Source: Acidobacteriota bacterium (lineage in GTDB: Bacteria > Acidobacteriota > Terriglobia > Versatilivoradales > Versatilivoraceae). Taken from it: a stretch of 54,826 nt of DNA. The position numbers were made by a program, and so were the translations under genes. The notes under the pieces were generated by a model. The model had not been told where the DNA came from and did no database searches. It saw only the letters and a program-made list of their open reading frames with translations. This document shows positions 1 to 54,826 of this stretch, piece by piece. The stretch is from NCBI GenBank assembly GCA_028875575.1, contig JAPPDF010000080.1, positions 39,114 through 93,939 of the forward strand, written 5' to 3'. Each line of letters starts with the position of its first letter. The stretch's first letter is position 1.

Positions 1-588
1 TCCCTGGTCGCTGCTGATCGGAATCGCGGCGGGCTGCCTGACGGCAGTTCCGTTAGAGACGTCGTTCACGATGGTGTAGCCGGCCACGGTGTCGAGGGCC
101 CGGTCAGCCTTGACCGCCTTGACCCGGCGCCCCATGACCACACCCAGCTCCCCTTCCCAGTCGATGGCCCGGCACACCGGCGAAATGCGGATGTCCCCAC
201 CCGGCCCCACCACGGTGCTGGAGGGGGGCTTCATGAAGATCCGGGGGGTCTCCTTGTCCTGGGGAGCCGCCCGTCCACCTCCCTCCTCGATGTGCTCCAG
301 GTAGTTGCCGGCCAGGCAGAAGAGCTTTCGCGGACAGGGCACCGGGGCCAGCAGCTCCTCCATCCGGAACGCCCTTCCCCGCCCCTCGGCCAGCCCGTGA
401 TCGATCAGCCTGCCGGCCAGCGACATTCCCTCGGCCCCGCTCTCCAGAAAATCGATCATGTCTCGGAAAAGCTCGGTGGGAAATCCCGCCTCCTTGGCTG
501 CCTGCTGGAGGTCGATCAGCTTGTTCCCATCCTGGATGATCGCCGCCACACAACTGCCGTTGTCCTTCCTCAATGTCGCCAGTTTCAT
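1..588 (-). CDS. Fumarylacetoacetate hydrolase (FAH) family protein, 3' part cut by window edge
   Basis: The gene reads leftward off the window start, so only the first 196 residues are present. It begins MKLATLRKDNGS and contains the family-typical stretch LFCLAGNYLEHIEE (around residues 100-113), then KPPSSTVVGPG and WEGELGVVMGRR, where acidic metal ligands of the FAH fold are expected. FAH enzymes use a divalent metal for C-C bond hydrolysis, decarboxylation or tautomerisation of 2-oxo acids. The N-terminal cap domain resembles the 2-keto-pentenoate hydratase/isomerase-type members. The ATG at 586-588 is preceded on this strand by AGGAGA at good spacing. The substrate cannot be told. It is divergent from the symporter at 841, which may be its transport partner. 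Confidence 0.85.
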   Translation of the reverse strand, partial: MKLATLRKDNGSCVAAIIQDGNKLIDLQQAAKEAGFPTELFRDMIDFLESGAEGMSLAGRLIDHGLAEGRGRAFRMEELLAPVPCPRKLFCLAGNYLEHIEEGGGRAAPQDKETPRIFMKPPSSTVVGPGGDIRISPVCRAIDWEGELGVVMGRRVKAVKADRALDTVAGYTIVNDVSNGTAVRQPAAIPISSDQG

Positions 589-840
589 GAATTGTCTCCT
601 CAGGGGAGCGGGCCTGCGGGCGAATGCCGGGGCAAACCCGCACGGCAGCTCAAAATGGGCACAGCATACCATAGGGAGTTACGGCTTCTTCCCATGTGGG
701 CCCATCCACGCCAAGACCCTAGTGTCCTTGAGTTGGCGGCCGTTCTCTTGCAGAATGGTCGGGCGCTTGGGAACGTCTGCCGGTTGACCCCAAAACCGAG
801 AATCGGCTACTCGAGGCGTTCCTCACAAAAGGTAGCGATC

Positions 841-2598
841 ATGAGCCCTTGGGACTGGACGCTGGCAGTTGCGCTCAACGGAGCCATCATCCTCTACGGC
901 TTCTACCTGAGCCGGGGGGTGCGCACCAGCGCCGATTGGTTCCTGGCGGGACGCAGCCTTCCCTGGTGGCTGGTGGGTTTCTCCATGTATGCCACCGCCA
1001 TCGACTCCAGCGACCTGGTGGCCGATGCCGGCGGCACCTACGTGCTGGGATTCAGCTACTTCGCCACCAACTGGGTGGGGTCGGTGCTGGGTTGGACCCT
1101 GGCCGCCTTTTTCATCTGCCTGCCCATGTACCGGGCAGGGCTCTACACCAACGCCGAATACCTGGAGGCACGCTACGGAACCCCGGTTCGGGTCATCTGT
1201 GCCTTCGTCCAGGTGCAGTACCGGACGCTGGTGCTGGGAATCATCGCCACCACCCTGTTCCTGACCCTTTCGATCGTGTGCGGCCTCTCGGATGCGGCCG
1301 CCTGGACGGTGGTGGGTGTGATCGCCGCCCTGGCCGCCATCTACACGGCTTTCGGAGGGCTGCGGTCGGTGGCCATGACCGACAGCCTGCAGTTCCTGGT
1401 CATGACCGCTGCCGGCCTCATCATCTGGTTCCTGGTGTGGGGACAGGTGGGAGGCTGGGAGGGTCTGGAGCGGCGCCTCAACGACCACGATCCGGCCGTG
1501 GCCGCCCGGCTACTGCATATCGGCCACGAAGACGTCCAGACCGAGACGGTTGCCGGCAAGTCTTCCGTGGAAATCGAGCGCAAGCTCGGCCTGGGCGGCA
1601 TCTACGACCCGGCCGCGGAAACCATCCGTCACCACACTCCCGGCTGGCTGGTGACCCTGGCTTTGATGATCATGGGGATGGCCTATGCCATCGTCAACCA
1701 CACCCAGGTGATGAGGATGTTCGCCGCCCGCAGCGAATGGGACCTGAAGATGTCCGTGTTTGCAGCCAGCTCCGTCACCATGGTGATGACCTTCTTCAAT
1801 CTTTCCATGGGCGTGATGGGCAGGGCCCTCTACCCGGTGCAGAGCGCCCTGCCCGACGGGCGCCAGGACGCCATCTATCCCCTGCTGGTCAGCCAGATCG
1901 AGACGGTGGGACTGAAAGGCATCGTGGTCGCCGGCATCCTGGCGGCTTCCCTGTCGACCTACGACTCCATCGGCTCGGCGCTTTCGGCCCTGCTCACCCG
2001 CGACGTCTATGCGCGCTTGCTGGTTCCGGGGCGGGACGACCGGCACTACCTTCGGATCAGCCAGTGGCTGACCCCGGCGGTAATCGGCGTCTCCTTTCTC
2101 TATGTCCCCGGTCTGCTGAGGGGCGGCATGGTCCTCTACTATCTCGACTTGACCAGCGCCTTTGTAATTCCCCTGCTGACCATCTACCTCATGGGGAGCT
2201 TCACCCGGGTCCACCGATCCAGCGGCCTGATCGGCCTTCTGGCGGGCGCCTGCTACGGCATGTTGCGCCTGGCGGCGCCCCTGGTAGTGGATCAGACGGG
2301 TTGGGTGCTGTTGCCGCCGGCCATGATGGGCACCTACGCCGCCTATCCCTTCAGCATGCTGGTGACGGCCGGGACCATGGTGGTGGTCTCCCTGGTAGCC
2401 GGATGGGAGAGCAGCAGCGTATTCGACCTGACCGGCCGCCAGGAGAAAAGCCCCTGGCTGCGTTCCAGCCAACTCAAGATACGGCAGATTCAGGATGAGA
2501 TCACCAAGCGTGCTGCCCACGACCAGCGCCTGCCGGCCCTGCTCAGCCTCCTGGCCCTGGCGGTGGAATGTGTACTGACCTTCGTGGTCTTCTGGTGA
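841..2598 (+). CDS. Sodium:solute symporter family transporter
   Basis: A 585-residue polytopic inner-membrane protein. The N-terminus has a hydrophobic helix, then RGVRTSADWFLAGRSLPWW, which is the classic start of SSS-family (SLC5-like) transporters where the short helix is followed by the F-LAGR motif. About 12-14 hydrophobic segments follow, and GGLRSVAMTDSLQ in the middle is another family signature. The open frame continues upstream to about position 292, but that part is antisense to the FAH gene. I chose the ATG at 841, after AAAGGT, because the family N-terminus begins there. The stop lies 7 bp from the convergent RND gene. The likely cargo is a Na+-coupled organic solute; the substrate is not deducible. 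Confidence 0.9.
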   Translation: MSPWDWTLAVALNGAIILYGFYLSRGVRTSADWFLAGRSLPWWLVGFSMYATAIDSSDLVADAGGTYVLGFSYFATNWVGSVLGWTLAAFFICLPMYRAGLYTNAEYLEARYGTPVRVICAFVQVQYRTLVLGIIATTLFLTLSIVCGLSDAAAWTVVGVIAALAAIYTAFGGLRSVAMTDSLQFLVMTAAGLIIWFLVWGQVGGWEGLERRLNDHDPAVAARLLHIGHEDVQTETVAGKSSVEIERKLGLGGIYDPAAETIRHHTPGWLVTLALMIMGMAYAIVNHTQVMRMFAARSEWDLKMSVFAASSVTMVMTFFNLSMGVMGRALYPVQSALPDGRQDAIYPLLVSQIETVGLKGIVVAGILAASLSTYDSIGSALSALLTRDVYARLLVPGRDDRHYLRISQWLTPAVIGVSFLYVPGLLRGGMVLYYLDLTSAFVIPLLTIYLMGSFTRVHRSSGLIGLLAGACYGMLRLAAPLVVDQTGWVLLPPAMMGTYAAYPFSMLVTAGTMVVVSLVAGWESSSVFDLTGRQEKSPWLRSSQLKIRQIQDEITKRAAHDQRLPALLSLLALAVECVLTFVVFW

Positions 2599-2605
2599 GC
2601 GGATG

Positions 2606-5600
2606 CTACCCCGCCGCTTGCGGCCGCGACTGCCACCAGATGCGCTTGAGCCATGCGGCCAGGTCGTCGAAGAGCGTGTAGTAGGCGGGCAGGACCACCA
2701 GGGTGAGGAGTGTCGAGGAGATCAGGCCTCCCATGACGGTGCGGGCCAGCGGGAAATAGCGAAGCTCGAACATTCCGGTGGTGCCGAGCGCCAGGGGAAT
2801 GAGGCCCACCACGGTGGTGGCGGCCGTCATGAGAATGGGGCGGAACCGCTCTCGACACCCGGCCCGGATAGCCTCGGAGCGCGGCAACCCCTGGCTCCTG
2901 AGGTTGTTGATGTGTGCGATGAGCACGATGCCGTTGTTCACCACGATCCCCAGGAGAACCATGAGGCCGATCTGGGACATGATGTTGAAAGGGGTTCCGG
3001 TCAGGAAAAGGAACCAGGTGACGCCCACCAGGGCGAAAGGCAGCGAGAACATAATGGCGAAGGGGTGGGCCAGGGACTCGAACAGGGAAGCCATCACGAA
3101 GTAGACCATCAGGAAGGCCAGCAGCAGATTGAGAATGAAATCGACGTTGTCCTGATCCTGCCGCTGGGTCCAGAACCCGAAGGTCCATCCATAGCCGGCG
3201 GGGTAGTCCAGGCTGTCCATCACCTCGCCCACCAGTTTCTTCCCCTCCTCCTTCTTGCCGCCCGAATAGCTCACGCCGATCTCTGTATAGGTGCGGCGGT
3301 TCTCCCGGCGGATGACGGAGGGCGTATCGATGCGACGGAATTCGGCCACCTGGGAGAGCACGATCTCCTGGCCCCCCGGTCCGTTTCCCACCACCACCGA
3401 CTTCAGGTCTTGCAGATCTTCCCGGTCGCCGGGCTGCAGCCACAACCAGATCTCCACTTCACCCTCGGGCGTGCGGTATCCCCGGATCTCCCGGCCGCGG
3501 ATGACGATGCCCAGCAGTCGAGCCACCGACTGGGGTGAGACCCCGTAGCGTCGGGCCAGGTCCCGTTTCAGGATAATCTGGACTTCCTCGCGGGCACGTT
3601 CGTTCCCGGCCCGGATTTCGTTGAAGTCCCCCCGGTCCATCAGCCGGCGCCTGGCCTCCCGGGCCAGCGCCTGCAGTCGGACGTTGTCGTCCCCGTACAT
3701 GTTGACGCTGACAAAGGTCTGGGACTCGGCCCCCGCCTGCCGCCCCAGCTCGATCTCGGCGCCCGGAATTACCGGCAGCCGGTCCCGGATCTCCCCGCGG
3801 ATATCGATCAACTCCTCCAGGGTCAACTTCTCGTTGTCGAAATAGACCTGGGTGGAGGCGCTGTTGTTGCTGAAGCTGCTGGAGACGTTTCTGATCTTGA
3901 AGGGTTCCCGGTGGGCCATCAGGAAGTCTTCGACAGGCCCCAGGAAGTCTCTCTCGATCTTGGCGTAGTGGTAGTTCTCGGTGAAGTCGTAGCGAATATC
4001 CAGGTTCTGCAGGTCCCGGGCCTCCGGCGAGCTGTCGGGAACCCAATGAAGGAGGGCCATCAGCGAACCGCCAACCACCAAGGGCACGATGCACAAACCC
4101 ACCAGAAAGCGATGCCGCAAAGGCCAGCTCATCAACCGCAGGTAGTGTTCCACCGCTAGCTCGCCCCATCCCGGCTTTGTCCGTCCGGAAACCGGCGGCG
4201 CAGCATCCTCTCCTCGGGGCGATGGTTCCCCGCCCCCACTGACGGAAGCAGCCGGGGAAACCTGGCTGGCACTCCGCGGATACCGGCCCTTGAAAAACCT
4301 GGCGGCCCCCAGCGGAATGAGCGTCAGCGAAATAACCAGGGAACACAGCAGGGCGATCATGATGGAGGCCCCCACGTCGCCCAACCAGATCGAGTAAGCG
4401 CTGGTCTTGCCGAACACCAGGGGCACAAAGATGATGATGGAGGTCAGCGTGGCCGCCAGCACCGCCATGGCTACCGCCCGGGTTCCACGGCTGGCGGCCG
4501 TCACCCGGTCGTAGCCCTTCTCCAGCCACTGATAGATGGACTCCAGCACCACCACGGCGTTATCCACCAGCATCCCGGCGGCCAACATCAGTCCCATCAT
4601 GGAAAGAACATTGAGGGTCTTGCCGAAGAGGTAGAGGAACCCGATGGTGGCCACGATGGAAAAAGGAATGGCGAAGCCGATGGTCAGCGTCGCTCCCACC
4701 CGCCTCAGGAACAGGTAGAGGACCCCCATGGCCAGCAGGGCTCCCAGCGTGCCCGCGTTCAGCAGCCCCGAAAGCGCCCGGATGATTTCCTTTCCGGCGT
4801 TGTGCCAGACCTGGACCTCGATGCCTTCCAGGGCCGGGTCCCCGCGCAACCGGTCCAGCACGGCCATGACCCCGTTGACCGTTTCCACCGTGTTGGCCTC
4901 GGAGGTCTTGCGGATCTGCAGCTCGACCGCCGGTCCTCCGTTCAGGTGCTTGCCCGAGTTGACGGGACGACTGCCGAAATAGATGTCGGCCACCTCTCGC
5001 AGCCGTAGCCCCCGCTGATTGACCGGAAAGTCGGCAATCTGCTCCAGGGAGGTCAGGGTGCCCCGGGCCATGGTCCCGTAGCGGGTGGCGCCGTCCTGCA
5101 TTCGACCCAGGGAGAGGTTGATGTTGGAGCCGTCCATGCGCTGGAACATCTGGGCCACGTCGATCCGATAGCGCTTGATGTCGTCCAGCCGAAGATAGAT
5201 GTTGACCTCCTGGCGGCCGGCCCCGCTGATATCGGCTTCGGCCACTCCAGGGAGGCGCTCCAGAGGGGTTCGGATCCTGGCATCCAGGAAATCGAAGGAG
5301 CCGCGAAGGTCGCGCCCGGAGGAAATCTGGCCCCTGATGATGGGAAAGTCGGTGGTGCTGAAATTGTTCACCAGAATTTGTTCCACGTCGTCCGGAAGCT
5401 CGGAACGCACCTGCTCCACCCTGTCGCGAACTTCCGACCGCAGCCAATCCACGTTGCTGTCCCATCCGAAAAACATCTGGATCATGGACACATTGGCGGA
5501 GGACTGGGCCACCATCCGCTGAACGTCGGGAATGGTCGCCAGCACCTCCTCCAGCGGACGGGTGATCGACTCCTGCACCTGGCCCGGAGTGGCATTGGTG

Positions 5601-5812
5601 TATGGGACATGCACGAAGACGCCGGGAAAGTCGATATCGGGAGTCAGCACCAACGGGATCCGGGTGAGGGAGATACCCCCCAGAACCAGCAGGCAGAGGC
5701 ACAGCATCAGGACGGTCACCGGGTAGCGAATGGAAAAATCCGCCAGTCCGAATCCGGACCCGGAGGTCCCTCCGGTGGAACGGTCCGACCCTTCAGGCTC
5801 CTTGACGGCCAT
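2606..5812 (-). CDS. RND-family efflux permease (AcrB/HAE type), distal gene
   Basis: 1068 residues, the usual length of RND exporters. The N-terminal helix (FSIRYPVTVLMLCLCLLVLG) is followed by PDIDFPGVFVHVPYTNATPGQVQ, the porter-domain signature. The TM4 region reads GMLVDNAVVVLES, so the first proton-relay acidic residue is kept and the second position is Asn, as in many environmental HAE members. The C-terminal repeat has GIVVNNGIVLIAH and RFRPILMTAATTVVGLIP. It acts as an inner-membrane trimer or heterotrimer driven by the proton gradient. It lies 49 bp downstream of a second RND gene and the adaptor, so the operon is adaptor-RND-RND. No outer-membrane factor is present in the window. 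The exported substrate is unknown. Confidence 0.93.
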   Translation of the reverse strand: MAVKEPEGSDRSTGGTSGSGFGLADFSIRYPVTVLMLCLCLLVLGGISLTRIPLVLTPDIDFPGVFVHVPYTNATPGQVQESITRPLEEVLATIPDVQRMVAQSSANVSMIQMFFGWDSNVDWLRSEVRDRVEQVRSELPDDVEQILVNNFSTTDFPIIRGQISSGRDLRGSFDFLDARIRTPLERLPGVAEADISGAGRQEVNIYLRLDDIKRYRIDVAQMFQRMDGSNINLSLGRMQDGATRYGTMARGTLTSLEQIADFPVNQRGLRLREVADIYFGSRPVNSGKHLNGGPAVELQIRKTSEANTVETVNGVMAVLDRLRGDPALEGIEVQVWHNAGKEIIRALSGLLNAGTLGALLAMGVLYLFLRRVGATLTIGFAIPFSIVATIGFLYLFGKTLNVLSMMGLMLAAGMLVDNAVVVLESIYQWLEKGYDRVTAASRGTRAVAMAVLAATLTSIIIFVPLVFGKTSAYSIWLGDVGASIMIALLCSLVISLTLIPLGAARFFKGRYPRSASQVSPAASVSGGGEPSPRGEDAAPPVSGRTKPGWGELAVEHYLRLMSWPLRHRFLVGLCIVPLVVGGSLMALLHWVPDSSPEARDLQNLDIRYDFTENYHYAKIERDFLGPVEDFLMAHREPFKIRNVSSSFSNNSASTQVYFDNEKLTLEELIDIRGEIRDRLPVIPGAEIELGRQAGAESQTFVSVNMYGDDNVRLQALAREARRRLMDRGDFNEIRAGNERAREEVQIILKRDLARRYGVSPQSVARLLGIVIRGREIRGYRTPEGEVEIWLWLQPGDREDLQDLKSVVVGNGPGGQEIVLSQVAEFRRIDTPSVIRRENRRTYTEIGVSYSGGKKEEGKKLVGEVMDSLDYPAGYGWTFGFWTQRQDQDNVDFILNLLLAFLMVYFVMASLFESLAHPFAIMFSLPFALVGVTWFLFLTGTPFNIMSQIGLMVLLGIVVNNGIVLIAHINNLRSQGLPRSEAIRAGCRERFRPILMTAATTVVGLIPLALGTTGMFELRYFPLARTVMGGLISSTLLTLVVLPAYYTLFDDLAAWLKRIWWQSRPQAAG

Positions 5813-5861
5813 TCTTTATCTCCTCAACTGGGCTCCCGTGAATAGGGGACGTGGCCCCCGT

Positions 5862-8800
5862 TCAATCCACCACCGTCCCGCTGCCGATGGCGGCAGCGGC
5901 TTCACCACGCAGTCTCCCTCGATCGACCAGCTCGTAGACCGCCGGAATGAAGAAAAGCGTCAACAGCGCCGAAAACAGCAATCCTCCCATGACCGCGATG
6001 GCCATGGGGGCCCGAATCTCAGCCCCCTCTCCCCAGCCGAGGGCCATGGGGATCAGCCCCAGGACTGTGGTGAGTGTGGTCATCAGGATGGGCCGAAGCC
6101 TGACCTGGCCGGCCTGCAGCAGGGAAGCCCGCCTGGCGCGTCCGGCCCGCCGGAGCTTGTTGGTGTAGTCCACCAGGAGTATGGCGTTGTTGACCATGAT
6201 CCCCGACAGGATAATCAAGCCCAGCAGCACCACAACGCTGAGCTCGGTGCCCGTCACCGCCAGGGCCAGGACCACCCCGATCAGACCCAGAGGAACCGTG
6301 AACATGATGATAAGAGGATGGAGGAAGGATTCGAACTGGGAGGCCATCACCAGGTAAACCAGAAAAACGGCCAGGGCCAGCGCCATGAGCAAGCTCCGAT
6401 AGGAGGTCTCCAGCTCCCGGTTCTGTCCGGCCAAAGACAGGCTGACCGTTGCCGGAAGCCGCCCGCCAAGGTCCTCGAGCTCGGCCTGGATCGACCGGGA
6501 GGCCCGGTTGAGATCCAAACCGCTCAGGTTGGCCGACACCACCGCCGCCCGCTGGGAACCGATACGCCTCACCTCCCCCGGCCCCCTGCCGATGTCGATG
6601 TCCGCCACCGAGTTCAAGCGAATGGGCACGGTGGCAGCGGCCTCGGAGTCCGACTCGGCGTTCTGAGCCGTTGTCCCCTCGGCGCCGGACCCGGACCCGC
6701 CGGAGGAGCCGTCACCGGAAGCCGCCCCCGAGTTCGTTTGGCCGCCTGTGCCTGAAAAGGCCCGCGTTCCCATGTTGATCACCAGTTCCCTCAGATCCTG
6801 GATGGCGTCACGGTCCGATTCGGCCGCCCGGACCAGAATGTCGATCTGCTTGTCCTCTTCGCGGTAGCGGGAGGCCACATCCCCGCGAATCTTGTTTCTC
6901 AGGATGTCGGCAATCGAATTTTCGTCCAGATTCAGGCGGGCCAGCCGCTCCCGATCGAAACGCACCTGGATCTCCGGATTCCCCATGCGGGTCGAGGTCT
7001 TGACATCCTTGAGCCCGGTAATCCCCTCCATGCGCGCGGCCACCTGGCCGGCGGCTGCCTGCAGCTCGCCCAGGTCGTAACCGTAAATCTCCACTTCGAT
7101 CGGGGTGGTGAAGCTGAACAGGGTGGGCCGCCGAAAGGCATAGGTCACCTCCGGGTATTGGCTCAGCCGGCCGCGCAGGTACTCGATGACCTCGAACTCC
7201 GCCTGCCTGTCCCGACGATCCTCCATGACCACGTGAAGCTGGCCGACGTGCTCCTCCTCGAGTTGCCGGGCGAACTGGTTCTGGTTGCTGCCCCCTGCGC
7301 TGGAGAAGACCGTTTCAACCCCCTCGAGTTCCGCCACCTGCCTTTCGACCTCACCCAGGAGTCGATCCGTCCTCGCCAGCGGCGTGCCCTCCGGCAAGCG
7401 GATTTCGAAGGCGAACTCTCCCTGGGTCATGGGCGGGATCAATTCGGCTCCCAGCCGGAACGAGGCTGCTATGGCCAGGGCGAGCAGCAGCCCGGTTGCC
7501 GCCAGTACCCTTCCCTTGTGGTCGAGCACCGACTCGAGCCAAACGGGGTAACGCCCCCTCACTACCTCCAGGACCGCCTCGAAGCCATTCAGGACCGGGG
7601 CCAGCAGGCGCAGCAGGCCTCGGCCCAGCCAATGCAGACCGGCGCGGAGGTCTGCCAGCACCACGGTCAGGAGGTCCACGAACAGAAAGGCCATCGTCCG
7701 CCGAAGGGCTTTGCGGGAAAAGGCGAGGACGCGTCCGGCGGCTCCCATGGCCCCGGGGGCGAGGGTCTTTGGCTCGGCATCCGGAAGGGCCTTGCCGGAT
7801 GCCGGAGGAGGCGGCTGGACCTGTAGCGCCAGCACCATGGGAATGAAGGTCAACGCCACCAGGAGCGAGGCCGAAAGGGAAAAGATAATGGTCAGGGCCT
7901 GGTCCTTGAACAACTGCCCCGCAATGCCCTCCACAAAGACCAGGGGCAGGAAGACGGCCAAGGTGGTGAGCGTGGACGCCGTGACCGCGGTTCCGACTTC
8001 GCGAGTCCCCCGGTAGACGGCTTCCGGCAGGGTGGTACGGGAGCGGTCCTGGCGGTGCACCGCCTCCAGAACCACGATGGAGTTGTCCACCAGCATGCCC
8101 ACCCCCAGGGCGATCCCGCCCAGCGACATGATATTCAGGGACACGTCCATCTGGTACATCAGGGCGAAGGTGGCCAGGACGGAAATGGGAATTGAGAAAG
8201 CCACCAGCAGGGTGCTTCTCAGGTGGCGCAGGAACAGGTAGAGGACCAGGGTGGCCAGCACCGCTCCCAGCACCGCCGACCAGAGCACGTTGTCCACGGC
8301 CTGCTCGATGAATCGGGCCTGATTGAAAACGGTGCGCACCTGGAGGCTGCCCGAAAGGACCCCGTCCTTGCGAAGCTTCTCCAGCTTGGCCTCCACCGCC
8401 CGGGCCACCATCACCGTATTGGCGTCGCCCTCCTTGTAGACCGCCAGCTCCACGCTCTCGCGGCCGTCGATGCGGGCAATCACCTCCCGGTCCTTGGAAC
8501 CCCGCCAGACCTCGGCGACCTCGCCCAGAACCACCCTTCTGCCGTCCGAATCCCGCAGGATGATCCGTTCGATCTCTTCCACCGAGCGAAACTGGTTCAA
8601 CATGCGAACCATGTAGTTGGCATCCAGGTCATACAGGCTTCCGGAAGCCTGGTTCAGGTTCTCCCGGGTGAGCACCTGGGTCACTTCGGTAATGGGGATC
8701 CTCAGCTCGGCCAACCGCTTCTCGTCGATTTCAATGCGAATCTGCTCCTCCAGGCCGCCCACCACCTTGATGGCCGCCACGCCTTCGGTGGACTCCAGGC

Positions 8801-9275
8801 TCTTCTTCAACTCCTCGTCGGCCAGATAGCGCAGGCGGCTGAGGCTGGCCTCGCCCCAGAACTGCAGGCGCATGACGGGATCGTAGGAAGGATCGAAGCG
8901 CAACAGCACCGGTCGCTCCACGTCCCGTGGCAACTGCAGCAGATCCAGCTTTTCCCTGACTTCCAGGGTGGCCACATCCATGTTGGTCCGCCAGGTGAAC
9001 TCCAGAACGACCTCGGACTGACCCGAACGCGACACCGACTCCACCCGGGTCAGGCCTCCCACCACCCCGACCACCTCCTCGATGGGACGGGTGATCAGAT
9101 TTTCGATCTCTTCGGGAGCCGCGTCCTCGTAGTCGGTCAGGATGGTGAGGGCGGGATAGGCGATTTCCGGCAGCAGGTTGAGGGCCATCCGCTGCAGGGA
9201 GACAAGACCGAAAAGAGCCACTGCCACCACAAACATGCAGACGGTGACGGGACGCCGTATGGCAAGTTGGATCAT
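5862..9275 (-). CDS. RND-family efflux permease with Ser/Gly-rich insert
   Basis: 1137 residues. It starts MIQLAIRRPVTVCMFVVAVAL, a canonical RND first helix, with NLLPEIAYPALTI after it and GVGMLVDNSIVVLEAV in TM4. It is longer than its neighbour because of a predicted cytoplasmic stretch rich in Pro/Ala around residues 490-510. It also has a striking low-complexity Ser/Gly/Thr/Glu segment at about residues 838-882, inside the second periplasmic porter region, which I read as a flexible loop. The C-terminus has VRLRPILMTTLTTVLGLIPMALG. Two unlike permeases in one operon suggest a heteromultimeric pump like MdtBC or two alternative pumps sharing one adaptor. Confidence 0.93.
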   Translation of the reverse strand: MIQLAIRRPVTVCMFVVAVALFGLVSLQRMALNLLPEIAYPALTILTDYEDAAPEEIENLITRPIEEVVGVVGGLTRVESVSRSGQSEVVLEFTWRTNMDVATLEVREKLDLLQLPRDVERPVLLRFDPSYDPVMRLQFWGEASLSRLRYLADEELKKSLESTEGVAAIKVVGGLEEQIRIEIDEKRLAELRIPITEVTQVLTRENLNQASGSLYDLDANYMVRMLNQFRSVEEIERIILRDSDGRRVVLGEVAEVWRGSKDREVIARIDGRESVELAVYKEGDANTVMVARAVEAKLEKLRKDGVLSGSLQVRTVFNQARFIEQAVDNVLWSAVLGAVLATLVLYLFLRHLRSTLLVAFSIPISVLATFALMYQMDVSLNIMSLGGIALGVGMLVDNSIVVLEAVHRQDRSRTTLPEAVYRGTREVGTAVTASTLTTLAVFLPLVFVEGIAGQLFKDQALTIIFSLSASLLVALTFIPMVLALQVQPPPPASGKALPDAEPKTLAPGAMGAAGRVLAFSRKALRRTMAFLFVDLLTVVLADLRAGLHWLGRGLLRLLAPVLNGFEAVLEVVRGRYPVWLESVLDHKGRVLAATGLLLALAIAASFRLGAELIPPMTQGEFAFEIRLPEGTPLARTDRLLGEVERQVAELEGVETVFSSAGGSNQNQFARQLEEEHVGQLHVVMEDRRDRQAEFEVIEYLRGRLSQYPEVTYAFRRPTLFSFTTPIEVEIYGYDLGELQAAAGQVAARMEGITGLKDVKTSTRMGNPEIQVRFDRERLARLNLDENSIADILRNKIRGDVASRYREEDKQIDILVRAAESDRDAIQDLRELVINMGTRAFSGTGGQTNSGAASGDGSSGGSGSGAEGTTAQNAESDSEAAATVPIRLNSVADIDIGRGPGEVRRIGSQRAAVVSANLSGLDLNRASRSIQAELEDLGGRLPATVSLSLAGQNRELETSYRSLLMALALAVFLVYLVMASQFESFLHPLIIMFTVPLGLIGVVLALAVTGTELSVVVLLGLIILSGIMVNNAILLVDYTNKLRRAGRARRASLLQAGQVRLRPILMTTLTTVLGLIPMALGWGEGAEIRAPMAIAVMGGLLFSALLTLFFIPAVYELVDRGRLRGEAAAAIGSGTVVD

Positions 9276-9506
9276 GGTTCAGGAAGAGCTGGCTAGAGGA
9301 TCGGAACCGGGCTCGGGACCAGGAGCGGGGGCATTCCGGCGGGGCGCGAGTCGGGATGACGGGCTGTGGCGATTCCAGGGGCGGGTCGTCCGCCGGGCAA
9401 GCCGGACTTGCAGGGAGCAACCGAAGCCGGGAACTGCCGGCGGCCATCCGGCAAGCGCCAAGGGCAGGTCCCCCGCGACCATCCGCCGCCGGGTACGGCG
9501 CAGGTT

Positions 9507-10754
9507 TCAGGTGGTTCCTTCCGCCAGGCCGTTTGAGGAATCTTCCCCGACCCTCTTGATCTCGGACCCGTCCTCCAAAGCGCCCTGTCCGGCGACCACC
9601 ACTCGATCCCCGGCAGAAATCCCCTTCAAGATTTCGATACTTCCATCCTCTTCATAGCCCAGTTGCACGGGCACTCGCCGGGCCACGCCGTTGTCGGCCA
9701 GAAAGACGAAGGTCTCCCCGTCCCGTTCCAACACGGCCCGCTTGGGAACCAGGATGGCATCGGGGCGCACGTCGGTCTGAATGGCCACCCTGACAAACCC
9801 GCCCGGCATGAATCCCTCGGTTGCGGGAGTGAGTTCCACCGTGACCTTTACAGTACCACTGGAGGTATCGACCACCGGACTGACCCGCACCACGCGTCCC
9901 ACACCCTCGACATCCTCATCCGCACCCAGGCGCACCGAGGCCGTCTGTCCGGGGCGGACCCGGCGTGCCTCCCGCTCCGACAGGAAGACGTCGGCATACA
10001 GAGGAGAGAAGGCTCCCAGCTTGAACAGCTTGTCGGCGCTGCGAATACTCTTGCCCAACTCCATGGTGCGTTCGGTGATCCGCCCTCCAAAAGGAGCCGT
10101 GATCCGGGTATGGGAGATCTCGAGTTCGGATTTGCGGATCTCCGCCTCCAGCTCCTGCACGCGGTGGACAAGCTCCCGGGTCTCCGAGGCCGAGACCCGC
10201 TCGTCGTGCCCCAGCTCGTCCAGTTGATACCTCACCTGGTCGTACTCCCGCTCGCTGATGAGCTGCTCCTCGTAGGCTTCCTGCAGGCGCTGGCGCTCGT
10301 TCTCGGTGTTGGCGATCTGTACCTTGGCCTTCTCCCGTCGGATGCGGGCCTTTTCCAACTGCAATTTGGCCTGGGCCAGTTTTTCCCGGGCCAACTCCAA
10401 CTGGATCCGGAGAGAACGGTCATCCAGGCGCCCCAGGAGCTGCCCTTGCCTGACGAGGTCCCCCTCTTCCACCAGCAGGCTCTGGACGATTCCCTCGGTT
10501 TGCGCCTTGACCTCGACTTCTCTCAGCGGCCTCAGATTGGAAGTGGAGGAGAGGTGGTGGGTGATCCGGTCCCGTCTGGCCTGGGCCAGTTCCACCGGGG
10601 CAGCCGCAGCGCCGTTATCGCGGCCGCCGGTGGCTGAAGGAGATCCTTTAGGGGAAGCGGTCGGGTTTTCCGGCTTTTGCCTGAGAAAATACCCGGCGGC
10701 CGCCAACACCACCAGCAGGATCAGGAACCCATAGACTTTGGTCCGTTTGCTCAT
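9507..10754 (-). CDS. RND efflux periplasmic adaptor (membrane fusion protein, HlyD/AcrA type)
   Basis: 415 residues from the chosen ATG at 10754. The open frame extends to 10859, but the predicted membrane anchor KVYGFLILLVVLAAAGYFL directly follows the chosen Met. The order is: N-terminal anchor, lipoyl-like half (EVKAQTEGIVQSLLVEEGDLVRQGQLLGRLD), a long Lys/Glu/Gln-rich coiled-coil hairpin of about 100 residues, and the second lipoyl half (ITAPFGGRITERTMELGKSI). A beta-barrel follows, then a C-terminal membrane-proximal domain (ILVPKRAVLERDGETFVF). It bridges the inner-membrane RND proteins to an outer-membrane channel. It is the first gene of the leftward operon. Confidence 0.93.
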   Translation of the reverse strand: MSKRTKVYGFLILLVVLAAAGYFLRQKPENPTASPKGSPSATGGRDNGAAAAPVELAQARRDRITHHLSSTSNLRPLREVEVKAQTEGIVQSLLVEEGDLVRQGQLLGRLDDRSLRIQLELAREKLAQAKLQLEKARIRREKAKVQIANTENERQRLQEAYEEQLISEREYDQVRYQLDELGHDERVSASETRELVHRVQELEAEIRKSELEISHTRITAPFGGRITERTMELGKSIRSADKLFKLGAFSPLYADVFLSEREARRVRPGQTASVRLGADEDVEGVGRVVRVSPVVDTSSGTVKVTVELTPATEGFMPGGFVRVAIQTDVRPDAILVPKRAVLERDGETFVFLADNGVARRVPVQLGYEEDGSIEILKGISAGDRVVVAGQGALEDGSEIKRVGEDSSNGLAEGTT

Positions 10755-11048
10755 GGCAGGCCTGGTGTCCTGTCTCGGGGCATGACTGCCCGCGATGAAC
10801 CGGGGGGCGCTGAACGGACCGGACGAAGGCAAACCAGCCGGCGACCCGGGCGCGCACAATCGCGGTCATTTCCCAGTTGTTGCCGGTTTCCTGAATCGAG
10901 GGTGAAGCTGGTGACCTTCCGGCGCCGTAAGGCTGTTCCCAACCCGTTCCAAATCAAGGTTAGCATGAATCATCAGTTCGGGTCGGAATAAGGTAGGGGC
11001 AGCGAGGTCCGAGCTTGAGGTCAGCCGTATCCCTCCGACATCCCTCTG
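10755..11048. other. Divergent intergenic region between efflux operon and miaA block
   Basis: About 350 bp separate the leftward efflux operon from the rightward miaA operon. The stretch must hold the efflux promoter, but I could not pick out a convincing -35/-10 pair on the minus strand. I see no palindrome strong enough to name as an operator and no regulator gene. The rightward promoter is listed separately. Confidence 0.4.
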
Positions 11049-11077
11049 TTTACATTGGAACCGGGATGGAGTAGATT
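11049..11077 (+). promoter_or_regulatory. Predicted sigma70-type promoter for the miniprotein-miaA-hfq-hflX operon
   Basis: TTTACA at 11049-11054, a 17-bp spacer, and TAGATT at 11072-11077. The predicted transcription start would be about 20-25 bp before the miniprotein ATG at 11107. The hexamers are near consensus in otherwise GC-rich DNA. Confidence 0.5.
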
Positions 11078-11106
11078 TTTTCCCAGTTCCGGGCAGGAAT
11101 CGGGTC

Positions 11107-11199
11107 ATGAGGCCGTCGCGAGTGCAACTGTTGGGGCTCTGCATCCTGGCGACGCTCCTGTTTGCCTACCTGGCCCTTCGTATCTGGCTCTGGTCTTGA
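11107..11199 (+). CDS. Predicted 30-residue single-span membrane miniprotein upstream of miaA
   Basis: ATG at 11107, preceded by AGGA with 9-nt spacing. It encodes MRPSRVQLLGLCILATLLFA and ten further residues ending IWLWS, then TGA at 11197-11199. The N-terminus is basic (two Arg) and the rest is one hydrophobic helix, a typical shape for small membrane proteins. The stop overlaps the TTG that I take as the miaA start (TTGA), which suggests translational coupling. Because the frame is short, chance cannot be excluded. The promoter upstream, the ribosome site and the overlap support it. I know no family for it. Confidence 0.5.
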   Translation: MRPSRVQLLGLCILATLLFAYLALRIWLWS

Positions 11200-12185
11200 C
11201 GAATCCACCCCTCATCGCTGTTCTGGGACCGACCGCAAGCGGAAAATCCAACCTGGCGCTCCGGCTTGCCAGACGATTCCGGGGTGAGATCGTCGGTTGC
11301 GACTCGGTGCAGGTCTACCGGTTTCTGGACATCGGCACCTCCAAGGTACTCAAGCCCGAGCAGGCCGGCATCCCTCACCACCTGATCGACTTTCTCAATC
11401 CCGACCAGGAATTCACCGCCGGCCAGTACATGGCTCTGGGCCGCAGGGTCTTGTCGGAAATCGGACAGCGGGGAAACCTGCCTCTGGTGGCGGGGGGCAC
11501 CGGGCTCTACCTGCGCGCACTGCTGAACGGTCTCTTCGACGGCCCCTCCCGCTGTGAATCGCTGAGGGGGCGCTTGCAACAGCAGGCCCGTCGCAAGGGG
11601 GACGCCCACCTCCACCGCCTGCTGGCGAGAGTGGACCCGGAGTCGGCCCGGCGCATATCAGCCAGGGACCAGCACAAGATCATACGCGCCCTGGAAGTCT
11701 ATTTTCTGACCGCCAAGCCCATCTCGCTTCACTTTCGAGACGGCGCTGAGAAATTGAAGGGGTTCCGGCTGCTGAGGATCGGGCTCGACCCGTCGCGGGA
11801 CCGGCTCTACCGCAGAATCGAAGAGCGCGTCGACCGCATGTTTGCCGGCGGATTGGTGGAGGAGGCCCGCTCCATCCTGGCCAGGGGCTATTCTCCCGGC
11901 TGCAAGCCTCTCCAATCGCTCGGATACCTCCAGGTGGTGCAGTTTCTGCAGGGAGAGATTTCCCTGCAGACAGCCGCTGACGCTACCAAACAGGCCACAC
12001 GGAACTACGCCAAACGACAGTTGACCTGGTTTCGAAAGGAAGAAAAGGTGATCTGGTTTCCGGGATTCGGGGATGAAGATTCCCTCGGGTCCAATGTTGA
12101 AGCTTGCGTGGCGGATTTCATCCAGGCTGGGACAAGTAGGCAATCGGGCTCGTCGACCCGTCCGGCGCTCTTGTCCGCCCCCTAG
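11196..12185 (+). CDS. miaA: tRNA dimethylallyltransferase MiaA
   Basis: 329 residues from a TTG start. It transfers a dimethylallyl group from DMAPP to N6 of A37 in tRNAs reading UNN codons, the first step of ms2i6A synthesis. The P-loop GPTASGKS lies at about residues 11-18. [15 protein letters not shown] and PHHLIDF follow, as do [11 protein letters not shown] and the C-terminal [18 protein letters not shown], which is diagnostic for the family. The reading frame is open upstream to 11055, but family alignment places the start just before [16 protein letters not shown], which is the TTG overlapping the miniprotein stop. hfq and hflX follow, the same order as in Enterobacteria. Confidence 0.95.
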
Positions 12186-12253
12186 GGGGCTCCGGGGCTG
12201 CTTTGCCCCACCGGACCCGAACCCGACGGGTATTCAGGAGAATCAGGAGATCC

Positions 12254-12547
12254 ATGGAAAAGCAACCGCACAATATTCAGGATGTCTTTCTCAACCGTCT
12301 TCGCAGGGAGAAGCTGCCCGTAACCGTCTTTCTGACAAGCGGAGTCAAGTTGACCGGCCGAATCAAAAGCTTCGACAAGTACGCGGTCATTCTGGAATCC
12401 GCCCAACGGGACCAACTGATCTTCAAACACGCCATCTCGACCGTTGTGACATCCAAATCGGCCCCCGCCGCTTCGGCCCCACCCTCGTCGCCTTCCGAAC
12501 CGCCCTCACCGGCAGCACAGGACTCCGAACCGGAGCCTTCGAACTGA
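12254..12547 (+). CDS. hfq: RNA chaperone Hfq
   Basis: 97 residues with AGGAGA directly upstream of the ATG at 12254. The Sm-like core covers residues 5-68: [20 protein letters not shown], the Sm1 motif, then the Sm2 motif FKHAISTVV, which corresponds to the YKHA signature. The tail (about residues 72-97) is Ser/Pro/Ala/Glu-rich and probably disordered. It forms a hexameric ring that pairs small RNAs with mRNAs. The miaA-hfq-hflX context makes the call firm. The adjacent hflX start lies 1 bp past the stop, so the two are translationally coupled. Confidence 0.97.
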
Positions 12548-12548
12548 A

Positions 12549-13844
12549 ATGGATGTCGCCGCCCCGGACAGGGAAAACGTCATACTGGTGGGATGCGAGC
12601 TGAAGCGACCCGTCAGTCCGGCTGCCGGCAGAGGAGCCGGGCTGAGCCTGGAGGAATCGCTGGATGAGCTGGCGGCCCTGGCTTCCGCCGCCCGAGCCAG
12701 GGTGGCTGCGCGCCTGCTTCAGCAACGGTCCCGCTACGATCCAGGCTATCTGATCGGCAAGGGCAAGGTGGAGAGTCTGAAAGGACTGCTGGATCGGCAC
12801 CGGGCCGACACCGTGATCTTCGACGACAACCTTTCTCCGGCTCAGCAACGAAACATCGAGCGCGCGCTCGACTGCAAGGTGGTCGATCGAACCCAGCTCA
12901 TCCTGGACATCTTCGCCAGCCGTGCGCGAACCCGGGAGGGAAAGCTGCAGGTGGAGCTGGCCCAGCTCGACTACTGGCTGCCTCGATTGGGAGGACGGGG
13001 AGTGGAACTGTCCCGTCTGGGAGGAGGAATCGGGACGCGCGGGCCGGGTGAGACCAAGCTGGAGACGGATCAACGCAAGATCCACCAGAGAATTCACAAG
13101 ATCAAACGCGATCTCCAGCGGGTGAGGGCGCACCGGCAGCTGCACCGCTCCTTTCGCCAATCCGTTCCCGTTCCCACCGTCTCGCTGGTCGGATACACCA
13201 ATGCCGGCAAATCCACCCTCTTCAATGCCCTGACCCGATCGGACACCCTGGCCTCCCGCCAGCTCTTCGCCACTCTGGATCCCCTGCTGCGCCGCATCCG
13301 GCTGCCTTCCAAGCGGGAAGTGATCCTATCCGACACGGTCGGTTTCATCAGCAAGCTTCCCGCCACCCTGGTCTCGGCCTTTCGGGCCACCCTGGAGGAA
13401 ATCGGGGAAGCGCAACTGTTGCTGCATGTGATCGATTGCTCCAGCCCCCGCGCCGAACACCAGCGATCCTCGGTGCTCAAGGTGCTGGAGGAGCTGGGGG
13501 ATTCGGGCAAGGCGACCCTGGAGGTCTACAACAAGGCCGACCTGCTGGAGCAACCGCCCCGGCTTCCCCCGGGGGACAACGTCCTGAAGGTATCGGCGCT
13601 GCGACGCCAGGGGATCTCCAGGCTTCTGGAGAGGATCGACGAGTCCATTTCCGGGGATCCACTGGTCCGGGCGAGCTTTCGCGTAGAGGCCCGGCAGGGG
13701 GAACTGCTGGCTCAGATCCATGCCCAGGGCCGGCTGGTTCGCCGGGAGGTTCGAGACAGCCAGGTCCTGCTGGAAGTGGAAGCCCCGCGCTCCGTGGTGG
13801 AAAAGCTCAGGCAGCTCGATGGCCGGTCACGGGGGTTGGGTTAG
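12549..13844 (+). CDS. hflX: Ribosome-splitting GTPase HflX
   Basis: 431 residues. The N-terminal nucleotide-binding domain is followed by the linker VELSRLGGGIGTRGPGETKL (around residues 152-171), a hallmark of HflX. The G domain has GYTNAGKST at about 215-223 (G1), DTVGF at about 262-266 (G3) and NKAD near 328 (G4). HflX binds the 50S subunit and rescues stalled or heat-damaged ribosomes. The start lies one base after the hfq stop. The C-terminal domain is complete. Confidence 0.96.
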   Translation: MDVAAPDRENVILVGCELKRPVSPAAGRGAGLSLEESLDELAALASAARARVAARLLQQRSRYDPGYLIGKGKVESLKGLLDRHRADTVIFDDNLSPAQQRNIERALDCKVVDRTQLILDIFASRARTREGKLQVELAQLDYWLPRLGGRGVELSRLGGGIGTRGPGETKLETDQRKIHQRIHKIKRDLQRVRAHRQLHRSFRQSVPVPTVSLVGYTNAGKSTLFNALTRSDTLASRQLFATLDPLLRRIRLPSKREVILSDTVGFISKLPATLVSAFRATLEEIGEAQLLLHVIDCSSPRAEHQRSSVLKVLEELGDSGKATLEVYNKADLLEQPPRLPPGDNVLKVSALRRQGISRLLERIDESISGDPLVRASFRVEARQGELLAQIHAQGRLVRREVRDSQVLLEVEAPRSVVEKLRQLDGRSRGLG

Positions 13845-14044
13845 TCCGCAATCGCATCGGCCCGCGCCCGATTCCTTAACCCATTCCCTTGCCAAGCCTC
13901 CCGGACTTGCGGGTCTGAAGGGCCCGAAGGACCCTGGTGCATGGAAAATCATGCTAAAATGCATGGGACCGGCAGGCGCGTTCCAACGGCCCTTTTTCCG
14001 GTCCAGCCCACCTCGAGGACAGGGCCAACCCCCACCGCCGATTG

Positions 14045-15157
14045 ATGACAGCCCATAAATTAGTCTTCACCAACGTCATACACCGCCCCGTCCGGGCCTT
14101 CGTCAGCGTTCTGGCCATCAGCCTCGAAGTCATGCTGATCCTGTTGGTGATCGGTGTCTCCAACGGCATGATTGAAGACAACGCCGACCGCCAGAAGAAC
14201 ATCGGCGCCGATGTAATCGTTCGGCCGGCCAATGCGCCCCCGCTCTTCTTTACCACCGGCAGCACCATCATCCCCGAGGCCGTGGCCGAGACCCTGGCCC
14301 GGCTGGATTCGGTACGGTCGGTGACGCCCATTCTCTACCTGGCTCAACTGAAGGGAGGCTGGAGGACCGTCTACGGCATCGACCTGCCGAGCTTCGAGGC
14401 CGTGGCCGGCAACCTGGAATTCCTGGAGGGCCGCGGCTTCAGCGGGCCGGAATCGCGGGAAGCCATCGTCGACGACCTGCACGCCAGATCGAACGGCCTG
14501 GCCGTGGGCGATCGCTTCGACCTGAAGGGCCAGTCGTTCCAGGTGGTGGGCATCTACCGTAACGGCATCGGGGGCCGAGTCTACGTTCCCATCAGGAGCC
14601 TGCAAACCATCACGGACAAGGCCGGTCAGGCCTCCACCTTTCTGGCCAAGCTCTACGATTCCGAGCAGTTGCAGGCAGCCATGGCCCAGATGCGAGACCT
14701 GGTTCCCAACATCAACGTCACCTCCATGCGGGAGTGGGTCTCCCTGCTGAGAAACGGTCGACCTCCCGCTTACGGCACGTTCCTGACCGGGGTCGTCGGC
14801 GTGGCCATTTCCATCGGCTCCTTTGCCTGCTTCCTGTCCATGTATACCACCATCGCCGAACGAACCAGGGAAATCGGCATCCTGAAATCCCTGGGAGCCC
14901 GCAAGGGCTACATCGTCAACCTGGTGATGATGGAAATAGTGGTGCTCTGCCTGACCGGCCTTCTGGCCGGATTCCTGCTGACCTTCCTGGGCCTGCAGGT
15001 CCTCCGGTACCTCTATCCCGCTCAGATACTCCTGATACCACCTCTCTGGGTAGCGCTCACGGTCCTCTTCGTCTCCGCCAGCGGGATTATCGGAGGGCTC
15101 TATCCGGCCCTCAAGGCGGCGGGCAGCGATCCCGTCAAGGCACTTTCCTACGAATAG
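14045..15157 (+). CDS. ABC transporter permease, MacB/FtsX type
   Basis: 370 residues. One N-terminal membrane helix (AFVSVLAISLEVMLILLVIGVSNG) is followed by a roughly 190-residue periplasmic MacB-PCD-like domain. Three C-terminal helices then appear, with ERTREIGILKSLGARKGYI between the first two, the standard FtsX-family loop contacting the ATPase, and PALKAAGSDPVKALSYE at the end. Such permeases work with a LolD/MacB-type ATPase in lipoprotein release or export. None is encoded next to it: the preceding gene is hflX and a repeat follows. The ATG at 14045 is preferred to the TTG three bases earlier. Confidence 0.88.
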   Translation: MTAHKLVFTNVIHRPVRAFVSVLAISLEVMLILLVIGVSNGMIEDNADRQKNIGADVIVRPANAPPLFFTTGSTIIPEAVAETLARLDSVRSVTPILYLAQLKGGWRTVYGIDLPSFEAVAGNLEFLEGRGFSGPESREAIVDDLHARSNGLAVGDRFDLKGQSFQVVGIYRNGIGGRVYVPIRSLQTITDKAGQASTFLAKLYDSEQLQAAMAQMRDLVPNINVTSMREWVSLLRNGRPPAYGTFLTGVVGVAISIGSFACFLSMYTTIAERTREIGILKSLGARKGYIVNLVMMEIVVLCLTGLLAGFLLTFLGLQVLRYLYPAQILLIPPLWVALTVLFVSASGIIGGLYPALKAAGSDPVKALSYE

Positions 15158-15229
15158 GGATTCCGGTCGACCGAGCCTGCCGGCGAACCCCGTTCCCGGT
15201 GGCGACCAGCGGTCTCAAGGCGGGTTTGG

Positions 15230-15478
15230 CTAGCCCGCATTTCTTACCAGGGGGCGTGATCATGGCGCAGGCATTTTCCCCTCAGCGCGTGCTCGGGAGC
15301 GAAGAGCGTAGCGGTCACTACGGTCGAGCGAGCATGGATGCGCTGAGGGGAAAAGGACCAGCCAGGGCGCGCCCAGCGCCGTGTGTCACCGCAAGGCGTC
15401 CCCATCGGACCACCAAGTTTCTGAAAATAAATGGCCTTTCATCATGAATCCAGCGACCTGGTGAGAAATGCGGGCTAG
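15230..15478. mobile_element. MITE-like non-coding element with terminal inverted repeats
   Basis: A 249-bp element bounded by 21-bp inverted repeats at 15230-15250 and 15458-15478, differing at one position, each ending in CTAG. An internal inverted repeat of 15 bp (15274-15288 against 15340-15354; TTTTCCCCTCAGCGC and its complement) frames a hairpin. No open frame of interest lies inside. This architecture fits a miniature inverted-repeat element mobilised by another transposase. CTAG may be part of the ends or a duplicated target. The element accounts for most of the 407-bp gap between the permease and the sialidase-like gene. Confidence 0.65.
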
Positions 15479-15564
15479 AGTCCAAATCGGCGCCACGGGC
15501 TTGATGCGCCCGTGGCTTGGGCCTATACTGCTAACCCCAACCCCACAAATGATGGAGGACAACC

Positions 15565-16812
15565 ATGCACGGCACAGCCACCCGCCGGCAAATACTTCAG
15601 GGGATGGGCGCTCTGGCTGTCGGACTGGCCTACGGCGCCCCGTCGGCGGTTTTTGCCGGCGCCCGCGTTCACTCCAAGCGGGTGATCAGCATGCAACCCC
15701 GGCTCTATCACGGCTGGCCCACCCTGGCCAGGCGCCGCAACGGCGAACTGCTGCTGGTGTGCTCGGGCGGCCGGGAATCCCATGTCTGCCCCTTCGGCCG
15801 GGTGGAGCTGATGCGCTCCCGGGACGAGGGGCGGCACTGGAGTTTTCCGCGGGTGTTGATCGACGGGCCCATCGACGACCGGGATGCAGGCGTGGTGGAA
15901 ACCGCCGAGGGGTCACTGCTGGTCACCACCTTCACCTCTATCGGCTATGCCGACATCCTGGCCCGGGCCGAAGAGCTGGAATCACAGGGGAAACCCCACT
16001 GGACCCGAGAGAAACTGGAGCGCTGGCAGGCCATTCACCGCCGCATCACGCCCGCGGAGCGCGAGATCGAGTTGGGCAGCTGGATGATCCGCTCCACTGA
16101 CGGCGGCCGGAGCTGGTCAGCTCCCTATCGCTGCCCGGTCAACAGTCCCCACGGCCCCATTCAGCTCTCCGACGGACGGCTGCTCTACCCCGGCAAGATC
16201 TTCTGGTACGGCCCCAGCGGCCAATCCAAGGGGCGCATCGGGGTCTGCGAGTCCACCGACGACGGCCAGAGCTGGCGCTGGCTGGCGGAAATCCCGACCC
16301 GGGAGGGCGACGACCTGGACGGCTACCACGAGCTGCATGGCGTGGAAACAACCGAAGGAACCCTGGTCGCCCATATCCGCAACCACAACACCGCCAACGA
16401 GAGGGAGACGCTGCAGAGCCGATCCACCGACGGAGGGAAGACCTGGTCGGTTCCACGCGCCCTCGGGGTGTGGGGACTGCCGTCCCACCTGCTTAAGCTG
16501 CGGGACGGGCGCCTGGTGATGTCTTACGGTTATCGCCGTCCCCCTTATGGAAACCAGGCCCGCGTCAGCGAGGACCACGGCCGCACCTGGTCCGGCGCCA
16601 TCACCATCTCCGGAGACGGCATCTCCAGCGACCTGGGTTATCCCTCCACGGTCGAGTTGAACGACGGCTCCCTGCTGACGGCCTGGTATGAAGTGATGGA
16701 CAACCCTGTGCCCAAGACACCGCCTTCCCAGGAACGTGTCCAGCGGCACCTGGAGATGGCCTCCCGCCCGGATCTGGCCGTGCTGCGACAGGCCCGCTGG
16801 ACCCTCGACTGA
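15565..16812 (+). CDS. Tat-exported sialidase-family (BNR/Asp-box) protein
   Basis: 415 residues. The N-terminus carries a Tat-like signal (TRRQILQGMGALAVGLAYG) with probable cleavage after AVFAGA. At least five Asp-box motifs of the S-x-D-x-G-x-x-W type are visible (SRDEGRHW, STDGGRSW, STDDGQSW, STDGGKTW, SEDHGRTW), which mark blades of a six-bladed propeller. It therefore belongs to the exo-alpha-sialidase-like superfamily. True sialidase activity is not shown; many such proteins in environmental bacteria act on other glycans. The ATG is preceded by GGAGGAC. It lies directly after the MITE-like element and 38 bp ahead of nudC. Confidence 0.85.
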   Translation: MHGTATRRQILQGMGALAVGLAYGAPSAVFAGARVHSKRVISMQPRLYHGWPTLARRRNGELLLVCSGGRESHVCPFGRVELMRSRDEGRHWSFPRVLIDGPIDDRDAGVVETAEGSLLVTTFTSIGYADILARAEELESQGKPHWTREKLERWQAIHRRITPAEREIELGSWMIRSTDGGRSWSAPYRCPVNSPHGPIQLSDGRLLYPGKIFWYGPSGQSKGRIGVCESTDDGQSWRWLAEIPTREGDDLDGYHELHGVETTEGTLVAHIRNHNTANERETLQSRSTDGGKTWSVPRALGVWGLPSHLLKLRDGRLVMSYGYRRPPYGNQARVSEDHGRTWSGAITISGDGISSDLGYPSTVELNDGSLLTAWYEVMDNPVPKTPPSQERVQRHLEMASRPDLAVLRQARWTLD

Positions 16813-16850
16813 GGGACTCGGGGGTCACCGTCCGGATTTCCTTCAAGCCG

Positions 16851-17681
16851 ATGCCTGACCGATTCCTGCCTGCCGTCACTCCTCCCGAGGACCTTCAGGC
16901 ACCCGCCTGGTGGTTCGCCTTCCGTGGAGAACTGCTCCTGGTCCAGGTCCGCAACGGCTCCACCTCCATTCCCCTGCTTCACCACCCCCGGGACCTGAGC
17001 CTGCGTTGCCTGCGGAGTCAGTACCTGGGGGTTCTGGACGGCAGACACTGTTTCTCGGCTGAATTGCACCAGGAGAGCCGGCCCGCTTCCGGGATGGCCT
17101 TCGGCAACCTGCGCGCCCTCTACCCCTCCCTGGGAGACCGGCTCTTCGCCCTGGCGGGCCGGGCCAAGCAGATCGTGGACTGGGACCGGAACCACCAGTT
17201 CTGCGGACGGTGCGGCGCGGCCACGGTTGCTCACGAGCGGGACCGCTCGCGGACCTGTCCGAGCTGCGGACTGGAGAGTTTCCCCCGCCTGTCTCCGGCC
17301 GTCATCGTGCTCATCGCCCGGGGGGAGGAGTTGCTGCTGAGTCGTTCTCCTCACTTCCCCGCCGGCGTCTACAGCATTCTGGCCGGCTTCGTCGAGCCGG
17401 GAGAAACCCTGGAGGAGGCGGTTGAACGGGAAATCGCCGAAGAGGTGGGCCTTCGGGTCAGAGACATCCGTTACGTGGCCAGCCAGCCCTGGCCCTTCCC
17501 TAATTCGTTGATGCTGGGCTTTCGGGCGGAATACGCCGGAGGGGAGCTGAACATGGACCCGGAGGAGCTGGAGGACGCCGGCTGGTACCGTCCACCCGAC
17601 CTGCCCGGGCTCCCCTCTCCCGCCAGCATCGCCCGGCGTTTGATCGACGAATTCCTGCGGGAACACGGCCACGCTTCCTGA
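16851..17681 (+). CDS. nudC: NADH pyrophosphatase / NAD-decapping Nudix hydrolase NudC
   Basis: 276 residues. It hydrolyses NAD(H) to NMN(H) and AMP, and in E. coli removes NAD caps from RNA. An N-terminal NUDIX-like domain is followed by a zinc ribbon with Cys at about 118, 121, 136 and 139 (CGRCG...CPSCG). The Nudix box then runs from G179 (GFVEPGETLEEAVEREIAEE). The NudC-specific signature SQPWPFPNS is at about 211-219. All key residues are present. It follows the sialidase-like gene closely on the same strand. Confidence 0.95.
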   Translation: MPDRFLPAVTPPEDLQAPAWWFAFRGELLLVQVRNGSTSIPLLHHPRDLSLRCLRSQYLGVLDGRHCFSAELHQESRPASGMAFGNLRALYPSLGDRLFALAGRAKQIVDWDRNHQFCGRCGAATVAHERDRSRTCPSCGLESFPRLSPAVIVLIARGEELLLSRSPHFPAGVYSILAGFVEPGETLEEAVEREIAEEVGLRVRDIRYVASQPWPFPNSLMLGFRAEYAGGELNMDPEELEDAGWYRPPDLPGLPSPASIARRLIDEFLREHGHAS

Positions 17682-17740
17682 GGAGCGTGCCGAGCCTGAT
17701 GCCGGCCACGTCCAAGCCAATCGAAAGCGAGGTCCGATCC

Positions 17741-18835
17741 ATGCCAAAAACGTCCGTCACCATACTGGGAGGAGGCAATACCGCCTTCTCGACCGCCGCC
17801 AGCCTCACCCTGCGCGGGTTCGAGGTGACCCTGTTCGAGATCGAGGGGTTTGAAGCCAGCCTGGATCCCGTCCTAGACGCAAGCATCATCCACCTGTTGG
17901 GAGCACACGGCGAGGGTCCCGCCAGGATCCGGTGTCTGACAACCGACATCGAGGAGGCCCTGGCGGCGTCCGAACTGGTTCTCCTGATCGTCCCGGCCTA
18001 CGCCCACAAGCCCTTCGCGGAAGTGTGCGCACCCCACCTCGACTCCCGCCACACCGTGGTGCTGATGCCGGGCACCCTGGGGGCGCTGGAATGGTCGCAC
18101 ATCCTGCGCCGGCGGGGTGGAGCCCGGGCCACCCTGGCCGAGGTGGACACCGCGCCTTATGTCTGCCGCAAGACGGCTCCCGACACGGCCACCATTTGGG
18201 GTACGGTAAGCGGTCTGGGAGTGGGCGTGCTGCCGGCGTCGGAAACTTCCAGGGTCCGAGAGGCGCTGGAGCCGCTCTTCCCCGGCATGCAGATCTATCC
18301 CGATGTGATGGCTTGCGGTCTGGCCGCCATGAATCCCGTGGTCCATCCCGCCGGCGTGCTCCTCAATGCCGGCAGAGTGGAGTACTCCAAGGGGGATTTC
18401 TACTTCTATGAAGAGGGCGTCACGCCCTCGGTGGTCAAGGTCATTCAGCAGGTGGATGAGGAGCGCCGCGCGGTGGCCGAAGCCTTGGGCTATGAACTCT
18501 GCCCGGTGGCGGAGGCCTTCCACCAGGCCGGCTTCGGACCCCGGGGCGACCTGTGGGCCGCCATCAACGGAAGCTGGATGCTGACCCGCCTGAAGGCGCC
18601 CGGGACCCTGGAGAGCCGCTGGCTGACCGAAGACATCCCCTACGGCCTGGCCGCCTGGGCCTCGGTGGGAAGCCAGTTCGGGGTGCCGACACCCACCATG
18701 CGCAGCCTGGTCGACATCGGATCCATCGTCATGGGTTTCGACGCCTGGAAAGAGGGCCGCGGGGTCGACCGACTGGGGATCTCGGGGATGAGCAAGGAGG
18801 GGCTGCAGGCGTTTCTGAAAACTGCTTCCACGTAG
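17741..18835 (+). CDS. NAD/NADP octopine/nopaline (opine) dehydrogenase family protein
   Basis: 364 residues from the ATG at 17741; the frame is open to 17687, but the Rossmann strand begins right after the chosen start (TSVTILGGGNTAFSTAASL). The second half has AMNPVVHPAGVLLNAGRVEY, the conserved His-containing region of the opine dehydrogenase helical domain. The family reductively couples a 2-oxo acid to an amine or amino acid, or runs in reverse. The substrate is unknown. With the hyu, FAH and aminotransferase genes it fits an amino-acid-rich catabolic lifestyle. Closely related sequences are often annotated simply as NAD(P)-binding dehydrogenases. Confidence 0.85.
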   Translation: MPKTSVTILGGGNTAFSTAASLTLRGFEVTLFEIEGFEASLDPVLDASIIHLLGAHGEGPARIRCLTTDIEEALAASELVLLIVPAYAHKPFAEVCAPHLDSRHTVVLMPGTLGALEWSHILRRRGGARATLAEVDTAPYVCRKTAPDTATIWGTVSGLGVGVLPASETSRVREALEPLFPGMQIYPDVMACGLAAMNPVVHPAGVLLNAGRVEYSKGDFYFYEEGVTPSVVKVIQQVDEERRAVAEALGYELCPVAEAFHQAGFGPRGDLWAAINGSWMLTRLKAPGTLESRWLTEDIPYGLAAWASVGSQFGVPTPTMRSLVDIGSIVMGFDAWKEGRGVDRLGISGMSKEGLQAFLKTAST

Positions 18836-18876
18836 CCCGAGTATCCAAGCGGAAGGCGCGCTTGCCTGACGCAAAC

Positions 18877-18930
18877 AAGAAACGAGTGATCCGCGAAGTG
18901 ACACGAAGGACGATGAAGGCCCACCAAGCG
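18877..18930 (+). repeat. Dispersed repeat family R1, copy A (partial)
   Basis: Contains the core CGAGTGATCCGCGAAGTGACACGAAGGAC, found again with small changes near 40036, 47394 and 47791, and inverted near 52053. It sits in the 277-bp non-coding gap between the opine-dehydrogenase-like gene and the convergent fusion gene. Confidence 0.6.
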
Positions 18931-19112
18931 TGACGGCTCTACCGCATCGTCAGGGCTGCGGCTCGACAAGCCGGCGTGCGTCCCCTTGAGCAGCAAGAGT
19001 GATGGGAAGAGGCGCCATCCGAATTCGTGTCCATCCGTGTTCATTCGTGGTTCGCCTCCATCAACGGCCAGCTTTTTCTCCTCTGAAGATTCCCCTGGCA
19101 GGGCGGGAGGAG

Positions 19113-20999
19113 TCACCCTCCCTCCCACACTCTCTGGGAATAGGTGGGAACCCCCTCTTCCCCCACCTCGAGCTTCCAGATGGCCGCGGTCTGCCCCTCG
19201 CAGACCAGCAGTGAACGCCCCAGGAAGATGACGTTGGTGGGGAACAGGCCCGGCACCCGCAGGCGGTCGATCACCTGCCCCTCGGGATTCACCACCGCCA
19301 CCTGGCCCCGCCCGAAGAGCGTCACGTAGAGGTTACCGCTGGCGGCAAAGCGGATCCCGTCGGGTCCGACGCTGCCCTCGAAGCGAACGAACTCGCGTAG
19401 CGGCTCGGCCAGGGTTCCGTCGGCAGCCAAGGCCGCCCGCAGCACTTTCCCGGTGGTTGTTTCCACCACGCAGATCTCCTTGCCGTCAGGGGTGAAGTCC
19501 AATCCGTTGGTGAACTCCAGCCCGTCCGCCAGCAACTCGGCCCGACCCGTCCCATCCACCCGGGAGAGGGCTCCCTCCGACCGGCCGCGCCAGGCCCTGC
19601 CGGGGTCGGTGAAGTAGATCCGCCCATCGGGCCCCAGGGCGATCTCGTTGGGCCCCCGCAGCCGGCTGCCGTCCCGGTAGCGGCCACAGAACTCTTCCAG
19701 CCCGCCGCCGGCATCGGCCCGGAAGATCATGCGCTTTTGATTGTCGCTGATGAACAGATGTCCTTCCGGGGCGACCACCACCCCTTGAGGCTTTCCTCCC
19801 GTGGAGAGGAAGTGGCTGACTTGCCCGCCGGGGGAAATCCTGGAGAGATGCCGGGCCCGGCAGTTGGCCACATACAGATGACCCTGCCGGTCGAAGGCCG
19901 GACCCTCGGCCATGGAGAGCCCCCGGGCGAAGAGTGTCGGCTCCGGCATTTCCCGGGTCAGGGCAGGCGTCCCCAACCACTCTTGTCGGGCCTGGGTTGG
20001 GGGGAGGGGAAGCTGCACCTGCCTGCCGCTGTAGGCCGAGAGTTGGGCAGCCTCCATGATCTCGACGCAGCGCAAGCCGTCCCAACCGGTCAGCACCGGC
20101 TCGGCATCCCGGCTCACCCAGGCGGCAAAGCTCTCCAACTCGGTGCGGTAGGCCTGTTCGAAGCCGGCCGCATTGTCGAACTGAAACCTTTGGACCGGCT
20201 CTCCCCTGCCCTGCACGGTCACCGTGGTTTCGGCCGGATCGTAGATGAGGTCTCCCCGTTCCAGTACGAAGTGGACCCCGAAGGCCTGGCGGAAGGTCCG
20301 CTGAGGAGAAAGGGGACTGACCTGCAGGGTCGCCACCGTGCCCGATTCGAACTGAATCAGGAGCGCCAGGGCGTCCTCGAAATCGGTGCCGTGGTGGGTC
20401 TTGACCGGACTGCGGGCAAAGACGGTTCCGACCTCGCCGCAGGCGTGCCGCAGGAAATCCAGGTCGTGGACCCCAGCGTGAAACAGCAGCCCCCCACCGG
20501 TCTCCCTGCGGGTCCACCAGTCCCAGAGCTCCCGGCCGTAGAACCCGTTGACCTGCACCGCCAGGGGCCTGCCGTAGCGCTGACCGCGGACAATCTCGGC
20601 CATCTTGGCGTACTGGGGGCGCAGCCGCCGCTTGTGGCCCACCATCAGCTTCACTCCACCGGCCTCGGCGGCCTCGATCATGGCGTAGCACTCGGCCACG
20701 TTCATGGCCATGGGCTTTTCACAGAAGATGTGCTTCCCGGCTTCGGCGGCGGCGATGGCCATGGGGGCGTGCAGGTGGTTGGGAGTGAACAGCGCCACCG
20801 CTGCCGCCTGGCTATCCTCCAGGCAACGCCGGAAAGAGGCATGGGCGGGCACCCCGAGGCGCCGGCCCAGGGGCAGGGATTTCTCCTCGTCCGGATCGCA
20901 GACCGAAGCGATCTTCAGGCAAGGAATCCTTGCCAGCAGATCCGCCATGTGCTGCCCGAAGCTGCCGCATCCCACGATCGCAATCGACACGCTATCCAT
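19113..20999 (-). CDS. Gfo/Idh/MocA oxidoreductase fused to SMP-30/gluconolactonase domain
   Basis: 628 residues. Residues 1-345 form a Gfo/Idh/MocA oxidoreductase: the N-terminal Rossmann strand SIAIVGCGSFGQHMADLLA, the EKPMA motif with the conserved Lys, and a C-terminal alpha/beta domain with HAGVHDLDFLRH. Residues 351-628 form a six-bladed SMP-30/gluconolactonase propeller with GPNEIALGPDG, TNGLDFTPDG and GPDGIRF, which hold the metal-binding Asn and Asp residues. The first half would oxidise a sugar or inositol at the expense of NAD(P)+. The second would open the resulting lactone, so one chain could do two consecutive steps. The start at 20999 is chosen by the Rossmann strand; the frame is open to 21092. 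Confidence 0.88.
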   Translation of the reverse strand: MDSVSIAIVGCGSFGQHMADLLARIPCLKIASVCDPDEEKSLPLGRRLGVPAHASFRRCLEDSQAAAVALFTPNHLHAPMAIAAAEAGKHIFCEKPMAMNVAECYAMIEAAEAGGVKLMVGHKRRLRPQYAKMAEIVRGQRYGRPLAVQVNGFYGRELWDWWTRRETGGGLLFHAGVHDLDFLRHACGEVGTVFARSPVKTHHGTDFEDALALLIQFESGTVATLQVSPLSPQRTFRQAFGVHFVLERGDLIYDPAETTVTVQGRGEPVQRFQFDNAAGFEQAYRTELESFAAWVSRDAEPVLTGWDGLRCVEIMEAAQLSAYSGRQVQLPLPPTQARQEWLGTPALTREMPEPTLFARGLSMAEGPAFDRQGHLYVANCRARHLSRISPGGQVSHFLSTGGKPQGVVVAPEGHLFISDNQKRMIFRADAGGGLEEFCGRYRDGSRLRGPNEIALGPDGRIYFTDPGRAWRGRSEGALSRVDGTGRAELLADGLEFTNGLDFTPDGKEICVVETTTGKVLRAALAADGTLAEPLREFVRFEGSVGPDGIRFAASGNLYVTLFGRGQVAVVNPEGQVIDRLRVPGLFPTNVIFLGRSLLVCEGQTAAIWKLEVGEEGVPTYSQRVWEGG

Positions 21000-21277
21000 A
21001 GCCCTATACCGGTCCCGAGCCGGTCCGCCCCTCTCCGCCGACCCTTGACAGAGCGGAGGACGCCAATGACCTGCTTTTGCCTTCCCGGGCAACCCGCAAT
21101 GACGGGCCGGCGGCCTTCCCGGCCCGCCTTGACTTGCCGCCGGACAACATCAATAATGAGTGGCTCCGTACGTTAGTGTCAACCGGCCGCCCGGCCGCCG
21201 GTCGGGAACTCATCCGACCGTCCATCCCCCTCAGACCGACATCGGCCAAAAGGGAATTTCCACTTGGGGAGTCGACC

Positions 21278-22288
21278 ATGAAACTTAGAAGGCTGGGCGC
21301 CAGCGGCGTCTCGGTTTCGCCCATCTGCTTCGGGACCATGCTGTTCGGGAACCCGACCCTGGAGAAGGAGGCCACCAGCCTGATGCACCAGGCCATCGAA
21401 CGCGGCCTCACCTTCATCGACACGGCCAGCTCCTACGAGGGCTACAACCGCAGCATCGGGAGCTCGGGAGGCGTGGCCGAGGAATACCTGGGAAGAATCC
21501 TGAAGGGCAAGCGAGATCAGGTGGTGCTGCTGACCAAGATCGCCAACGCTCTGGGGCCGGGCCCCCACCAGAAGGGCGGATCCAGAATCCACCTCCAGAC
21601 GGAGCTGGAGAATTGCCTGCGGCGCCTCCAGACCGACTGCGTGGACATCCTGATGCTCCACTGGCCCGACCTGGAGACCCCCTTTGAAGAGAGCCTGCGC
21701 ACCCTGGATCTGTTCGTGAGACAGGGCAAGATTCGCTATTTCGGCGTCTCAAACTACCTGGCCTGGCAGATGTGCGAGCTGCTCTGGCTGAGCGACCGCA
21801 ACGCCCTGGAACGGATCATCGCCTACGAACCGCCCTACAGCATGCTGCGCCGCGACATCGAAATCTCCGAAATCGGCTTCTGCAAGAAGTTCGGGGTAGG
21901 CATCACCCCCTACCAGGTGCTTCACGGCGGATGGCTGAGCGGCAAGTACCGGCCGGGTGAGACTCCCGCGGGCAGCCGCCTGGCGGAAGCCCCCGGTTGG
22001 ATGCGTCCGCTTTCCAGCGCCATCTGGGAGAGAATCGACGTGGTCAAGGGCCTGGCGGCAGAACTGGGCGTCAGCCTGGCCGAATACTCCATCGGCTGGG
22101 CCCTGAGGCATCCCGAGATCAGCTCGGTGATCCTGGGCATTCGCAATCAGAAACAGCTCGAAAGCTCGATCCGCGGGGCCGAGGTGGAAATCCCCCAGGA
22201 GCACCTGGACAAGATCGACGAGCTCTTCCCGCTGGCCATGGACCTGCGATGGGACTTCGGGGGGCCCAAGGTAAGAGCTTGGGTGTAA
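21278..22288 (+). CDS. Aldo/keto reductase
   Basis: 336 residues, with GGGGAG ahead of the ATG at 21278 (the frame is open further upstream). It adopts the NAD(P)H-dependent AKR TIM barrel. The catalytic tetrad is visible: Asp48 and Tyr53 (FIDTASSYEG), Lys87 (LLTKIAN) and His128 (LMLHWPD). C-terminal IRNQKQLESSI matches the cofactor-binding region. It is divergent from the Gfo/Idh-SMP-30 fusion and followed 45 bp later by an amidohydrolase. The substrate is probably a sugar or other carbonyl compound but is unknown. Confidence 0.92.
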   Translation: MKLRRLGASGVSVSPICFGTMLFGNPTLEKEATSLMHQAIERGLTFIDTASSYEGYNRSIGSSGGVAEEYLGRILKGKRDQVVLLTKIANALGPGPHQKGGSRIHLQTELENCLRRLQTDCVDILMLHWPDLETPFEESLRTLDLFVRQGKIRYFGVSNYLAWQMCELLWLSDRNALERIIAYEPPYSMLRRDIEISEIGFCKKFGVGITPYQVLHGGWLSGKYRPGETPAGSRLAEAPGWMRPLSSAIWERIDVVKGLAAELGVSLAEYSIGWALRHPEISSVILGIRNQKQLESSIRGAEVEIPQEHLDKIDELFPLAMDLRWDFGGPKVRAWV

Positions 22289-22333
22289 TGTTGGATTCTC
22301 ACCATTGAGCCATTGGAATAGAGGTCAGTTCCC

Positions 22334-23215
22334 ATGCAAGCACTGAAAATAGCCGCGGTGGCCATGAACGGGCTGCTGGGCCAGGCGAAAGAAAATCTGC
22401 GCTCCATCGACCGGTGGGCGGCCCGCGCCAAGGACTCGGGGGCCGATCTGGTCCTGTTCCCCGAGTTGGTGGTGCACGGGCACAACGATCCCAATACCTG
22501 GTACGCGGCCGAGCCCGTGCCCGACGGGCCCAGCGTTGAACACCTCTGCCTGCTGGCCCAGGCCCTGGATCTCTACCTCAGCGTGGGTCTCAGCGAAAAG
22601 GAACGCGACATCGTCTACAACACCCAGGTGCTGGTGGGCCCCAAGGGCTTCATCGGGGCCCAGAGAAAGATTCACCTCTCCCGGGACGAGGTCATCCACT
22701 ACGAGGGCGGCACGGAGATGCTCGTCTTCGACATCGGCAAGTGCCGGGTGGGCACGATCATCTGCTACGACAACTCCCTGCCCGAGGTCCCCCGAATTCT
22801 GGCTCTGAAGGGGGCCGACGTGCTGCTGATGCCCCACGCCGCCCGGCTGAAGACGTGGACCGACGACCCCGAATCCGAGAGAGAGGCAGCCGCCTATTCG
22901 GGCCGCTACTTCCACATGATCGCTTCGGCCCGAGCCTACGAAAACAGTTGCTATACCGTGCTCTGCAATCAGGCCGGACGAGCCGGGATCGTCGACACCT
23001 ACCCCAAAGACAGCCCCAATCAACCCAACCATGCCGGCGGCTGCATCGTGGTGGACCCGCTGGGCGAGGTCGCTGCCAGGACCTCATTCGACAAGATCGA
23101 GGAGGAAATGGTGGTGGCCGACCTGCTGCCCGAGAAGCTTTGGGAAGCCCGCAGCCAACCCAACTACACCCTGCGCCAGAGACGCCCCGAACTGTTCGAC
23201 GCCCTGGTGGAGTAA
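22334..23215 (+). CDS. Carbon-nitrogen hydrolase (nitrilase superfamily amidohydrolase)
   Basis: 293 residues. The nitrilase-superfamily triad is complete: Glu44 (LVLFPELVV), Lys112 (QRKIHLSRDE) and Cys144 (IICYDNSLPE). The length and the IHLSRDE context suggest an N-carbamoyl-type or aliphatic amidase rather than a true nitrilase. It cleaves C-N bonds in amides or carbamoyl compounds. It probably shares a transcript with the aldo/keto reductase upstream. An N-carbamoyl amino acid amidohydrolase role would fit the hydantoinase genes elsewhere in the window, but this is only inference. Confidence 0.9.
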   Translation: MQALKIAAVAMNGLLGQAKENLRSIDRWAARAKDSGADLVLFPELVVHGHNDPNTWYAAEPVPDGPSVEHLCLLAQALDLYLSVGLSEKERDIVYNTQVLVGPKGFIGAQRKIHLSRDEVIHYEGGTEMLVFDIGKCRVGTIICYDNSLPEVPRILALKGADVLLMPHAARLKTWTDDPESEREAAAYSGRYFHMIASARAYENSCYTVLCNQAGRAGIVDTYPKDSPNQPNHAGGCIVVDPLGEVAARTSFDKIEEEMVVADLLPEKLWEARSQPNYTLRQRRPELFDALVE

Positions 23216-23230
23216 AGGAAGTGGTTAATG

Positions 23231-23272
23231 GATAGTGATCAGTGGATAGTGATCAGTGGATAGTGGTCAGTG
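23231..23272 (+). repeat. 14-bp tandem repeat, three units
   Basis: Three head-to-tail units of GATAGTGATCAGTG; the third has one change (GATAGTGGTCAGTG), and a partial unit follows. It lies in the 386-bp convergent gap between the amidohydrolase and the SDR gene. Confidence 0.85.
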
Positions 23273-23280
23273 GTCAGTTT

Positions 23281-23600
23281 CACGCTCCCAAGCTGGCTCC
23301 AGGAAACCATCATTAGAAAATTCCCGTTCCCTGGCAGTGTCTTGGTTTTGGGGAGAGCGGCGAGGCCGCGGTTGACGTGGGTTTCCCGGCAGGACGCCAC
23401 CTACAGGCCACCCTTATAAAGCAGCGTAGCTGCGGCTCAGGGTAGCCCCGGGCGGGAGCCCGGGGTCGTATGGATTCTGCGCTGGCACAGCCGCGAAGGC
23501 GGCGATTTAGCAGCGTCCTCCCAAAACGCGCTGCCTTCCCTAAATTGCGTTAGACGCACCTCTTTTCCCGCATTTTCCCCACGAGTACAGGTACCCGGTG
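23281..23600. other. Non-coding stretch with GC-rich hairpin
   Basis: No gene seen. It holds a perfect 8-bp stem with a 4-nt loop at 23446-23465 (CCCCGGGC-GGGA-GCCCGGGG) but no T-run after it, so it is more like a palindromic repeat unit than a classical terminator. Being between convergent genes, it could still serve as a transcriptional block. Confidence 0.45.
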
Positions 23601-23601
23601 G

Positions 23602-24372
23602 CTACGGCATCAGCATCCCGCCGTTGACTTCCACAATTTGTCCGGTGATGAAGGAAGCGTCCGCGCTGGCCAGGAATAGAGCGGCCCCCACGCAATCTTC
23701 CGGCTGGCCGTCGCGGCCCAGCGGGATGCGCTGGATCAGGCCCCGGTAGAGCTCCGGAGGGGTCCGCCGCTGGTGGATGCGGGTCCAGATGACGCCCGGA
23801 GCGATGGCGTTGACGGTAATGCCGCGCGGAGCATACTCCTTGGCCCACCCCCGCACCAGGTTGTTCAGAGCCCCCTTGGCGGCCGTATAGGTGATGGTCC
23901 CGGGACCGCCGCCGCTGCGGCCGCTGATGGAGGAGGTAATGAGGATCCGTCCCCGGCCGTCCGGCAGGTGGGGGACGGCGTGCTTGACGCACAGGAAGAC
24001 CGACTTGCAATTCAGGTTCAACCCCGCATCCCAGTCCTGGCTGGACAGGTCCTCGGTGGGGCAGCTCTCGGTAGGGCCCCCGGCGTTTGCCATCAGGATG
24101 TCCAGCCCGCCGTAGGTCCGCACCGCGGTCGCGACGGCCTGCCTGACCTGGTCCTCGTCGGTCACGTCGGCGCGAAGGGCCAGGGCCTGCCCTCCCAGGG
24201 CCGCGATTTCGGCCACGGTGGCCTCCGCCTCCGTGGCGCTTCGGGAATAGTTCACCACCACCCGGGCCCCGCAGCGGGCCAACCCCACGGAGATGGCCCG
24301 CCCTATCCCGGTGCCGCCGCCGGTCACCAGGGCAGTGCGTCCCTCCAGGTCCACCGTCAATGGCCTCGTCAT
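23602..24372 (-). CDS. SDR family oxidoreductase
   Basis: 256 residues, the classical short-chain dehydrogenase size. The cofactor motif TGGGTGIG is at 17-24, NAG at about 96-98, the active Ser near 148, and Tyr162/Lys166 in YTAAK. The C-terminal GQIVEVNGGM is typical of FabG-like members. The Asn after the second strand (VVVNYSR) suggests NADPH preference. Its start overlaps the stop of the upstream aminotransferase (TGATG), so the two are co-translated. It is the last gene of a leftward run of DegT, class IV and class III aminotransferases. Confidence 0.93.
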   Translation of the reverse strand: MTRPLTVDLEGRTALVTGGGTGIGRAISVGLARCGARVVVNYSRSATEAEATVAEIAALGGQALALRADVTDEDQVRQAVATAVRTYGGLDILMANAGGPTESCPTEDLSSQDWDAGLNLNCKSVFLCVKHAVPHLPDGRGRILITSSISGRSGGGPGTITYTAAKGALNNLVRGWAKEYAPRGITVNAIAPGVIWTRIHQRRTPPELYRGLIQRIPLGRDGQPEDCVGAALFLASADASFITGQIVEVNGGMLMP

Positions 24373-25706
24373 CAGGTCAACTCTTCATCCAGGACAGCCG
24401 CCATCACCTCCACGGCCTCCTGCAAGGCCTCCCGGTCGATCGTCAGCGGAGGCACGATCTTGAGGAAGCCCCGCCCCGTCACGAACAGCAGGACACCCCG
24501 GCGGACGCACTCCAGGGCCACCCGATCGGCCATCTCCACCCAGGGCTGCCCCGTGTCCGGATTCCTCAGGTGAATGGAATAGAACAATCCCTTGCCGTTG
24601 ACCTGGCCGATCGATCCAGGATGCCTCCGCGCGACCGGTGCCAGCCACTGTTCGAGCAGTTCTCCCAGCTCCGCCGCCCGTTCCACCAGCCCTTCTTCCT
24701 CCATCAATTCCAGGTTGGCCTCGGCGGCGGCGGCGCAGACCGGGTTGCCGCCGAAGGTGCTGGACATCTCCCCCGGGGGAGCCAGGTCCATCACCTCCCT
24801 GGCCCCGATCACGGCCGAAACCGGCAGGCTGGAGCTCAGCCCCTTGCCGCAGGTAATCAGGTCGGGAGCCATGCCGTAGTGTTCAATGGCGAACATCTTC
24901 CCCGTCCGCCCGATCCCGCACTGGATCTCGTCCACGGCGATCAGCACCCGATGGCGGGTCGCCCAGTCCCTCAACTCCCGCATGTATTCCAGGGGATGGC
25001 AGGCGGTGGTGACGCCTGGAATGGATTCCAGGATGATGCCGGCGACGTCCAAGGGGTCCAGGCCGCGGGACTTCAGATCGGCGGCGAACCCGTTTTCGCC
25101 GGGAGTGGGAAGCAGAAAATGGCCGAGCTGATCCCGGGGGATGCCGTCCACCCGGTCTTCTCCCCCGCTGGCCGCCTTGGCCGCCAGCGTCCGCCCGTGG
25201 TAGTTCCCCTCCAGCGACAGAATTGCCGCCTTGCGGGGCGAGATCCGCTGGCCGTGCCGCCGCATCAGGGTGATGGCGCACTCGTTGGCTTCGGTTCCCG
25301 ATGAAAACAGGATGGCCTTGTTCAACCCGGGAGGCGCCAGCTTGACCAACCGCTCCAGCAGCCGCTGCCGGACTTGTCCCGGGTAGGCATAGGTGAACAG
25401 CAGCGGCGAATCCGTCTGTCTCCTGATGGCCTCCAGGACGCGGGGATGGGCATGGCCGCTGTTGGCCATGACGATGCCGCTGCTCAAGTCGATCCACTGG
25501 TTGCCGTAGGGGTCGCACACCTGGAACCCCTGGGCCCGATGCCAGACTATGGGCACCATGCCGGCCATGGACCGCGGCTCCACCTCCCGCAGGCGCCGGA
25601 TCAGATCGATGGATTGGGGAACGGGAATGGGCGTGACGATACGGCGGAATCGGGTCTTCACCGGGCGGGTGGGCGCTGGCGTCAGATCCAATACGCTCAT
25701 TGCCAT
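24372..25706 (-). CDS. Class III aminotransferase (PLP, acetylornithine/GABA aminotransferase type)
   Basis: 444 residues from the ATG at 25706, with GAGGAG upstream; the frame is open to a TTG at 25739. It is a fold-type I PLP enzyme. Visible motifs are WIDLSSGIVMANSGHAHP near the N-terminus, SSGTEANE (phosphate binding), the Asp in AVDEIQCGIGRTG and the Schiff-base Lys in ITCGKGLSSSLP. It transfers an omega- or alpha-amino group, with an unknown substrate. It sits 60 bp downstream of the class IV aminotransferase and overlaps the SDR. Adjacent aminotransferase and dehydrogenase genes often act in sequence on one substrate. Confidence 0.92.
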   Translation of the reverse strand: MAMSVLDLTPAPTRPVKTRFRRIVTPIPVPQSIDLIRRLREVEPRSMAGMVPIVWHRAQGFQVCDPYGNQWIDLSSGIVMANSGHAHPRVLEAIRRQTDSPLLFTYAYPGQVRQRLLERLVKLAPPGLNKAILFSSGTEANECAITLMRRHGQRISPRKAAILSLEGNYHGRTLAAKAASGGEDRVDGIPRDQLGHFLLPTPGENGFAADLKSRGLDPLDVAGIILESIPGVTTACHPLEYMRELRDWATRHRVLIAVDEIQCGIGRTGKMFAIEHYGMAPDLITCGKGLSSSLPVSAVIGAREVMDLAPPGEMSSTFGGNPVCAAAAEANLELMEEEGLVERAAELGELLEQWLAPVARRHPGSIGQVNGKGLFYSIHLRNPDTGQPWVEMADRVALECVRRGVLLFVTGRGFLKIVPPLTIDREALQEAVEVMAAVLDEELT

Positions 25707-25766
25707 GGTACCCAGCTCCTCAGCAAAAGGATGCCGCAAACGGGAGAGTAGACCAGCGGCTGCGAT

Positions 25767-26711
25767 CTAGCCGGAACCCTCCATCTCCTTGACTCTCGCG
25801 GCATATTCGTCGGCTTGAGCCACGATGTCCACGCCCACCGTCTCGCTGAAGCCCGCAATGAGCTTTTGAGTGAGCGGGCCCGGCTTCCCATCGCCCAATT
25901 GCATTCCGTTGATGCGGGTGCAGGGCATGACGGCGAAGGTGGTGGCGGTGTGAAACGCCTCGTCGGCGTTGGCGACTTCGTAGGCCCCGAAATCTTCCTC
26001 CGACCAGGGCACCGACATGGCGGTCAGTAGATCCAGGACGGCGTTGCGCGACACGCCCACCAGAATATTGTGGCTCTTGGCGGTGAGCACCCGGCCCTGG
26101 CGCACGATGAAGAAGTTGGAGCCGCTGCCTTCGGTGATGAAGCCCTGATCGTCGGTCAACAGGGGCATGGCATGGGGGTCCATCCTGTGGGCCTGCAGGT
26201 TGGCCATCTGGTAGTGGAGGCGGCTTCTGTTCTTGACCTTGGGATCGATCAGGTAAGCGGGCACCGATCTCTGGGGGACGATCACCGAGTGGACCCCTGA
26301 GCGGTAGAGGGGGCCGTTGCCGGCCAGGTGCCACCACAGGGGCCAGCAGTTGATGGAGACGGTGGGCTCGACCGCACCTCCGAACACGCTCCTGTATACG
26401 GGGAGCGGCCCTCGGGAAACGTCGTGCATGATCTGGACATCGGCCCCGTCCACCACGGCCAGGTTCCTTTCCAGGGTCTCCAGGGTAGCCTGCTCCATCT
26501 CCTCGATGGTCAGGCCGCAATCGATCTCCAGGTACTTGAGCCCGGCATAGATGCGCTCCAGATGCTCCTTGAGCCTGAAGGGTTTTTGGCCGTAGGTCCG
26601 GGTCATGTCGAACACCATGTCCCCGAACATGAGGGCCGAATCGAAAATGGAGACCCGAGCCTCCTGTTCGCTGACAAACTCTCCATTGAAATAAACCGTT
26701 CTGCAGGACAT
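25767..26711 (-). CDS. Class IV aminotransferase (branched-chain/D-amino-acid/ADC-lyase type)
   Basis: 314 residues from the ATG at 26711, which has GAGGAAA upstream; the frame is open to 26819. It is a fold-type IV PLP enzyme. FNGEFVSEQEARVSIFDSALMFGDMVFD is spread over the N-terminal quarter as usual. The catalytic Lys is in PKVKNRSRLHYQ, and ITEGSGSNFF holds the conserved Glu and phosphate-binding loop. Candidate activities are branched-chain aminotransferase, D-amino-acid aminotransferase or aminodeoxychorismate lyase; the sequence alone does not decide. It is part of the leftward aminotransferase run. Confidence 0.9.
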   Translation of the reverse strand: MSCRTVYFNGEFVSEQEARVSIFDSALMFGDMVFDMTRTYGQKPFRLKEHLERIYAGLKYLEIDCGLTIEEMEQATLETLERNLAVVDGADVQIMHDVSRGPLPVYRSVFGGAVEPTVSINCWPLWWHLAGNGPLYRSGVHSVIVPQRSVPAYLIDPKVKNRSRLHYQMANLQAHRMDPHAMPLLTDDQGFITEGSGSNFFIVRQGRVLTAKSHNILVGVSRNAVLDLLTAMSVPWSEEDFGAYEVANADEAFHTATTFAVMPCTRINGMQLGDGKPGPLTQKLIAGFSETVGVDIVAQADEYAARVKEMEGSG

Positions 26712-26835
26712 GTCGATTTCCTCGAATCCCCCCGGCCCATCCTCCGGAGGCTTTGGGGGGCAGCAAGTGGGCCGCCCGCCCCCAGGCGGCAATTCGCGGA
26801 CCTGCAGGTGGGCAGGCATGCCGGTCCCTGCCGGG

Positions 26836-28041
26836 CTAGCCGGTCCGCAACTGTTGAACGGCCGAGCGAACGCTGTCGGCCATGTAGCCCAAGGTCTCCT
26901 CCGGCATATCCGACCAGAAGGGAAAGCTGATCATGTTGTCGAAAAAGGCGTCGGTGTTTGGCAGGCGGATGTTTCCGTAGCCGAAGGACCGGAAGAGCTC
27001 GGAGCGATAAAGGGGCCAGTATTGGACAATGCACTTGATCCCGTAGTCCCGATGCAGCAACTGGATGAGGTCGTCCCGCGTCCCCCGCGTTCGGGAACTG
27101 TCGAAGTGGGCCACCAGCAGGTGGTAGGCGTGCAGGTGGCCGTCCGGCACCCTCTGGAAGGAGAGCTCGGGAACATCGGCCAAGGCGTTGCGAATCAGGT
27201 CGGCCTGGTCCCGCCTGCGGGCATTGATCGCATCCAGGCGCCGGAGCAACCGCCGTCCCACGGCGCACTGCACCTCGCTCAGACAAAAGTTGAAGGGCCA
27301 GACTCCCTTCATGCCGCTCACCAGGTTTCCCATGGCCGGCACCCAGTAACGCTCCCGGTCGCCGGCAAAGGGCCAGTTGCCCATCCAGCGGAGCTTTCTG
27401 GCCCGCTCCCCGTCGGCCGGATCGCTGACGGTCAGCATGCCCCCTTCTCCCAGGGTGGAGATATTCTTCTGGTTGTGGAAGCTGAAGGCGGCAAAGTCCC
27501 CCATGGAGCCCGTCCTGCGGCCCTTGTAGACCGCGCCCGGGGCCTGGGCCACGTCCTCCACCACCTTGAGGCCGTGCTCCCGTGCCAGGTGGAGAATCGG
27601 GTCCATGTCGGCCGGCAAACCGTAGAGGTGGACCACCACGATCGCCTTGGTCCGCCCGGTCAGGCAGGCCTCGACATGCTCGGCCGACAGCAGCCGGGTG
27701 GCCGGATCGATATCGCAGAAGACCAGCCGGGCTCCGGTGCGGGCGAAGGGAACGGCGCTGGACACGAAGGTGTGAGCCGGAAGAATGACCTCGTCCTCCG
27801 GGGCCAGTCCGCAAAGAGCGGCAGCCATCTCCAGGGCCGAGGTGCAGCTGCTCACGGCCAGGCTCTCGGTGCAGCCGACGTACCGGGTGAATTCCTGTTC
27901 GAAGGCTCGCTGCTGCTCTCCCTGGCTCCAGGTAGGACTGTTGCGAATCGTCTCCATGACCACGGCCTCTTCCTCGGCGTTGAGCCGGGTCTGGACCGCG
28001 GGGAAGTCCACCTGGCGCCGCGATGAGACCGATTCGGGCAT
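26836..28041 (-). CDS. DegT/DnrJ/EryC1/StrS family aminotransferase
   Basis: 401 residues. It is a PLP enzyme of the sugar-aminotransferase/AHBA-synthase family. Motifs are SSCTSALEMAAALCGL (phosphate loop), DEVILPAHTFVSSA, the Asp in VVEDVAQAPGA (about 163) and the Schiff-base Lys at about 192 in FHNQKNISTLGEGG. Family members transfer an amino group to keto-sugars or make AHBA. Here no nucleotide-sugar genes are nearby. It is the first gene of a leftward cluster with two further aminotransferases and an SDR. Confidence 0.93.
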   Translation of the reverse strand: MPESVSSRRQVDFPAVQTRLNAEEEAVVMETIRNSPTWSQGEQQRAFEQEFTRYVGCTESLAVSSCTSALEMAAALCGLAPEDEVILPAHTFVSSAVPFARTGARLVFCDIDPATRLLSAEHVEACLTGRTKAIVVVHLYGLPADMDPILHLAREHGLKVVEDVAQAPGAVYKGRRTGSMGDFAAFSFHNQKNISTLGEGGMLTVSDPADGERARKLRWMGNWPFAGDRERYWVPAMGNLVSGMKGVWPFNFCLSEVQCAVGRRLLRRLDAINARRRDQADLIRNALADVPELSFQRVPDGHLHAYHLLVAHFDSSRTRGTRDDLIQLLHRDYGIKCIVQYWPLYRSELFRSFGYGNIRLPNTDAFFDNMISFPFWSDMPEETLGYMADSVRSAVQQLRTG

Positions 28042-28170
28042 TCTGGCTTCCCTGGATTGCCGGTTGGGATCGATTCCTGAAACCGGACTATCCTATGGAA
28101 AGGCGACGGAACCTGTCAAATGCAATGCGGGAGGAGCACGAAGGGGCTCTCGCGAGGCACGAATGTTTCT

Positions 28171-28199
28171 TTGACCCGGGCAATCCGGTTTGCTATAGT
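28171..28199 (+). promoter_or_regulatory. Predicted sigma70-type promoter upstream of the M23 peptidase
   Basis: TTGACC at 28171-28176, a 17-bp spacer, and TATAGT at 28194-28199; a near-consensus pair. A leader of about 70 nt would precede the TTG start at 28274. Confidence 0.6.
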
Positions 28200-28273
28200 C
28201 TCCGCGGCTGCGGTTCGTCAGCAGGAATCCGGCACCCCGGATTGCCGTTTCCTCCCTCACTTCAGAGAATCGC

Positions 28274-29191
28274 TTGAAGTCATACCCCAACCGCCCATGT
28301 TCAGGCCGCCGGCCGATCCGCTACCGGGGACTCGTAGCCGTAGTGGTTCTGCTCAGTTGCTTCGGTCTGGTGGCGCTGACCACCGGGGCGCTGGATGTCG
28401 CGCGCAATACCGAGCAGTGGTTGGACAATGAGCGGCTTCGCAGCGAACTCCGCCATTTCAAGCAGGAAAATCAAGATTTGAGGCAGACGCTGCAGCGAGT
28501 GGGAGACCGACTCTCCTCGTTGGAGTTGCTGGCCGAAGAGGTGCAGGGTATTTCCCGACTCACCGCCAAGCGGGGGCGGAACGGGAGCCCCTCCCAGGTC
28601 TATTTCAGCCAACTCACCGTCTCCGAGGGCGACAGCGCACCGCTGCCGGCACGATCGGAGGCGTTTCGCAGCCTGCTTGAAAACGCGGACCGGCAAATCG
28701 ACGACCTTGCTCAACACTACCGTTACAGATACCTCCGATTGAGCCACACTCCCAGCACCTGGCCGGTCGAGGGAATTCTGAGGGATCGCTTCGGTATCAT
28801 ACGGAATCGGTTCGGCACGGGACAGTCACGGTTCCATCGGGGCATCGACATTTCCACTCGCCCCGGCAGCCTGGTGATGGCCTCGGCCGACGGGACGGTT
28901 CATTCCACCAGCTGGCGCTCCAACTACGGCAAGACAATCATCCTGAAGCACCACTTCGGGCTCTCAACCGTCTACGCCCACCTCTCCGGCTACAACGTGA
29001 AATCGGGTGATGTGGTCCAGCGAGGCCAGGTGATCGGCTTCGTGGGAAACACCGGACGATCCACCGGGCCTCATCTCCACTACGAGGTTCGAATCGGAGA
29101 TATGTCGGTCAACCCCCTGCGGTACCTCTCCCGCCAAGCTCATGCCACTTTGCCGAAGCTGAAGGGAATCAATATTTCGGTTGCCAGGTGA
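28274..29191 (+). CDS. M23 family metallopeptidase (LytM/murein endopeptidase type)
   Basis: 305 residues from a TTG start; no ATG or GTG exists in frame upstream before the promoter. One N-terminal membrane helix (LVAVVVLLSCFGLVALTTG) is followed by a coiled coil rich in Leu, Arg, Glu and Gln (about residues 45-95). The M23 zinc domain is complete: H-x3-D in FHRGIDIS, then the HAHL-like YAHLSGY and HLHYEVR. It cuts peptidoglycan cross-bridges in the periplasm or, if catalytically modified, regulates amidases. The membrane anchor plus coiled coil resembles MepM/NlpD-like organisation. Confidence 0.9.
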   Translation: MKSYPNRPCSGRRPIRYRGLVAVVVLLSCFGLVALTTGALDVARNTEQWLDNERLRSELRHFKQENQDLRQTLQRVGDRLSSLELLAEEVQGISRLTAKRGRNGSPSQVYFSQLTVSEGDSAPLPARSEAFRSLLENADRQIDDLAQHYRYRYLRLSHTPSTWPVEGILRDRFGIIRNRFGTGQSRFHRGIDISTRPGSLVMASADGTVHSTSWRSNYGKTIILKHHFGLSTVYAHLSGYNVKSGDVVQRGQVIGFVGNTGRSTGPHLHYEVRIGDMSVNPLRYLSRQAHATLPKLKGINISVAR

Positions 29192-29343
29192 CCTCCCTGC
29201 GCGGTGATACCCGAGTCCCATTATTGCAACCAGCCGGCCCTTGTCGTGCAGTCGGTCCCGCGATTGAATTCATGCCCTACAGTTGCTAGAATCTCCAGCC
29301 GCTTTCGCCGGGTCCCTGGCTGATTTCCCGGAGGTTGGCGCCT

Positions 29344-29706
29344 ATGCCGATTTATGAATATGGCTGCGATGCCTGTGGCAAGGTTCTTGAGGTCATGCAG
29401 AAGTTCTCCGATGAACCCCTCAAGACCTGTCCCGACTGCAGCGGCCAATTGACCAAGTTGATCTCCAGGACCTCCTTTCAGTTCAAGGGCACCGGCTGGT
29501 ATGTCACCGACTACGCCCGCAAGCCGGAATCCCAGCCCAAGTCCGAGGGTGAATCCAAGCCTGCCACCGATTCAAAATCGGGCGCGGAAGCCAAATCCGG
29601 CGCCGAGTCCAAGCCCGCCGCCGAGTCCTCCGGGTCCGGCAACGGCAGCCAGCCGTCGGACTCCGGCTCCAAGAGCGAAAAGACTTCCTCCTCTCCTAAA
29701 CGCTGA
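29344..29706 (+). CDS. FmdB-family zinc ribbon protein with low-complexity tail
   Basis: 120 residues with GGAGG upstream of the ATG at 29344. [20 protein letters not shown] then CPDC gives the two Cys-x2-Cys pairs of a zinc ribbon (residues 8-11 and about 31-34). The family's GTGWYVTDY follows at about residue 55. Residues 62-120 are a Lys/Ser/Glu/Gly-rich low-complexity tail made from imperfect repeats of SKSGAEAK-like units. The function of FmdB-type proteins is poorly defined (regulatory or cofactor related). The tail is encoded by a repetitive DNA stretch and may vary in length. Confidence 0.88.
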
Positions 29707-29732
29707 GCTGCTGTTTCCGAGTGGGAATTGCG

Positions 29733-30839
29733 TCAGCTCTTCCAGAAATCGCGGACCGCGCCGGCGACCCGGTCCGTCTCTTCGCGCGTCAGTTCCGGAA
29801 AAATCGGCAGGGAAAGGATCTCCTCGGCCAGGGCTTCGGCATGGGGACAGGACCCCTTGCCGTCTGCCCATTGCCGGTAGGCCGGCTGGAGATGCAGCGG
29901 CATGGGGTAGTGGATGGCGCAATCCACGCCTTCGGCCCGGAGGAACTCGGCCAGCCTGTCGCGACGAGGAGAGCGGATGGAGTACTGGTTATAGACGTGT
30001 CTGACCGCTGGAGCGCGGTAAGGCGCGGTGGGCGGGAGAGGCTGCAGGGCCCGGTCGTAAGCCTCGGCGATCCGGATGCGCTTCTCGATCCAGGCCTCCA
30101 GATGAGGAAGCTTCACCTTGAGGATGGCCGCCTGCATGGAATCCAGCCGGCTGTTGAGGCCGGGCAACTCATGCCGGTATCGTCCTTCCGCCCCGTGCAG
30201 GCTGATCATGCGGCATCGTCGGGCCAGGTCGGGATCGTTGGTCAGCAGCGCTCCTGCGTCTCCACAAGCACCCAGATGCTTGGCGGGATAGAAGCTGAGA
30301 CAGCCGATATCGCCCAGGGCCCCGACGCATTGCCCCCGATAGCGGGCTCCCACGGCCTGGGCGGCGTCCTCGATGACCCGCAGTTTTTTCTCCCGGGCAA
30401 GGTCCAGGATGGGATCCATATCGGCGGGATGTCCAAAGAGATGGACCGGCAGGATGGCCTTGGTCCTGGAGGTGATCCGCTCCCCGATCCGGCCGGGATC
30501 CAGGTTGAACGTCCGCGGATCGATATCCGCAAAGACGGGGCGGGCTCCCTGCAGCACGATGGCCTCCACCGTGGCGGCAAAGGTGAAGGGAGTGGTGATG
30601 ACCTCGTCGTCCGGGCCGATCTCCAGGGCCATCAGGGCAATCCGCAGGGCGTCGGTGCCCGAGGCGCATCCCACGGCAAAGCGAACCCCCAGATAACGGC
30701 TCAAGTCGGACTCCAACTCGGCCACGGCCCGGCCCATGACAAAGTCGCAATCTTCCAGAACCTGTCGGACGGCGGCCTCGATGGGCTCCCTGAGGGTCCG
30801 GTGCTGGCGTTGCAGATCCACCATCCGGATGGGCGGCAT
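29733..30839 (-). CDS. DegT/DnrJ/EryC1/StrS family aminotransferase (second copy, divergent)
   Basis: 368 residues from the ATG at 30839, preceded by AAGGA; the frame is open to 31088 but lacks family similarity there. Motifs are VDLQRQH at the N-terminus, CASGTDALRIAL, DEVITTPFTFAAT, the Asp in VIEDAAQAVGARY and the Schiff-base Lys at about 187 in FYPAKHLGACGDAGAL. This is the WecE/ArnB-like subgroup, more canonical than the copy at 26836. It probably transaminates a keto-sugar. It is monocistronic, convergent with fmdB-like and divergent from the lipoprotein sialidase. Confidence 0.92.
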   Translation of the reverse strand: MPPIRMVDLQRQHRTLREPIEAAVRQVLEDCDFVMGRAVAELESDLSRYLGVRFAVGCASGTDALRIALMALEIGPDDEVITTPFTFAATVEAIVLQGARPVFADIDPRTFNLDPGRIGERITSRTKAILPVHLFGHPADMDPILDLAREKKLRVIEDAAQAVGARYRGQCVGALGDIGCLSFYPAKHLGACGDAGALLTNDPDLARRCRMISLHGAEGRYRHELPGLNSRLDSMQAAILKVKLPHLEAWIEKRIRIAEAYDRALQPLPPTAPYRAPAVRHVYNQYSIRSPRRDRLAEFLRAEGVDCAIHYPMPLHLQPAYRQWADGKGSCPHAEALAEEILSLPIFPELTREETDRVAGAVRDFWKS

Positions 30840-31033
30840 GGCTGAAATCCTTTCCGAGTCGGCCCCTGTCTGAGAAGGCGGTCTCCGGTTCAATGCTAGA
30901 GAGATAAGGAGACGTTTCCAAGGCTTATTTTGTGGATTCCCCTTCCTCCCCATCCCCGCCGGAGATAACATCTGCAGGCAGCTTGGCGGTACCCGCCAAC
31001 TCCACGGGACGCTCGACCAGAATGGAGGTTCCC

Positions 31034-32311
31034 ATGTCCGCGACTTCTCCCCGAACGGCCAGTGGCTGCCCGCGTCTCTTCCGGACAATCCTCTCCCGGT
31101 TTCAAAGTCTTGTCCTGGCAGCCGCCGCCATAGCGGCGTTGGCGACGGGAGGATGCGGTCCCGGGGTTCTCCAGTCTGCCGACCCGGTCCGGGTGCTGAA
31201 TCCCAAGGCCATCGGAAAAACCCAGCTGGTTTCGCAGCGGGTTCCCATCGGCATCCCCGAGGACTACAAGCCCTGCATCGCCCGCTTGCCCGACGGTGAA
31301 TTGCTGCTGGTGGCCTTCCACGCGCCCCGGGAGGGAGGCGTCCCTGAAGAGTACGCCTTCCTGTACCGCTCCGAAGACGGAGGCCGCAACTGGTCGCGCC
31401 GCCGCAGACTGGAGGTGCTGGGACGGGAACCCTATCTGTCGGTCACCTCTGACGGCACCGTTTTCCTCAGCACCCATCTCCTGTCCAGGGCCCGTGGCAA
31501 CCGGGAAGGCTACACCCAGAGCTTTCTCTACCGTTCAACCGACGGAGGAGACCGGTGGGAGGGTCAGCGCATCGGCTTCCAGGACCTGGAGGGAATGGAG
31601 GGGCCGGGTACCGTGGTGACCGGCCGCAACGTTCTGGAACTGGAGAGTGGAGAACTGGTCTTCGCGGTCGGGGGCAAGGGGGGGCACGAATTCCTCTGGA
31701 GGTCAAATGACGGCGGAAAGACCTGGGACCAGTCCCTGGCCTGCCGCTTTGGAGGCGTGGACCAGAGCGCCCTGCCCTTTCCTATCCTGGGCGAGGCCTT
31801 TCTCTGGCAGGCCCCCAACGGCGACCTGCTGGCCATCTGCCGCATCACTCCCAAGTACTTTCCCCCCTTGCCGGGAACGGAAATTCCCGGGGAGACGATC
31901 GACCATTTCGAGAGGATGGTCCTCTACCGCTCCCAGGACGGCGGTCATCACTGGTCGCTGGAGGAGTTCGGCAGCTACTACGGAGAGATGTACCCCGCCC
32001 TGATGCGCTTGCAGGACAGCCGCCTGCTGTTCACCTTCACCATGAGGGCGGCCGTGCCTCCCAACATCCCGCCCCTGGGCGTTCGAGCGGTGTTGGGCCG
32101 GGAAGTCGCGGAGGGCTTCCAATTGGACTTCCGCAATGACCGTATCGTTCTGGACGCCAAGAACCCCGTCGGCATGCTCAGTGGCGGGGGGTTCGGACCT
32201 ACGGTGCAAGTCGAGGACGGAACGCTGGTCACCAGCTACTCCTACCGCACCCCGGACGAGAAAACTCACCTGGAAATCGTCCGCTGGCGGTTGCCGGAGG
32301 CGGCGAAATAG
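31034..32311 (+). CDS. Sialidase-family (BNR) lipoprotein
   Basis: 425 residues. The ATG at 31034 has GGAGG five bases upstream; the frame is open to 30932. A lipoprotein signal is evident: a hydrophobic core followed by the lipobox LATGGC at about residues 36-41. Four Asp boxes are seen (SEDGGRNW, STDGGDRW, SNDGGKTW, SQDGGHHW), which define a sialidase-like propeller. It is probably surface or periplasmic and glycan-directed. It is a different subfamily from the Tat-exported copy at 15565. No sialic-acid catabolic genes lie nearby. Its stop is 9 bp from the convergent RraA-like gene. Confidence 0.83.
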   Translation: MSATSPRTASGCPRLFRTILSRFQSLVLAAAAIAALATGGCGPGVLQSADPVRVLNPKAIGKTQLVSQRVPIGIPEDYKPCIARLPDGELLLVAFHAPREGGVPEEYAFLYRSEDGGRNWSRRRRLEVLGREPYLSVTSDGTVFLSTHLLSRARGNREGYTQSFLYRSTDGGDRWEGQRIGFQDLEGMEGPGTVVTGRNVLELESGELVFAVGGKGGHEFLWRSNDGGKTWDQSLACRFGGVDQSALPFPILGEAFLWQAPNGDLLAICRITPKYFPPLPGTEIPGETIDHFERMVLYRSQDGGHHWSLEEFGSYYGEMYPALMRLQDSRLLFTFTMRAAVPPNIPPLGVRAVLGREVAEGFQLDFRNDRIVLDAKNPVGMLSGGGFGPTVQVEDGTLVTSYSYRTPDEKTHLEIVRWRLPEAAK

Positions 32312-32320
32312 GCACCATCC

Positions 32321-33091
32321 TCAATACCGGCCGTACTTGGCCAGGGCCTTGAGCATGGACTTGGTCTCCTTGATCAAGGGAATCATGGCGCTCTCCTTCT
32401 CGTCGTATTCCCGGATCAGGGCCAGCACGTCCTCGGCCCTGTCGGCGGGTACCACCACCACGCCGTCGCTGTCCCCCACGATGTAGTCGCCCGGCCTCAC
32501 CGGGACACCGGCGCAGATCACGGGTTCCTGCATGGAAACGCTCACGTAGCGCCCGACCACCGTGGCCGGGCTGACCGCCCGGCTGTAGACCGGGAAGCCG
32601 ATGCGTTCGATCTCCTCGATGTCCCTGGCGGCTCCGTCGATCACCGCTCCTGCCAGACCCCGGACGGTGGCGGTGGTGGCCATGAGGTTGCCGATGCCGG
32701 AAACGTGCAGGCCATTTTCCAGGACGTAGACCAGAACGCTCCCCGCGGGAGCCTCGTCCAGCACCTGCAGGTGGTAGTTGGGGTACTTGCGTTTGTCGGT
32801 GGTCAGGATCGGCCTCAACAGCGCCGTCGCCGCCGGACCCACCACCTTGGCCCGGAAGATGGGCTTCATGTCGTGGCTCATGAATCCGGCCCGACCGGTA
32901 GTCGTCTCGATGGCATCCGCCAGGTTGCCGGTGCTGGCCTTCTTGAGCGCCTCGATGATCTGGGCCTGAGTGAGGCTTTCGGCTCCCGGCTGCGCGGCCG
33001 CTCCCGAAGCAGGGCCGAGACGTGACAGCAGAATGATAACCAGGCAAAGTCCGATTGCTAGCGTCGCGAACAACGCGCTTGAACGTTTCAT
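32321..33091 (-). CDS. Exported RraA-like protein (HMG/4-carboxy-HMG aldolase fold)
   Basis: 256 residues with AGGAG six bases ahead of the ATG at 33091. The core (from about residue 50) is the RraA/MenG fold: a TGNLADA segment, DGAARDIEEIERIGFPVYSRA with the DGA-x-RD signature of the HMG-aldolase active site, and VRPGDYIVGDSDGVVVVP. Unlike the cytoplasmic family, it begins with MKRSSALFATLAIGLCLVII, a Sec signal peptide or membrane anchor, followed by ASGAAAQPG. If exported, it would be an unusual periplasmic pyruvate/oxaloacetate-producing aldolase-like enzyme. It is not the RNase E regulator by this evidence. Confidence 0.85.
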   Translation of the reverse strand: MKRSSALFATLAIGLCLVIILLSRLGPASGAAAQPGAESLTQAQIIEALKKASTGNLADAIETTTGRAGFMSHDMKPIFRAKVVGPAATALLRPILTTDKRKYPNYHLQVLDEAPAGSVLVYVLENGLHVSGIGNLMATTATVRGLAGAVIDGAARDIEEIERIGFPVYSRAVSPATVVGRYVSVSMQEPVICAGVPVRPGDYIVGDSDGVVVVPADRAEDVLALIREYDEKESAMIPLIKETKSMLKALAKYGRY

Positions 33092-33226
33092 GGGAACTCC
33101 TCTCCTTGGAATCAACGCGCTTGGGGTAGGTTATCGCGTTATCGTTATCCGCGACTGTAAGGTAGTGGAAATTGAATGGAACCCTAAAATGTGCGAGAAA
33201 GCTTGGTGAGTAGCTTTACATACATT

Positions 33227-34156
33227 CTAAGTCATAGTGTCGACAGGAGTTCCTTGTAGCGTATGACTACCCGCAACAGATTGATAGGTGCATTCGTGCT
33301 CAAGAAATTTCCGAAGTGCTTCCAAGTCAACCTTGCCTTCGTTCAGGTCTGATCCTGGGATCATAATAGATAGTTTTTCGGTTAGCTTGCCTTCACGAGA
33401 TGACGCAACAAAAGAACGAATTAAATGCTGCACAAGCTTCTCTTTCGGAGTATTAATTCGTGAGAAACCTGACCCGAGGATCGGACAAACTAGATTCTCC
33501 ATCCCCCCCCTTTCTCTTAGCTGACTCCACATGATTGGAAGAGCATCTAGCAGTTCATCTAGTGTCGATTGTGCCACGCGGTTGTTATTTAGAGACGCGA
33601 TAGAAACAAAATACGCTTTCCTATTCTTCAATATCACCGGGCAAACTGTGCCGCGTCCGTAGGAATTCCGCTTGCCGAATCTCTTACTTGTCACCGGCAA
33701 CTCAGATTGTATTGGTATATCTGTTAACGATTCGTTCAATTGAGTGTCAAGTTCCCTAACATCGTGTGCAAATCTCAGCGTAAACTGACCTTGAATACTT
33801 TTCTCAGAAATCGTGTGGTCTTCCATTGATGTGTCAAAGGTCGTATTGCTACCGATGATGAATGCCCCTTCTCTCTTGAACATATCTCCAACACGCAATT
33901 CCACAATAATATCTGTGTCTGATATGAGAGAGCTTGGAAATCTCTGTCTTGAGTTCCACCCGGCGTGTAGGCTCGTGGCCGAGGGGACTACGAACCAAGC
34001 TTGTTCTAGAATTTTCAAGAGTAGAATGTTGTCAGGAACAAGCCAAGATAACATTCTCTGCAAGCTAAGCCAGATTCCCAATCCATAGAAAATCCCACCA
34101 AAAAAGGGGCCAATGGATGGCCTTATCCACCAATAAATCGTTTTAAATGATGGCAT
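33227..34156 (-). CDS. thsA: ThsA-like effector of type II Thoeris (TM-macro protein)
   Basis: 309 residues from the ATG at 34156; a TTG at 34171 that overlaps the thsB stop (TTGA) is an equally possible start. Residues about 13-60 hold one or two hydrophobic membrane segments. The rest is the macro domain once called DUF6430: VELRVGDMFKREGAFIIGSNTTFD, SEKSIQGQF, then the conserved PILGSGFSRI and LSIMIPGSDLNEGKVDL. In type II Thoeris this macro domain binds a histidine-ADPR signal made by ThsB and triggers membrane damage and cell death upon phage infection (known from the family). It lies directly downstream of the TIR gene. AT-rich codon use marks it as acquired. Confidence 0.85.
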   Translation of the reverse strand: MPSFKTIYWWIRPSIGPFFGGIFYGLGIWLSLQRMLSWLVPDNILLLKILEQAWFVVPSATSLHAGWNSRQRFPSSLISDTDIIVELRVGDMFKREGAFIIGSNTTFDTSMEDHTISEKSIQGQFTLRFAHDVRELDTQLNESLTDIPIQSELPVTSKRFGKRNSYGRGTVCPVILKNRKAYFVSIASLNNNRVAQSTLDELLDALPIMWSQLRERGGMENLVCPILGSGFSRINTPKEKLVQHLIRSFVASSREGKLTEKLSIMIPGSDLNEGKVDLEALRKFLEHECTYQSVAGSHTLQGTPVDTMT

Positions 34157-34167
34157 GTTAAAAGCTT

Positions 34168-34671
34168 TCAAAGATTGAGCTCTTGGTAAACAGAGTCTGT
34201 GTAGTAATACGCATCAGATTCTCCACGCTTCTTGAGTTCTCGATGCCTGTGAGGCCAGTCCTGTAGGGCATACTGGAGAATCTTAGAATTGAAACTAATG
34301 TGTATTGCGAGTTGGTCTCGAATTACTGGTGGACAACGATCTTTGTCAAGAGATCGTTTTTTATTTAGATTCACCCCAATGATAGGTAGTCCAAGCACTA
34401 CCGCCTGTTCCAACTCCCACCTTACGAACTTATATAAGTACCTAGTCTGCGATCCGATTAGCGACACGACTATCTTTGAGTTTAGTAGCCGTACCCTTAG
34501 TCGTCTCTTTATTGTTTGTTCACTACTTGTGTCACGGGCAACGTTTAAGTCGTGAGCATCATGAAAATTAAAACTCGAATAGTCGCTTTGCTTCCACGCT
34601 TTCATTAGCCGGTAGTAGCGAATGTCGTTATCTCCGTCAAACGACACAAAGATTTTATTGCGATAGGCCAT
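34168..34671 (-). CDS. thsB: ThsB TIR-domain protein of type II Thoeris
   Basis: 167 residues; GGAG lies 8 bases before the ATG at 34671. It is a TIR-like fold (ThsB/MTH538 type): NKIFVSFDGDNDIRYYRLMK at the N-terminus, SSFNFHDAHD, SKIVVSLIGSQTRYLYKFV, then RWELEQAVVLGLPIIGV. Glu86 after Trp85 matches the catalytic Glu position of ThsB proteins, which consume NAD+ to make a nucleotide signal when phage is sensed. The next gene encodes the TM-macro receptor/effector, and the two frames touch, so this is one operon. The neighbouring IS relic lies upstream. Confidence 0.87.
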   Translation of the reverse strand: MAYRNKIFVSFDGDNDIRYYRLMKAWKQSDYSSFNFHDAHDLNVARDTSSEQTIKRRLRVRLLNSKIVVSLIGSQTRYLYKFVRWELEQAVVLGLPIIGVNLNKKRSLDKDRCPPVIRDQLAIHISFNSKILQYALQDWPHRHRELKKRGESDAYYYTDSVYQELNL

Positions 34672-34829
34672 TGCTTATGCTCCTTCGTGGCGATGGATTG
34701 CGGCGCTTCCCCCATTTAGGTCCAGTTCGAAAGTAAGGATATTGATTCAATTATCCCTTCCATCGCGTCTAGGGGAAAGTGGAATATATGGAGAATTTTT
34801 CACGGTCTAGCAGCAACACAGCCTGTATC
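34672..34829. other. Upstream region of thsB
   Basis: AT-rich leader that must carry the leftward thsBA promoter. No -35/-10 pair stands out clearly, and no other gene was seen. Confidence 0.35.
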
Positions 34830-35050
34830 TCCCGACAGACGAAACTGCCCCGGAGTGAAATACACTAACGCACTGTGGGACGCTCCCGGTTGTAGTGAAT
34901 CCGCCAAGCCTCTATGTTGCGCCGGCTTCCAGATCAACAAACCAGTACACCCTCAGACACGCATCCCGGAAATTGGCGTTGAAGCTTTCCATTAGCCCAT
35001 CTTCAACAACAAATGGATGTTGCCAGATCTACGATTCGGAATACTTTCAT
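34830..35050 (-). pseudogene. IS3-family transposase relic (C-terminal part, frameshifted)
   Basis: On the minus strand three frames in turn encode pieces of the IS3 OrfB C-terminus. First comes GLMESFNANFRDACLRVYWF (family: ESFN-x-FRDE-CL-x-x-x-WF), then RNIEAWRIHYNRERP (family: WR-x-x-YN-x-x-RPHSAL), then HSALVYFTPGQF. Small indels separate them, and the upstream catalytic DDE region is missing. An ATG at 35050 preceded by the palindrome GGAGGATCCTCC may be the first codons of the original element joined by internal deletion. It is non-functional. It shows past transposition inside the island, between thsB and the DUF3800 gene. Confidence 0.75.
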
Positions 35051-35118
35051 GTGGAGGATCCTCCTTCAGGGCCGGACTTGGCGGGGGAACCTATTCACGC
35101 TGAGGCAGGTTCAGGATC

Positions 35119-36030
35119 ATGCCTATACTGACTGCATACTTGGACGAGAGCGGACACGTAAGGGATCCAAAACTAAATTTTGTGGGAATGGCTGGGTTTG
35201 TTGCACCTGCTGCCAATTGGGACACTCTCGCGCCGGAGTGGCACAATATTTTAGTGAAAGCTGGCTTTCAGGAACCGTTTCACATGAGCGAATTTGCCCA
35301 CTCCAGAGGGCAATTCACTAGGTTTAGGCGCAATGAATCTGAGAGGCGGAGATTCTTCGGAAAATTGCTGGGTGCTATTAAGCGTAGCCGGGCAACACCA
35401 ATAGGAGCAATCATCTCGCTCAACGCTTACGACGCGTTGACCCGATCGCAAAAGGACTCATTTGTAGACCCTTACTATGTTGTGTTTCAGATTTGCACAC
35501 GTTATGCGGCGCTGAAGACTGACCCAGGTGAATGCGTAGACATGGTTTACAGCCGCCATGCCCAATTCGGCACAGTTAACAGTTCAGCGCGGAGGGACAA
35601 AATACCTGGAAGGGGAAGAAAACTGTGGTACGCGATGAAATCTGACCCACGATACGCATCCCGCTTGAGGAGATTTTCCGCAGCATCGCCCAAGGATCAT
35701 GCGGAATTGCAGGCCGCCGACCTTTTTGCATACGAACTTGTCCATGAGTTTGAGAATCGGATCGCGCGACCTAAGGACGCCATGCGCCACGGGTTGCGCC
35801 AGATCCTGAGCATGCAGGCTATTCCAGCGCCGAACATTGACCTGTTGGATAGGAAAGAGCTTCTTTACCTCGTCAAACGCAGTGGCTTTCCAGACCAGAC
35901 TGGAGTCGCAGAGGTCGACGAGATGGTGAGGCTATCGGCAAAGCAGGCAATGGTGAAGTGGATGCAAGAACGCGGCGGTGTTTCTAGTGGGATGCACGTA
36001 GTGTGGGATGAGCCGTCGTTCCTGAAATGA
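35119..36030 (+). CDS. DUF3800 domain-containing protein
   Basis: 303 residues. The N-terminus LTAYLDESGHVRD carries the DE motif (Asp9, Glu10) and AELQAADLFAYE in the second half carries the conserved Asp, the pattern of DUF3800, predicted to be an RNase H-like fold. The biochemical role is unknown. Such genes are scattered in accessory and defence regions. It lies between the IS relic and the convergent GIY-YIG/DGQHR pair. Its base composition is intermediate, GC-richer than the Thoeris genes, so it may have arrived separately. Confidence 0.85.
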   Translation: MPILTAYLDESGHVRDPKLNFVGMAGFVAPAANWDTLAPEWHNILVKAGFQEPFHMSEFAHSRGQFTRFRRNESERRRFFGKLLGAIKRSRATPIGAIISLNAYDALTRSQKDSFVDPYYVVFQICTRYAALKTDPGECVDMVYSRHAQFGTVNSSARRDKIPGRGRKLWYAMKSDPRYASRLRRFSAASPKDHAELQAADLFAYELVHEFENRIARPKDAMRHGLRQILSMQAIPAPNIDLLDRKELLYLVKRSGFPDQTGVAEVDEMVRLSAKQAMVKWMQERGGVSSGMHVVWDEPSFLK

Positions 36031-36092
36031 CCGGATGAGGGATGGTGTAGCCAACGGTAATCGTCTCAGTATTTGAAACCGGTGACCATTTT

Positions 36093-36431
36093 TCAAACTG
36101 AGATTGGCGAGCAGATCCTATTTAATATCGGGCGGTTACCATCTACTAATTCGCATTCATGTTGCCATGTTCTCTCCACTTTCTGAAACTCATCGCATTG
36201 GAGCCAATAAAAGAAAAATGCCCTGCCCTTCTCTGTCAATGAACGCTTCCCTGGATCATCTAAGTGGTCTCCAAAACGCCTCCGCAGATTTCTGGTGAGC
36301 CCTACATAGAGAACAACACCCTCGAACGACACGAGCGCGTAGCACCCAGACTTCGCAGGAATGAAACGCTGCCGATCACGCCGGAAGTTTTCTCGGTGCT
36401 CAGGAAAGGGCTTGAGAAGTGAGACTTTCAC
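36093..36431 (-). CDS. GIY-YIG nuclease-fold protein
   Basis: 112 residues. The motif halves are GCY at about 29-31 and YVG at 42-44, followed by an Arg (about 52) and His56 in RRRFGDHL. Glu92 and Asn104 in HECELVDGNRPILN match the expected metal-binding Glu and conserved Asn. It is a stand-alone single-domain nuclease candidate. The ATG overlaps the stop of the upstream DGQHR gene by four bases (ATGA), which argues for a joint function. No DNA-binding domain is visible. Its role is unknown. Confidence 0.8.
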   Translation of the reverse strand: MKVSLLKPFPEHRENFRRDRQRFIPAKSGCYALVSFEGVVLYVGLTRNLRRRFGDHLDDPGKRSLTEKGRAFFFYWLQCDEFQKVERTWQHECELVDGNRPILNRICSPISV

Positions 36432-37552
36432 AACTCGATCTCACCAGACATAGCTGGTTTGTGGAGCGCCTTAGCCATTTGTTGAGCAACGTGTGCTATC
36501 GCAGCTGCGTTTAATCCACTTGCCTTTCCACCTCTGGCCCACCATTCCGAATGCCCGACACCCGCATATTCACCCTCAACATTATCAAAACAAGCTGAGA
36601 GTAAATCTTTCATTGCTTGGACCGTGAATTTGCTGTCGTTCTGAAGCTTTGTGAAAAATGGAATTGAAAACCGAGAAAATAGCTCCACGCCGTTGTATCT
36701 GTACAAAACCGACGCATTACCGTCATCGACAAGGTCAGCAATGGCCTTCCAATAATTTAGAAAAATCCTCTTTTCCTTATTGAAATCGTTTAGGACAGCT
36801 ATCGGATTATTTGCGGTCAATACGTATTTGACAATCGCCTTTACCATGGACCGCTGGTTTATCATATTGGCACTTGGATCATTTGCCATCCTTATCTTCC
36901 CACACCATGGGGAATTCGGTTCTTCATTCAGAAAGTCTGCAAGTCGAACGGCCTTCTCGACCTCGCCTCTTTCCACAACATTGAGAATCCATTTAGGAAG
37001 ACTTGGAATATCTTCTACATCCAAGGCTTCGGTCAATCGCGCCACGATCCGTTGTTCTACTGCCTTATCGACACTTTTTTGGGTCGTATTGACGATTAGA
37101 AAATGGCACATTTGATGGAGTTTGGGTAAATTTACAGCGATATTTACTGGGACTACGAATTCGCGCACCCTATGGTCTTTCTTCGCAGCCACCTTCAGAC
37201 CCTCCAAGCGATGTTGTCCGTCAACGACACTAAAAGGTCCTATGGTGGCCGTATCGAAATTGATGGTGTTTGTTGAGGCGTCGAAATCTAGAGGCTTGTC
37301 GGTCGCCAACAACACTGATGTAGGCAGGAATGCATCTTGATCATCCTGGCCCTTTACGATGTAGTCGGCCAGTTTTCTGGCCCGTGCTCGGTTCAATAGT
37401 CGCTGGTATCCAGAGTCACCTGCAGCACTGGGATCCAAGGTCTCGACAGAATAAAAAGAATCCTGAGTTAAGACTTTGACCTTTATCGCTGTCGCGAACA
37501 AGGTCAACTCACCTTGCTGCACCTTTGCCACTGGAAGTTTGAGTATTGCCAT
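36428..37552 (-). CDS. DGQHR domain-containing protein (DndB/ParB-like superfamily)
   Basis: 374 residues. DGQHR is at 111-115 within GPFSVVDGQHRLEGL, and the surrounding strands and NTTQKSVDKAVEQRI resemble DndB-type proteins. DndB is a regulator of phosphorothioation gene sets and DpdB acts in 7-deazaguanine modification, but no dndACDE, dpdA or queuosine-type genes are present here. The gene is therefore a stand-alone member paired with a GIY-YIG protein through an ATGA overlap. The two could act as a restriction-like or nucleotide-hydrolysing defence unit; this is inference. The composition is AT-richer than the core genome. Confidence 0.82.
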   Translation of the reverse strand: MAILKLPVAKVQQGELTLFATAIKVKVLTQDSFYSVETLDPSAAGDSGYQRLLNRARARKLADYIVKGQDDQDAFLPTSVLLATDKPLDFDASTNTINFDTATIGPFSVVDGQHRLEGLKVAAKKDHRVREFVVPVNIAVNLPKLHQMCHFLIVNTTQKSVDKAVEQRIVARLTEALDVEDIPSLPKWILNVVERGEVEKAVRLADFLNEEPNSPWCGKIRMANDPSANMINQRSMVKAIVKYVLTANNPIAVLNDFNKEKRIFLNYWKAIADLVDDGNASVLYRYNGVELFSRFSIPFFTKLQNDSKFTVQAMKDLLSACFDNVEGEYAGVGHSEWWARGGKASGLNAAAIAHVAQQMAKALHKPAMSGEIEL

Positions 37553-37884
37553 CGTAAGGTCTACAAAGAATAAACTCTACAGACTATACCATGCCAGCGT
37601 TGACGGCATGCATGGCTTCGATGCCCGAATTGCCGGAATCGGCATTCCACCGGAGAATGTCCCAGAGCAGGTCGCTTCACATATACAGGGAACGTGGGTG
37701 AATTCGAATCTGGATCTTCGTTGAATCTTCAAGCAGTAAGCAGTTCGCGAATGTTTCGCTTCACGAATGCCACCACCACCTCTGGACCATGGCCGTTACC
37801 CTAAAAGAAGGTGCAACATTAAGTATTGAGGATGTTCCGAGGGGGTTTTAAACTAGCCCAGGCTCTGGCATGGGGAGGTACAGC
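37553..37884. other. Island right-border intergenic region
   Basis: 332 bp without a convincing gene. Composition shifts from AT-richer back to GC-rich towards 37860. I looked for insertion-sequence ends and direct repeats with the left border and found none I could defend. Confidence 0.4.
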
Positions 37885-38796
37885 ATGGGTGGTGGATCGT
37901 CGGTTGGGCCGCGAAGCATCCCGTCGCAGCAGCAGAGACCATTGCGCCCGCAATGGGCTCGTCCCCTGAGCCTCATCGCTTCCCTCGCGGTTCTGGGGAG
38001 CGTCGTCCTGGCCGAGGATGGGTCCGTGACCGACCTGCTGTCGCAAGCCCGGAGCGCCTATCGAAGCGGGGATCATTCCCGGGCCATCTCCCTGGCGACC
38101 CGGGCCGTGGAACGCGATCCTCAAGACCCGCGGGGGTTCTTTTTCCGCGGGGGGCTCCACGAGATGCAGCGACGTCACCACCTGGCCATTGCCGACTACG
38201 ATGCCGTGCTGAAGCTCGACCCCAACGCAGTGGAGGTCTATAACCGTCGAGGCAGCGAGCACTTCAAGCTGGGCCACATCGAGGCCTCCATCGCCGACTT
38301 CGACCGCGCCATCGAACTGAACCCCAGGCAGGAACCCCACCACTGGCAGCGAGGCATTTCCTACTACTACGCCGGTCTCTTCGAGAAGGGCCGGGCGCAG
38401 TTCCAGTCCCATCAGCAGGTCAATGCCAACGACGTGGAGAACGCCGTGTGGCACTTTCTCTGCGGCGCCCGCCTGGAGGGGGTGAGGAAGGCCCGCCAGT
38501 CCCTCCTGAATATCGAAGGCGATCGGCGGGTGCCCATGATGGAGATCTATCGACTGTTCAAGGGAGAGGGAACCATCGATGAAGTCATGCGGGCGGCCCG
38601 GGGTGGAGACAGCGCCCCCCAGGTTCGCAACCGGCAACTCTTCTACGCCCACCTCTACCTGGGGTTGTACCATGAAGCCCTGGGAGACGAGACCGAGGCC
38701 CGTCGACACCTGGTCCTGGCCGCGGACCGCTATCCCGTCAACCACTACATGGGGGACGTGGCCCGGGTCCACGCCGACAGACTGAGACAGCAGTGA
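37885..38796 (+). CDS. TPR-repeat protein with signal peptide
   Basis: 303 residues from the ATG at 37885, preceded by GGGGAGG; another in-frame ATG is at 37870. A basic N-terminus (SQQQRPLRPQWARP) leads to the hydrophobic LSLIASLAVLGSVVLAED, a probable signal peptide. Then come at least three tetratricopeptide repeats (about residues 50-160), with the spacing A-Y-R-S-G-D...A-I-x-L-A...A-V-E-R-D-P and RGSEHFKLGHIEASIADFDRAIELNP. TPRs mediate protein-protein contacts. It is followed 51 bp later by the sulfite-oxidase-like gene on the same strand. Its partner is unknown. Confidence 0.85.
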   Translation: MGGGSSVGPRSIPSQQQRPLRPQWARPLSLIASLAVLGSVVLAEDGSVTDLLSQARSAYRSGDHSRAISLATRAVERDPQDPRGFFFRGGLHEMQRRHHLAIADYDAVLKLDPNAVEVYNRRGSEHFKLGHIEASIADFDRAIELNPRQEPHHWQRGISYYYAGLFEKGRAQFQSHQQVNANDVENAVWHFLCGARLEGVRKARQSLLNIEGDRRVPMMEIYRLFKGEGTIDEVMRAARGGDSAPQVRNRQLFYAHLYLGLYHEALGDETEARRHLVLAADRYPVNHYMGDVARVHADRLRQQ

Positions 38797-38847
38797 AAGC
38801 GGAAGGTATCGAGAGGCGGGCGTTTTCCGACAACATGGAGGTGTGAA

Positions 38848-40011
38848 ATGGCCAAAGGCATCAGCCGCAGACATCTGTTGCAAGGGAGCGCCGCCCTGGC
38901 CGGGTGGGCCGCCTCGGCGGTTCCCACACTGGCACTGCCTCCCCTGGAGGCGGAGGAGACGGTGGTCCCCTTCACCGATTTCCCGGACGATTTCAATCCC
39001 AATCCCCGTCCCGGCGTTCGCTACCTGGATACGCGCAAGATTGAAAGCTTCCTGACCCCCGCCAACCAGTTCTTTGCCGTTCAGCATTATGGCCAGCCGA
39101 CCGTGGACCCGGCCGGCTACCGTCTCCGCATCGACGGGCTGGTGGATTCTCCCCGGGAACTGACCCTGGACGAGTTGAGGCAGCGGCCGCGTTCCACCCA
39201 CACGGCGGGGTTCGAGTGCTCCGGGAACAGCCCCCGCAGAATCAATGGGCTGGCCGGCAACGCCCGCTGGGTCGGAGTCAGCCTGAGCAGCCTCCTCAAG
39301 GAAGCGGGAATCAGGCCCTACGCCCGCGAGGTCGTGTTCTGGGGGGCGGACAAGGGAACCGAGGAGGTCTATCACGGCGGAACCACTGTCAACGTGGAGC
39401 AATCCTTCGGAAGAAGCCTGGCCGTGGCGGACGCCATGAAGTCGGAAGTGCTGGTGGCCTACGAGATGAACGGCGAGCCGCTCTCTCTCTATCAGGGTGC
39501 GCCGGCCCGCCTGATCGTGCCCGGCTGGTACGGAGTGGCCAACGTCAAGTGGCTGACCCACATCCACGTGCAGGACCGCCGATTCATGGGAAAGTACATG
39601 GCCCGCGAGTATGTCACCCTTCGAGGCATGCCTGACGGGGAAGGCACCATCTGGAACGAAACTTCGGTCAGCCGCATGCGCCTGAAGTCCATGGTGGCCC
39701 GGGTGACTCGCAGCGGCTCCCGCTGCAGGATCCTGGGGTTCGCGCTGAACGACGGCACGCCCCTGAAGGCCGTTGAGGTCAAAATCGACGGGGGACCCTG
39801 GAAACCGGCCGCCGTCGACCGGCGTTCCACTGCCTATTCCTGGAAGCTCTTTACCTGCCTCTGGGAAGACGCCACCCCGGGAACCCACACCATCGTGTCG
39901 CGGGCCATCGACGCCTACGGCAGGGTTCAGCCCGAAGCCGGAGACCTGGAGCTGAAGAAGACCTACTGGGAGGACAACTCCCAGTTTCCGCGGACCGTGA
40001 TGATTTCCTGA
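38848..40011 (+). CDS. Tat-exported sulfite-oxidase-family molybdopterin enzyme
   Basis: 387 residues; GGAGG precedes the ATG. A Tat signal (SRRHLLQGSAALAGWAAS) fits export of a folded cofactor protein. The Mo-binding domain has FECSGNSPRR with the conserved Cys ligand near residue 127, then PARLIVPGWYGVANVKWL, which matches the sulfite oxidase GxxxVKWL region. A C-terminal dimerisation (Mo-co_dimer) domain covers about residues 275-387. It would oxidise sulfite or a related compound in the periplasm, passing electrons to a cytochrome not found here. It follows the TPR gene. Confidence 0.9.
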   Translation: MAKGISRRHLLQGSAALAGWAASAVPTLALPPLEAEETVVPFTDFPDDFNPNPRPGVRYLDTRKIESFLTPANQFFAVQHYGQPTVDPAGYRLRIDGLVDSPRELTLDELRQRPRSTHTAGFECSGNSPRRINGLAGNARWVGVSLSSLLKEAGIRPYAREVVFWGADKGTEEVYHGGTTVNVEQSFGRSLAVADAMKSEVLVAYEMNGEPLSLYQGAPARLIVPGWYGVANVKWLTHIHVQDRRFMGKYMAREYVTLRGMPDGEGTIWNETSVSRMRLKSMVARVTRSGSRCRILGFALNDGTPLKAVEVKIDGGPWKPAAVDRRSTAYSWKLFTCLWEDATPGTHTIVSRAIDAYGRVQPEAGDLELKKTYWEDNSQFPRTVMIS

Positions 40012-40035
40012 GTTGAGCCAATTTGAAACAACAGA

Positions 40036-40150
40036 CAAAAAGAGTTATCCACGAAGTGACACGAAGGACTACGAAATGCCACTAAGGCGTTGGAGAAAAC
40101 TCAAGAGGGGTGCGCCAAACGTCGGCAAGGAGTTCAACGAGGGACACAAG
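40036..40150 (+). repeat. Dispersed repeat family R1, copy B
   Basis: AAAAAGAGTTATCCACGAAGTGACACGAAGGACTACGAA starts the copy and CTCAAGAGGGGTGCGCCAAACGTCGGCAAGG-type sequence ends it. The same order recurs near 47394-47517 and, more diverged, near 47791-47880. Confidence 0.75.
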
Positions 40151-40243
40151 GGACAAGAAGGATTTGTCCGCGAAGGGGCAACAAAGACCGCGGCGGAGCC
40201 CGGGGGCACTTCCCACCGCATCGTGATTCACAGGGATTATTTG

Positions 40244-40510
40244 CATCGATGCACAGGATACACAGGATTTTTTTCAGGAAACGGCTAGCTTTCAATGCCG
40301 AGAATCCGCAAATCCGCATCGGATCATCGCCCGAGATGTGTTTTGCTGCAGAAAGCTCTCGTCCTGTTAATCCTGTGCATCCTGTGCATCGATGTTCAAT
40401 CTGTACCATACCGGTTCAACGCGACATGCCACCTGCTCGCGATAGCCAATATGGATCCCTTGTTTCAGCCTCGTTTGATCCGCACCGTCGTAAGGGGCGG
40501 GGGGGTCTTG
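40244..40510 (+). repeat. Dispersed palindromic repeat R2, copy 1
   Basis: Inverted ends CATCGATGCACAGGAT... (40244-40269) and its near-complement (40369-40394) frame a 151-bp core. About 110 bp of further shared sequence follows (GACATGCCACCTGCTCGCGATAGCCAA...). A nearly identical copy occurs near 47525-47780. No gene lies inside. It fills the 613-bp gap before the mgd operon. Confidence 0.75.
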
Positions 40511-40624
40511 TCTGAAACACCCCTGTTTCTCCCTGTATGATCAGCCCCATCGCATGGGAAGGCGACGCGGCCACGTGAATAGTGGTTGGTGGTGCCCCAT
40601 CCCCAACGCACTCCGGAAACCTGC

Positions 40625-41866
40625 ATGCCCTTTGGATTGCTACGATTCGGAATGAGCCGGCACTATCCGGAACCGCGCATGTTCCGATGCCCCGACCGGC
40701 TGAAGCCCCACTACGACGCCGTCATCATCGGGGCCGGCGGTCATGGCCTGGCGGCCGCCTACTACCTGGCCCGGGACCACGGGATCCGGGAGGTGGCCGT
40801 CCTGGAGAAGAGCTACCTGGGCGCCGGCGGAACCGGACGCAACACCGCCATCATCCGTTCCAACTACCTGACGGCCGAGGGCGTCCGGTTCTACGACGAG
40901 AGCCTGCGCCTGTTCCGGGACCTGTCGGCCGACCTGGATCTGAACCTGTTCTATTCCCGGCGGGGGCATTTCACCCTGGCCCACAGCGACGCCACCCTGC
41001 GGACCATGCGCTGGCGGGCCGAGGTCAACAAGCACCTGGGGGTCGACAGCGAACTGGTGGGGCCGGAGGTGATCCGCCGGGAATGTCCCCAACTGGACCT
41101 GAGCTGCGGAGGGCATACCCCGGTGCTGGGAGCCCTCTACCACCCTCCGGGAGCCATCGCCCGCCACGATGCGGTGGCCTGGGGGTATGGCCGCGCCGCC
41201 AGCCAGCGGGGCGTCGAGATCCACCAGCAGACCGAGGTCACCGGGATCCGGGTCCAGGGCGGGAGGGTGGCCGGGGTGGAAACCAGCCGGGGCTTTGTCG
41301 AAACCGGCAAGGTCCTTTCGGCGGTGGCCGGATACACGCCGGCGGTGATGGAGATGGTGGGGGTTCGCACGCCCCTGGAGGTGCACCCGCTGCAGGCCTG
41401 CGTGAGCGAGCCCCTGAAGCCCTGGCTGGACACCATCATCGTCTCGGCCAACCTGCACCTCTACGTCAGCCAGTCGTCCCGAGGCGAACTGGTCATGGGA
41501 GCCGCGCTGGACCCCTACGAGTTGCACTCCACCCGCTCCACCCTGGACTTCGTGGAGGGATTGGCGGGACACCTGCTGGAGCTGTTTCCCTTCCTGGGAG
41601 AGGTGCGGGTGCTGCGCCAGTGGGCCGGTCTGGCCGACATGACGCCCGATTTCTCCCCCATCATGGGGAAGACCCCGGTGGAAGGACTCTACCTGGATGC
41701 CGGCTGGGGCACCTGGGGATTCAAGGCGACTCCGGTGTGCGGCAAGACCATGGCCCACACCCTGGCCACCGACCGTCCCCACCCCCTGATCGAGTCCTTC
41801 CGCCTTTCCCGATTCGAGGAGTTCGACCTGGTGGGTGAAAAGGGCGCGGCCTCGGTGGGTCACTGA
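40625..41866 (+). CDS. mgdA: N-methylglutamate dehydrogenase subunit A (sarcosine oxidase beta-like)
   Basis: 413 residues from the ATG at 40625; the frame is open to 40586. It has the DadA/SoxB fold: HYDAVIIGAGGHGLAAAYYLA gives the FAD-binding GxGxxG, then LEKSYLGAGGTGRNTAIIRSNY (the His-free SoxB-type flavin loop). WGTWGFKATPVCGKTMA lies near the C-terminus. Alone it would be called sarcosine oxidase beta. Since the full set soxBDAG-gmaS-mgsABC follows in order, the best reading is MgdA, which oxidatively demethylates N-methylglutamate to glutamate. It is the first gene of the operon. Confidence 0.85.
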   Translation: MPFGLLRFGMSRHYPEPRMFRCPDRLKPHYDAVIIGAGGHGLAAAYYLARDHGIREVAVLEKSYLGAGGTGRNTAIIRSNYLTAEGVRFYDESLRLFRDLSADLDLNLFYSRRGHFTLAHSDATLRTMRWRAEVNKHLGVDSELVGPEVIRRECPQLDLSCGGHTPVLGALYHPPGAIARHDAVAWGYGRAASQRGVEIHQQTEVTGIRVQGGRVAGVETSRGFVETGKVLSAVAGYTPAVMEMVGVRTPLEVHPLQACVSEPLKPWLDTIIVSANLHLYVSQSSRGELVMGAALDPYELHSTRSTLDFVEGLAGHLLELFPFLGEVRVLRQWAGLADMTPDFSPIMGKTPVEGLYLDAGWGTWGFKATPVCGKTMAHTLATDRPHPLIESFRLSRFEEFDLVGEKGAASVGH

Positions 41867-41896
41867 CGGAATCGAGCAGCAGGAGGAATGCGGCAG

Positions 41897-42163
41897 ATGA
41901 AGCTGATGCGTTGCCCCGTCAACGGCTGGCGGCCCATCCAGGAATTTTCCTACGGCGGCACCTTCCGGGACATGCCCCCGCCCGAAGAATGTTCCGACCG
42001 ACAATGGGCCGACTACGTGTTTCACCGCTCCGGAGCGGCAGCTGTCAAGAAGGAGTGGTGGTGCCACCTGGCCAGCGGTGTCTGGTTTATTGCCGAACGC
42101 AACACCTCCACCGACGAGATCCTGCGGACCTACCTGTATGGGAAAGACGACCGCCATGAGTGA
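41897..42163 (+). CDS. mgdB: N-methylglutamate dehydrogenase subunit B (sarcosine oxidase delta-like)
   Basis: 88 residues; GGAGG lies 10 bases ahead of the ATG at 41897 (another ATG is at 41888). It is of SoxD type: RCPVNGWRPIQEFSYGG (usually CPYCG, here the second Cys is replaced by Asn), RQWADYVFHR and EWWCHLASGVWFIAERNTSTDEI, all family-typical. In the classical subunit two N-terminal Cys pairs bind zinc; here the first pair is incomplete. It overlaps mgdC by 8 bases. Confidence 0.85.
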   Translation: MKLMRCPVNGWRPIQEFSYGGTFRDMPPPEECSDRQWADYVFHRSGAAAVKKEWWCHLASGVWFIAERNTSTDEILRTYLYGKDDRHE

Positions 42164-45074
42164 ACGCCTCGGCCCCCAGCCGGGTGAACGGATCGATCGG
42201 GAGCAGCCGGTCGACTTCACCTTCGAAGGCCGGCGCTACCAGGGCTATCGGGGGGACACCCTCAGCACGGCCCTGTGGGCCTCCGGCGTGCGGGTGCTGG
42301 GACGCAGCTTCAAGTACCATCGGCCCCGCGGCATCTTCAGCCTGAGCGGTCTGGATTGCAACGCCCTGGCCGAAAACCGGGACTCGACCAACCTGAGGAT
42401 GGACACCACCCTCATCGAGCCCGGGCTGGAGGCAAGGGCGGTCAATACCTGGGGAGGCGTTCGGTCGGACCTGTACCGCTTCACCGAGCTCTTTTCACCC
42501 TTCCTTCCGGTTGGCTTCTACTACAAGGTCTTCCACCGGCCTCGCAGCCTCTTTCCCTTTTTCGAGCGCCGCATGCGCCGAATCGCCGGCCTGGGCAACA
42601 TTCATCCCTATCAACCGCTGCAGCCTACCCCCAAGCGCTACGACTACTGCGATCTGCTGGTGGTGGGCTCCGGCCCCGCCGGACTGTCGGCGGCCATCGC
42701 CGCGGCCGAGCTGGGAATGAAGGTCCTGCTGGTGGAAGAGGATCGCCTGCCTGGCGGGACCCTGGGGTTCCAGTTGCCGGGCGAGCCGGAAGCCGGGGGC
42801 CTGTTGGCAGAGCTCCTGGCCAGGGCCGCCGCCCTGCCCAACCTGGAAATGCGCACCGGAACCACGGCGGCCGGCTGCTACGCCGACCGCTGGGTGGCGC
42901 TGATCGACTCCCGGCGACTCACCAAGCTGCGGGCCCGCGGCCTGGTGGTGGCGGCCGGTTGCTTCGACCAGCCCGCCGTCTTTCGCAACAACGACCTCCC
43001 CGGGGTCATGCTGGCCTCGGCGGCACAGCGCCTGATACACCAGTATGCGGTGAAGCCCTTCCGCCAGGCTGTGGTGCTGGCGGCCAATACCGACGGATAT
43101 CGGGCGGCGGTCGACCTGCACCGGGCGGGGGTGAGGGTGGCGCTGGTCTGCGACCTGCGGCCGCAAGGGGAGGCGTCAGCCTGGAAAGAGGAGGTGGCCC
43201 GGCGCCGAATCCCCATACGCACGGGCACTGCCATCTTCGAATCCCTTCCGGCGCCCGGCAAGCGAGCCATCCGCGGGGCCCTGCTCTGCCCTCTGGACGC
43301 GGGCGGAGATCCGCTGCCCGAGAGGTCCGAGCCCATTGCCTGCGACGGCATCGCCATGAGCGTGGGATGGGCCCCCGCGGACGGCATCCTCCGCCAGGCG
43401 GGCTCCCGCATGGCCTACGATGAATCCCTGCAACAGTATGTCCCGGACCGACTGCCGCCGGGGATCTTTGCCGCGGGACGGGTCAACGGAGTCTATGCCC
43501 TGGAAGACCAGCTCGAGGACGGCCGCCGCGCCGGCCGCCAGGCCGCGGCCTTTCTGGGAACGGCCCCTCCCGAAGGGCCGGCGGAGCCCCCCCGCCGGGG
43601 ACCCGCCTTCAGCCACCCCTACCCGGTAGTTCCCCACCCGCGGAGCAAGAATTTCGTGGACCTGGACGAAGACATTCAACTGGATGACATCCGCCACAGC
43701 CTCCAGGAGGGGTTCGACAGCGCCGAGCTGCTGAAACGCTACTCGACCCTGGGCATGGGACCCAGCCAGGGCAAGCATTCCAATCTCAACGGCAGTCGCA
43801 TCCTGGCCCGGCTCAAGGGGAAATCGCTGGCAGCCACCGGGCTGACCACGGCCCGTCCCTTCACCAGCCCGGTGCCCTTGAGCCATCTGGCCGGACGCAT
43901 CTTCAGCCCCCAGCGCCGAACCCCGATCCACGCCCGCCACCGGCAACTGGGAGCTTGTTTCATGGTTGCGGGAAGCTGGCTGCGGCCGGAGTACTACCTG
44001 ATCCCCGGAATCGACCGGAGGGCAACCATCCAGGCGGAAGCCGAGGCTGTTCGCGGCCGGGTGGGCGTGGTCGACGTGGGCACCCTGGGCAAGCTGGAAA
44101 TCTGCGGCCCGGACGCCGTGGCATTCATTGAAAAGATGTACACGGGCCGGTTTGCCAAGTTGAAGGAAGGGAGAAGCCGCTACCTCCTGATGTGCGACGA
44201 GAGCGGAATGATGGTGGATGACGGGGTGGCGGCCCGGCTGGCTTCGGACCGCTTCTACGTGACCACCACCAGCGGGGCTTCCGACGCGGTGGCTCGGGAG
44301 ATGACCCGCTGGGCCCTGCTCTGGTCGCTGCAGGTGATCGTGCTCAACCTGACGGGCTCCTACGGGGCCATGAACCTGGCCGGGCCCCGCTCCCTCGAGG
44401 TGCTGCAGCCGTTGACCGACATCGACCTGGATCCGGAGGCCTTCCCTTACCTGGGAGTCCGCGAGGGCCAGGTAGCCGGGGCACCGGCCCGTGTCCTGCG
44501 AGTCGGATTCGTGGGCGAGTGGGGCTACGAGATCCACGTGCCCGCCGACGCCGCCGTGGGGGTCTGGGACCGTATCCTGGAGGCCGGACGGGGTGCCGGC
44601 ATTCGCCCCTTCGGCGTGGAGGCTCAACGCCTGCTGCGGCTGGAGAAGGGGCACCTGATCATGGGCCAGGACTCGGACGGACTCTCCTATCCGGCCGAGG
44701 CGGGGATGGACTGGGCGGTCAAGGCCGACAAGCCCTTCTTTCTGGGCCAGCGCAGCCTCTCCATTCTGAAGACCAGGCCCCTCAAACGCCGTCTGGTGGG
44801 GTTCGCTTTCCCCGAGAGCTATGGCGGGCCCGTGCCCCGGGAATGCGAGCTGGTGATCCAGGGGAGAGAGATTGCCGGCCGGGTGACCAGCGCCGCTTTC
44901 AGCCCCACCCTGAAGCAGGTCATCGGCATGGCCTACGTTCACCCGGAACTGTCGGCACCGGGAACGTCCATCTCCATCCGGACTGGTGGTCGCCGGATGG
45001 TCACGGGCCGGGTGGTGGAGCTGCCCTTTTACGATCCCGGGAACCTGCGCCAAAAGCAGGCGCCAGCCCTATGA
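42156..45074 (+). CDS. mgdC: N-methylglutamate dehydrogenase subunit C (sarcosine oxidase alpha-like)
   Basis: 972 residues from the ATG at 42156, which overlaps mgdB. The order is: an N-terminal ferredoxin-like domain with no cluster cysteines (VDFTFEGRRYQGYRGDTLSTAL), an NAD-binding domain with GSGPAG at about 171-176, and a long FAD/NAD oxidoreductase part with a second Rossmann fold. A C-terminal aminomethyltransferase-like domain follows (about residues 605-960; LEICGPDAVAFIEKMYTG, GEWGYEIHVP), which binds tetrahydrofolate. The released methyl carbon thus leaves as 5,10-methylene-THF. The length and plan match TsoA/MgdC. It is translationally coupled to mgdD (ATGA). Confidence 0.9.
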   Translation: MSERLGPQPGERIDREQPVDFTFEGRRYQGYRGDTLSTALWASGVRVLGRSFKYHRPRGIFSLSGLDCNALAENRDSTNLRMDTTLIEPGLEARAVNTWGGVRSDLYRFTELFSPFLPVGFYYKVFHRPRSLFPFFERRMRRIAGLGNIHPYQPLQPTPKRYDYCDLLVVGSGPAGLSAAIAAAELGMKVLLVEEDRLPGGTLGFQLPGEPEAGGLLAELLARAAALPNLEMRTGTTAAGCYADRWVALIDSRRLTKLRARGLVVAAGCFDQPAVFRNNDLPGVMLASAAQRLIHQYAVKPFRQAVVLAANTDGYRAAVDLHRAGVRVALVCDLRPQGEASAWKEEVARRRIPIRTGTAIFESLPAPGKRAIRGALLCPLDAGGDPLPERSEPIACDGIAMSVGWAPADGILRQAGSRMAYDESLQQYVPDRLPPGIFAAGRVNGVYALEDQLEDGRRAGRQAAAFLGTAPPEGPAEPPRRGPAFSHPYPVVPHPRSKNFVDLDEDIQLDDIRHSLQEGFDSAELLKRYSTLGMGPSQGKHSNLNGSRILARLKGKSLAATGLTTARPFTSPVPLSHLAGRIFSPQRRTPIHARHRQLGACFMVAGSWLRPEYYLIPGIDRRATIQAEAEAVRGRVGVVDVGTLGKLEICGPDAVAFIEKMYTGRFAKLKEGRSRYLLMCDESGMMVDDGVAARLASDRFYVTTTSGASDAVAREMTRWALLWSLQVIVLNLTGSYGAMNLAGPRSLEVLQPLTDIDLDPEAFPYLGVREGQVAGAPARVLRVGFVGEWGYEIHVPADAAVGVWDRILEAGRGAGIRPFGVEAQRLLRLEKGHLIMGQDSDGLSYPAEAGMDWAVKADKPFFLGQRSLSILKTRPLKRRLVGFAFPESYGGPVPRECELVIQGREIAGRVTSAAFSPTLKQVIGMAYVHPELSAPGTSISIRTGGRRMVTGRVVELPFYDPGNLRQKQAPAL

Positions 45075-45769
45075 GACCTTCAGCGCCGAGACTCGTCAGG
45101 CGAAGCCCGGTCCACGACCTGCTGGAACCCATGTACCCCGTCTGGACCGAGGTTCAAGGCATGGCCGCGGTTCTCCGATTCTCCGACCCGGAGCAGGAAG
45201 AGCGGATCAAGGAACGCCTTGCCCTGGCCGACCTGAGCTGCCTGCCCCGGCTGGGTCTGAAGGGAGCGGGCGTCCTGGCCTGGCTGCGGGAGAATGGCCT
45301 GCAGACGGCCGAGACCCTCTACGCGGTCGCACCCATTGAAGACCATGGGATACTGGTTCGCATCGACAGGGAGGAAGTGATTCTGGAAGACGGACTTCAG
45401 GGGCGGGTGGTCTCCCGCATCCGGGACCGGCTTTCGGCCAATCCCCCGGGGATCTACCGGGTGGAGCGCCAGGAGGCCTCGTTTCTGCTGATCGGATCCC
45501 GCACCAATGATGTTCTCGGCCAGACCTGCGGCCACGATTTTCGGGAATCGGCGGGGCAGGTGGTCCTGAGCCGGGTGGCCGGAGTCTCCTGCCGACTGCT
45601 GCAGTTGGAGGTGTCCGGCATCGCCGGGTTTCGGATTTGGCTGGACCCGAGCTATAGTGTGTATCTTTGGAAAACGCTGCTGGGCATCGTCCGGGAAGAC
45701 GGCGGCGATGCGGTGGGGCTGGGTTGCCTCCATCCCGGCCTTTTCCAGGCGAGTTCACTGAAAGGATAG
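45071..45769 (+). CDS. mgdD: N-methylglutamate dehydrogenase subunit D (sarcosine oxidase gamma-like)
   Basis: 232 residues; the ATG overlaps the mgdC stop by four bases. It is of SoxG type: [10 protein letters not shown] at the start, [15 protein letters not shown] and [17 protein letters not shown] in the middle, and [12 protein letters not shown] towards the end. This small subunit holds the folate-binding-domain-like fold of the heterotetramer. Longer open frames in this region start inside mgdC and are not genes. gmaS follows after 5 bp. Confidence 0.85.
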
Positions 45770-45774
45770 TGTCC

Positions 45775-47109
45775 ATGGACCTCAACCAAGCCCAGACCTT
45801 ATTGAAGGAAAACGATGTCAAGTTCGTGCTGGCCCAGTTTGTCGACGTCCATGGGGTGGCCAAGACCAAGGCGGTTCCGGTCAGCCACTTCGAGGATATC
45901 CTGACCGACGGCGCCGGATTTGCCGGGTTCGCCGTGTGGGGCCTGGGTCAGGAGCCCCATGACCCCGACTTCATGGCCGTGGGGGACCTGGACACCCTGA
46001 CGCTGGTGCCCTGGCAGCCTGGATTTGCCCGGATTGTCTGCACCGGCCGGGTGAACGGAGAGCCCTACCCCTTCGACACCCGCCACATTCTCCAGCAGCA
46101 GTTGAAGCGCCTGGAACAGAGGGGCTGGATCCTGAACACCGGGCTGGAGCCCGAGTTCATGCTGCTGAGCCGAAATCCGGACGGTTCCATCCGACCCGCC
46201 GACGATACCGACACCCTGGAGAAGCCCTGCTACGACTACAAGGGACTCTCCCGCAGCCGGGCCTTCCTGGAAAAGCTGGTGGGCTCGCTGCAATCGATCG
46301 GATTCGACATCTACCAGATCGACCATGAGGACGCCAACGGCCAGTTCGAGATCAACTTCACTTTCTCATCGGCCCTGACCTCGGCCGACCGCTACGTGCT
46401 GTTCCGGATGGCCGCCGGAGAGATCGCCCGTGAGTTCGGCGTGATCTGCTCCTTCATGCCCAAGCCCATGTCCAACCGCACCGGAACCGGCAGCCACATC
46501 CACATGTCGATCTGGGACGGCCAGGGCAACGATCTCTTCCAGGACGATTCCGACAAGAATCGACTGGGGTTGTCGGAAATGGCCTACCACTTCCTGGGCG
46601 GCCTGCTGGCCCACGGTCCGGCCCTGACGGCCCTGGTGGCCCCCTCGGTCAACTCCTACAAGCGGCTGGTGGTCGGCCGTTCCCTTTCCGGAGCCACCTG
46701 GGCGCCAGCCTACATCTCCTACGGAGACAACAACCGGACTTCGATGGTTCGGGTCCCCTATGGGCGCCTGGAATTGAGGCTGTGCGACTCCAGTTGCAAC
46801 CCCTACCTGGCCACGGCGGCGGTGATCGTGGCCGGCCTGGACGGCATCGAGCGCAAGCTCGATCCCGGACCGCCCCACAACATCAACCACTACCGATACA
46901 CCCCGGAGGCTCTGCGGGACATGGGCATCGGTGTGCTCCCCCAATCCCTGAAGGAAGCCCTGGACGCCCTCCAGGCCGATTCCCTGTTTGCCGAACAATT
47001 GGGAGAGGCCTTCCTGCAGGAGTTCGCGGATCTGAAGGAGATGGAGTGGATCGAGTACCAGCGCCACGTCTCCGATTGGGAAGTCCAGCGCTACCTGGAG
47101 TTCTATTAG
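45775..47109 (+). CDS. gmaS: Gamma-glutamylmethylamide synthetase (GlnT-type glutamine synthetase family)
   Basis: 444 residues, the length of GlnT/GMAS proteins. Motifs of the glutamine synthetase fold are the N-terminal [21 protein letters not shown], metal/Glu-binding [29 protein letters not shown] and [15 protein letters not shown] ligates methylamine to glutamate with ATP to give gamma-glutamylmethylamide. Sequence alone cannot exclude plain glutamine synthetase activity. Placement between mgdABCD and mgsABC makes GMAS the best call. The operon is then interrupted by 0.8 kb of repeats. Confidence 0.85.
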
Positions 47110-47207
47110 CGTGGAAGCCTGCCGGAGGCGGACTTACCTGAAACAAACGCCGACGCCCGGAGTTGAGGAACCGGTTCAAAGGCAAGCACGGGCAAATTTT
47201 CTATTAA

Positions 47208-47393
47208 CATCGATGCACAGGATGCACAGGATTTTTTCTGGAGACAGCGGGCTTGCAGTCCTGAACATCCGCAAATCCGCAAGCGATTATCGCCGGAGTC
47301 AGGATTCCTGTTGCTGACAGGCCATGAAGGTTCGATGTCTCACTCTCGTATGATCCGCACGCTAGGGCGGGGGCGGACTTACCTGAAACAAAC
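47208..47393 (+). repeat. Dispersed palindromic repeat R2, diverged copy 3
   Basis: Begins CATCGATGCACAGGATGCACAGGATTTTTT and keeps ATCCGCAAATCCGCA; the right half is diverged (CTGTTGCTGACAGG...). A related tail with TATGATCCGCACGCTAGGGCGGGGGCGGACTTACCTGAAACA follows. Confidence 0.6.
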
Positions 47394-47520
47394 GAAAAAA
47401 AGAGTAATCCACGAAGTGACACGCAGGAAGGACTACGGGGGTCCACTAAGAGGTTGGAGTCGGCTCAAGAGGGATGCGCCAAAGGTCGGCAAGGGGGTCA
47501 ATGAAGGGCACCAGGGATGA
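47394..47520 (+). repeat. Dispersed repeat family R1, copy C
   Basis: GAAAAAAAGAGTAATCCACGAAGTGACACG..., then CTCAAGAGGGATGCGCCAAAGGTCGGCAAGG, aligning with copy B at 40036-40150. Confidence 0.75.
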
Positions 47521-47524
47521 TTAA

Positions 47525-47780
47525 CATCGATGCACAGGATTTGTTCAGGAAACGGCTAGCTTCCAATGCCGGGAATCCGCAAATCCGCATTGGATCATCG
47601 CCCGAGCCGGCTTCTGGTGCAGGAAGCTCTCGTCCTGTTAATCCTGTGCATCCTGTGCATCGTTGTTCAATCTGTAGAAAACCAGTTTAGCGGGACATGC
47701 CACAGGCTCGCGATAGCCAATTTGGATCCCTTGTTTCGTTCTCGTATGATCCGTCCTGCAGGGCGGGGGCGGCACTTAAT
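47525..47780 (+). repeat. Dispersed palindromic repeat R2, copy 2
   Basis: Left end CATCGATGCACAGGATT at 47525, right end AATCCTGTGCATCCTGTGCATCG at 47640-47662, then the same flank as copy 1 (GGACATGCCACAGGCTCGCGATAGCCAA...). The two copies differ by scattered substitutions, so they are not a recent duplication. Confidence 0.75.
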
Positions 47781-47784
47781 GGGA

Positions 47785-47885
47785 ACAAAAGAAAAAGAGT
47801 GATCCACGAAGTGACAGGACGAATCGCGAAGGGCCACCAAGGCATTGGAGAAGGCTCAAGAGGGATCTGCCAAAATCGGGGATGG
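47785..47885 (+). repeat. Dispersed repeat family R1, copy D
   Basis: GAAAAAGAGTGATCCACGAAGTGACAGGACGAATCGCGAAGGGCCACCAAGGCATTGGAGAAGGCTCAAGAGGGATCTGCC. It ends 17 bp before the mgsA start. Confidence 0.7.
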
Positions 47886-47901
47886 GGGTAAATAGTTCCA
47901 C

Positions 47902-48798
47902 ATGTGCGGCATTATCGGCTTGCTGATCAAGCCTGAATCCAAGCGGGCCCGGTTGGGAGAATGGGTCACCCCCATGATGGACTGCATGGGGGATCGCGGG
48001 CCCGATTCGGCCGGCTTGGCGGTCTTTTCCCCGGTCGGGAACGGCCCGCTGCGGCGATTCAGCCTGTACTGCGGCCAGCCGGGGTTCGATTGGACGGAAC
48101 TGGGGAAGGCCTTCGAGCGGGACACCGCCTGCGAAGGCAATCTGAGCGCCATCGAAAACCATGGGCGCCTGGTTTCAGCGATCGCACCGGATAGCCTGGA
48201 GAAGTGGCTGTCCCGGGAGTTTTCCGCCGTGCACCTGCTTTCGACAGGCCGGTCCATCGAGGTCTACAAGGACCAGGGCCATCCCGCCGAGATCGCCGAG
48301 CGTTACGGGTTTTCAGGCCTTGCGGCCAGCCACTGCGTCGGTCACACCCGCATGGCCACCGAATCGGCGGTCTCGCCTGCCCACGCCCATCCCTTCACAG
48401 CCGGCGAAGATTTCTGCCTGGTGCACAACGGTTCCCTCTCCAACCCCTGGAGCTTGCGCCGGCGCCTGGAGAAGCGGGGCATCGATTTCGAGACCGACAA
48501 CGACACCGAAGCCGCCTGCCGCTTCCTGGAGTGGAGAATGAGGGAGGGAGCATCCCTGGAAGACGCCTTGAAGGCAGCCTTCATCGAGCTGGACGGGTTC
48601 TACACGCTGCTGATGGCCACGGCCGAGAAGCTGGTGCTGGTCCGGGACGCCTTTGCCTGCAAGCCGGCGGTGGTTGCGGAAACCGAGGACTACGTGGCCG
48701 TGAGCTCCGAGTTTCGCTCCCTGGCCCACCTGCCCGGCATCCGGTCGGCGGAGCTGTTCGAGCCGGTGCCGGAGGAGATCTACTCATGGAGTCTATAG
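47902..48798 (+). CDS. mgsA: N-methylglutamate synthase subunit A (class II glutamine amidotransferase-like)
   Basis: 298 residues. The N-terminal Cys2 (MCGIIGLL) is the Ntn-type nucleophile, with DRGPDSAGLAVF, HTRMATESAVSPAHAHPF and HNGSLSNPWSLRRRLE as the other class II glutaminase motifs. In MgsABC it accepts the gamma-glutamylmethylamide group, releasing methylamine for transfer to a 2-oxoglutarate-derived acceptor. It overlaps mgsB by 13 bases. It is also called GlxB in rhizobia. It is separated from gmaS by the repeat block. Confidence 0.85.
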   Translation: MCGIIGLLIKPESKRARLGEWVTPMMDCMGDRGPDSAGLAVFSPVGNGPLRRFSLYCGQPGFDWTELGKAFERDTACEGNLSAIENHGRLVSAIAPDSLEKWLSREFSAVHLLSTGRSIEVYKDQGHPAEIAERYGFSGLAASHCVGHTRMATESAVSPAHAHPFTAGEDFCLVHNGSLSNPWSLRRRLEKRGIDFETDNDTEAACRFLEWRMREGASLEDALKAAFIELDGFYTLLMATAEKLVLVRDAFACKPAVVAETEDYVAVSSEFRSLAHLPGIRSAELFEPVPEEIYSWSL

Positions 48799-49484
48799 CC
48801 TTGGCGTCTGTCGACCTCCAGGAGCTGTCGGTCCGCCAGCTCAACCATTACCTCCATCATGAAATCGGGAGCAAGTCCCTTTCCAGGATCGAGATCCTCA
48901 ACCCCAACGGGCTTCACAACATAGCCGTGGGCATGGATGCGCCGGCGCAGGTGGACGTCAGGGGCCACGCCGGCTATTTCCTGGGAGGCATGAACCGTCA
49001 GGCCCGGATCGTGGTGCATGGAAATGTGGGCTGGAGCGTCGCGGAGAACATGATGTCCGGAGAGGTGCGGGTCAAGGGATTCGCCTCCCAGTGCGCCGGG
49101 GCCTCGGCCCATGGAGGCCTGCTCTTCATCGAGGGAAGCGCCTCCTCCCGCTGCGGCATTTCCCTGAAGGGCGGCGACATCGTGGTGGGAGGCCACGTGG
49201 GCCACATGTCCGCCTTCATGGCCCAGGCCGGTCACCTGCTGGTTTGCGGCGACGCCGGCGCCGGTCTGGGCGATTCGCTCTATGAAGCCGTGATCTACAT
49301 TCGGGGGAAGATTCACTCGCTGGGGGCCGACGCCCGGGAAGAGCCCATGGCCGAGAGCGACTACGCCACCGTCGGGCAACTGCTGAGCCGAGCGGAGCTG
49401 GACTGGTCCCCCCGGGAATTCAAGCGGGTGGCCTCCGCCAAGACGCTCTACCACTGGAACGTGGACGCCGAACAGGAGTACTAG
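48786..49484 (+). CDS. mgsB: N-methylglutamate synthase subunit B (GXGXG-domain, GltB C-terminal-like)
   Basis: 232 residues; the ATG at 48786 overlaps mgsA. It is the beta-helix GXGXG domain of glutamate synthase: RGHAGYFLGGMNR, VHGNVGWSVAENMMSG, GDIVVGGHVGHMSAFM and CGDAGAGLGDSLYEAVIYIRG are stacked repeats. It structurally bridges the amidotransferase and the FMN subunit, as in glutamate synthase. A longer open frame in this phase begins inside mgsA at 48204 and is not real. mgsC follows after 58 bp. Confidence 0.85.
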   Translation: MESIALASVDLQELSVRQLNHYLHHEIGSKSLSRIEILNPNGLHNIAVGMDAPAQVDVRGHAGYFLGGMNRQARIVVHGNVGWSVAENMMSGEVRVKGFASQCAGASAHGGLLFIEGSASSRCGISLKGGDIVVGGHVGHMSAFMAQAGHLLVCGDAGAGLGDSLYEAVIYIRGKIHSLGADAREEPMAESDYATVGQLLSRAELDWSPREFKRVASAKTLYHWNVDAEQEY

Positions 49485-49542
49485 CGAGGAACAGACCGCC
49501 GAAAGAAGAAGTTATCAAAAGCCCGGCGGGTAGCGTTGAGCC

Positions 49543-50889
49543 ATGACCAAGAAGATCGACCTGGAAGAGAGTTCTCTATACGACCGGCACGTGCTGGAGT
49601 ACATCCATCGGGCCTCGGAGCAAGGCCTCTACGACATTCGGGGTTTGGGCGCCAAGAGAAGGGTGCCCCATTTCGACGATCTGGTCTTCCTGACGGCCTC
49701 GGCTTCCCGCTATCCCCTGGAGGGATACCGGGAAAAGTGCCTCACCCGGACCGTCCTGGGCACCCGGCGTGCCAAGAAGCCCATCACCCTGGACATCCCC
49801 ATCACCATCGCGGGCATGAGCTTCGGCTCGCTTTCGGCCAACGTCAAGGAAGCCATCGGCCGGGCGGCCTCCGAGGTGGGTACCTCCACCACCACCGGCG
49901 ACGGGGGCATGACCCGGGAGGAACGGGCATCCTCCAAGACGCTGGTCTACCAGTGCCTTCCCTCCCGCTACGGGTTCAATCCCCAGGATCTGAGGCAGGC
50001 CGACGCCATTGAGATGGTGATCGGTCAGGGGGCCAAGCCCGGGGGCGGCGGCATGTTGCTGGGGCTCAAGGTGAGCCCGCGGGTGGCCCAAATGCGGACC
50101 CTGCCCGAGGGCATCGACCAGCGTTCGGCCTGCCGCCATCCCGATTGGACCGGCCCCGACGACCTGACCATCAAGATCAACGAGCTGCGGGAAATCACCG
50201 ACTGGCAGATCCCCATCTACGTCAAGCTGGGAGCCACCCGGGTGCGGGACGACGTCAAGCTGGCGGTCAAGGCCGGCGCCGACGTGGTGGTAGTGGACGG
50301 CATGCAGGGGGGAACGGCAGCCACCCAGCAGGTGTTTATCGAGCACGCGGGGATCCCCACGCTGCCGGCCGTGCGGCAGGCGGTGGAGGCCCTGGACGAG
50401 ATGGATGTCCTGGGCGAGGTGCAACTGGTGGTTTCCGGGGGAATTCGCACCGGGGCCGACGTGGCCAAGGCTCTGGCCCTGGGGGCGGACGCCGTGTCTC
50501 TGGGCCAAGCCGTGCTGATGGCGCTGGGCTGCAACAGCCCCTCGTATTTCGATGGACAGGGGTCGGTGGACGTCAGCGACGAGTACGCCAAGCTGGGCAC
50601 GGGGCCCGGCTACTGTCACCACTGTCAGACCGGGCTGTGCCCGGTGGGAGTGACCACCCAGATCCCCGAGCTGGAAAAGCGATTGCAGCCCGATTGGGGG
50701 GCCCGCCGCCTCAAGAATTATCTTCAGACCCTAACGATGGAGTTGACCACCCTGGCCAGGGCCTGCGGCAAATCCAACGTCCACCACCTGGAGCGGGAAG
50801 ACCTGGTTGCGCTCACGGTGGAAGCGGCCGCCATGGCCAAGCTCCCCCTGGCCGGAACCGACTGGATTCCGGGGGACGGGCTGCGATAG
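49543..50889 (+). CDS. mgsC: N-methylglutamate synthase subunit C (FMN-binding glutamate-synthase-like)
   Basis: 448 residues, the FMN/synthase domain of GltB as a separate protein. Visible are PITIAGMSFGSLSANVKEAIG, the phosphate-binding VVVDGMQGGTAA and VVSGGIRTGADVAKALALGADAV for FMN. The Fe-S ligands Cys358, Cys361 and Cys366 are in CHHCQTGLCPVG. It reduces the imino acid to N-methylglutamate with electrons from reduced FMN. It completes the cycle with mgdABCD and gmaS. It is the last gene of the operon; the convergent BrnA-type gene starts 10 bp later. Confidence 0.9.
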   Translation: MTKKIDLEESSLYDRHVLEYIHRASEQGLYDIRGLGAKRRVPHFDDLVFLTASASRYPLEGYREKCLTRTVLGTRRAKKPITLDIPITIAGMSFGSLSANVKEAIGRAASEVGTSTTTGDGGMTREERASSKTLVYQCLPSRYGFNPQDLRQADAIEMVIGQGAKPGGGGMLLGLKVSPRVAQMRTLPEGIDQRSACRHPDWTGPDDLTIKINELREITDWQIPIYVKLGATRVRDDVKLAVKAGADVVVVDGMQGGTAATQQVFIEHAGIPTLPAVRQAVEALDEMDVLGEVQLVVSGGIRTGADVAKALALGADAVSLGQAVLMALGCNSPSYFDGQGSVDVSDEYAKLGTGPGYCHHCQTGLCPVGVTTQIPELEKRLQPDWGARRLKNYLQTLTMELTTLARACGKSNVHHLEREDLVALTVEAAAMAKLPLAGTDWIPGDGLR

Positions 50890-50899
50890 AGCACAGAGC

Positions 50900-51187
50900 T
50901 TAAGTGCGGTGCAACGCCATCTTGGCGTGTTGGCGGAGCACCCGGTTGATTTCAGTCTGGTACCCCCGCCCACCGGGGGCGTTGGTCTTGAACCAAGCCA
51001 CCACGTCGGCATCCAGCCTTAGCGTAATTTGTTGTTTCACCGGCCGATAGAGGGTTCCTCGCCTGGCGCCGGACCAATCCCGAATCTCAGGAATGTCGCT
51101 CGTATCGATTCTCTCGTCGGGAAGGGCCGCAAGAGCTTCGATCTCCGCCTTCTGCTGCTTGGTGCGTTCTCTAGAAGTCTCCTTCAT
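50900..51187 (-). CDS. brnA: BrnA-type antitoxin (orphan)
   Basis: 95 residues; AAGGAGG precedes the ATG at 51187. IPEIRDWSGARRGTLYRP then VKQQITLRLDADVVAWFK and GYQTEINRVLRQH match the BrnA antitoxin family (COG3514), which has a ribbon-helix-helix DNA-binding fold. A BrnT toxin would normally lie just upstream, but the 217 bp before this gene hold none. It may neutralise a toxin elsewhere, or be a relic. A palindromic operator is seen in its promoter. Confidence 0.85.
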   Translation of the reverse strand: MKETSRERTKQQKAEIEALAALPDERIDTSDIPEIRDWSGARRGTLYRPVKQQITLRLDADVVAWFKTNAPGGRGYQTEINRVLRQHAKMALHRT

Positions 51188-51194
51188 AGGCCCT

Positions 51195-51224
51195 CCTTGT
51201 AACTACAATAATATAGCTACAAGG
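51195..51224 (-). promoter_or_regulatory. Candidate BrnA operator/promoter
   Basis: Inverted repeat CCTTGTA (51195-51201) and TACAAGG (51218-51224) over an AT-rich centre that includes TATATT/TATTAT, a likely leftward -10, with TTAACA upstream at 16-18 bp. The repeat overlaps the expected promoter and ribosome site of the BrnA-type gene, fitting autorepression. Confidence 0.5.
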
Positions 51225-51375
51225 ACAAGAGTGTTAACGGAATCACGATCAACGCTGTCACCGTTGCGAGCAGCGGATGCCTTCAATTTCAATCACTGAT
51301 TGAGCCCTTCGCGTTATTCATTGCCCTCTGAGCGGTTTGAAGTCCACTCGCAATAAAGCTCTCCGAGACGTGATT

Positions 51376-51398
51376 ATGATATCATTTTATAATATTAT
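51376..51398 (+). promoter_or_regulatory. Candidate hicAB promoter/operator
   Basis: TATAAT at 51388-51393, with two perfect 10-bp palindromes, ATGATATCAT (51376-51385) and ATAATATTAT (51389-51398), just before the GTG start at 51405. They are candidate HicB sites; no good -35 is seen. Confidence 0.45.
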
Positions 51399-51404
51399 AT
51401 CCCT

Positions 51405-51659
51405 GTGAGGAAGAAGCACCTCAAGACCTTGGACGCGATCTTCAAGCGTCCCACACAGTCAGGTATCAAATGGGCTGATATCGAGTCGTTGTTCTCCGCC
51501 TGTGGTGCCTACATCGAGGAACGGGAAGGCTCCAGGGTCTACGTCGAATTGAACAACAGGGTGGGTCACTTCCACCGACCCTACCCCGGGAAGGAAGCGC
51601 GCAAGGGAGTTGTAGATGCAGTCAGGCGATTCCTGAAGGAGGCAGGGATAAACCGATGA
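51405..51659 (+). CDS. hicA: HicA-type toxin (mRNA interferase family)
   Basis: 84 residues from GTG. It matches the HicA family: KHLKTLDAIFKRPTQSGIKW, IESLFSACGAYIEEREGSRV, then HFHRPYPGKEARKGVVDAVR and FLKEAGI. HicA is a dsRBD-fold ribonuclease; here the His usually seen in GSHH is replaced by GSRV, a common variant with His residues in HFHRP. Its stop overlaps the hicB start (ATGATG). The promoter is described separately. Confidence 0.85.
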   Translation: MRKKHLKTLDAIFKRPTQSGIKWADIESLFSACGAYIEEREGSRVYVELNNRVGHFHRPYPGKEARKGVVDAVRRFLKEAGINR

Positions 51660-51991
51660 TGGAATACAAGGGATACCGGGCGGCAGTGACTTTCGATGAC
51701 GAGGCCGATGTCTTCCATGGAGAAGTGGTAAATACCAGAGACGTCATTGTATTCGAGGGCACCTCGGTCGCCCAACTCAAGAAGGAGTTCAAGTTCTCGA
51801 TCGATGACTACGTCAAGGTATGCGAAGAACGCGGAAGAACGCCGGATAAACCGTTCTCCGGGAAGATTCCTCTCCGACTCCCGCCGGAGGTCCATCGGGC
51901 CGCCGCCACAGCCGCCAGTATCCAGGGGAAAAGCCTCAACGCCTGGATTGCCGAGACAGTAAGAGAGGCAGTTGGAAGCACCAGCAGCTAA
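51656..51991 (+). CDS. hicB: HicB-type antitoxin
   Basis: 111 residues; the ATG at 51656 overlaps the hicA stop, and an alternative ATG is at 51659. The N-terminal degenerate RNase H-like half reads YKGYRAAVTFDDEADVFHGEVVN and VAQLKKEFKFSIDDYVKVCEE. The C-terminal half (KIPLRLPPEVHRAAATAASIQGKSLNAWI) is a ribbon-helix-helix. HicB binds HicA and represses the operon. With hicA it forms a complete type II toxin-antitoxin pair. Confidence 0.9.
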   Translation: MMEYKGYRAAVTFDDEADVFHGEVVNTRDVIVFEGTSVAQLKKEFKFSIDDYVKVCEERGRTPDKPFSGKIPLRLPPEVHRAAATAASIQGKSLNAWIAETVREAVGSTSS

Positions 51992-52052
51992 GGACTTGAG
52001 GACCGCTAGGATTTGGCCCCGGCCTTTGGTGCCAAAGAATATTGTTTTCCTG

Positions 52053-52110
52053 TCTTTCTTCGTGTCCCTTCGTGGATTACTCTTTTCCTTTCCTGCCTTT
52101 CGTGGACTTC
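52053..52110 (-). repeat. Dispersed repeat family R1, copy E (inverted)
   Basis: Read on the minus strand: GGAAAGGAAAAGAGTAATCCACGAAGGGACACGAAGAAAGACA, the same core as copies A-D. It follows hicB and precedes the convergent racemase stop. Confidence 0.6.
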
Positions 52111-52126
52111 TTTTCAGACCCGCGGG

Positions 52127-52894
52127 TTAGCCACTTGACGACCGTACCCTTGCCCTCCGCAGCCTCTCGACCTCGTCCGCCGGAGGCTTCTGCCAGGTGC
52201 CGAACCGACTCAATATGGGCAATCCCGCCCGCCTGGCTTCCACCATGAACTCGGTGTATTTGACGCCCACCAGCACCGGATCGATGATGGGGGCTCCCAG
52301 CGAGTCGTCCACGCCGGTAACCGTCAACGGGCAGCTCTGCAGGGTGCACCCCATCAGGATGGCTTCGGCGCCGTCCTCCTCCACGCATTTCTGAGCCACC
52401 TCCAGCGTCCGGGCCACCACCTCCCGGGGATCGGTGCGGTCCGGATAGGACTCCCTGGCCGACAGGTGGATATGCCTCACCGAGGCCAGCTTGGAGCCGG
52501 CTCCGTAGAGTTGAGCCATCTCGCGGTAGCAGTGCACGGTCTTGTACTCGGTAGCGATGACCGAGTACCTCTGTGAGATGGCGTTGGCATAGTGGCACCC
52601 GGCCTCGAAGGCCGCCGTCACCGGGAAGTTCACCAGCTCGCGAGCTTCCCACAGGCCCGGATCGTAGCAGCAACAGATGAACAGGGCGTCGAAGCCCTCC
52701 TCCTGAGCCCGGCAGGCCCGCTCGGCCACGGCGTCGGCGCAGCGGTGGCGATAGTAGATGTAGGTCACGTAGCTGAGGGGATAGACGTCGGAAATGTCCT
52801 CGAACACGATCTCGGTGTCCGGTCCCGCCACCCTTCGGCACCGCTCCAGTTCCTGCATGCCCCCTGCAAATGGATTCAAGACGAGAATTTTCAT
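52127..52894 (-). CDS. Aspartate/glutamate/hydantoin racemase family protein
   Basis: 255 residues from the ATG at 52894, preceded by GGAG; the frame is open to 53020. It has the Asp/Glu racemase fold: MKILVLNPF at the start, catalytic Cys in FICCCYDPGLWEARE (Cys76) and MGCTLQSCP (Cys183). In this genomic position, directly after hyuB on the same strand, it may be a hydantoin racemase that interconverts D- and L-5-substituted hydantoins. The specificity is not provable from sequence. A 50-bp gap separates it from hyuB. Confidence 0.88.
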   Translation of the reverse strand: MKILVLNPFAGGMQELERCRRVAGPDTEIVFEDISDVYPLSYVTYIYYRHRCADAVAERACRAQEEGFDALFICCCYDPGLWEARELVNFPVTAAFEAGCHYANAISQRYSVIATEYKTVHCYREMAQLYGAGSKLASVRHIHLSARESYPDRTDPREVVARTLEVAQKCVEEDGAEAILMGCTLQSCPLTVTGVDDSLGAPIIDPVLVGVKYTEFMVEARRAGLPILSRFGTWQKPPADEVERLRRARVRSSSG

Positions 52895-52943
52895 GGTGCG
52901 CTCCGAGACGGCCGTCCAATCCTGCCGGCTTTGCTGACTCACC

Positions 52944-54719
52944 CTATTCAACGCCCGATGCGGACCGGCGTTTCTCCCTCTCCTCGGCGGTGGCGTGGGA
53001 GTCCAGTGACAGATCGTCATCGAGAACGACCCCGTAGATGCTCAGGGCCGACTCCCTCGACAGCAGCTCCTGAACCACGTCCTGGCGGACCTGTTCGGCA
53101 GGGCGTTCGCAAGGATCTCCCCAGCCTCCGCCCCCCGGAGTGGTGCTGATCAGCCGGGATCCCTTGGTCAGGACCCGAGTCACCTTCGAGGGAAGTTGCT
53201 GCACCGATCCGTCTGGCAGCACCACCTTGCAGTTTCCGGTCGAAGCGCTCCTGCCTCCGAAGATTCCCCAGGGAGCCAATTCGAATCGATCCGAGCTGAG
53301 TGTGACCGTTACCCGGTCGGCTTCGATCTCGAACTCGCGCCGCATGCCGTAGCCTCCCCTGAACTCGCCGGCCCCGGCGCTTTCCGAGACCAGGCCGTAG
53401 CCGCGGATGAAAAAGGGGTAGGTCGATTCGATCACCTCGACCGGAGCGTTGCGGGTGTTGGTCATGTGCATCTGCACCGCCGAGGTCCCGTCGCGATCCA
53501 CCAGCGCTCCCTGACCGCCGCCGTAGGTTTCGATGTAGTTGAAGAGGGCGCCGCTGCGGGGGTCGCGGCCTCCGATGTTCAGCAGGTTCATGGTCCCCGA
53601 GCAGGCAGCCGCGGCCCGCTCGGGAATGATCTGGAGAAAGGCGCCCATGAGGGCGTCCACGATTCTCTGGGTGGTCACGATGTTGGCGTTGCAGAGGGCG
53701 CCGGGGAACTCAACCTCCATGAGCGTGCCGGGCCTGGTCAGTACCCTGATGGGGCGAAAGGCGCCCGAGTTGGGGGGCAGACCCGGGTCCAGAAGAGCCT
53801 TGGCCAGGTAGTAGGCACAGGCTTTCACCGAGGGCGGACGGCAGTTGATGGGCCCCAGGGCCTGGGGATCGCTCTCCCGAAAGTCGGCCGTCAGCTCGGA
53901 TCCCTGAACGGTGACGGTCACCCGGATGGCGATTTTCTCGGTGGAGATCCCATCCCCTTCCAGGTAGTCCTGGGAGGAATAGGATCCCTGGGGCAGTTCC
54001 CTGATGGCTGCCGAAAGGCGCCGCTCCGAGTAGTCCATGATCTCGTTCATGTAGTGAAGCACGGTCTCCCGGCCATACTTCCGCATCAGGCCCTGGAGAC
54101 GCTCCTCGCCCACGTTGTTGGCTGCGATCTGGGCCGCCAGATCGCCCCGGAACTCCACCGGGGTCCGCAGGTTGGCGGTGATGAGGCGCACCAGGTCCTC
54201 ATCGATGCGCCCCCGCTTGACCAGCTTCAGCGGGGGGATCTGCAGGCCCTCCTGAAAGTGCTCCCAGACACCGAAAGCCATGCTGCCTGGGGCGAATCCG
54301 CCCACGTCCACGTGGTGGGACATGTTGGCCACGTAGGCCACCAGATGAGGGCCATCGAAGACGGGTGAGACCAGGGTGACATCGTTGAGGTGACCGGGGC
54401 CCTCGGGGTAGGGGGTGTTGACGATGATGTCGTCCTCCGGCTCCAGGGTCTCGGGGGGAATGGCCGCAATGGCGGTCTGCACGGCCGGCAGCATCACCCC
54501 CAGATGGAGGGGCGTGCCCACCTCGCCCTGGGCCACCAGTTGGCCGTCCCGGGTGAAGACGGCGCCGCTGCAGTCCCTGCGGTCCTTGATATTGGTGGAG
54601 AAGGAAGTCCGGACCAGAGCCGCCACCATCTCATCGGCAACCGAGTAGATGGCATTGGTCATGACCTGCAGGGTGACGGGGTCGGTCCTGACTTGGGCAC
54701 TCGGGTTTCCGGCGGTCAT
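52944..54719 (-). CDS. hyuB: Hydantoinase B/oxoprolinase family protein
   Basis: 591 residues. It is a HyuB-type subunit: the N-terminal DPVTLQVMTNAIYSVADEM, then FSTNIKDRRDCSGAVFTRDGQLVAQ, PYPEGPGHLNDVTLV with metal ligands, HHVDVGGFAPGSM and TPGGGGWGDP near the end. With HyuA it forms an ATP-dependent hydantoinase, oxoprolinase or acetone-carboxylase-like complex. The ATG overlaps the hyuA stop (ATGA). The family function is well established, but the substrate here is unknown. Confidence 0.92.
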   Translation of the reverse strand: MTAGNPSAQVRTDPVTLQVMTNAIYSVADEMVAALVRTSFSTNIKDRRDCSGAVFTRDGQLVAQGEVGTPLHLGVMLPAVQTAIAAIPPETLEPEDDIIVNTPYPEGPGHLNDVTLVSPVFDGPHLVAYVANMSHHVDVGGFAPGSMAFGVWEHFQEGLQIPPLKLVKRGRIDEDLVRLITANLRTPVEFRGDLAAQIAANNVGEERLQGLMRKYGRETVLHYMNEIMDYSERRLSAAIRELPQGSYSSQDYLEGDGISTEKIAIRVTVTVQGSELTADFRESDPQALGPINCRPPSVKACAYYLAKALLDPGLPPNSGAFRPIRVLTRPGTLMEVEFPGALCNANIVTTQRIVDALMGAFLQIIPERAAAACSGTMNLLNIGGRDPRSGALFNYIETYGGGQGALVDRDGTSAVQMHMTNTRNAPVEVIESTYPFFIRGYGLVSESAGAGEFRGGYGMRREFEIEADRVTVTLSSDRFELAPWGIFGGRSASTGNCKVVLPDGSVQQLPSKVTRVLTKGSRLISTTPGGGGWGDPCERPAEQVRQDVVQELLSRESALSIYGVVLDDDLSLDSHATAEEREKRRSASGVE

Positions 54720-54826
54720 TGGCGATTCTCCCAGGTGATCATCAGATTGCCGAATTCGTCGGTTTCGGCCCGCTGGCCGGGCAGGATAAGGGTGGTCGAG
54801 TCCAGTTGCTCCACGATGGCCGGCCC
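54716..54826 (-). CDS. hyuA: Hydantoinase A/oxoprolinase family protein, C-terminal end only
   Basis: The gene runs off the right edge; only the last 36 residues are present: GPAIVEQLDSTTLILPGQRA, then ETDEFGNLMITWENRQ and TGA. This matches the HyuA C-terminus (GPAI-E-x-DSTT-x-x-PG). The stop overlaps hyuB by four bases. Confidence 0.85.
   Translation of the reverse strand, partial: GPAIVEQLDSTTLILPGQRAETDEFGNLMITWENRQ

Follow-up and report, generated by a model that had tools for sequence, protein, structure and literature searches.

A very probable type II Thoeris pair on an acquired defence island of an Acidobacteriota bacterium, with phenylalanine at the active-site tyrosine position of ThsB

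The window analysed here, a stretch of 54,826 nucleotides from an Acidobacteriota bacterium, carries a thsB-thsA gene pair that is very probably a type II Thoeris system acting by abortive infection and brought in on a small defence island. The gene families, the predicted folds, the operon, the catalytic glutamate, part of the nucleotide cleft and the insertion of the island can be seen directly. Judged by existing models, which recognise both ThsA and ThsB, the pair is of a known kind, and the type II Thoeris label of the first-pass annotation fits its families, folds and operon layout. The ThsB nevertheless departs from its nearest solved relative at one active-site residue, Phe8, which replaces a tyrosine and makes the identity of the signal less certain.

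Both genes lie on the minus strand with intact frames, thsB (34168..34671, 167 aa, ATG start) first and thsA (33227..34171, 314 aa, TTG start) second. They share a 4-base overlap, TTGA (34168..34171, minus strand), made of the thsA start TTG and the thsB stop TGA, so that the pairing, order and contact described earlier were all recovered. An in-frame ATG lies five codons downstream of the thsA TTG, and the listed start codons of four relatives (L003, L004, L012 and L015) would allow GTGA or ATGA overlaps. An RBS-like AAGGAG (34680-34685) stands 8 nt 5' of the thsB ATG. A scan upstream of thsB found no sigma-70 consensus, which counts against the standard reading, although such scans mean little in this host; a promoter and terminator scan was likewise uninformative, its promoters falling below the shuffled mean.

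ThsB, the presumed infection sensor and a predicted TIR-domain signal synthase, matched Pfam PF08937 (ThsB_TIR) at E 3.3e-18 and the PADLOC ThsB model PDLC00429 at E 7.5e-76 (residues 1-166). ThsA, the presumed membrane effector with a macro-domain sensor, matched the PADLOC ThsA model at 7e-46 and, above the cut-off, Pfam PF20016 (ThsA_Macro) at E 6.2e-47 through its macro domain (residues 90-271; 33359..33904, minus strand). As profile matches, these Pfam and PADLOC scores are far beyond chance; NCBIfam held no supporting model for ThsA or ThsB. The first-pass annotation had named a DUF6430-type macro domain, which we take to be an older name of the family called ThsA_Macro in the Pfam used here, and the three motifs it quoted (IIGSNTTFD, LGSGFSRI and SIMIPGSDL) all occur in the ThsA translation. 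A type I Thoeris system was considered and rejected, with SIR2 and SLOG absent and ThsA_Macro the sole Pfam family on ThsA up to E 1. At E 0.001, PF08937 and PF20016 each matched once in the whole genome, and on this basis a further ThsB sensor elsewhere, such as E. coli has, was rejected.

Structural comparison agreed with these assignments. The AlphaFold2 model of ThsA (md527fdd9e73c; pLDDT 87.0, from a 17-row alignment) matched solved ThsA macro structures, those of EcThsA and PcThsA among them, with Z scores of 25.7 for 8v6s, 25.5 for 8v6r and 25.1 for 8r66 (8v6q also fell within 25.1-25.7), against 17.9 for the best non-ThsA macro domain. These matches spanned 203-207 residues within model residues 76-297, barely covering the N-terminal part. 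The ThsB model (ma42958e4ca0f; pLDDT 84.5, from a 25-row alignment) matched EcThsB2 (8v6t) best, with Z 22.6, rmsd 2.1 and 39% identity over 157 aligned residues (model 6-167), the next-best structure being 3hyn at Z 14.9. Foldseek concurred for both proteins, and both the ThsA macro fold and the TIR site anticipated from the letters alone are present in the models. We base the Thoeris identity on these profile and structural matches, on the EcThsA cleft residues and ThsB tail tyrosines that are kept, on the macro ThsA beside ThsB in 18 of the 25 genome-contig loci found by ThsB alone, and on the overlapping genes, the RBS-like motif and the location at a mobile, variable site.

The weakest of the earlier claims was that ThsA begins with hydrophobic segments. 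Its N-terminal part, residues 9-74 (33950..34147, minus strand), is the presumed membrane part and is indeed modelled as helices (9-44, 49-57 and 61-74), yet its best two 19-residue Kyte-Doolittle windows reach only 1.36 and 1.31, which is weak and a mild point against the membrane mechanism. Among the close relatives carrying Phe8, the six measured (L002, L003 and L005-L008, with L004 left out) each have at least one clearer hydrophobic segment, with best windows of 1.77-2.23. This weak N-terminus, together with the TTG start and a broken transposase fragment adjoining the pair, could be read as the mark of a decaying or non-functional copy captured on the island. We consider that very unlikely, given that both frames are intact and full length and that the catalytic glutamate, the tail tyrosines, the RBS-like motif and the gene overlap are all kept.

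Many macro domains are hydrolases (PMC11204291), and two genes so tightly coupled might form another kind of TIR-macro pair, for instance a TIR NADase toxin with a macro antitoxin that hydrolyses its product. However, the macro domain is specifically of the ThsA kind (its Pfam family is ThsA_Macro, and Z is about 25 with ThsA structures but no higher than 17.9 with other macro domains), and the EcThsA macro domain showed neither deacetylase nor glycohydrolase activity (PMC11204291), making such a pair extremely improbable. Within the cleft, the window ThsA keeps five EcThsA residues (D83, N96, D100, S217 and G218, as D96, N109, D113, S234 and G235) and changes two conservatively (T220 to S237 and L113 to I126). 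Four EcThsA contacts are altered: N114 to Q127, S175 to A192, H259 to P272 and K262 to D275, the last two in loosely aligned columns where the 8r66 ThsA departs from EcThsA as well. Asn114 touches the distal ribose in EcThsA (PMC11204291), and the corresponding window codon is that of Gln127 (CAA, 33791..33793, minus strand).

At the ThsB active site, the codon of Glu86 (GAG, 34414..34416, minus strand) aligns with the catalytic Glu89 of EcThsB2, and glutamate occupies this position in all 66 sequences that reach it out of 67 aligned, one (L053) being truncated before residue 86. The C-terminal tail, about residues 148-167 (34171..34230, minus strand), holds Tyr157 and Tyr162, which align with the EcThsB2 tail tyrosines Tyr159 and Tyr164. 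The earlier description of ThsB as a TIR fold with a catalytic-type Glu86 was right, as PF08937, the match to EcThsB2 and the alignment of Glu86 with Glu89 attest; what it overlooked is that the codon of residue 8 (TTT, 34648..34650, minus strand) gives phenylalanine at the position of the EcThsB2 active-site tyrosine, Tyr8. According to Shi et al. 2024 (PMC11204291), Tyr8 and Glu89 are the active-site residues of EcThsB2, Tyr8 marks its class, and ThsBs of the Tyr type fall into three subfamilies whose partner is exclusively a TM-macro ThsA. The window ThsB fits the EcThsB2 class (ThsB subfamily 9, Shi et al. 2024) by fold, sequence and C-terminal tail and lacks its active-site tyrosine; because of Phe8 we call it EcThsB2-like, not a Tyr-type member. 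By alignment to EcThsB2, Phe8 would contact Glu86.

Residue 8 was Tyr in 58, Phe in eight and Ala in one of the 67 aligned ThsBs, a sample biased by the queries, since Phe8 was present in one of the six peptides searched with and the pattern used on viral contigs allowed Tyr or Phe; the single Ala belongs to L088, an apparent deletion hybrid whose residue 8 derives from ThsA. A smaller alignment held 60 sequences (the window, EcThsB2 and 58 loci). The distant L029 (25% identical) stands in both alignments, the rows include copies or near-copies (L035/L036, L044/L045, L032/L057 and L055/EcThsB2), and L086 (77 residues, at a contig end) and the phage hit H10 were excluded from all counts. The eight Phe8 proteins are that of the window and those of L002-L008, the seven best of 25 genome-contig matches. 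L002-L008 come from metagenome-assembled genomes labelled with seven phyla (Acidobacteriota, Gemmatimonadota, Chloroflexota, Myxococcota, Actinomycetota, Bdellovibrionota and Pseudomonadota), and the idea of a one-off mutation to Phe8 was accordingly rejected. Nor does Phe8 follow from closeness alone, since the ThsB of the viral contig L030, 63% identical to that of the window and as close as several Phe8 members, has Tyr8. A scan of viral contigs with a Phe8-only alignment found no further Phe8 members: its five loci all have Tyr8 and were all already in the set.

Whether Phe8 arose once depends on the tree. With column 8 included (and L029 omitted), a single branch set the Phe8 ThsBs apart from all the others (84/82), as it did in 92% of 200 bootstrap trees, weakly supporting an exact single origin. 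This was not upheld once column 8 was removed and more rows were added, in ThsB trees omitting L029, L053 and L088: Phe8 then needed two changes, 0% of 200 bootstrap trees had one, and the smallest starred clade holding all eight Phe8 proteins contained ten (97/87), including the Tyr8 proteins of L030 and L031. A ThsA tree, which uses no ThsB data, drew the partners of the eight Phe8 ThsBs as an exact clade (100/99). A group table, in which Phe8 rows were compared only with rows of TIRs paired with SLATT effectors, is not evidence for a single origin, which is plausible from these trees and not proved.

Across 46 places where both genes lie on one strand, the residue at the Asn114 position was Gln in 30 of the 31 thsB-first places, the window included, and Leu in the other; in the 15 thsA-first places it was Asn in 11 and His in four. 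The divergent L054, kept apart from this count, has Asn, as do the solved Ec, Pc and 8r66 ThsA proteins; L087 and L091, thsA-first by annotation, were left out. The association of gene order with Gln reflects shared ancestry more than independent correlation. By both characters, and unnoticed in the first-pass annotation, the window pair sits in the thsB-first, Gln-type branch of type II Thoeris; the solved ThsA structures that we found all lie outside this branch. Among the solved structures and the available text of the cited papers, we found no biochemistry for the thsB-first branch, its Phe8 ThsBs with Gln-type ThsA included.

By analogy with the family, ThsB would sense phage infection, and base exchange at its TIR site, with Glu86, would turn NAD+ into an adenine-dinucleotide signal. 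This is most likely histidine-ADPR or something closely related to it. This signal would bind the ThsA macro domain, whereupon ThsA dimers would stack into higher-order oligomers, their N-terminal helices would cluster and disturb the membrane, and the cell would die before phage release, thereby providing phage defence. PMC12847820 describes TM-macro ThsA as oligomerising in response to His-ADPR, with perturbation of the membrane as the outcome, and we consider this the most likely mode of action here. Several points count against this standard mechanism. The His-ADPR step, which the first-pass annotation had marked as inferred, is less secure because Phe8 replaces the class-marking tyrosine; EcThsB2, the nearest solved ThsB by sequence (110.9 bits), showed no detectable NADase activity in vitro (PMC11204291); the structure 9uv0, which may be that of a His-ADPR maker, is only a distant match (38.5 bits); and several EcThsA contacts differ. 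We suggest that 9uv0 is possibly BaThsB, the His-ADPR maker, because its neighbour among the entries, 9uuz, is a ThsA that shows no difference from 8r66 in the aligned stretch. In addition, seven of the 25 genome-contig ThsB relatives have no adjoining macro ThsA, which counts against the standard reading.

A rival reading, still within Thoeris, holds that the active site of the Phe8 ThsBs is of the ordinary TIR NADase type and not the deoxyribosyltransferase-like type that has the tyrosine. Their product would then differ (ADPR, a cyclic ADPR or some other dinucleotide formed by base exchange) and would be recognised in the Gln-type macro pocket. At the tyrosine position, Phe or Ala is usual in NADase-active TIR domains, and the active-site Tyr has been linked to NDT/DNPH1-like chemistry (PMC11204291). 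The same authors suggest that, with a 2'-hydroxyl substrate, the tyrosine constrains the glutamate too much, and because of this Phe8 could mean a more ordinary TIR enzyme. In rat DNPH1 the equivalent Tyr-to-Phe change lowered kcat/KM 280-fold, as cited in PMC10483697, and a Tyr-Asp-Glu network is described in PMC12751057. The distribution points in the same direction, with Phe8 in the window and its seven best genome-contig matches as opposed to Tyr in 58 of the 59 other proteins, and with Gln at the Asn114 position in every member of the exact ThsA clade that partners them. However, Gln is also found in Tyr8 systems of the same gene order and so is not specific to Phe8, and L030, with its Tyr8, falls inside the Phe8 group once column 8 is left out. 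Moreover, a new product cannot be deduced from a single active-site residue, and EcThsB1 makes ADPR and IAD for the same kind of ThsA, so that the signal chemistry may tolerate variation (PMC11204291). A different product is in our estimation unlikely. We put forward only tentatively the corresponding proposal, that the Phe8 ThsBs are a natural Tyr-to-Phe swap with altered product or kinetics, read by the Gln-type ThsA pocket; were it true, the Phe8 set would stand apart, within type II Thoeris, as a signalling variant of its own. No published discussion of Phe at the Tyr8 position of the EcThsB2 class was found in the main-text sections of PMC11204291 or the available passages of the other papers.

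The type II Thoeris pair lies on an inserted island (33118..37806) that, besides thsB-thsA, holds a transposase remnant and DUF3800, GIY-YIG and DGQHR genes. The AT-rich island noted earlier was confirmed: its 4.7 kb have 47.4% GC, compared with 63.9% in the rest of the window, and the GC3 of its genes is 0.44-0.56, compared with 0.80-0.83 in three flanking genes. In six same-genus genomes, whose RraA-like gene is 94-96% identical, the site is empty in four (G397, G398, G400 and G401), where 33117 joins 37807 with 21-22 bases between, and in the other two (G396 and G399) it holds about 4 kb of other DNA. The empty sites and the low GC and GC3 indicate that the island was acquired, presumably recently, at a variable site; nothing clear was found in a search for repeats at its ends. 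At E 1e-10, ThsB was absent from the six same-genus genomes and also from five other members of the family, a set that includes incomplete genomes. A ThsB relative occurred in three of the 61 relatives searched and in three of 396 genomes drawn from the phylum, this genome being included in both counts.

Other genes of the island and of its counterparts were noted in passing. At 36093-37552 on the minus strand lies a DGQHR/DndB-like gene (374 aa) whose end is overlapped by a GIY-YIG nuclease-like gene (112 aa). The DGQHR/DndB-like product matched the DGQHR domain at 2.1e-32, Pfam DndB at 6.3e-13 and, weakly, DpdB, and together the two genes may form another defence module on the island. A DUF3800 protein (303 aa, 9.1e-06) is encoded at 35119-36030 on the plus strand; DUF3800 genes often lie near mobile elements. 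At about 34837-35028 (minus strand) is a broken fragment that resembles the C-terminal part of an integrase-core transposase, IS3-type by eye, whose rve_3 match (E 0.0018) is below the curated cut-off. The G399 cassette (L078:5845-9105) encodes a 369-aa protein, an AbiEii-like nucleotidyltransferase and an HSDR_N-like protein by Pfam, and by eye the G396 cassette (L079:1606-4878) has similar ORFs. Comparison with the empty sites suggests that, in the host genus, this is a small site where defence-like cassettes change.

ThsB-like TIRs also occur beside other partners. By tblastn, no macro ThsA was found in L018-L024, L028, L029, L033, L053, L055 or L061, some of them cut by contig ends. Eight Tyr8 ThsB-like TIRs are paired with a SLATT effector (L018:6001-7370, L020:6001-7370, L021:926-2328, L024:5998-7382, L028:620-2007, L085:1384-2912 and the plasmids L061 and L089), recognised as SLATT_3 and SLATT_1 by Pfam (L018, L021 and L024), by DUF4231 annotation (L061 and L089) or by eye (the others), and they form one clade (100/99) in the column-8-removed tree. 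In L022:5363-6480 and L023:5352-6492, the partner whose end the ThsB-like TIR overlaps is 213-221 aa long, has no confident Pfam match and is possibly a further effector type. On a Lactococcus plasmid, between restriction genes, a ThsA-like start runs into a ThsB body (L088:1501-1974), apparently a hybrid left by deletion within an old Thoeris pair.

Compared with the type II Thoeris system of E. coli CFT073 (EcThsA 8v6q, 8v6r; EcThsB2 8v6t; PMC11204291), the window pair is alike in ThsB fold, catalytic Glu and tail tyrosines, and in the macro fold and part of the ADPR cleft of ThsA. It differs in having Phe8 instead of Tyr8, Gln127 instead of Asn114, and one ThsB instead of two, with thsB directly upstream of thsA. 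BaThs of Bacillus amyloliquefaciens Y2, which PMC11204291 and PMC12847820, citing Sabonis et al. 2025, give as the system that uses His-ADPR, resembles the window pair in joining a single ThsB with a single TM-macro ThsA. The macro structure 8r66, solved with a signalling molecule and here taken to be the BaThs ThsA, has the same fold as the window ThsA but carries Asn at the Asn114 position, and BaThsB has the active-site Tyr (PMC11204291) where the window ThsB has Phe8. The closest relative found, from an uncultured Bryobacterales metagenome-assembled genome (L002, OX638379.1), is 75% identical in ThsB and 60% in ThsA and shares the gene order, Phe8 and Gln of the window pair, with other neighbouring ORFs by eye. 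The TIR-SLATT neighbourhoods, a pairing whose general form is already in print (PMC9503650), likewise join a membrane effector to a TIR that is ThsB-like and belongs to the same wider family, except that this effector is SLATT, not macro, and the eight such ThsBs found have Tyr8. These Tyr ThsBs beside SLATT do not fit the statement that the Tyr type occurs exclusively with TM-macro ThsA (PMC11204291). Shi et al. tie the EcThsB2-class tyrosine to special base-exchange chemistry (PMC11204291), and natural Phe8 enzymes beside macro ThsA make this idea testable through Phe8/Tyr8 swaps.

Follow-up and report, generated by a model that had tools for sequence, protein, structure and literature searches.

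A mobile two-gene module pairing a DGQHR protein with a minimal GIY-YIG nuclease, a candidate NTP-gated nuclease outside the Dnd and Dpd systems

Introduction

SspE, BrxU and DndI are nucleases in which a DUF262 NTPase domain gates an HNH nuclease domain (PMC13251355, PMC10952713, PMC11662687). In SspE, DNA sensing is followed by NTP hydrolysis through the arginine of the DGQQR motif, after which the HNH domain is licensed (PMC13251355). In both SspE and DndI the NTPase domain senses DNA and licenses the nuclease within a single polypeptide, and both require phosphorothioate modification genes. The type IV restriction systems GmrSD and BrxU (DUF262 + DUF1524) need no modification partner of their own, reside in defence islands and are also known in a two-gene form. 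GIY-YIG nucleases likewise act as defence effectors in CMoRE (PD-T4-3) and SNIPE (PMC12923530, PMC13190303), each a single protein: CMoRE carries a fused sensing domain, SNIPE a transmembrane segment and DUF4041, and an NTPase partner has been described for neither. DndB and DpdB, finally, belong to the DGQHR superfamily.

Here we describe a pair of overlapping genes, encoding a DGQHR protein and a short GIY-YIG nuclease, in a 54,826-nucleotide stretch of an Acidobacteriota genome (the window). Like GmrSD and BrxU, the pair appears to couple a ParB/sulfiredoxin-like NTPase with a DGQ-x-R motif to a nuclease. It differs from them in that the nuclease is GIY-YIG rather than DUF1524 HNH, the NTPase is of the DGQHR/DndB type rather than DUF262, and the two are encoded, in all copies observed, by separate neighbouring genes. 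Unlike SspE and DndI, the pair has no phosphorothioate modification genes; unlike CMoRE and SNIPE, its nuclease has no fused sensing or membrane domain. It shares a superfamily with DndB and DpdB, yet it is equivalent to neither, lacks dnd and dpd genes and has an obligate nuclease partner instead.

The initial annotation knew of no characterised system with just these two parts, and our searches agree. No description of a DGQHR/DndB-like and GIY-YIG pair was found in the open-licence literature, in a search that also covered DUF5655. PADLOC-DB 2.0.0 contains no family for the GIY-YIG protein; none of its models covers this nuclease or the two genes together, and the DGQHR protein matches only DpdB and DndB there, both weakly. 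The parts are of known kinds, and their combination appears to be new.

Results

The locus lies in a low-GC island beside Thoeris

Both genes were confirmed from the open reading frame list and domain profile searches, with family scores above the cut-offs. The DGQHR gene occupies positions 36428-37552 (minus strand, 374 aa) and the GIY-YIG gene positions 36093-36431 (minus strand, 112 aa). The start and stop overlap at 36428-36431 (minus strand) has the four-base length first reported, but its sequence is GTGA, with a GTG start, rather than ATGA.

The neighbouring Thoeris genes recognised in the initial annotation are indeed present in the same island. ThsA, with a macro domain, lies at 33227-34171 (minus strand), and the TIR-like ThsB gene, which overlaps it, at 34168-34671 (minus strand). 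A DUF3800 gene (35119-36030, plus strand) sits between Thoeris and the pair; it runs on the strand opposite to the pair and is not common to other pair loci. Together, the pair, Thoeris and DUF3800 form an island of about 4.5 kb with 46-49% GC, against about 64% in the surrounding DNA. Nothing convincing was found in a search for att-like repeats or a tRNA at the island, and a promoter and terminator scan gave counts close to the shuffled mean.

Host rpoB is 66% identical to that of a Pyrinomonadaceae genome and 70% identical to that of a genome of its own class, compared with 48-54% for genomes of other phyla, placing the host closest to Acidobacteriota. The DGQHR protein of the window, by contrast, is nested among alphaproteobacterial copies in the tree, the nearest of which is 82% identical, and this discordance implies transfer between phyla.

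The DGQHR protein has a predicted ParB/sulfiredoxin fold

The 374-residue protein is a member of the DGQHR/DndB superfamily by its sequence scores, with 113 bits against TIGR03187 (cut-off 58.85) and 48.9 bits against PF14072 DndB (cut-off 29.1). Its scores against the family members of established pathways are far lower: 19.8 against the DndB equivalog TIGR03233 (cut-off 328), 52.3 against the DpdB equivalog NF041060 (cut-off 300), and a value far below the cut-off for DGQHR_dnd_1. A match to an established pathway was therefore not obtained, and the sub-threshold DndB and DpdB matches cover the N-terminal part of the protein. Three motifs are invariant in all 28 aligned members, namely Q50 and R51 of the QR motif (37400-37405, minus strand), DGQHR itself at residues 111-115 (37208-37222, minus strand) and the FxxxN motif from F151 to N155 (37088-37102, minus strand).

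Structure models were built from genome rows only, without plasmid rows. The DGQHR model is of moderate quality (pLDDT 74.5, pTM 0.50) and predicts an NTPase-like core of the ParB/sulfiredoxin fold at approximately residues 9-160, followed by a helical C-terminal half. The best fold matches of residues 9-160 are Noc, PadC, ParB and sulfiredoxin, with Z scores of 5-7.7, and the top-ranking rows belong almost entirely to one superfamily. SspE (Z 4.9), BrxU (Z 4.5) and DndI (Z 3.5) come next. As every Z score is below 8, the ParB/sulfiredoxin NTPase fold is a prediction; it agrees with the literature, in which DGQHR is regarded as ParB/Srx-like (PMC4619093). The window protein gave no match to DUF262/GmrSD_N (PF03235) at E<=0.1, and searching PDB sequences with a profile of the DGQHR proteins gave chance hits only.

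The partner is a bare GIY-YIG domain with an intact active site

The 112-residue protein scores 30.3 bits against PF01541 GIY-YIG (cut-off 22.6), and complete copies that were measured span 112-114 aa, the length of a bare catalytic domain. The model is confident (pLDDT 90.5), and its top matches in the PDB include the nuclease domain of UvrC (E 1e-4, probability 1.00). The 'GIY' element is GCY, with Y31 (36339-36347, minus strand), and the 'YIG' element is YVG, with Y42 (36300-36308, minus strand); the former is invariant, as are the Y and G of the latter. R52 (36276-36278, minus strand), the predicted catalytic arginine, corresponds to UvrC R39 in a hand alignment and is invariant in paired copies. 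E86 (36174-36176, minus strand) is the predicted metal ligand of the site and N104 (36120-36122, minus strand) a predicted active-site asparagine, and both are likewise invariant. Y31, Y42, R52, E86 and N104 are thus all retained across the 27 aligned nucleases. By score, fold and these five residues, the protein is a member of the GIY-YIG nuclease superfamily and, judged on their invariant motifs, both proteins of the pair look active.

Three orphan copies of the nuclease gene occur on Rhizobium etli and R. phaseoli plasmids (L027, L028 and L029, at about 5836-6267), with no DGQHR relative within 12 kb. All three carry R52G, and a frameshift or truncation further disrupts two of them.

The pair is a conserved two-gene unit

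We collected 34 intact pairs, comprising the window, five plasmid records, 22 further pairs with a complete DGQHR gene from a single scan of 84,980 species genomes, three viral contigs and three pairs from whole-genome searches. Two partial loci at contig ends (L054 and L059) and a decayed fragment (L055) were left out, and the nuclease of L042 is cut by a contig end. The GIY-YIG gene lies directly downstream of the DGQHR gene in every pair, and the four-base overlap is exact in 31; the exceptions have gaps of two bases (L052) or ten bases (L057 and L058). A junction that recurs in 34 pairs, 31 of them with an equal overlap, is more than chance.

The carriers belong to Pseudomonadota, Acidobacteriota, Bacteroidota, Elusimicrobiota, Spirochaetota, Thermodesulfobacteriota and Myxococcota, and include rhizobial megaplasmids and IMG/VR contigs; a Methanoperedens bin also has the pair, on a short contig. 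Among viral contigs, an alignment search found four relatives, one cut off by a contig end, and a search with a single protein found none. Named phages yielded a single match, at 25.5%, in a Pf phage. The family is rare and sharply bounded: among 397 genomes from the order to which L034 belongs, and 395 from the class that includes L044, scores drop from about 700 bits for members to below 70 for the proteins ranked next. When 398 genomes were searched with the GIY-YIG profile alone, two were returned, the seed and one new genome, in which a DGQHR gene is likewise present.

The two proteins diverge in parallel from pair to pair (Mantel r=0.85), with none of 10,000 permutations reaching this value. 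Shared ancestry contributes to the correlation, which therefore indicates co-inheritance rather than contact. An all-against-all comparison of 28 loci revealed no third conserved component. Of the three outcomes that the initial annotation had set as refuting its proposal, none was observed, and the first of them, a lack of co-conservation elsewhere, is countered by all 34 intact copies. Given this co-conservation, the lack of a Dnd or Dpd gene set outside the window and the lack of a match to an established pathway, the two-gene module is well supported.

Dnd and Dpd partners are missing from most genomes

The initial annotation noted no DNA-modification genes of the dnd or dpd type in the window, and this absence extends to the whole host genome: the best DndC score is 19.5 bits (cut-off 290.4), DpdA gives no match and a second DndB-family protein is not found. 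DndC exceeds its cut-off in two of 15 pair-bearing genomes and is missing by this measure from the other 13; DpdA exceeds its cut-off in none of the 15. One of the two genomes with DndC is that of L032, in which about 24 kb separates this gene from the pair (G305 C1:802171 and C1:826084). Assignment of the pair to Dnd or Dpd was rejected on the equivalog scores and the missing partners.

The pair is mobile, and its context favours genome conflict

On one IMG/VR contig (L056, 8001-9463) the pair is cargo of a prophage, flanked by a tape-measure gene and by tail assembly genes and on the strand opposite to the tail genes; the plasmids that carry the four rhizobial pairs were typed as conjugative. 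Elsewhere, HsdR and HsdM are neighbours of the pair at L034 and L048, the latter with AbiC as a further neighbour. An integrase is found near the pair at L036, L041 and L046, in L036 together with a type ISP enzyme and in L041 with an HsdM-like gene. Other pairs lie beside homoserine dehydrogenase, GDP-mannose dehydratase or molybdopterin oxidoreductase genes, and no neighbour family is common to all pair loci. With ordinary metabolic neighbours at several loci, clustering in defence islands is only partial.

Taken together, this context favours a role in genome conflict and falls short of proof of defence. The defence module suggested in the initial annotation stands as a two-gene unit; its defence role is suggested by fold analogy and by prophage cargo, plasmids, restriction loci and the Thoeris island.

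One clade of DGQHR proteins has a variable N-terminus

In one DGQHR clade of moderate support (89/79), the reading frame extends ahead of the core. The rhizobial plasmid proteins (L022-L025) have a DUF5655 domain fused in frame upstream of the core, scoring 31.7 bits in L025 (cut-off 24) and just under the cut-off in L022. The extension of L038 and L039 is a different conserved domain, and that of L041 a third sequence; neither matched a family in Pfam, NCBIfam or PDB searches. A third-codon-position excess in the L038/L039 and rhizobial extensions indicates that they are coding, with weaker evidence for the L041 extension, which was seen once. Such lineage-specific additions at the N-terminus are what a swappable sensor would be expected to show.

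Other DGQHR-related loci

Two putative viral contigs, L057 (11388-14564, minus strand) and L058, encode, close to the pair, a 774-residue protein that has a central DndB domain; at L057 its gene adjoins a D12-class adenine methyltransferase gene. Distant DGQHR genes at L030 (4812-6813), L031 (4665-6734), L082 (7860-9723) and L084 (2873-4706, minus strand) abut or overlap an unannotated gene for a protein of 266-302 aa; for one of these partners, a match to HEPN falls short of the threshold (E 0.027). These distant genes and their partners are possibly a parallel DGQHR-plus-effector family.

Discussion

We propose, with a probability of roughly 60% and largely by analogy with known NTPase-gated nucleases, that the pair is an obligate, horizontally moving, two-subunit NTP-gated nuclease, in which the ParB/Srx-fold DGQHR NTPase licenses the GIY-YIG subunit against invading DNA. 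The DGQHR subunit would be the sensor and gate: it would recognise some feature of invading DNA, which we infer to be the trigger, and NTP binding or hydrolysis would license the small GIY-YIG subunit, presumably in a physical complex, to nick or cut that DNA, including that of phages. The pair would then resemble a split GmrSD, SspE or DndI with a separate GIY-YIG protein in place of the DUF1524 HNH domain, and the N-terminal domain added in one clade may be the swappable part of the sensor.

The main rival is a toxin-antitoxin or abortive infection system, in which the GIY-YIG protein is toxic, the DGQHR protein inhibits it and represses the operon, and infection releases the nuclease to cut the cell's own DNA. 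Bicistronic, overlapping, mobile genes found on plasmids and prophages would suit such a system, as would the inactivated orphan nucleases, which are what an unchecked toxin should leave behind; DndB would be a precedent, since, as cited in PMC10853773, it is reported to repress the dnd operon in an ATP-dependent manner. Yet the DGQHR protein is large, keeps its NTPase motifs invariant and has gained an N-terminal domain in one clade, all of which exceeds the needs of a simple antitoxin, and we consider this explanation unlikely.

Far less probable still is a selfish element, with the GIY-YIG protein as a homing-type endonuclease that spreads both genes and the DGQHR protein supplying DNA binding. 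Wide horizontal spread would be expected of it, as would the variety of unrelated insertion contexts, some of them housekeeping, but the pair loci share no neighbour and so give no sign of a common insertion site, the nuclease consists of its catalytic domain and has no DNA-binding region besides, and the prophages, plasmids and integrase-bearing islands that carry the pair already explain its mobility. A DndB-like or DpdB-like accessory role in a modification system encoded elsewhere, which could draw on the common superfamily (PF14072, TIGR03187) and on the few genomes with DndC, is largely refuted by equivalog scores far below cut-off, by the window genome, which has neither DndC nor DpdA, and by the 13 of 15 genomes without DndC and 15 of 15 without DpdA above cut-off.

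Returning to the NTP-gated nuclease, a broader form of the proposal, to which we give slightly less than even odds, is that the pair may be a previously undescribed antiviral system of two components that is shared across phyla: a DGQHR NTPase of the ParB fold would gate a separate, minimal GIY-YIG nuclease with no accompanying DNA modification, and swaps of N-terminal domains would diversify the sensor. The pair is small enough for immediate cloning and assay. DGQHR/DndB-type proteins are widespread, and the pair would make a role for them outside Dnd and Dpd directly testable in two genes. If the proposal is true, GIY-YIG would join the effectors driven by ParB-fold NTPases.
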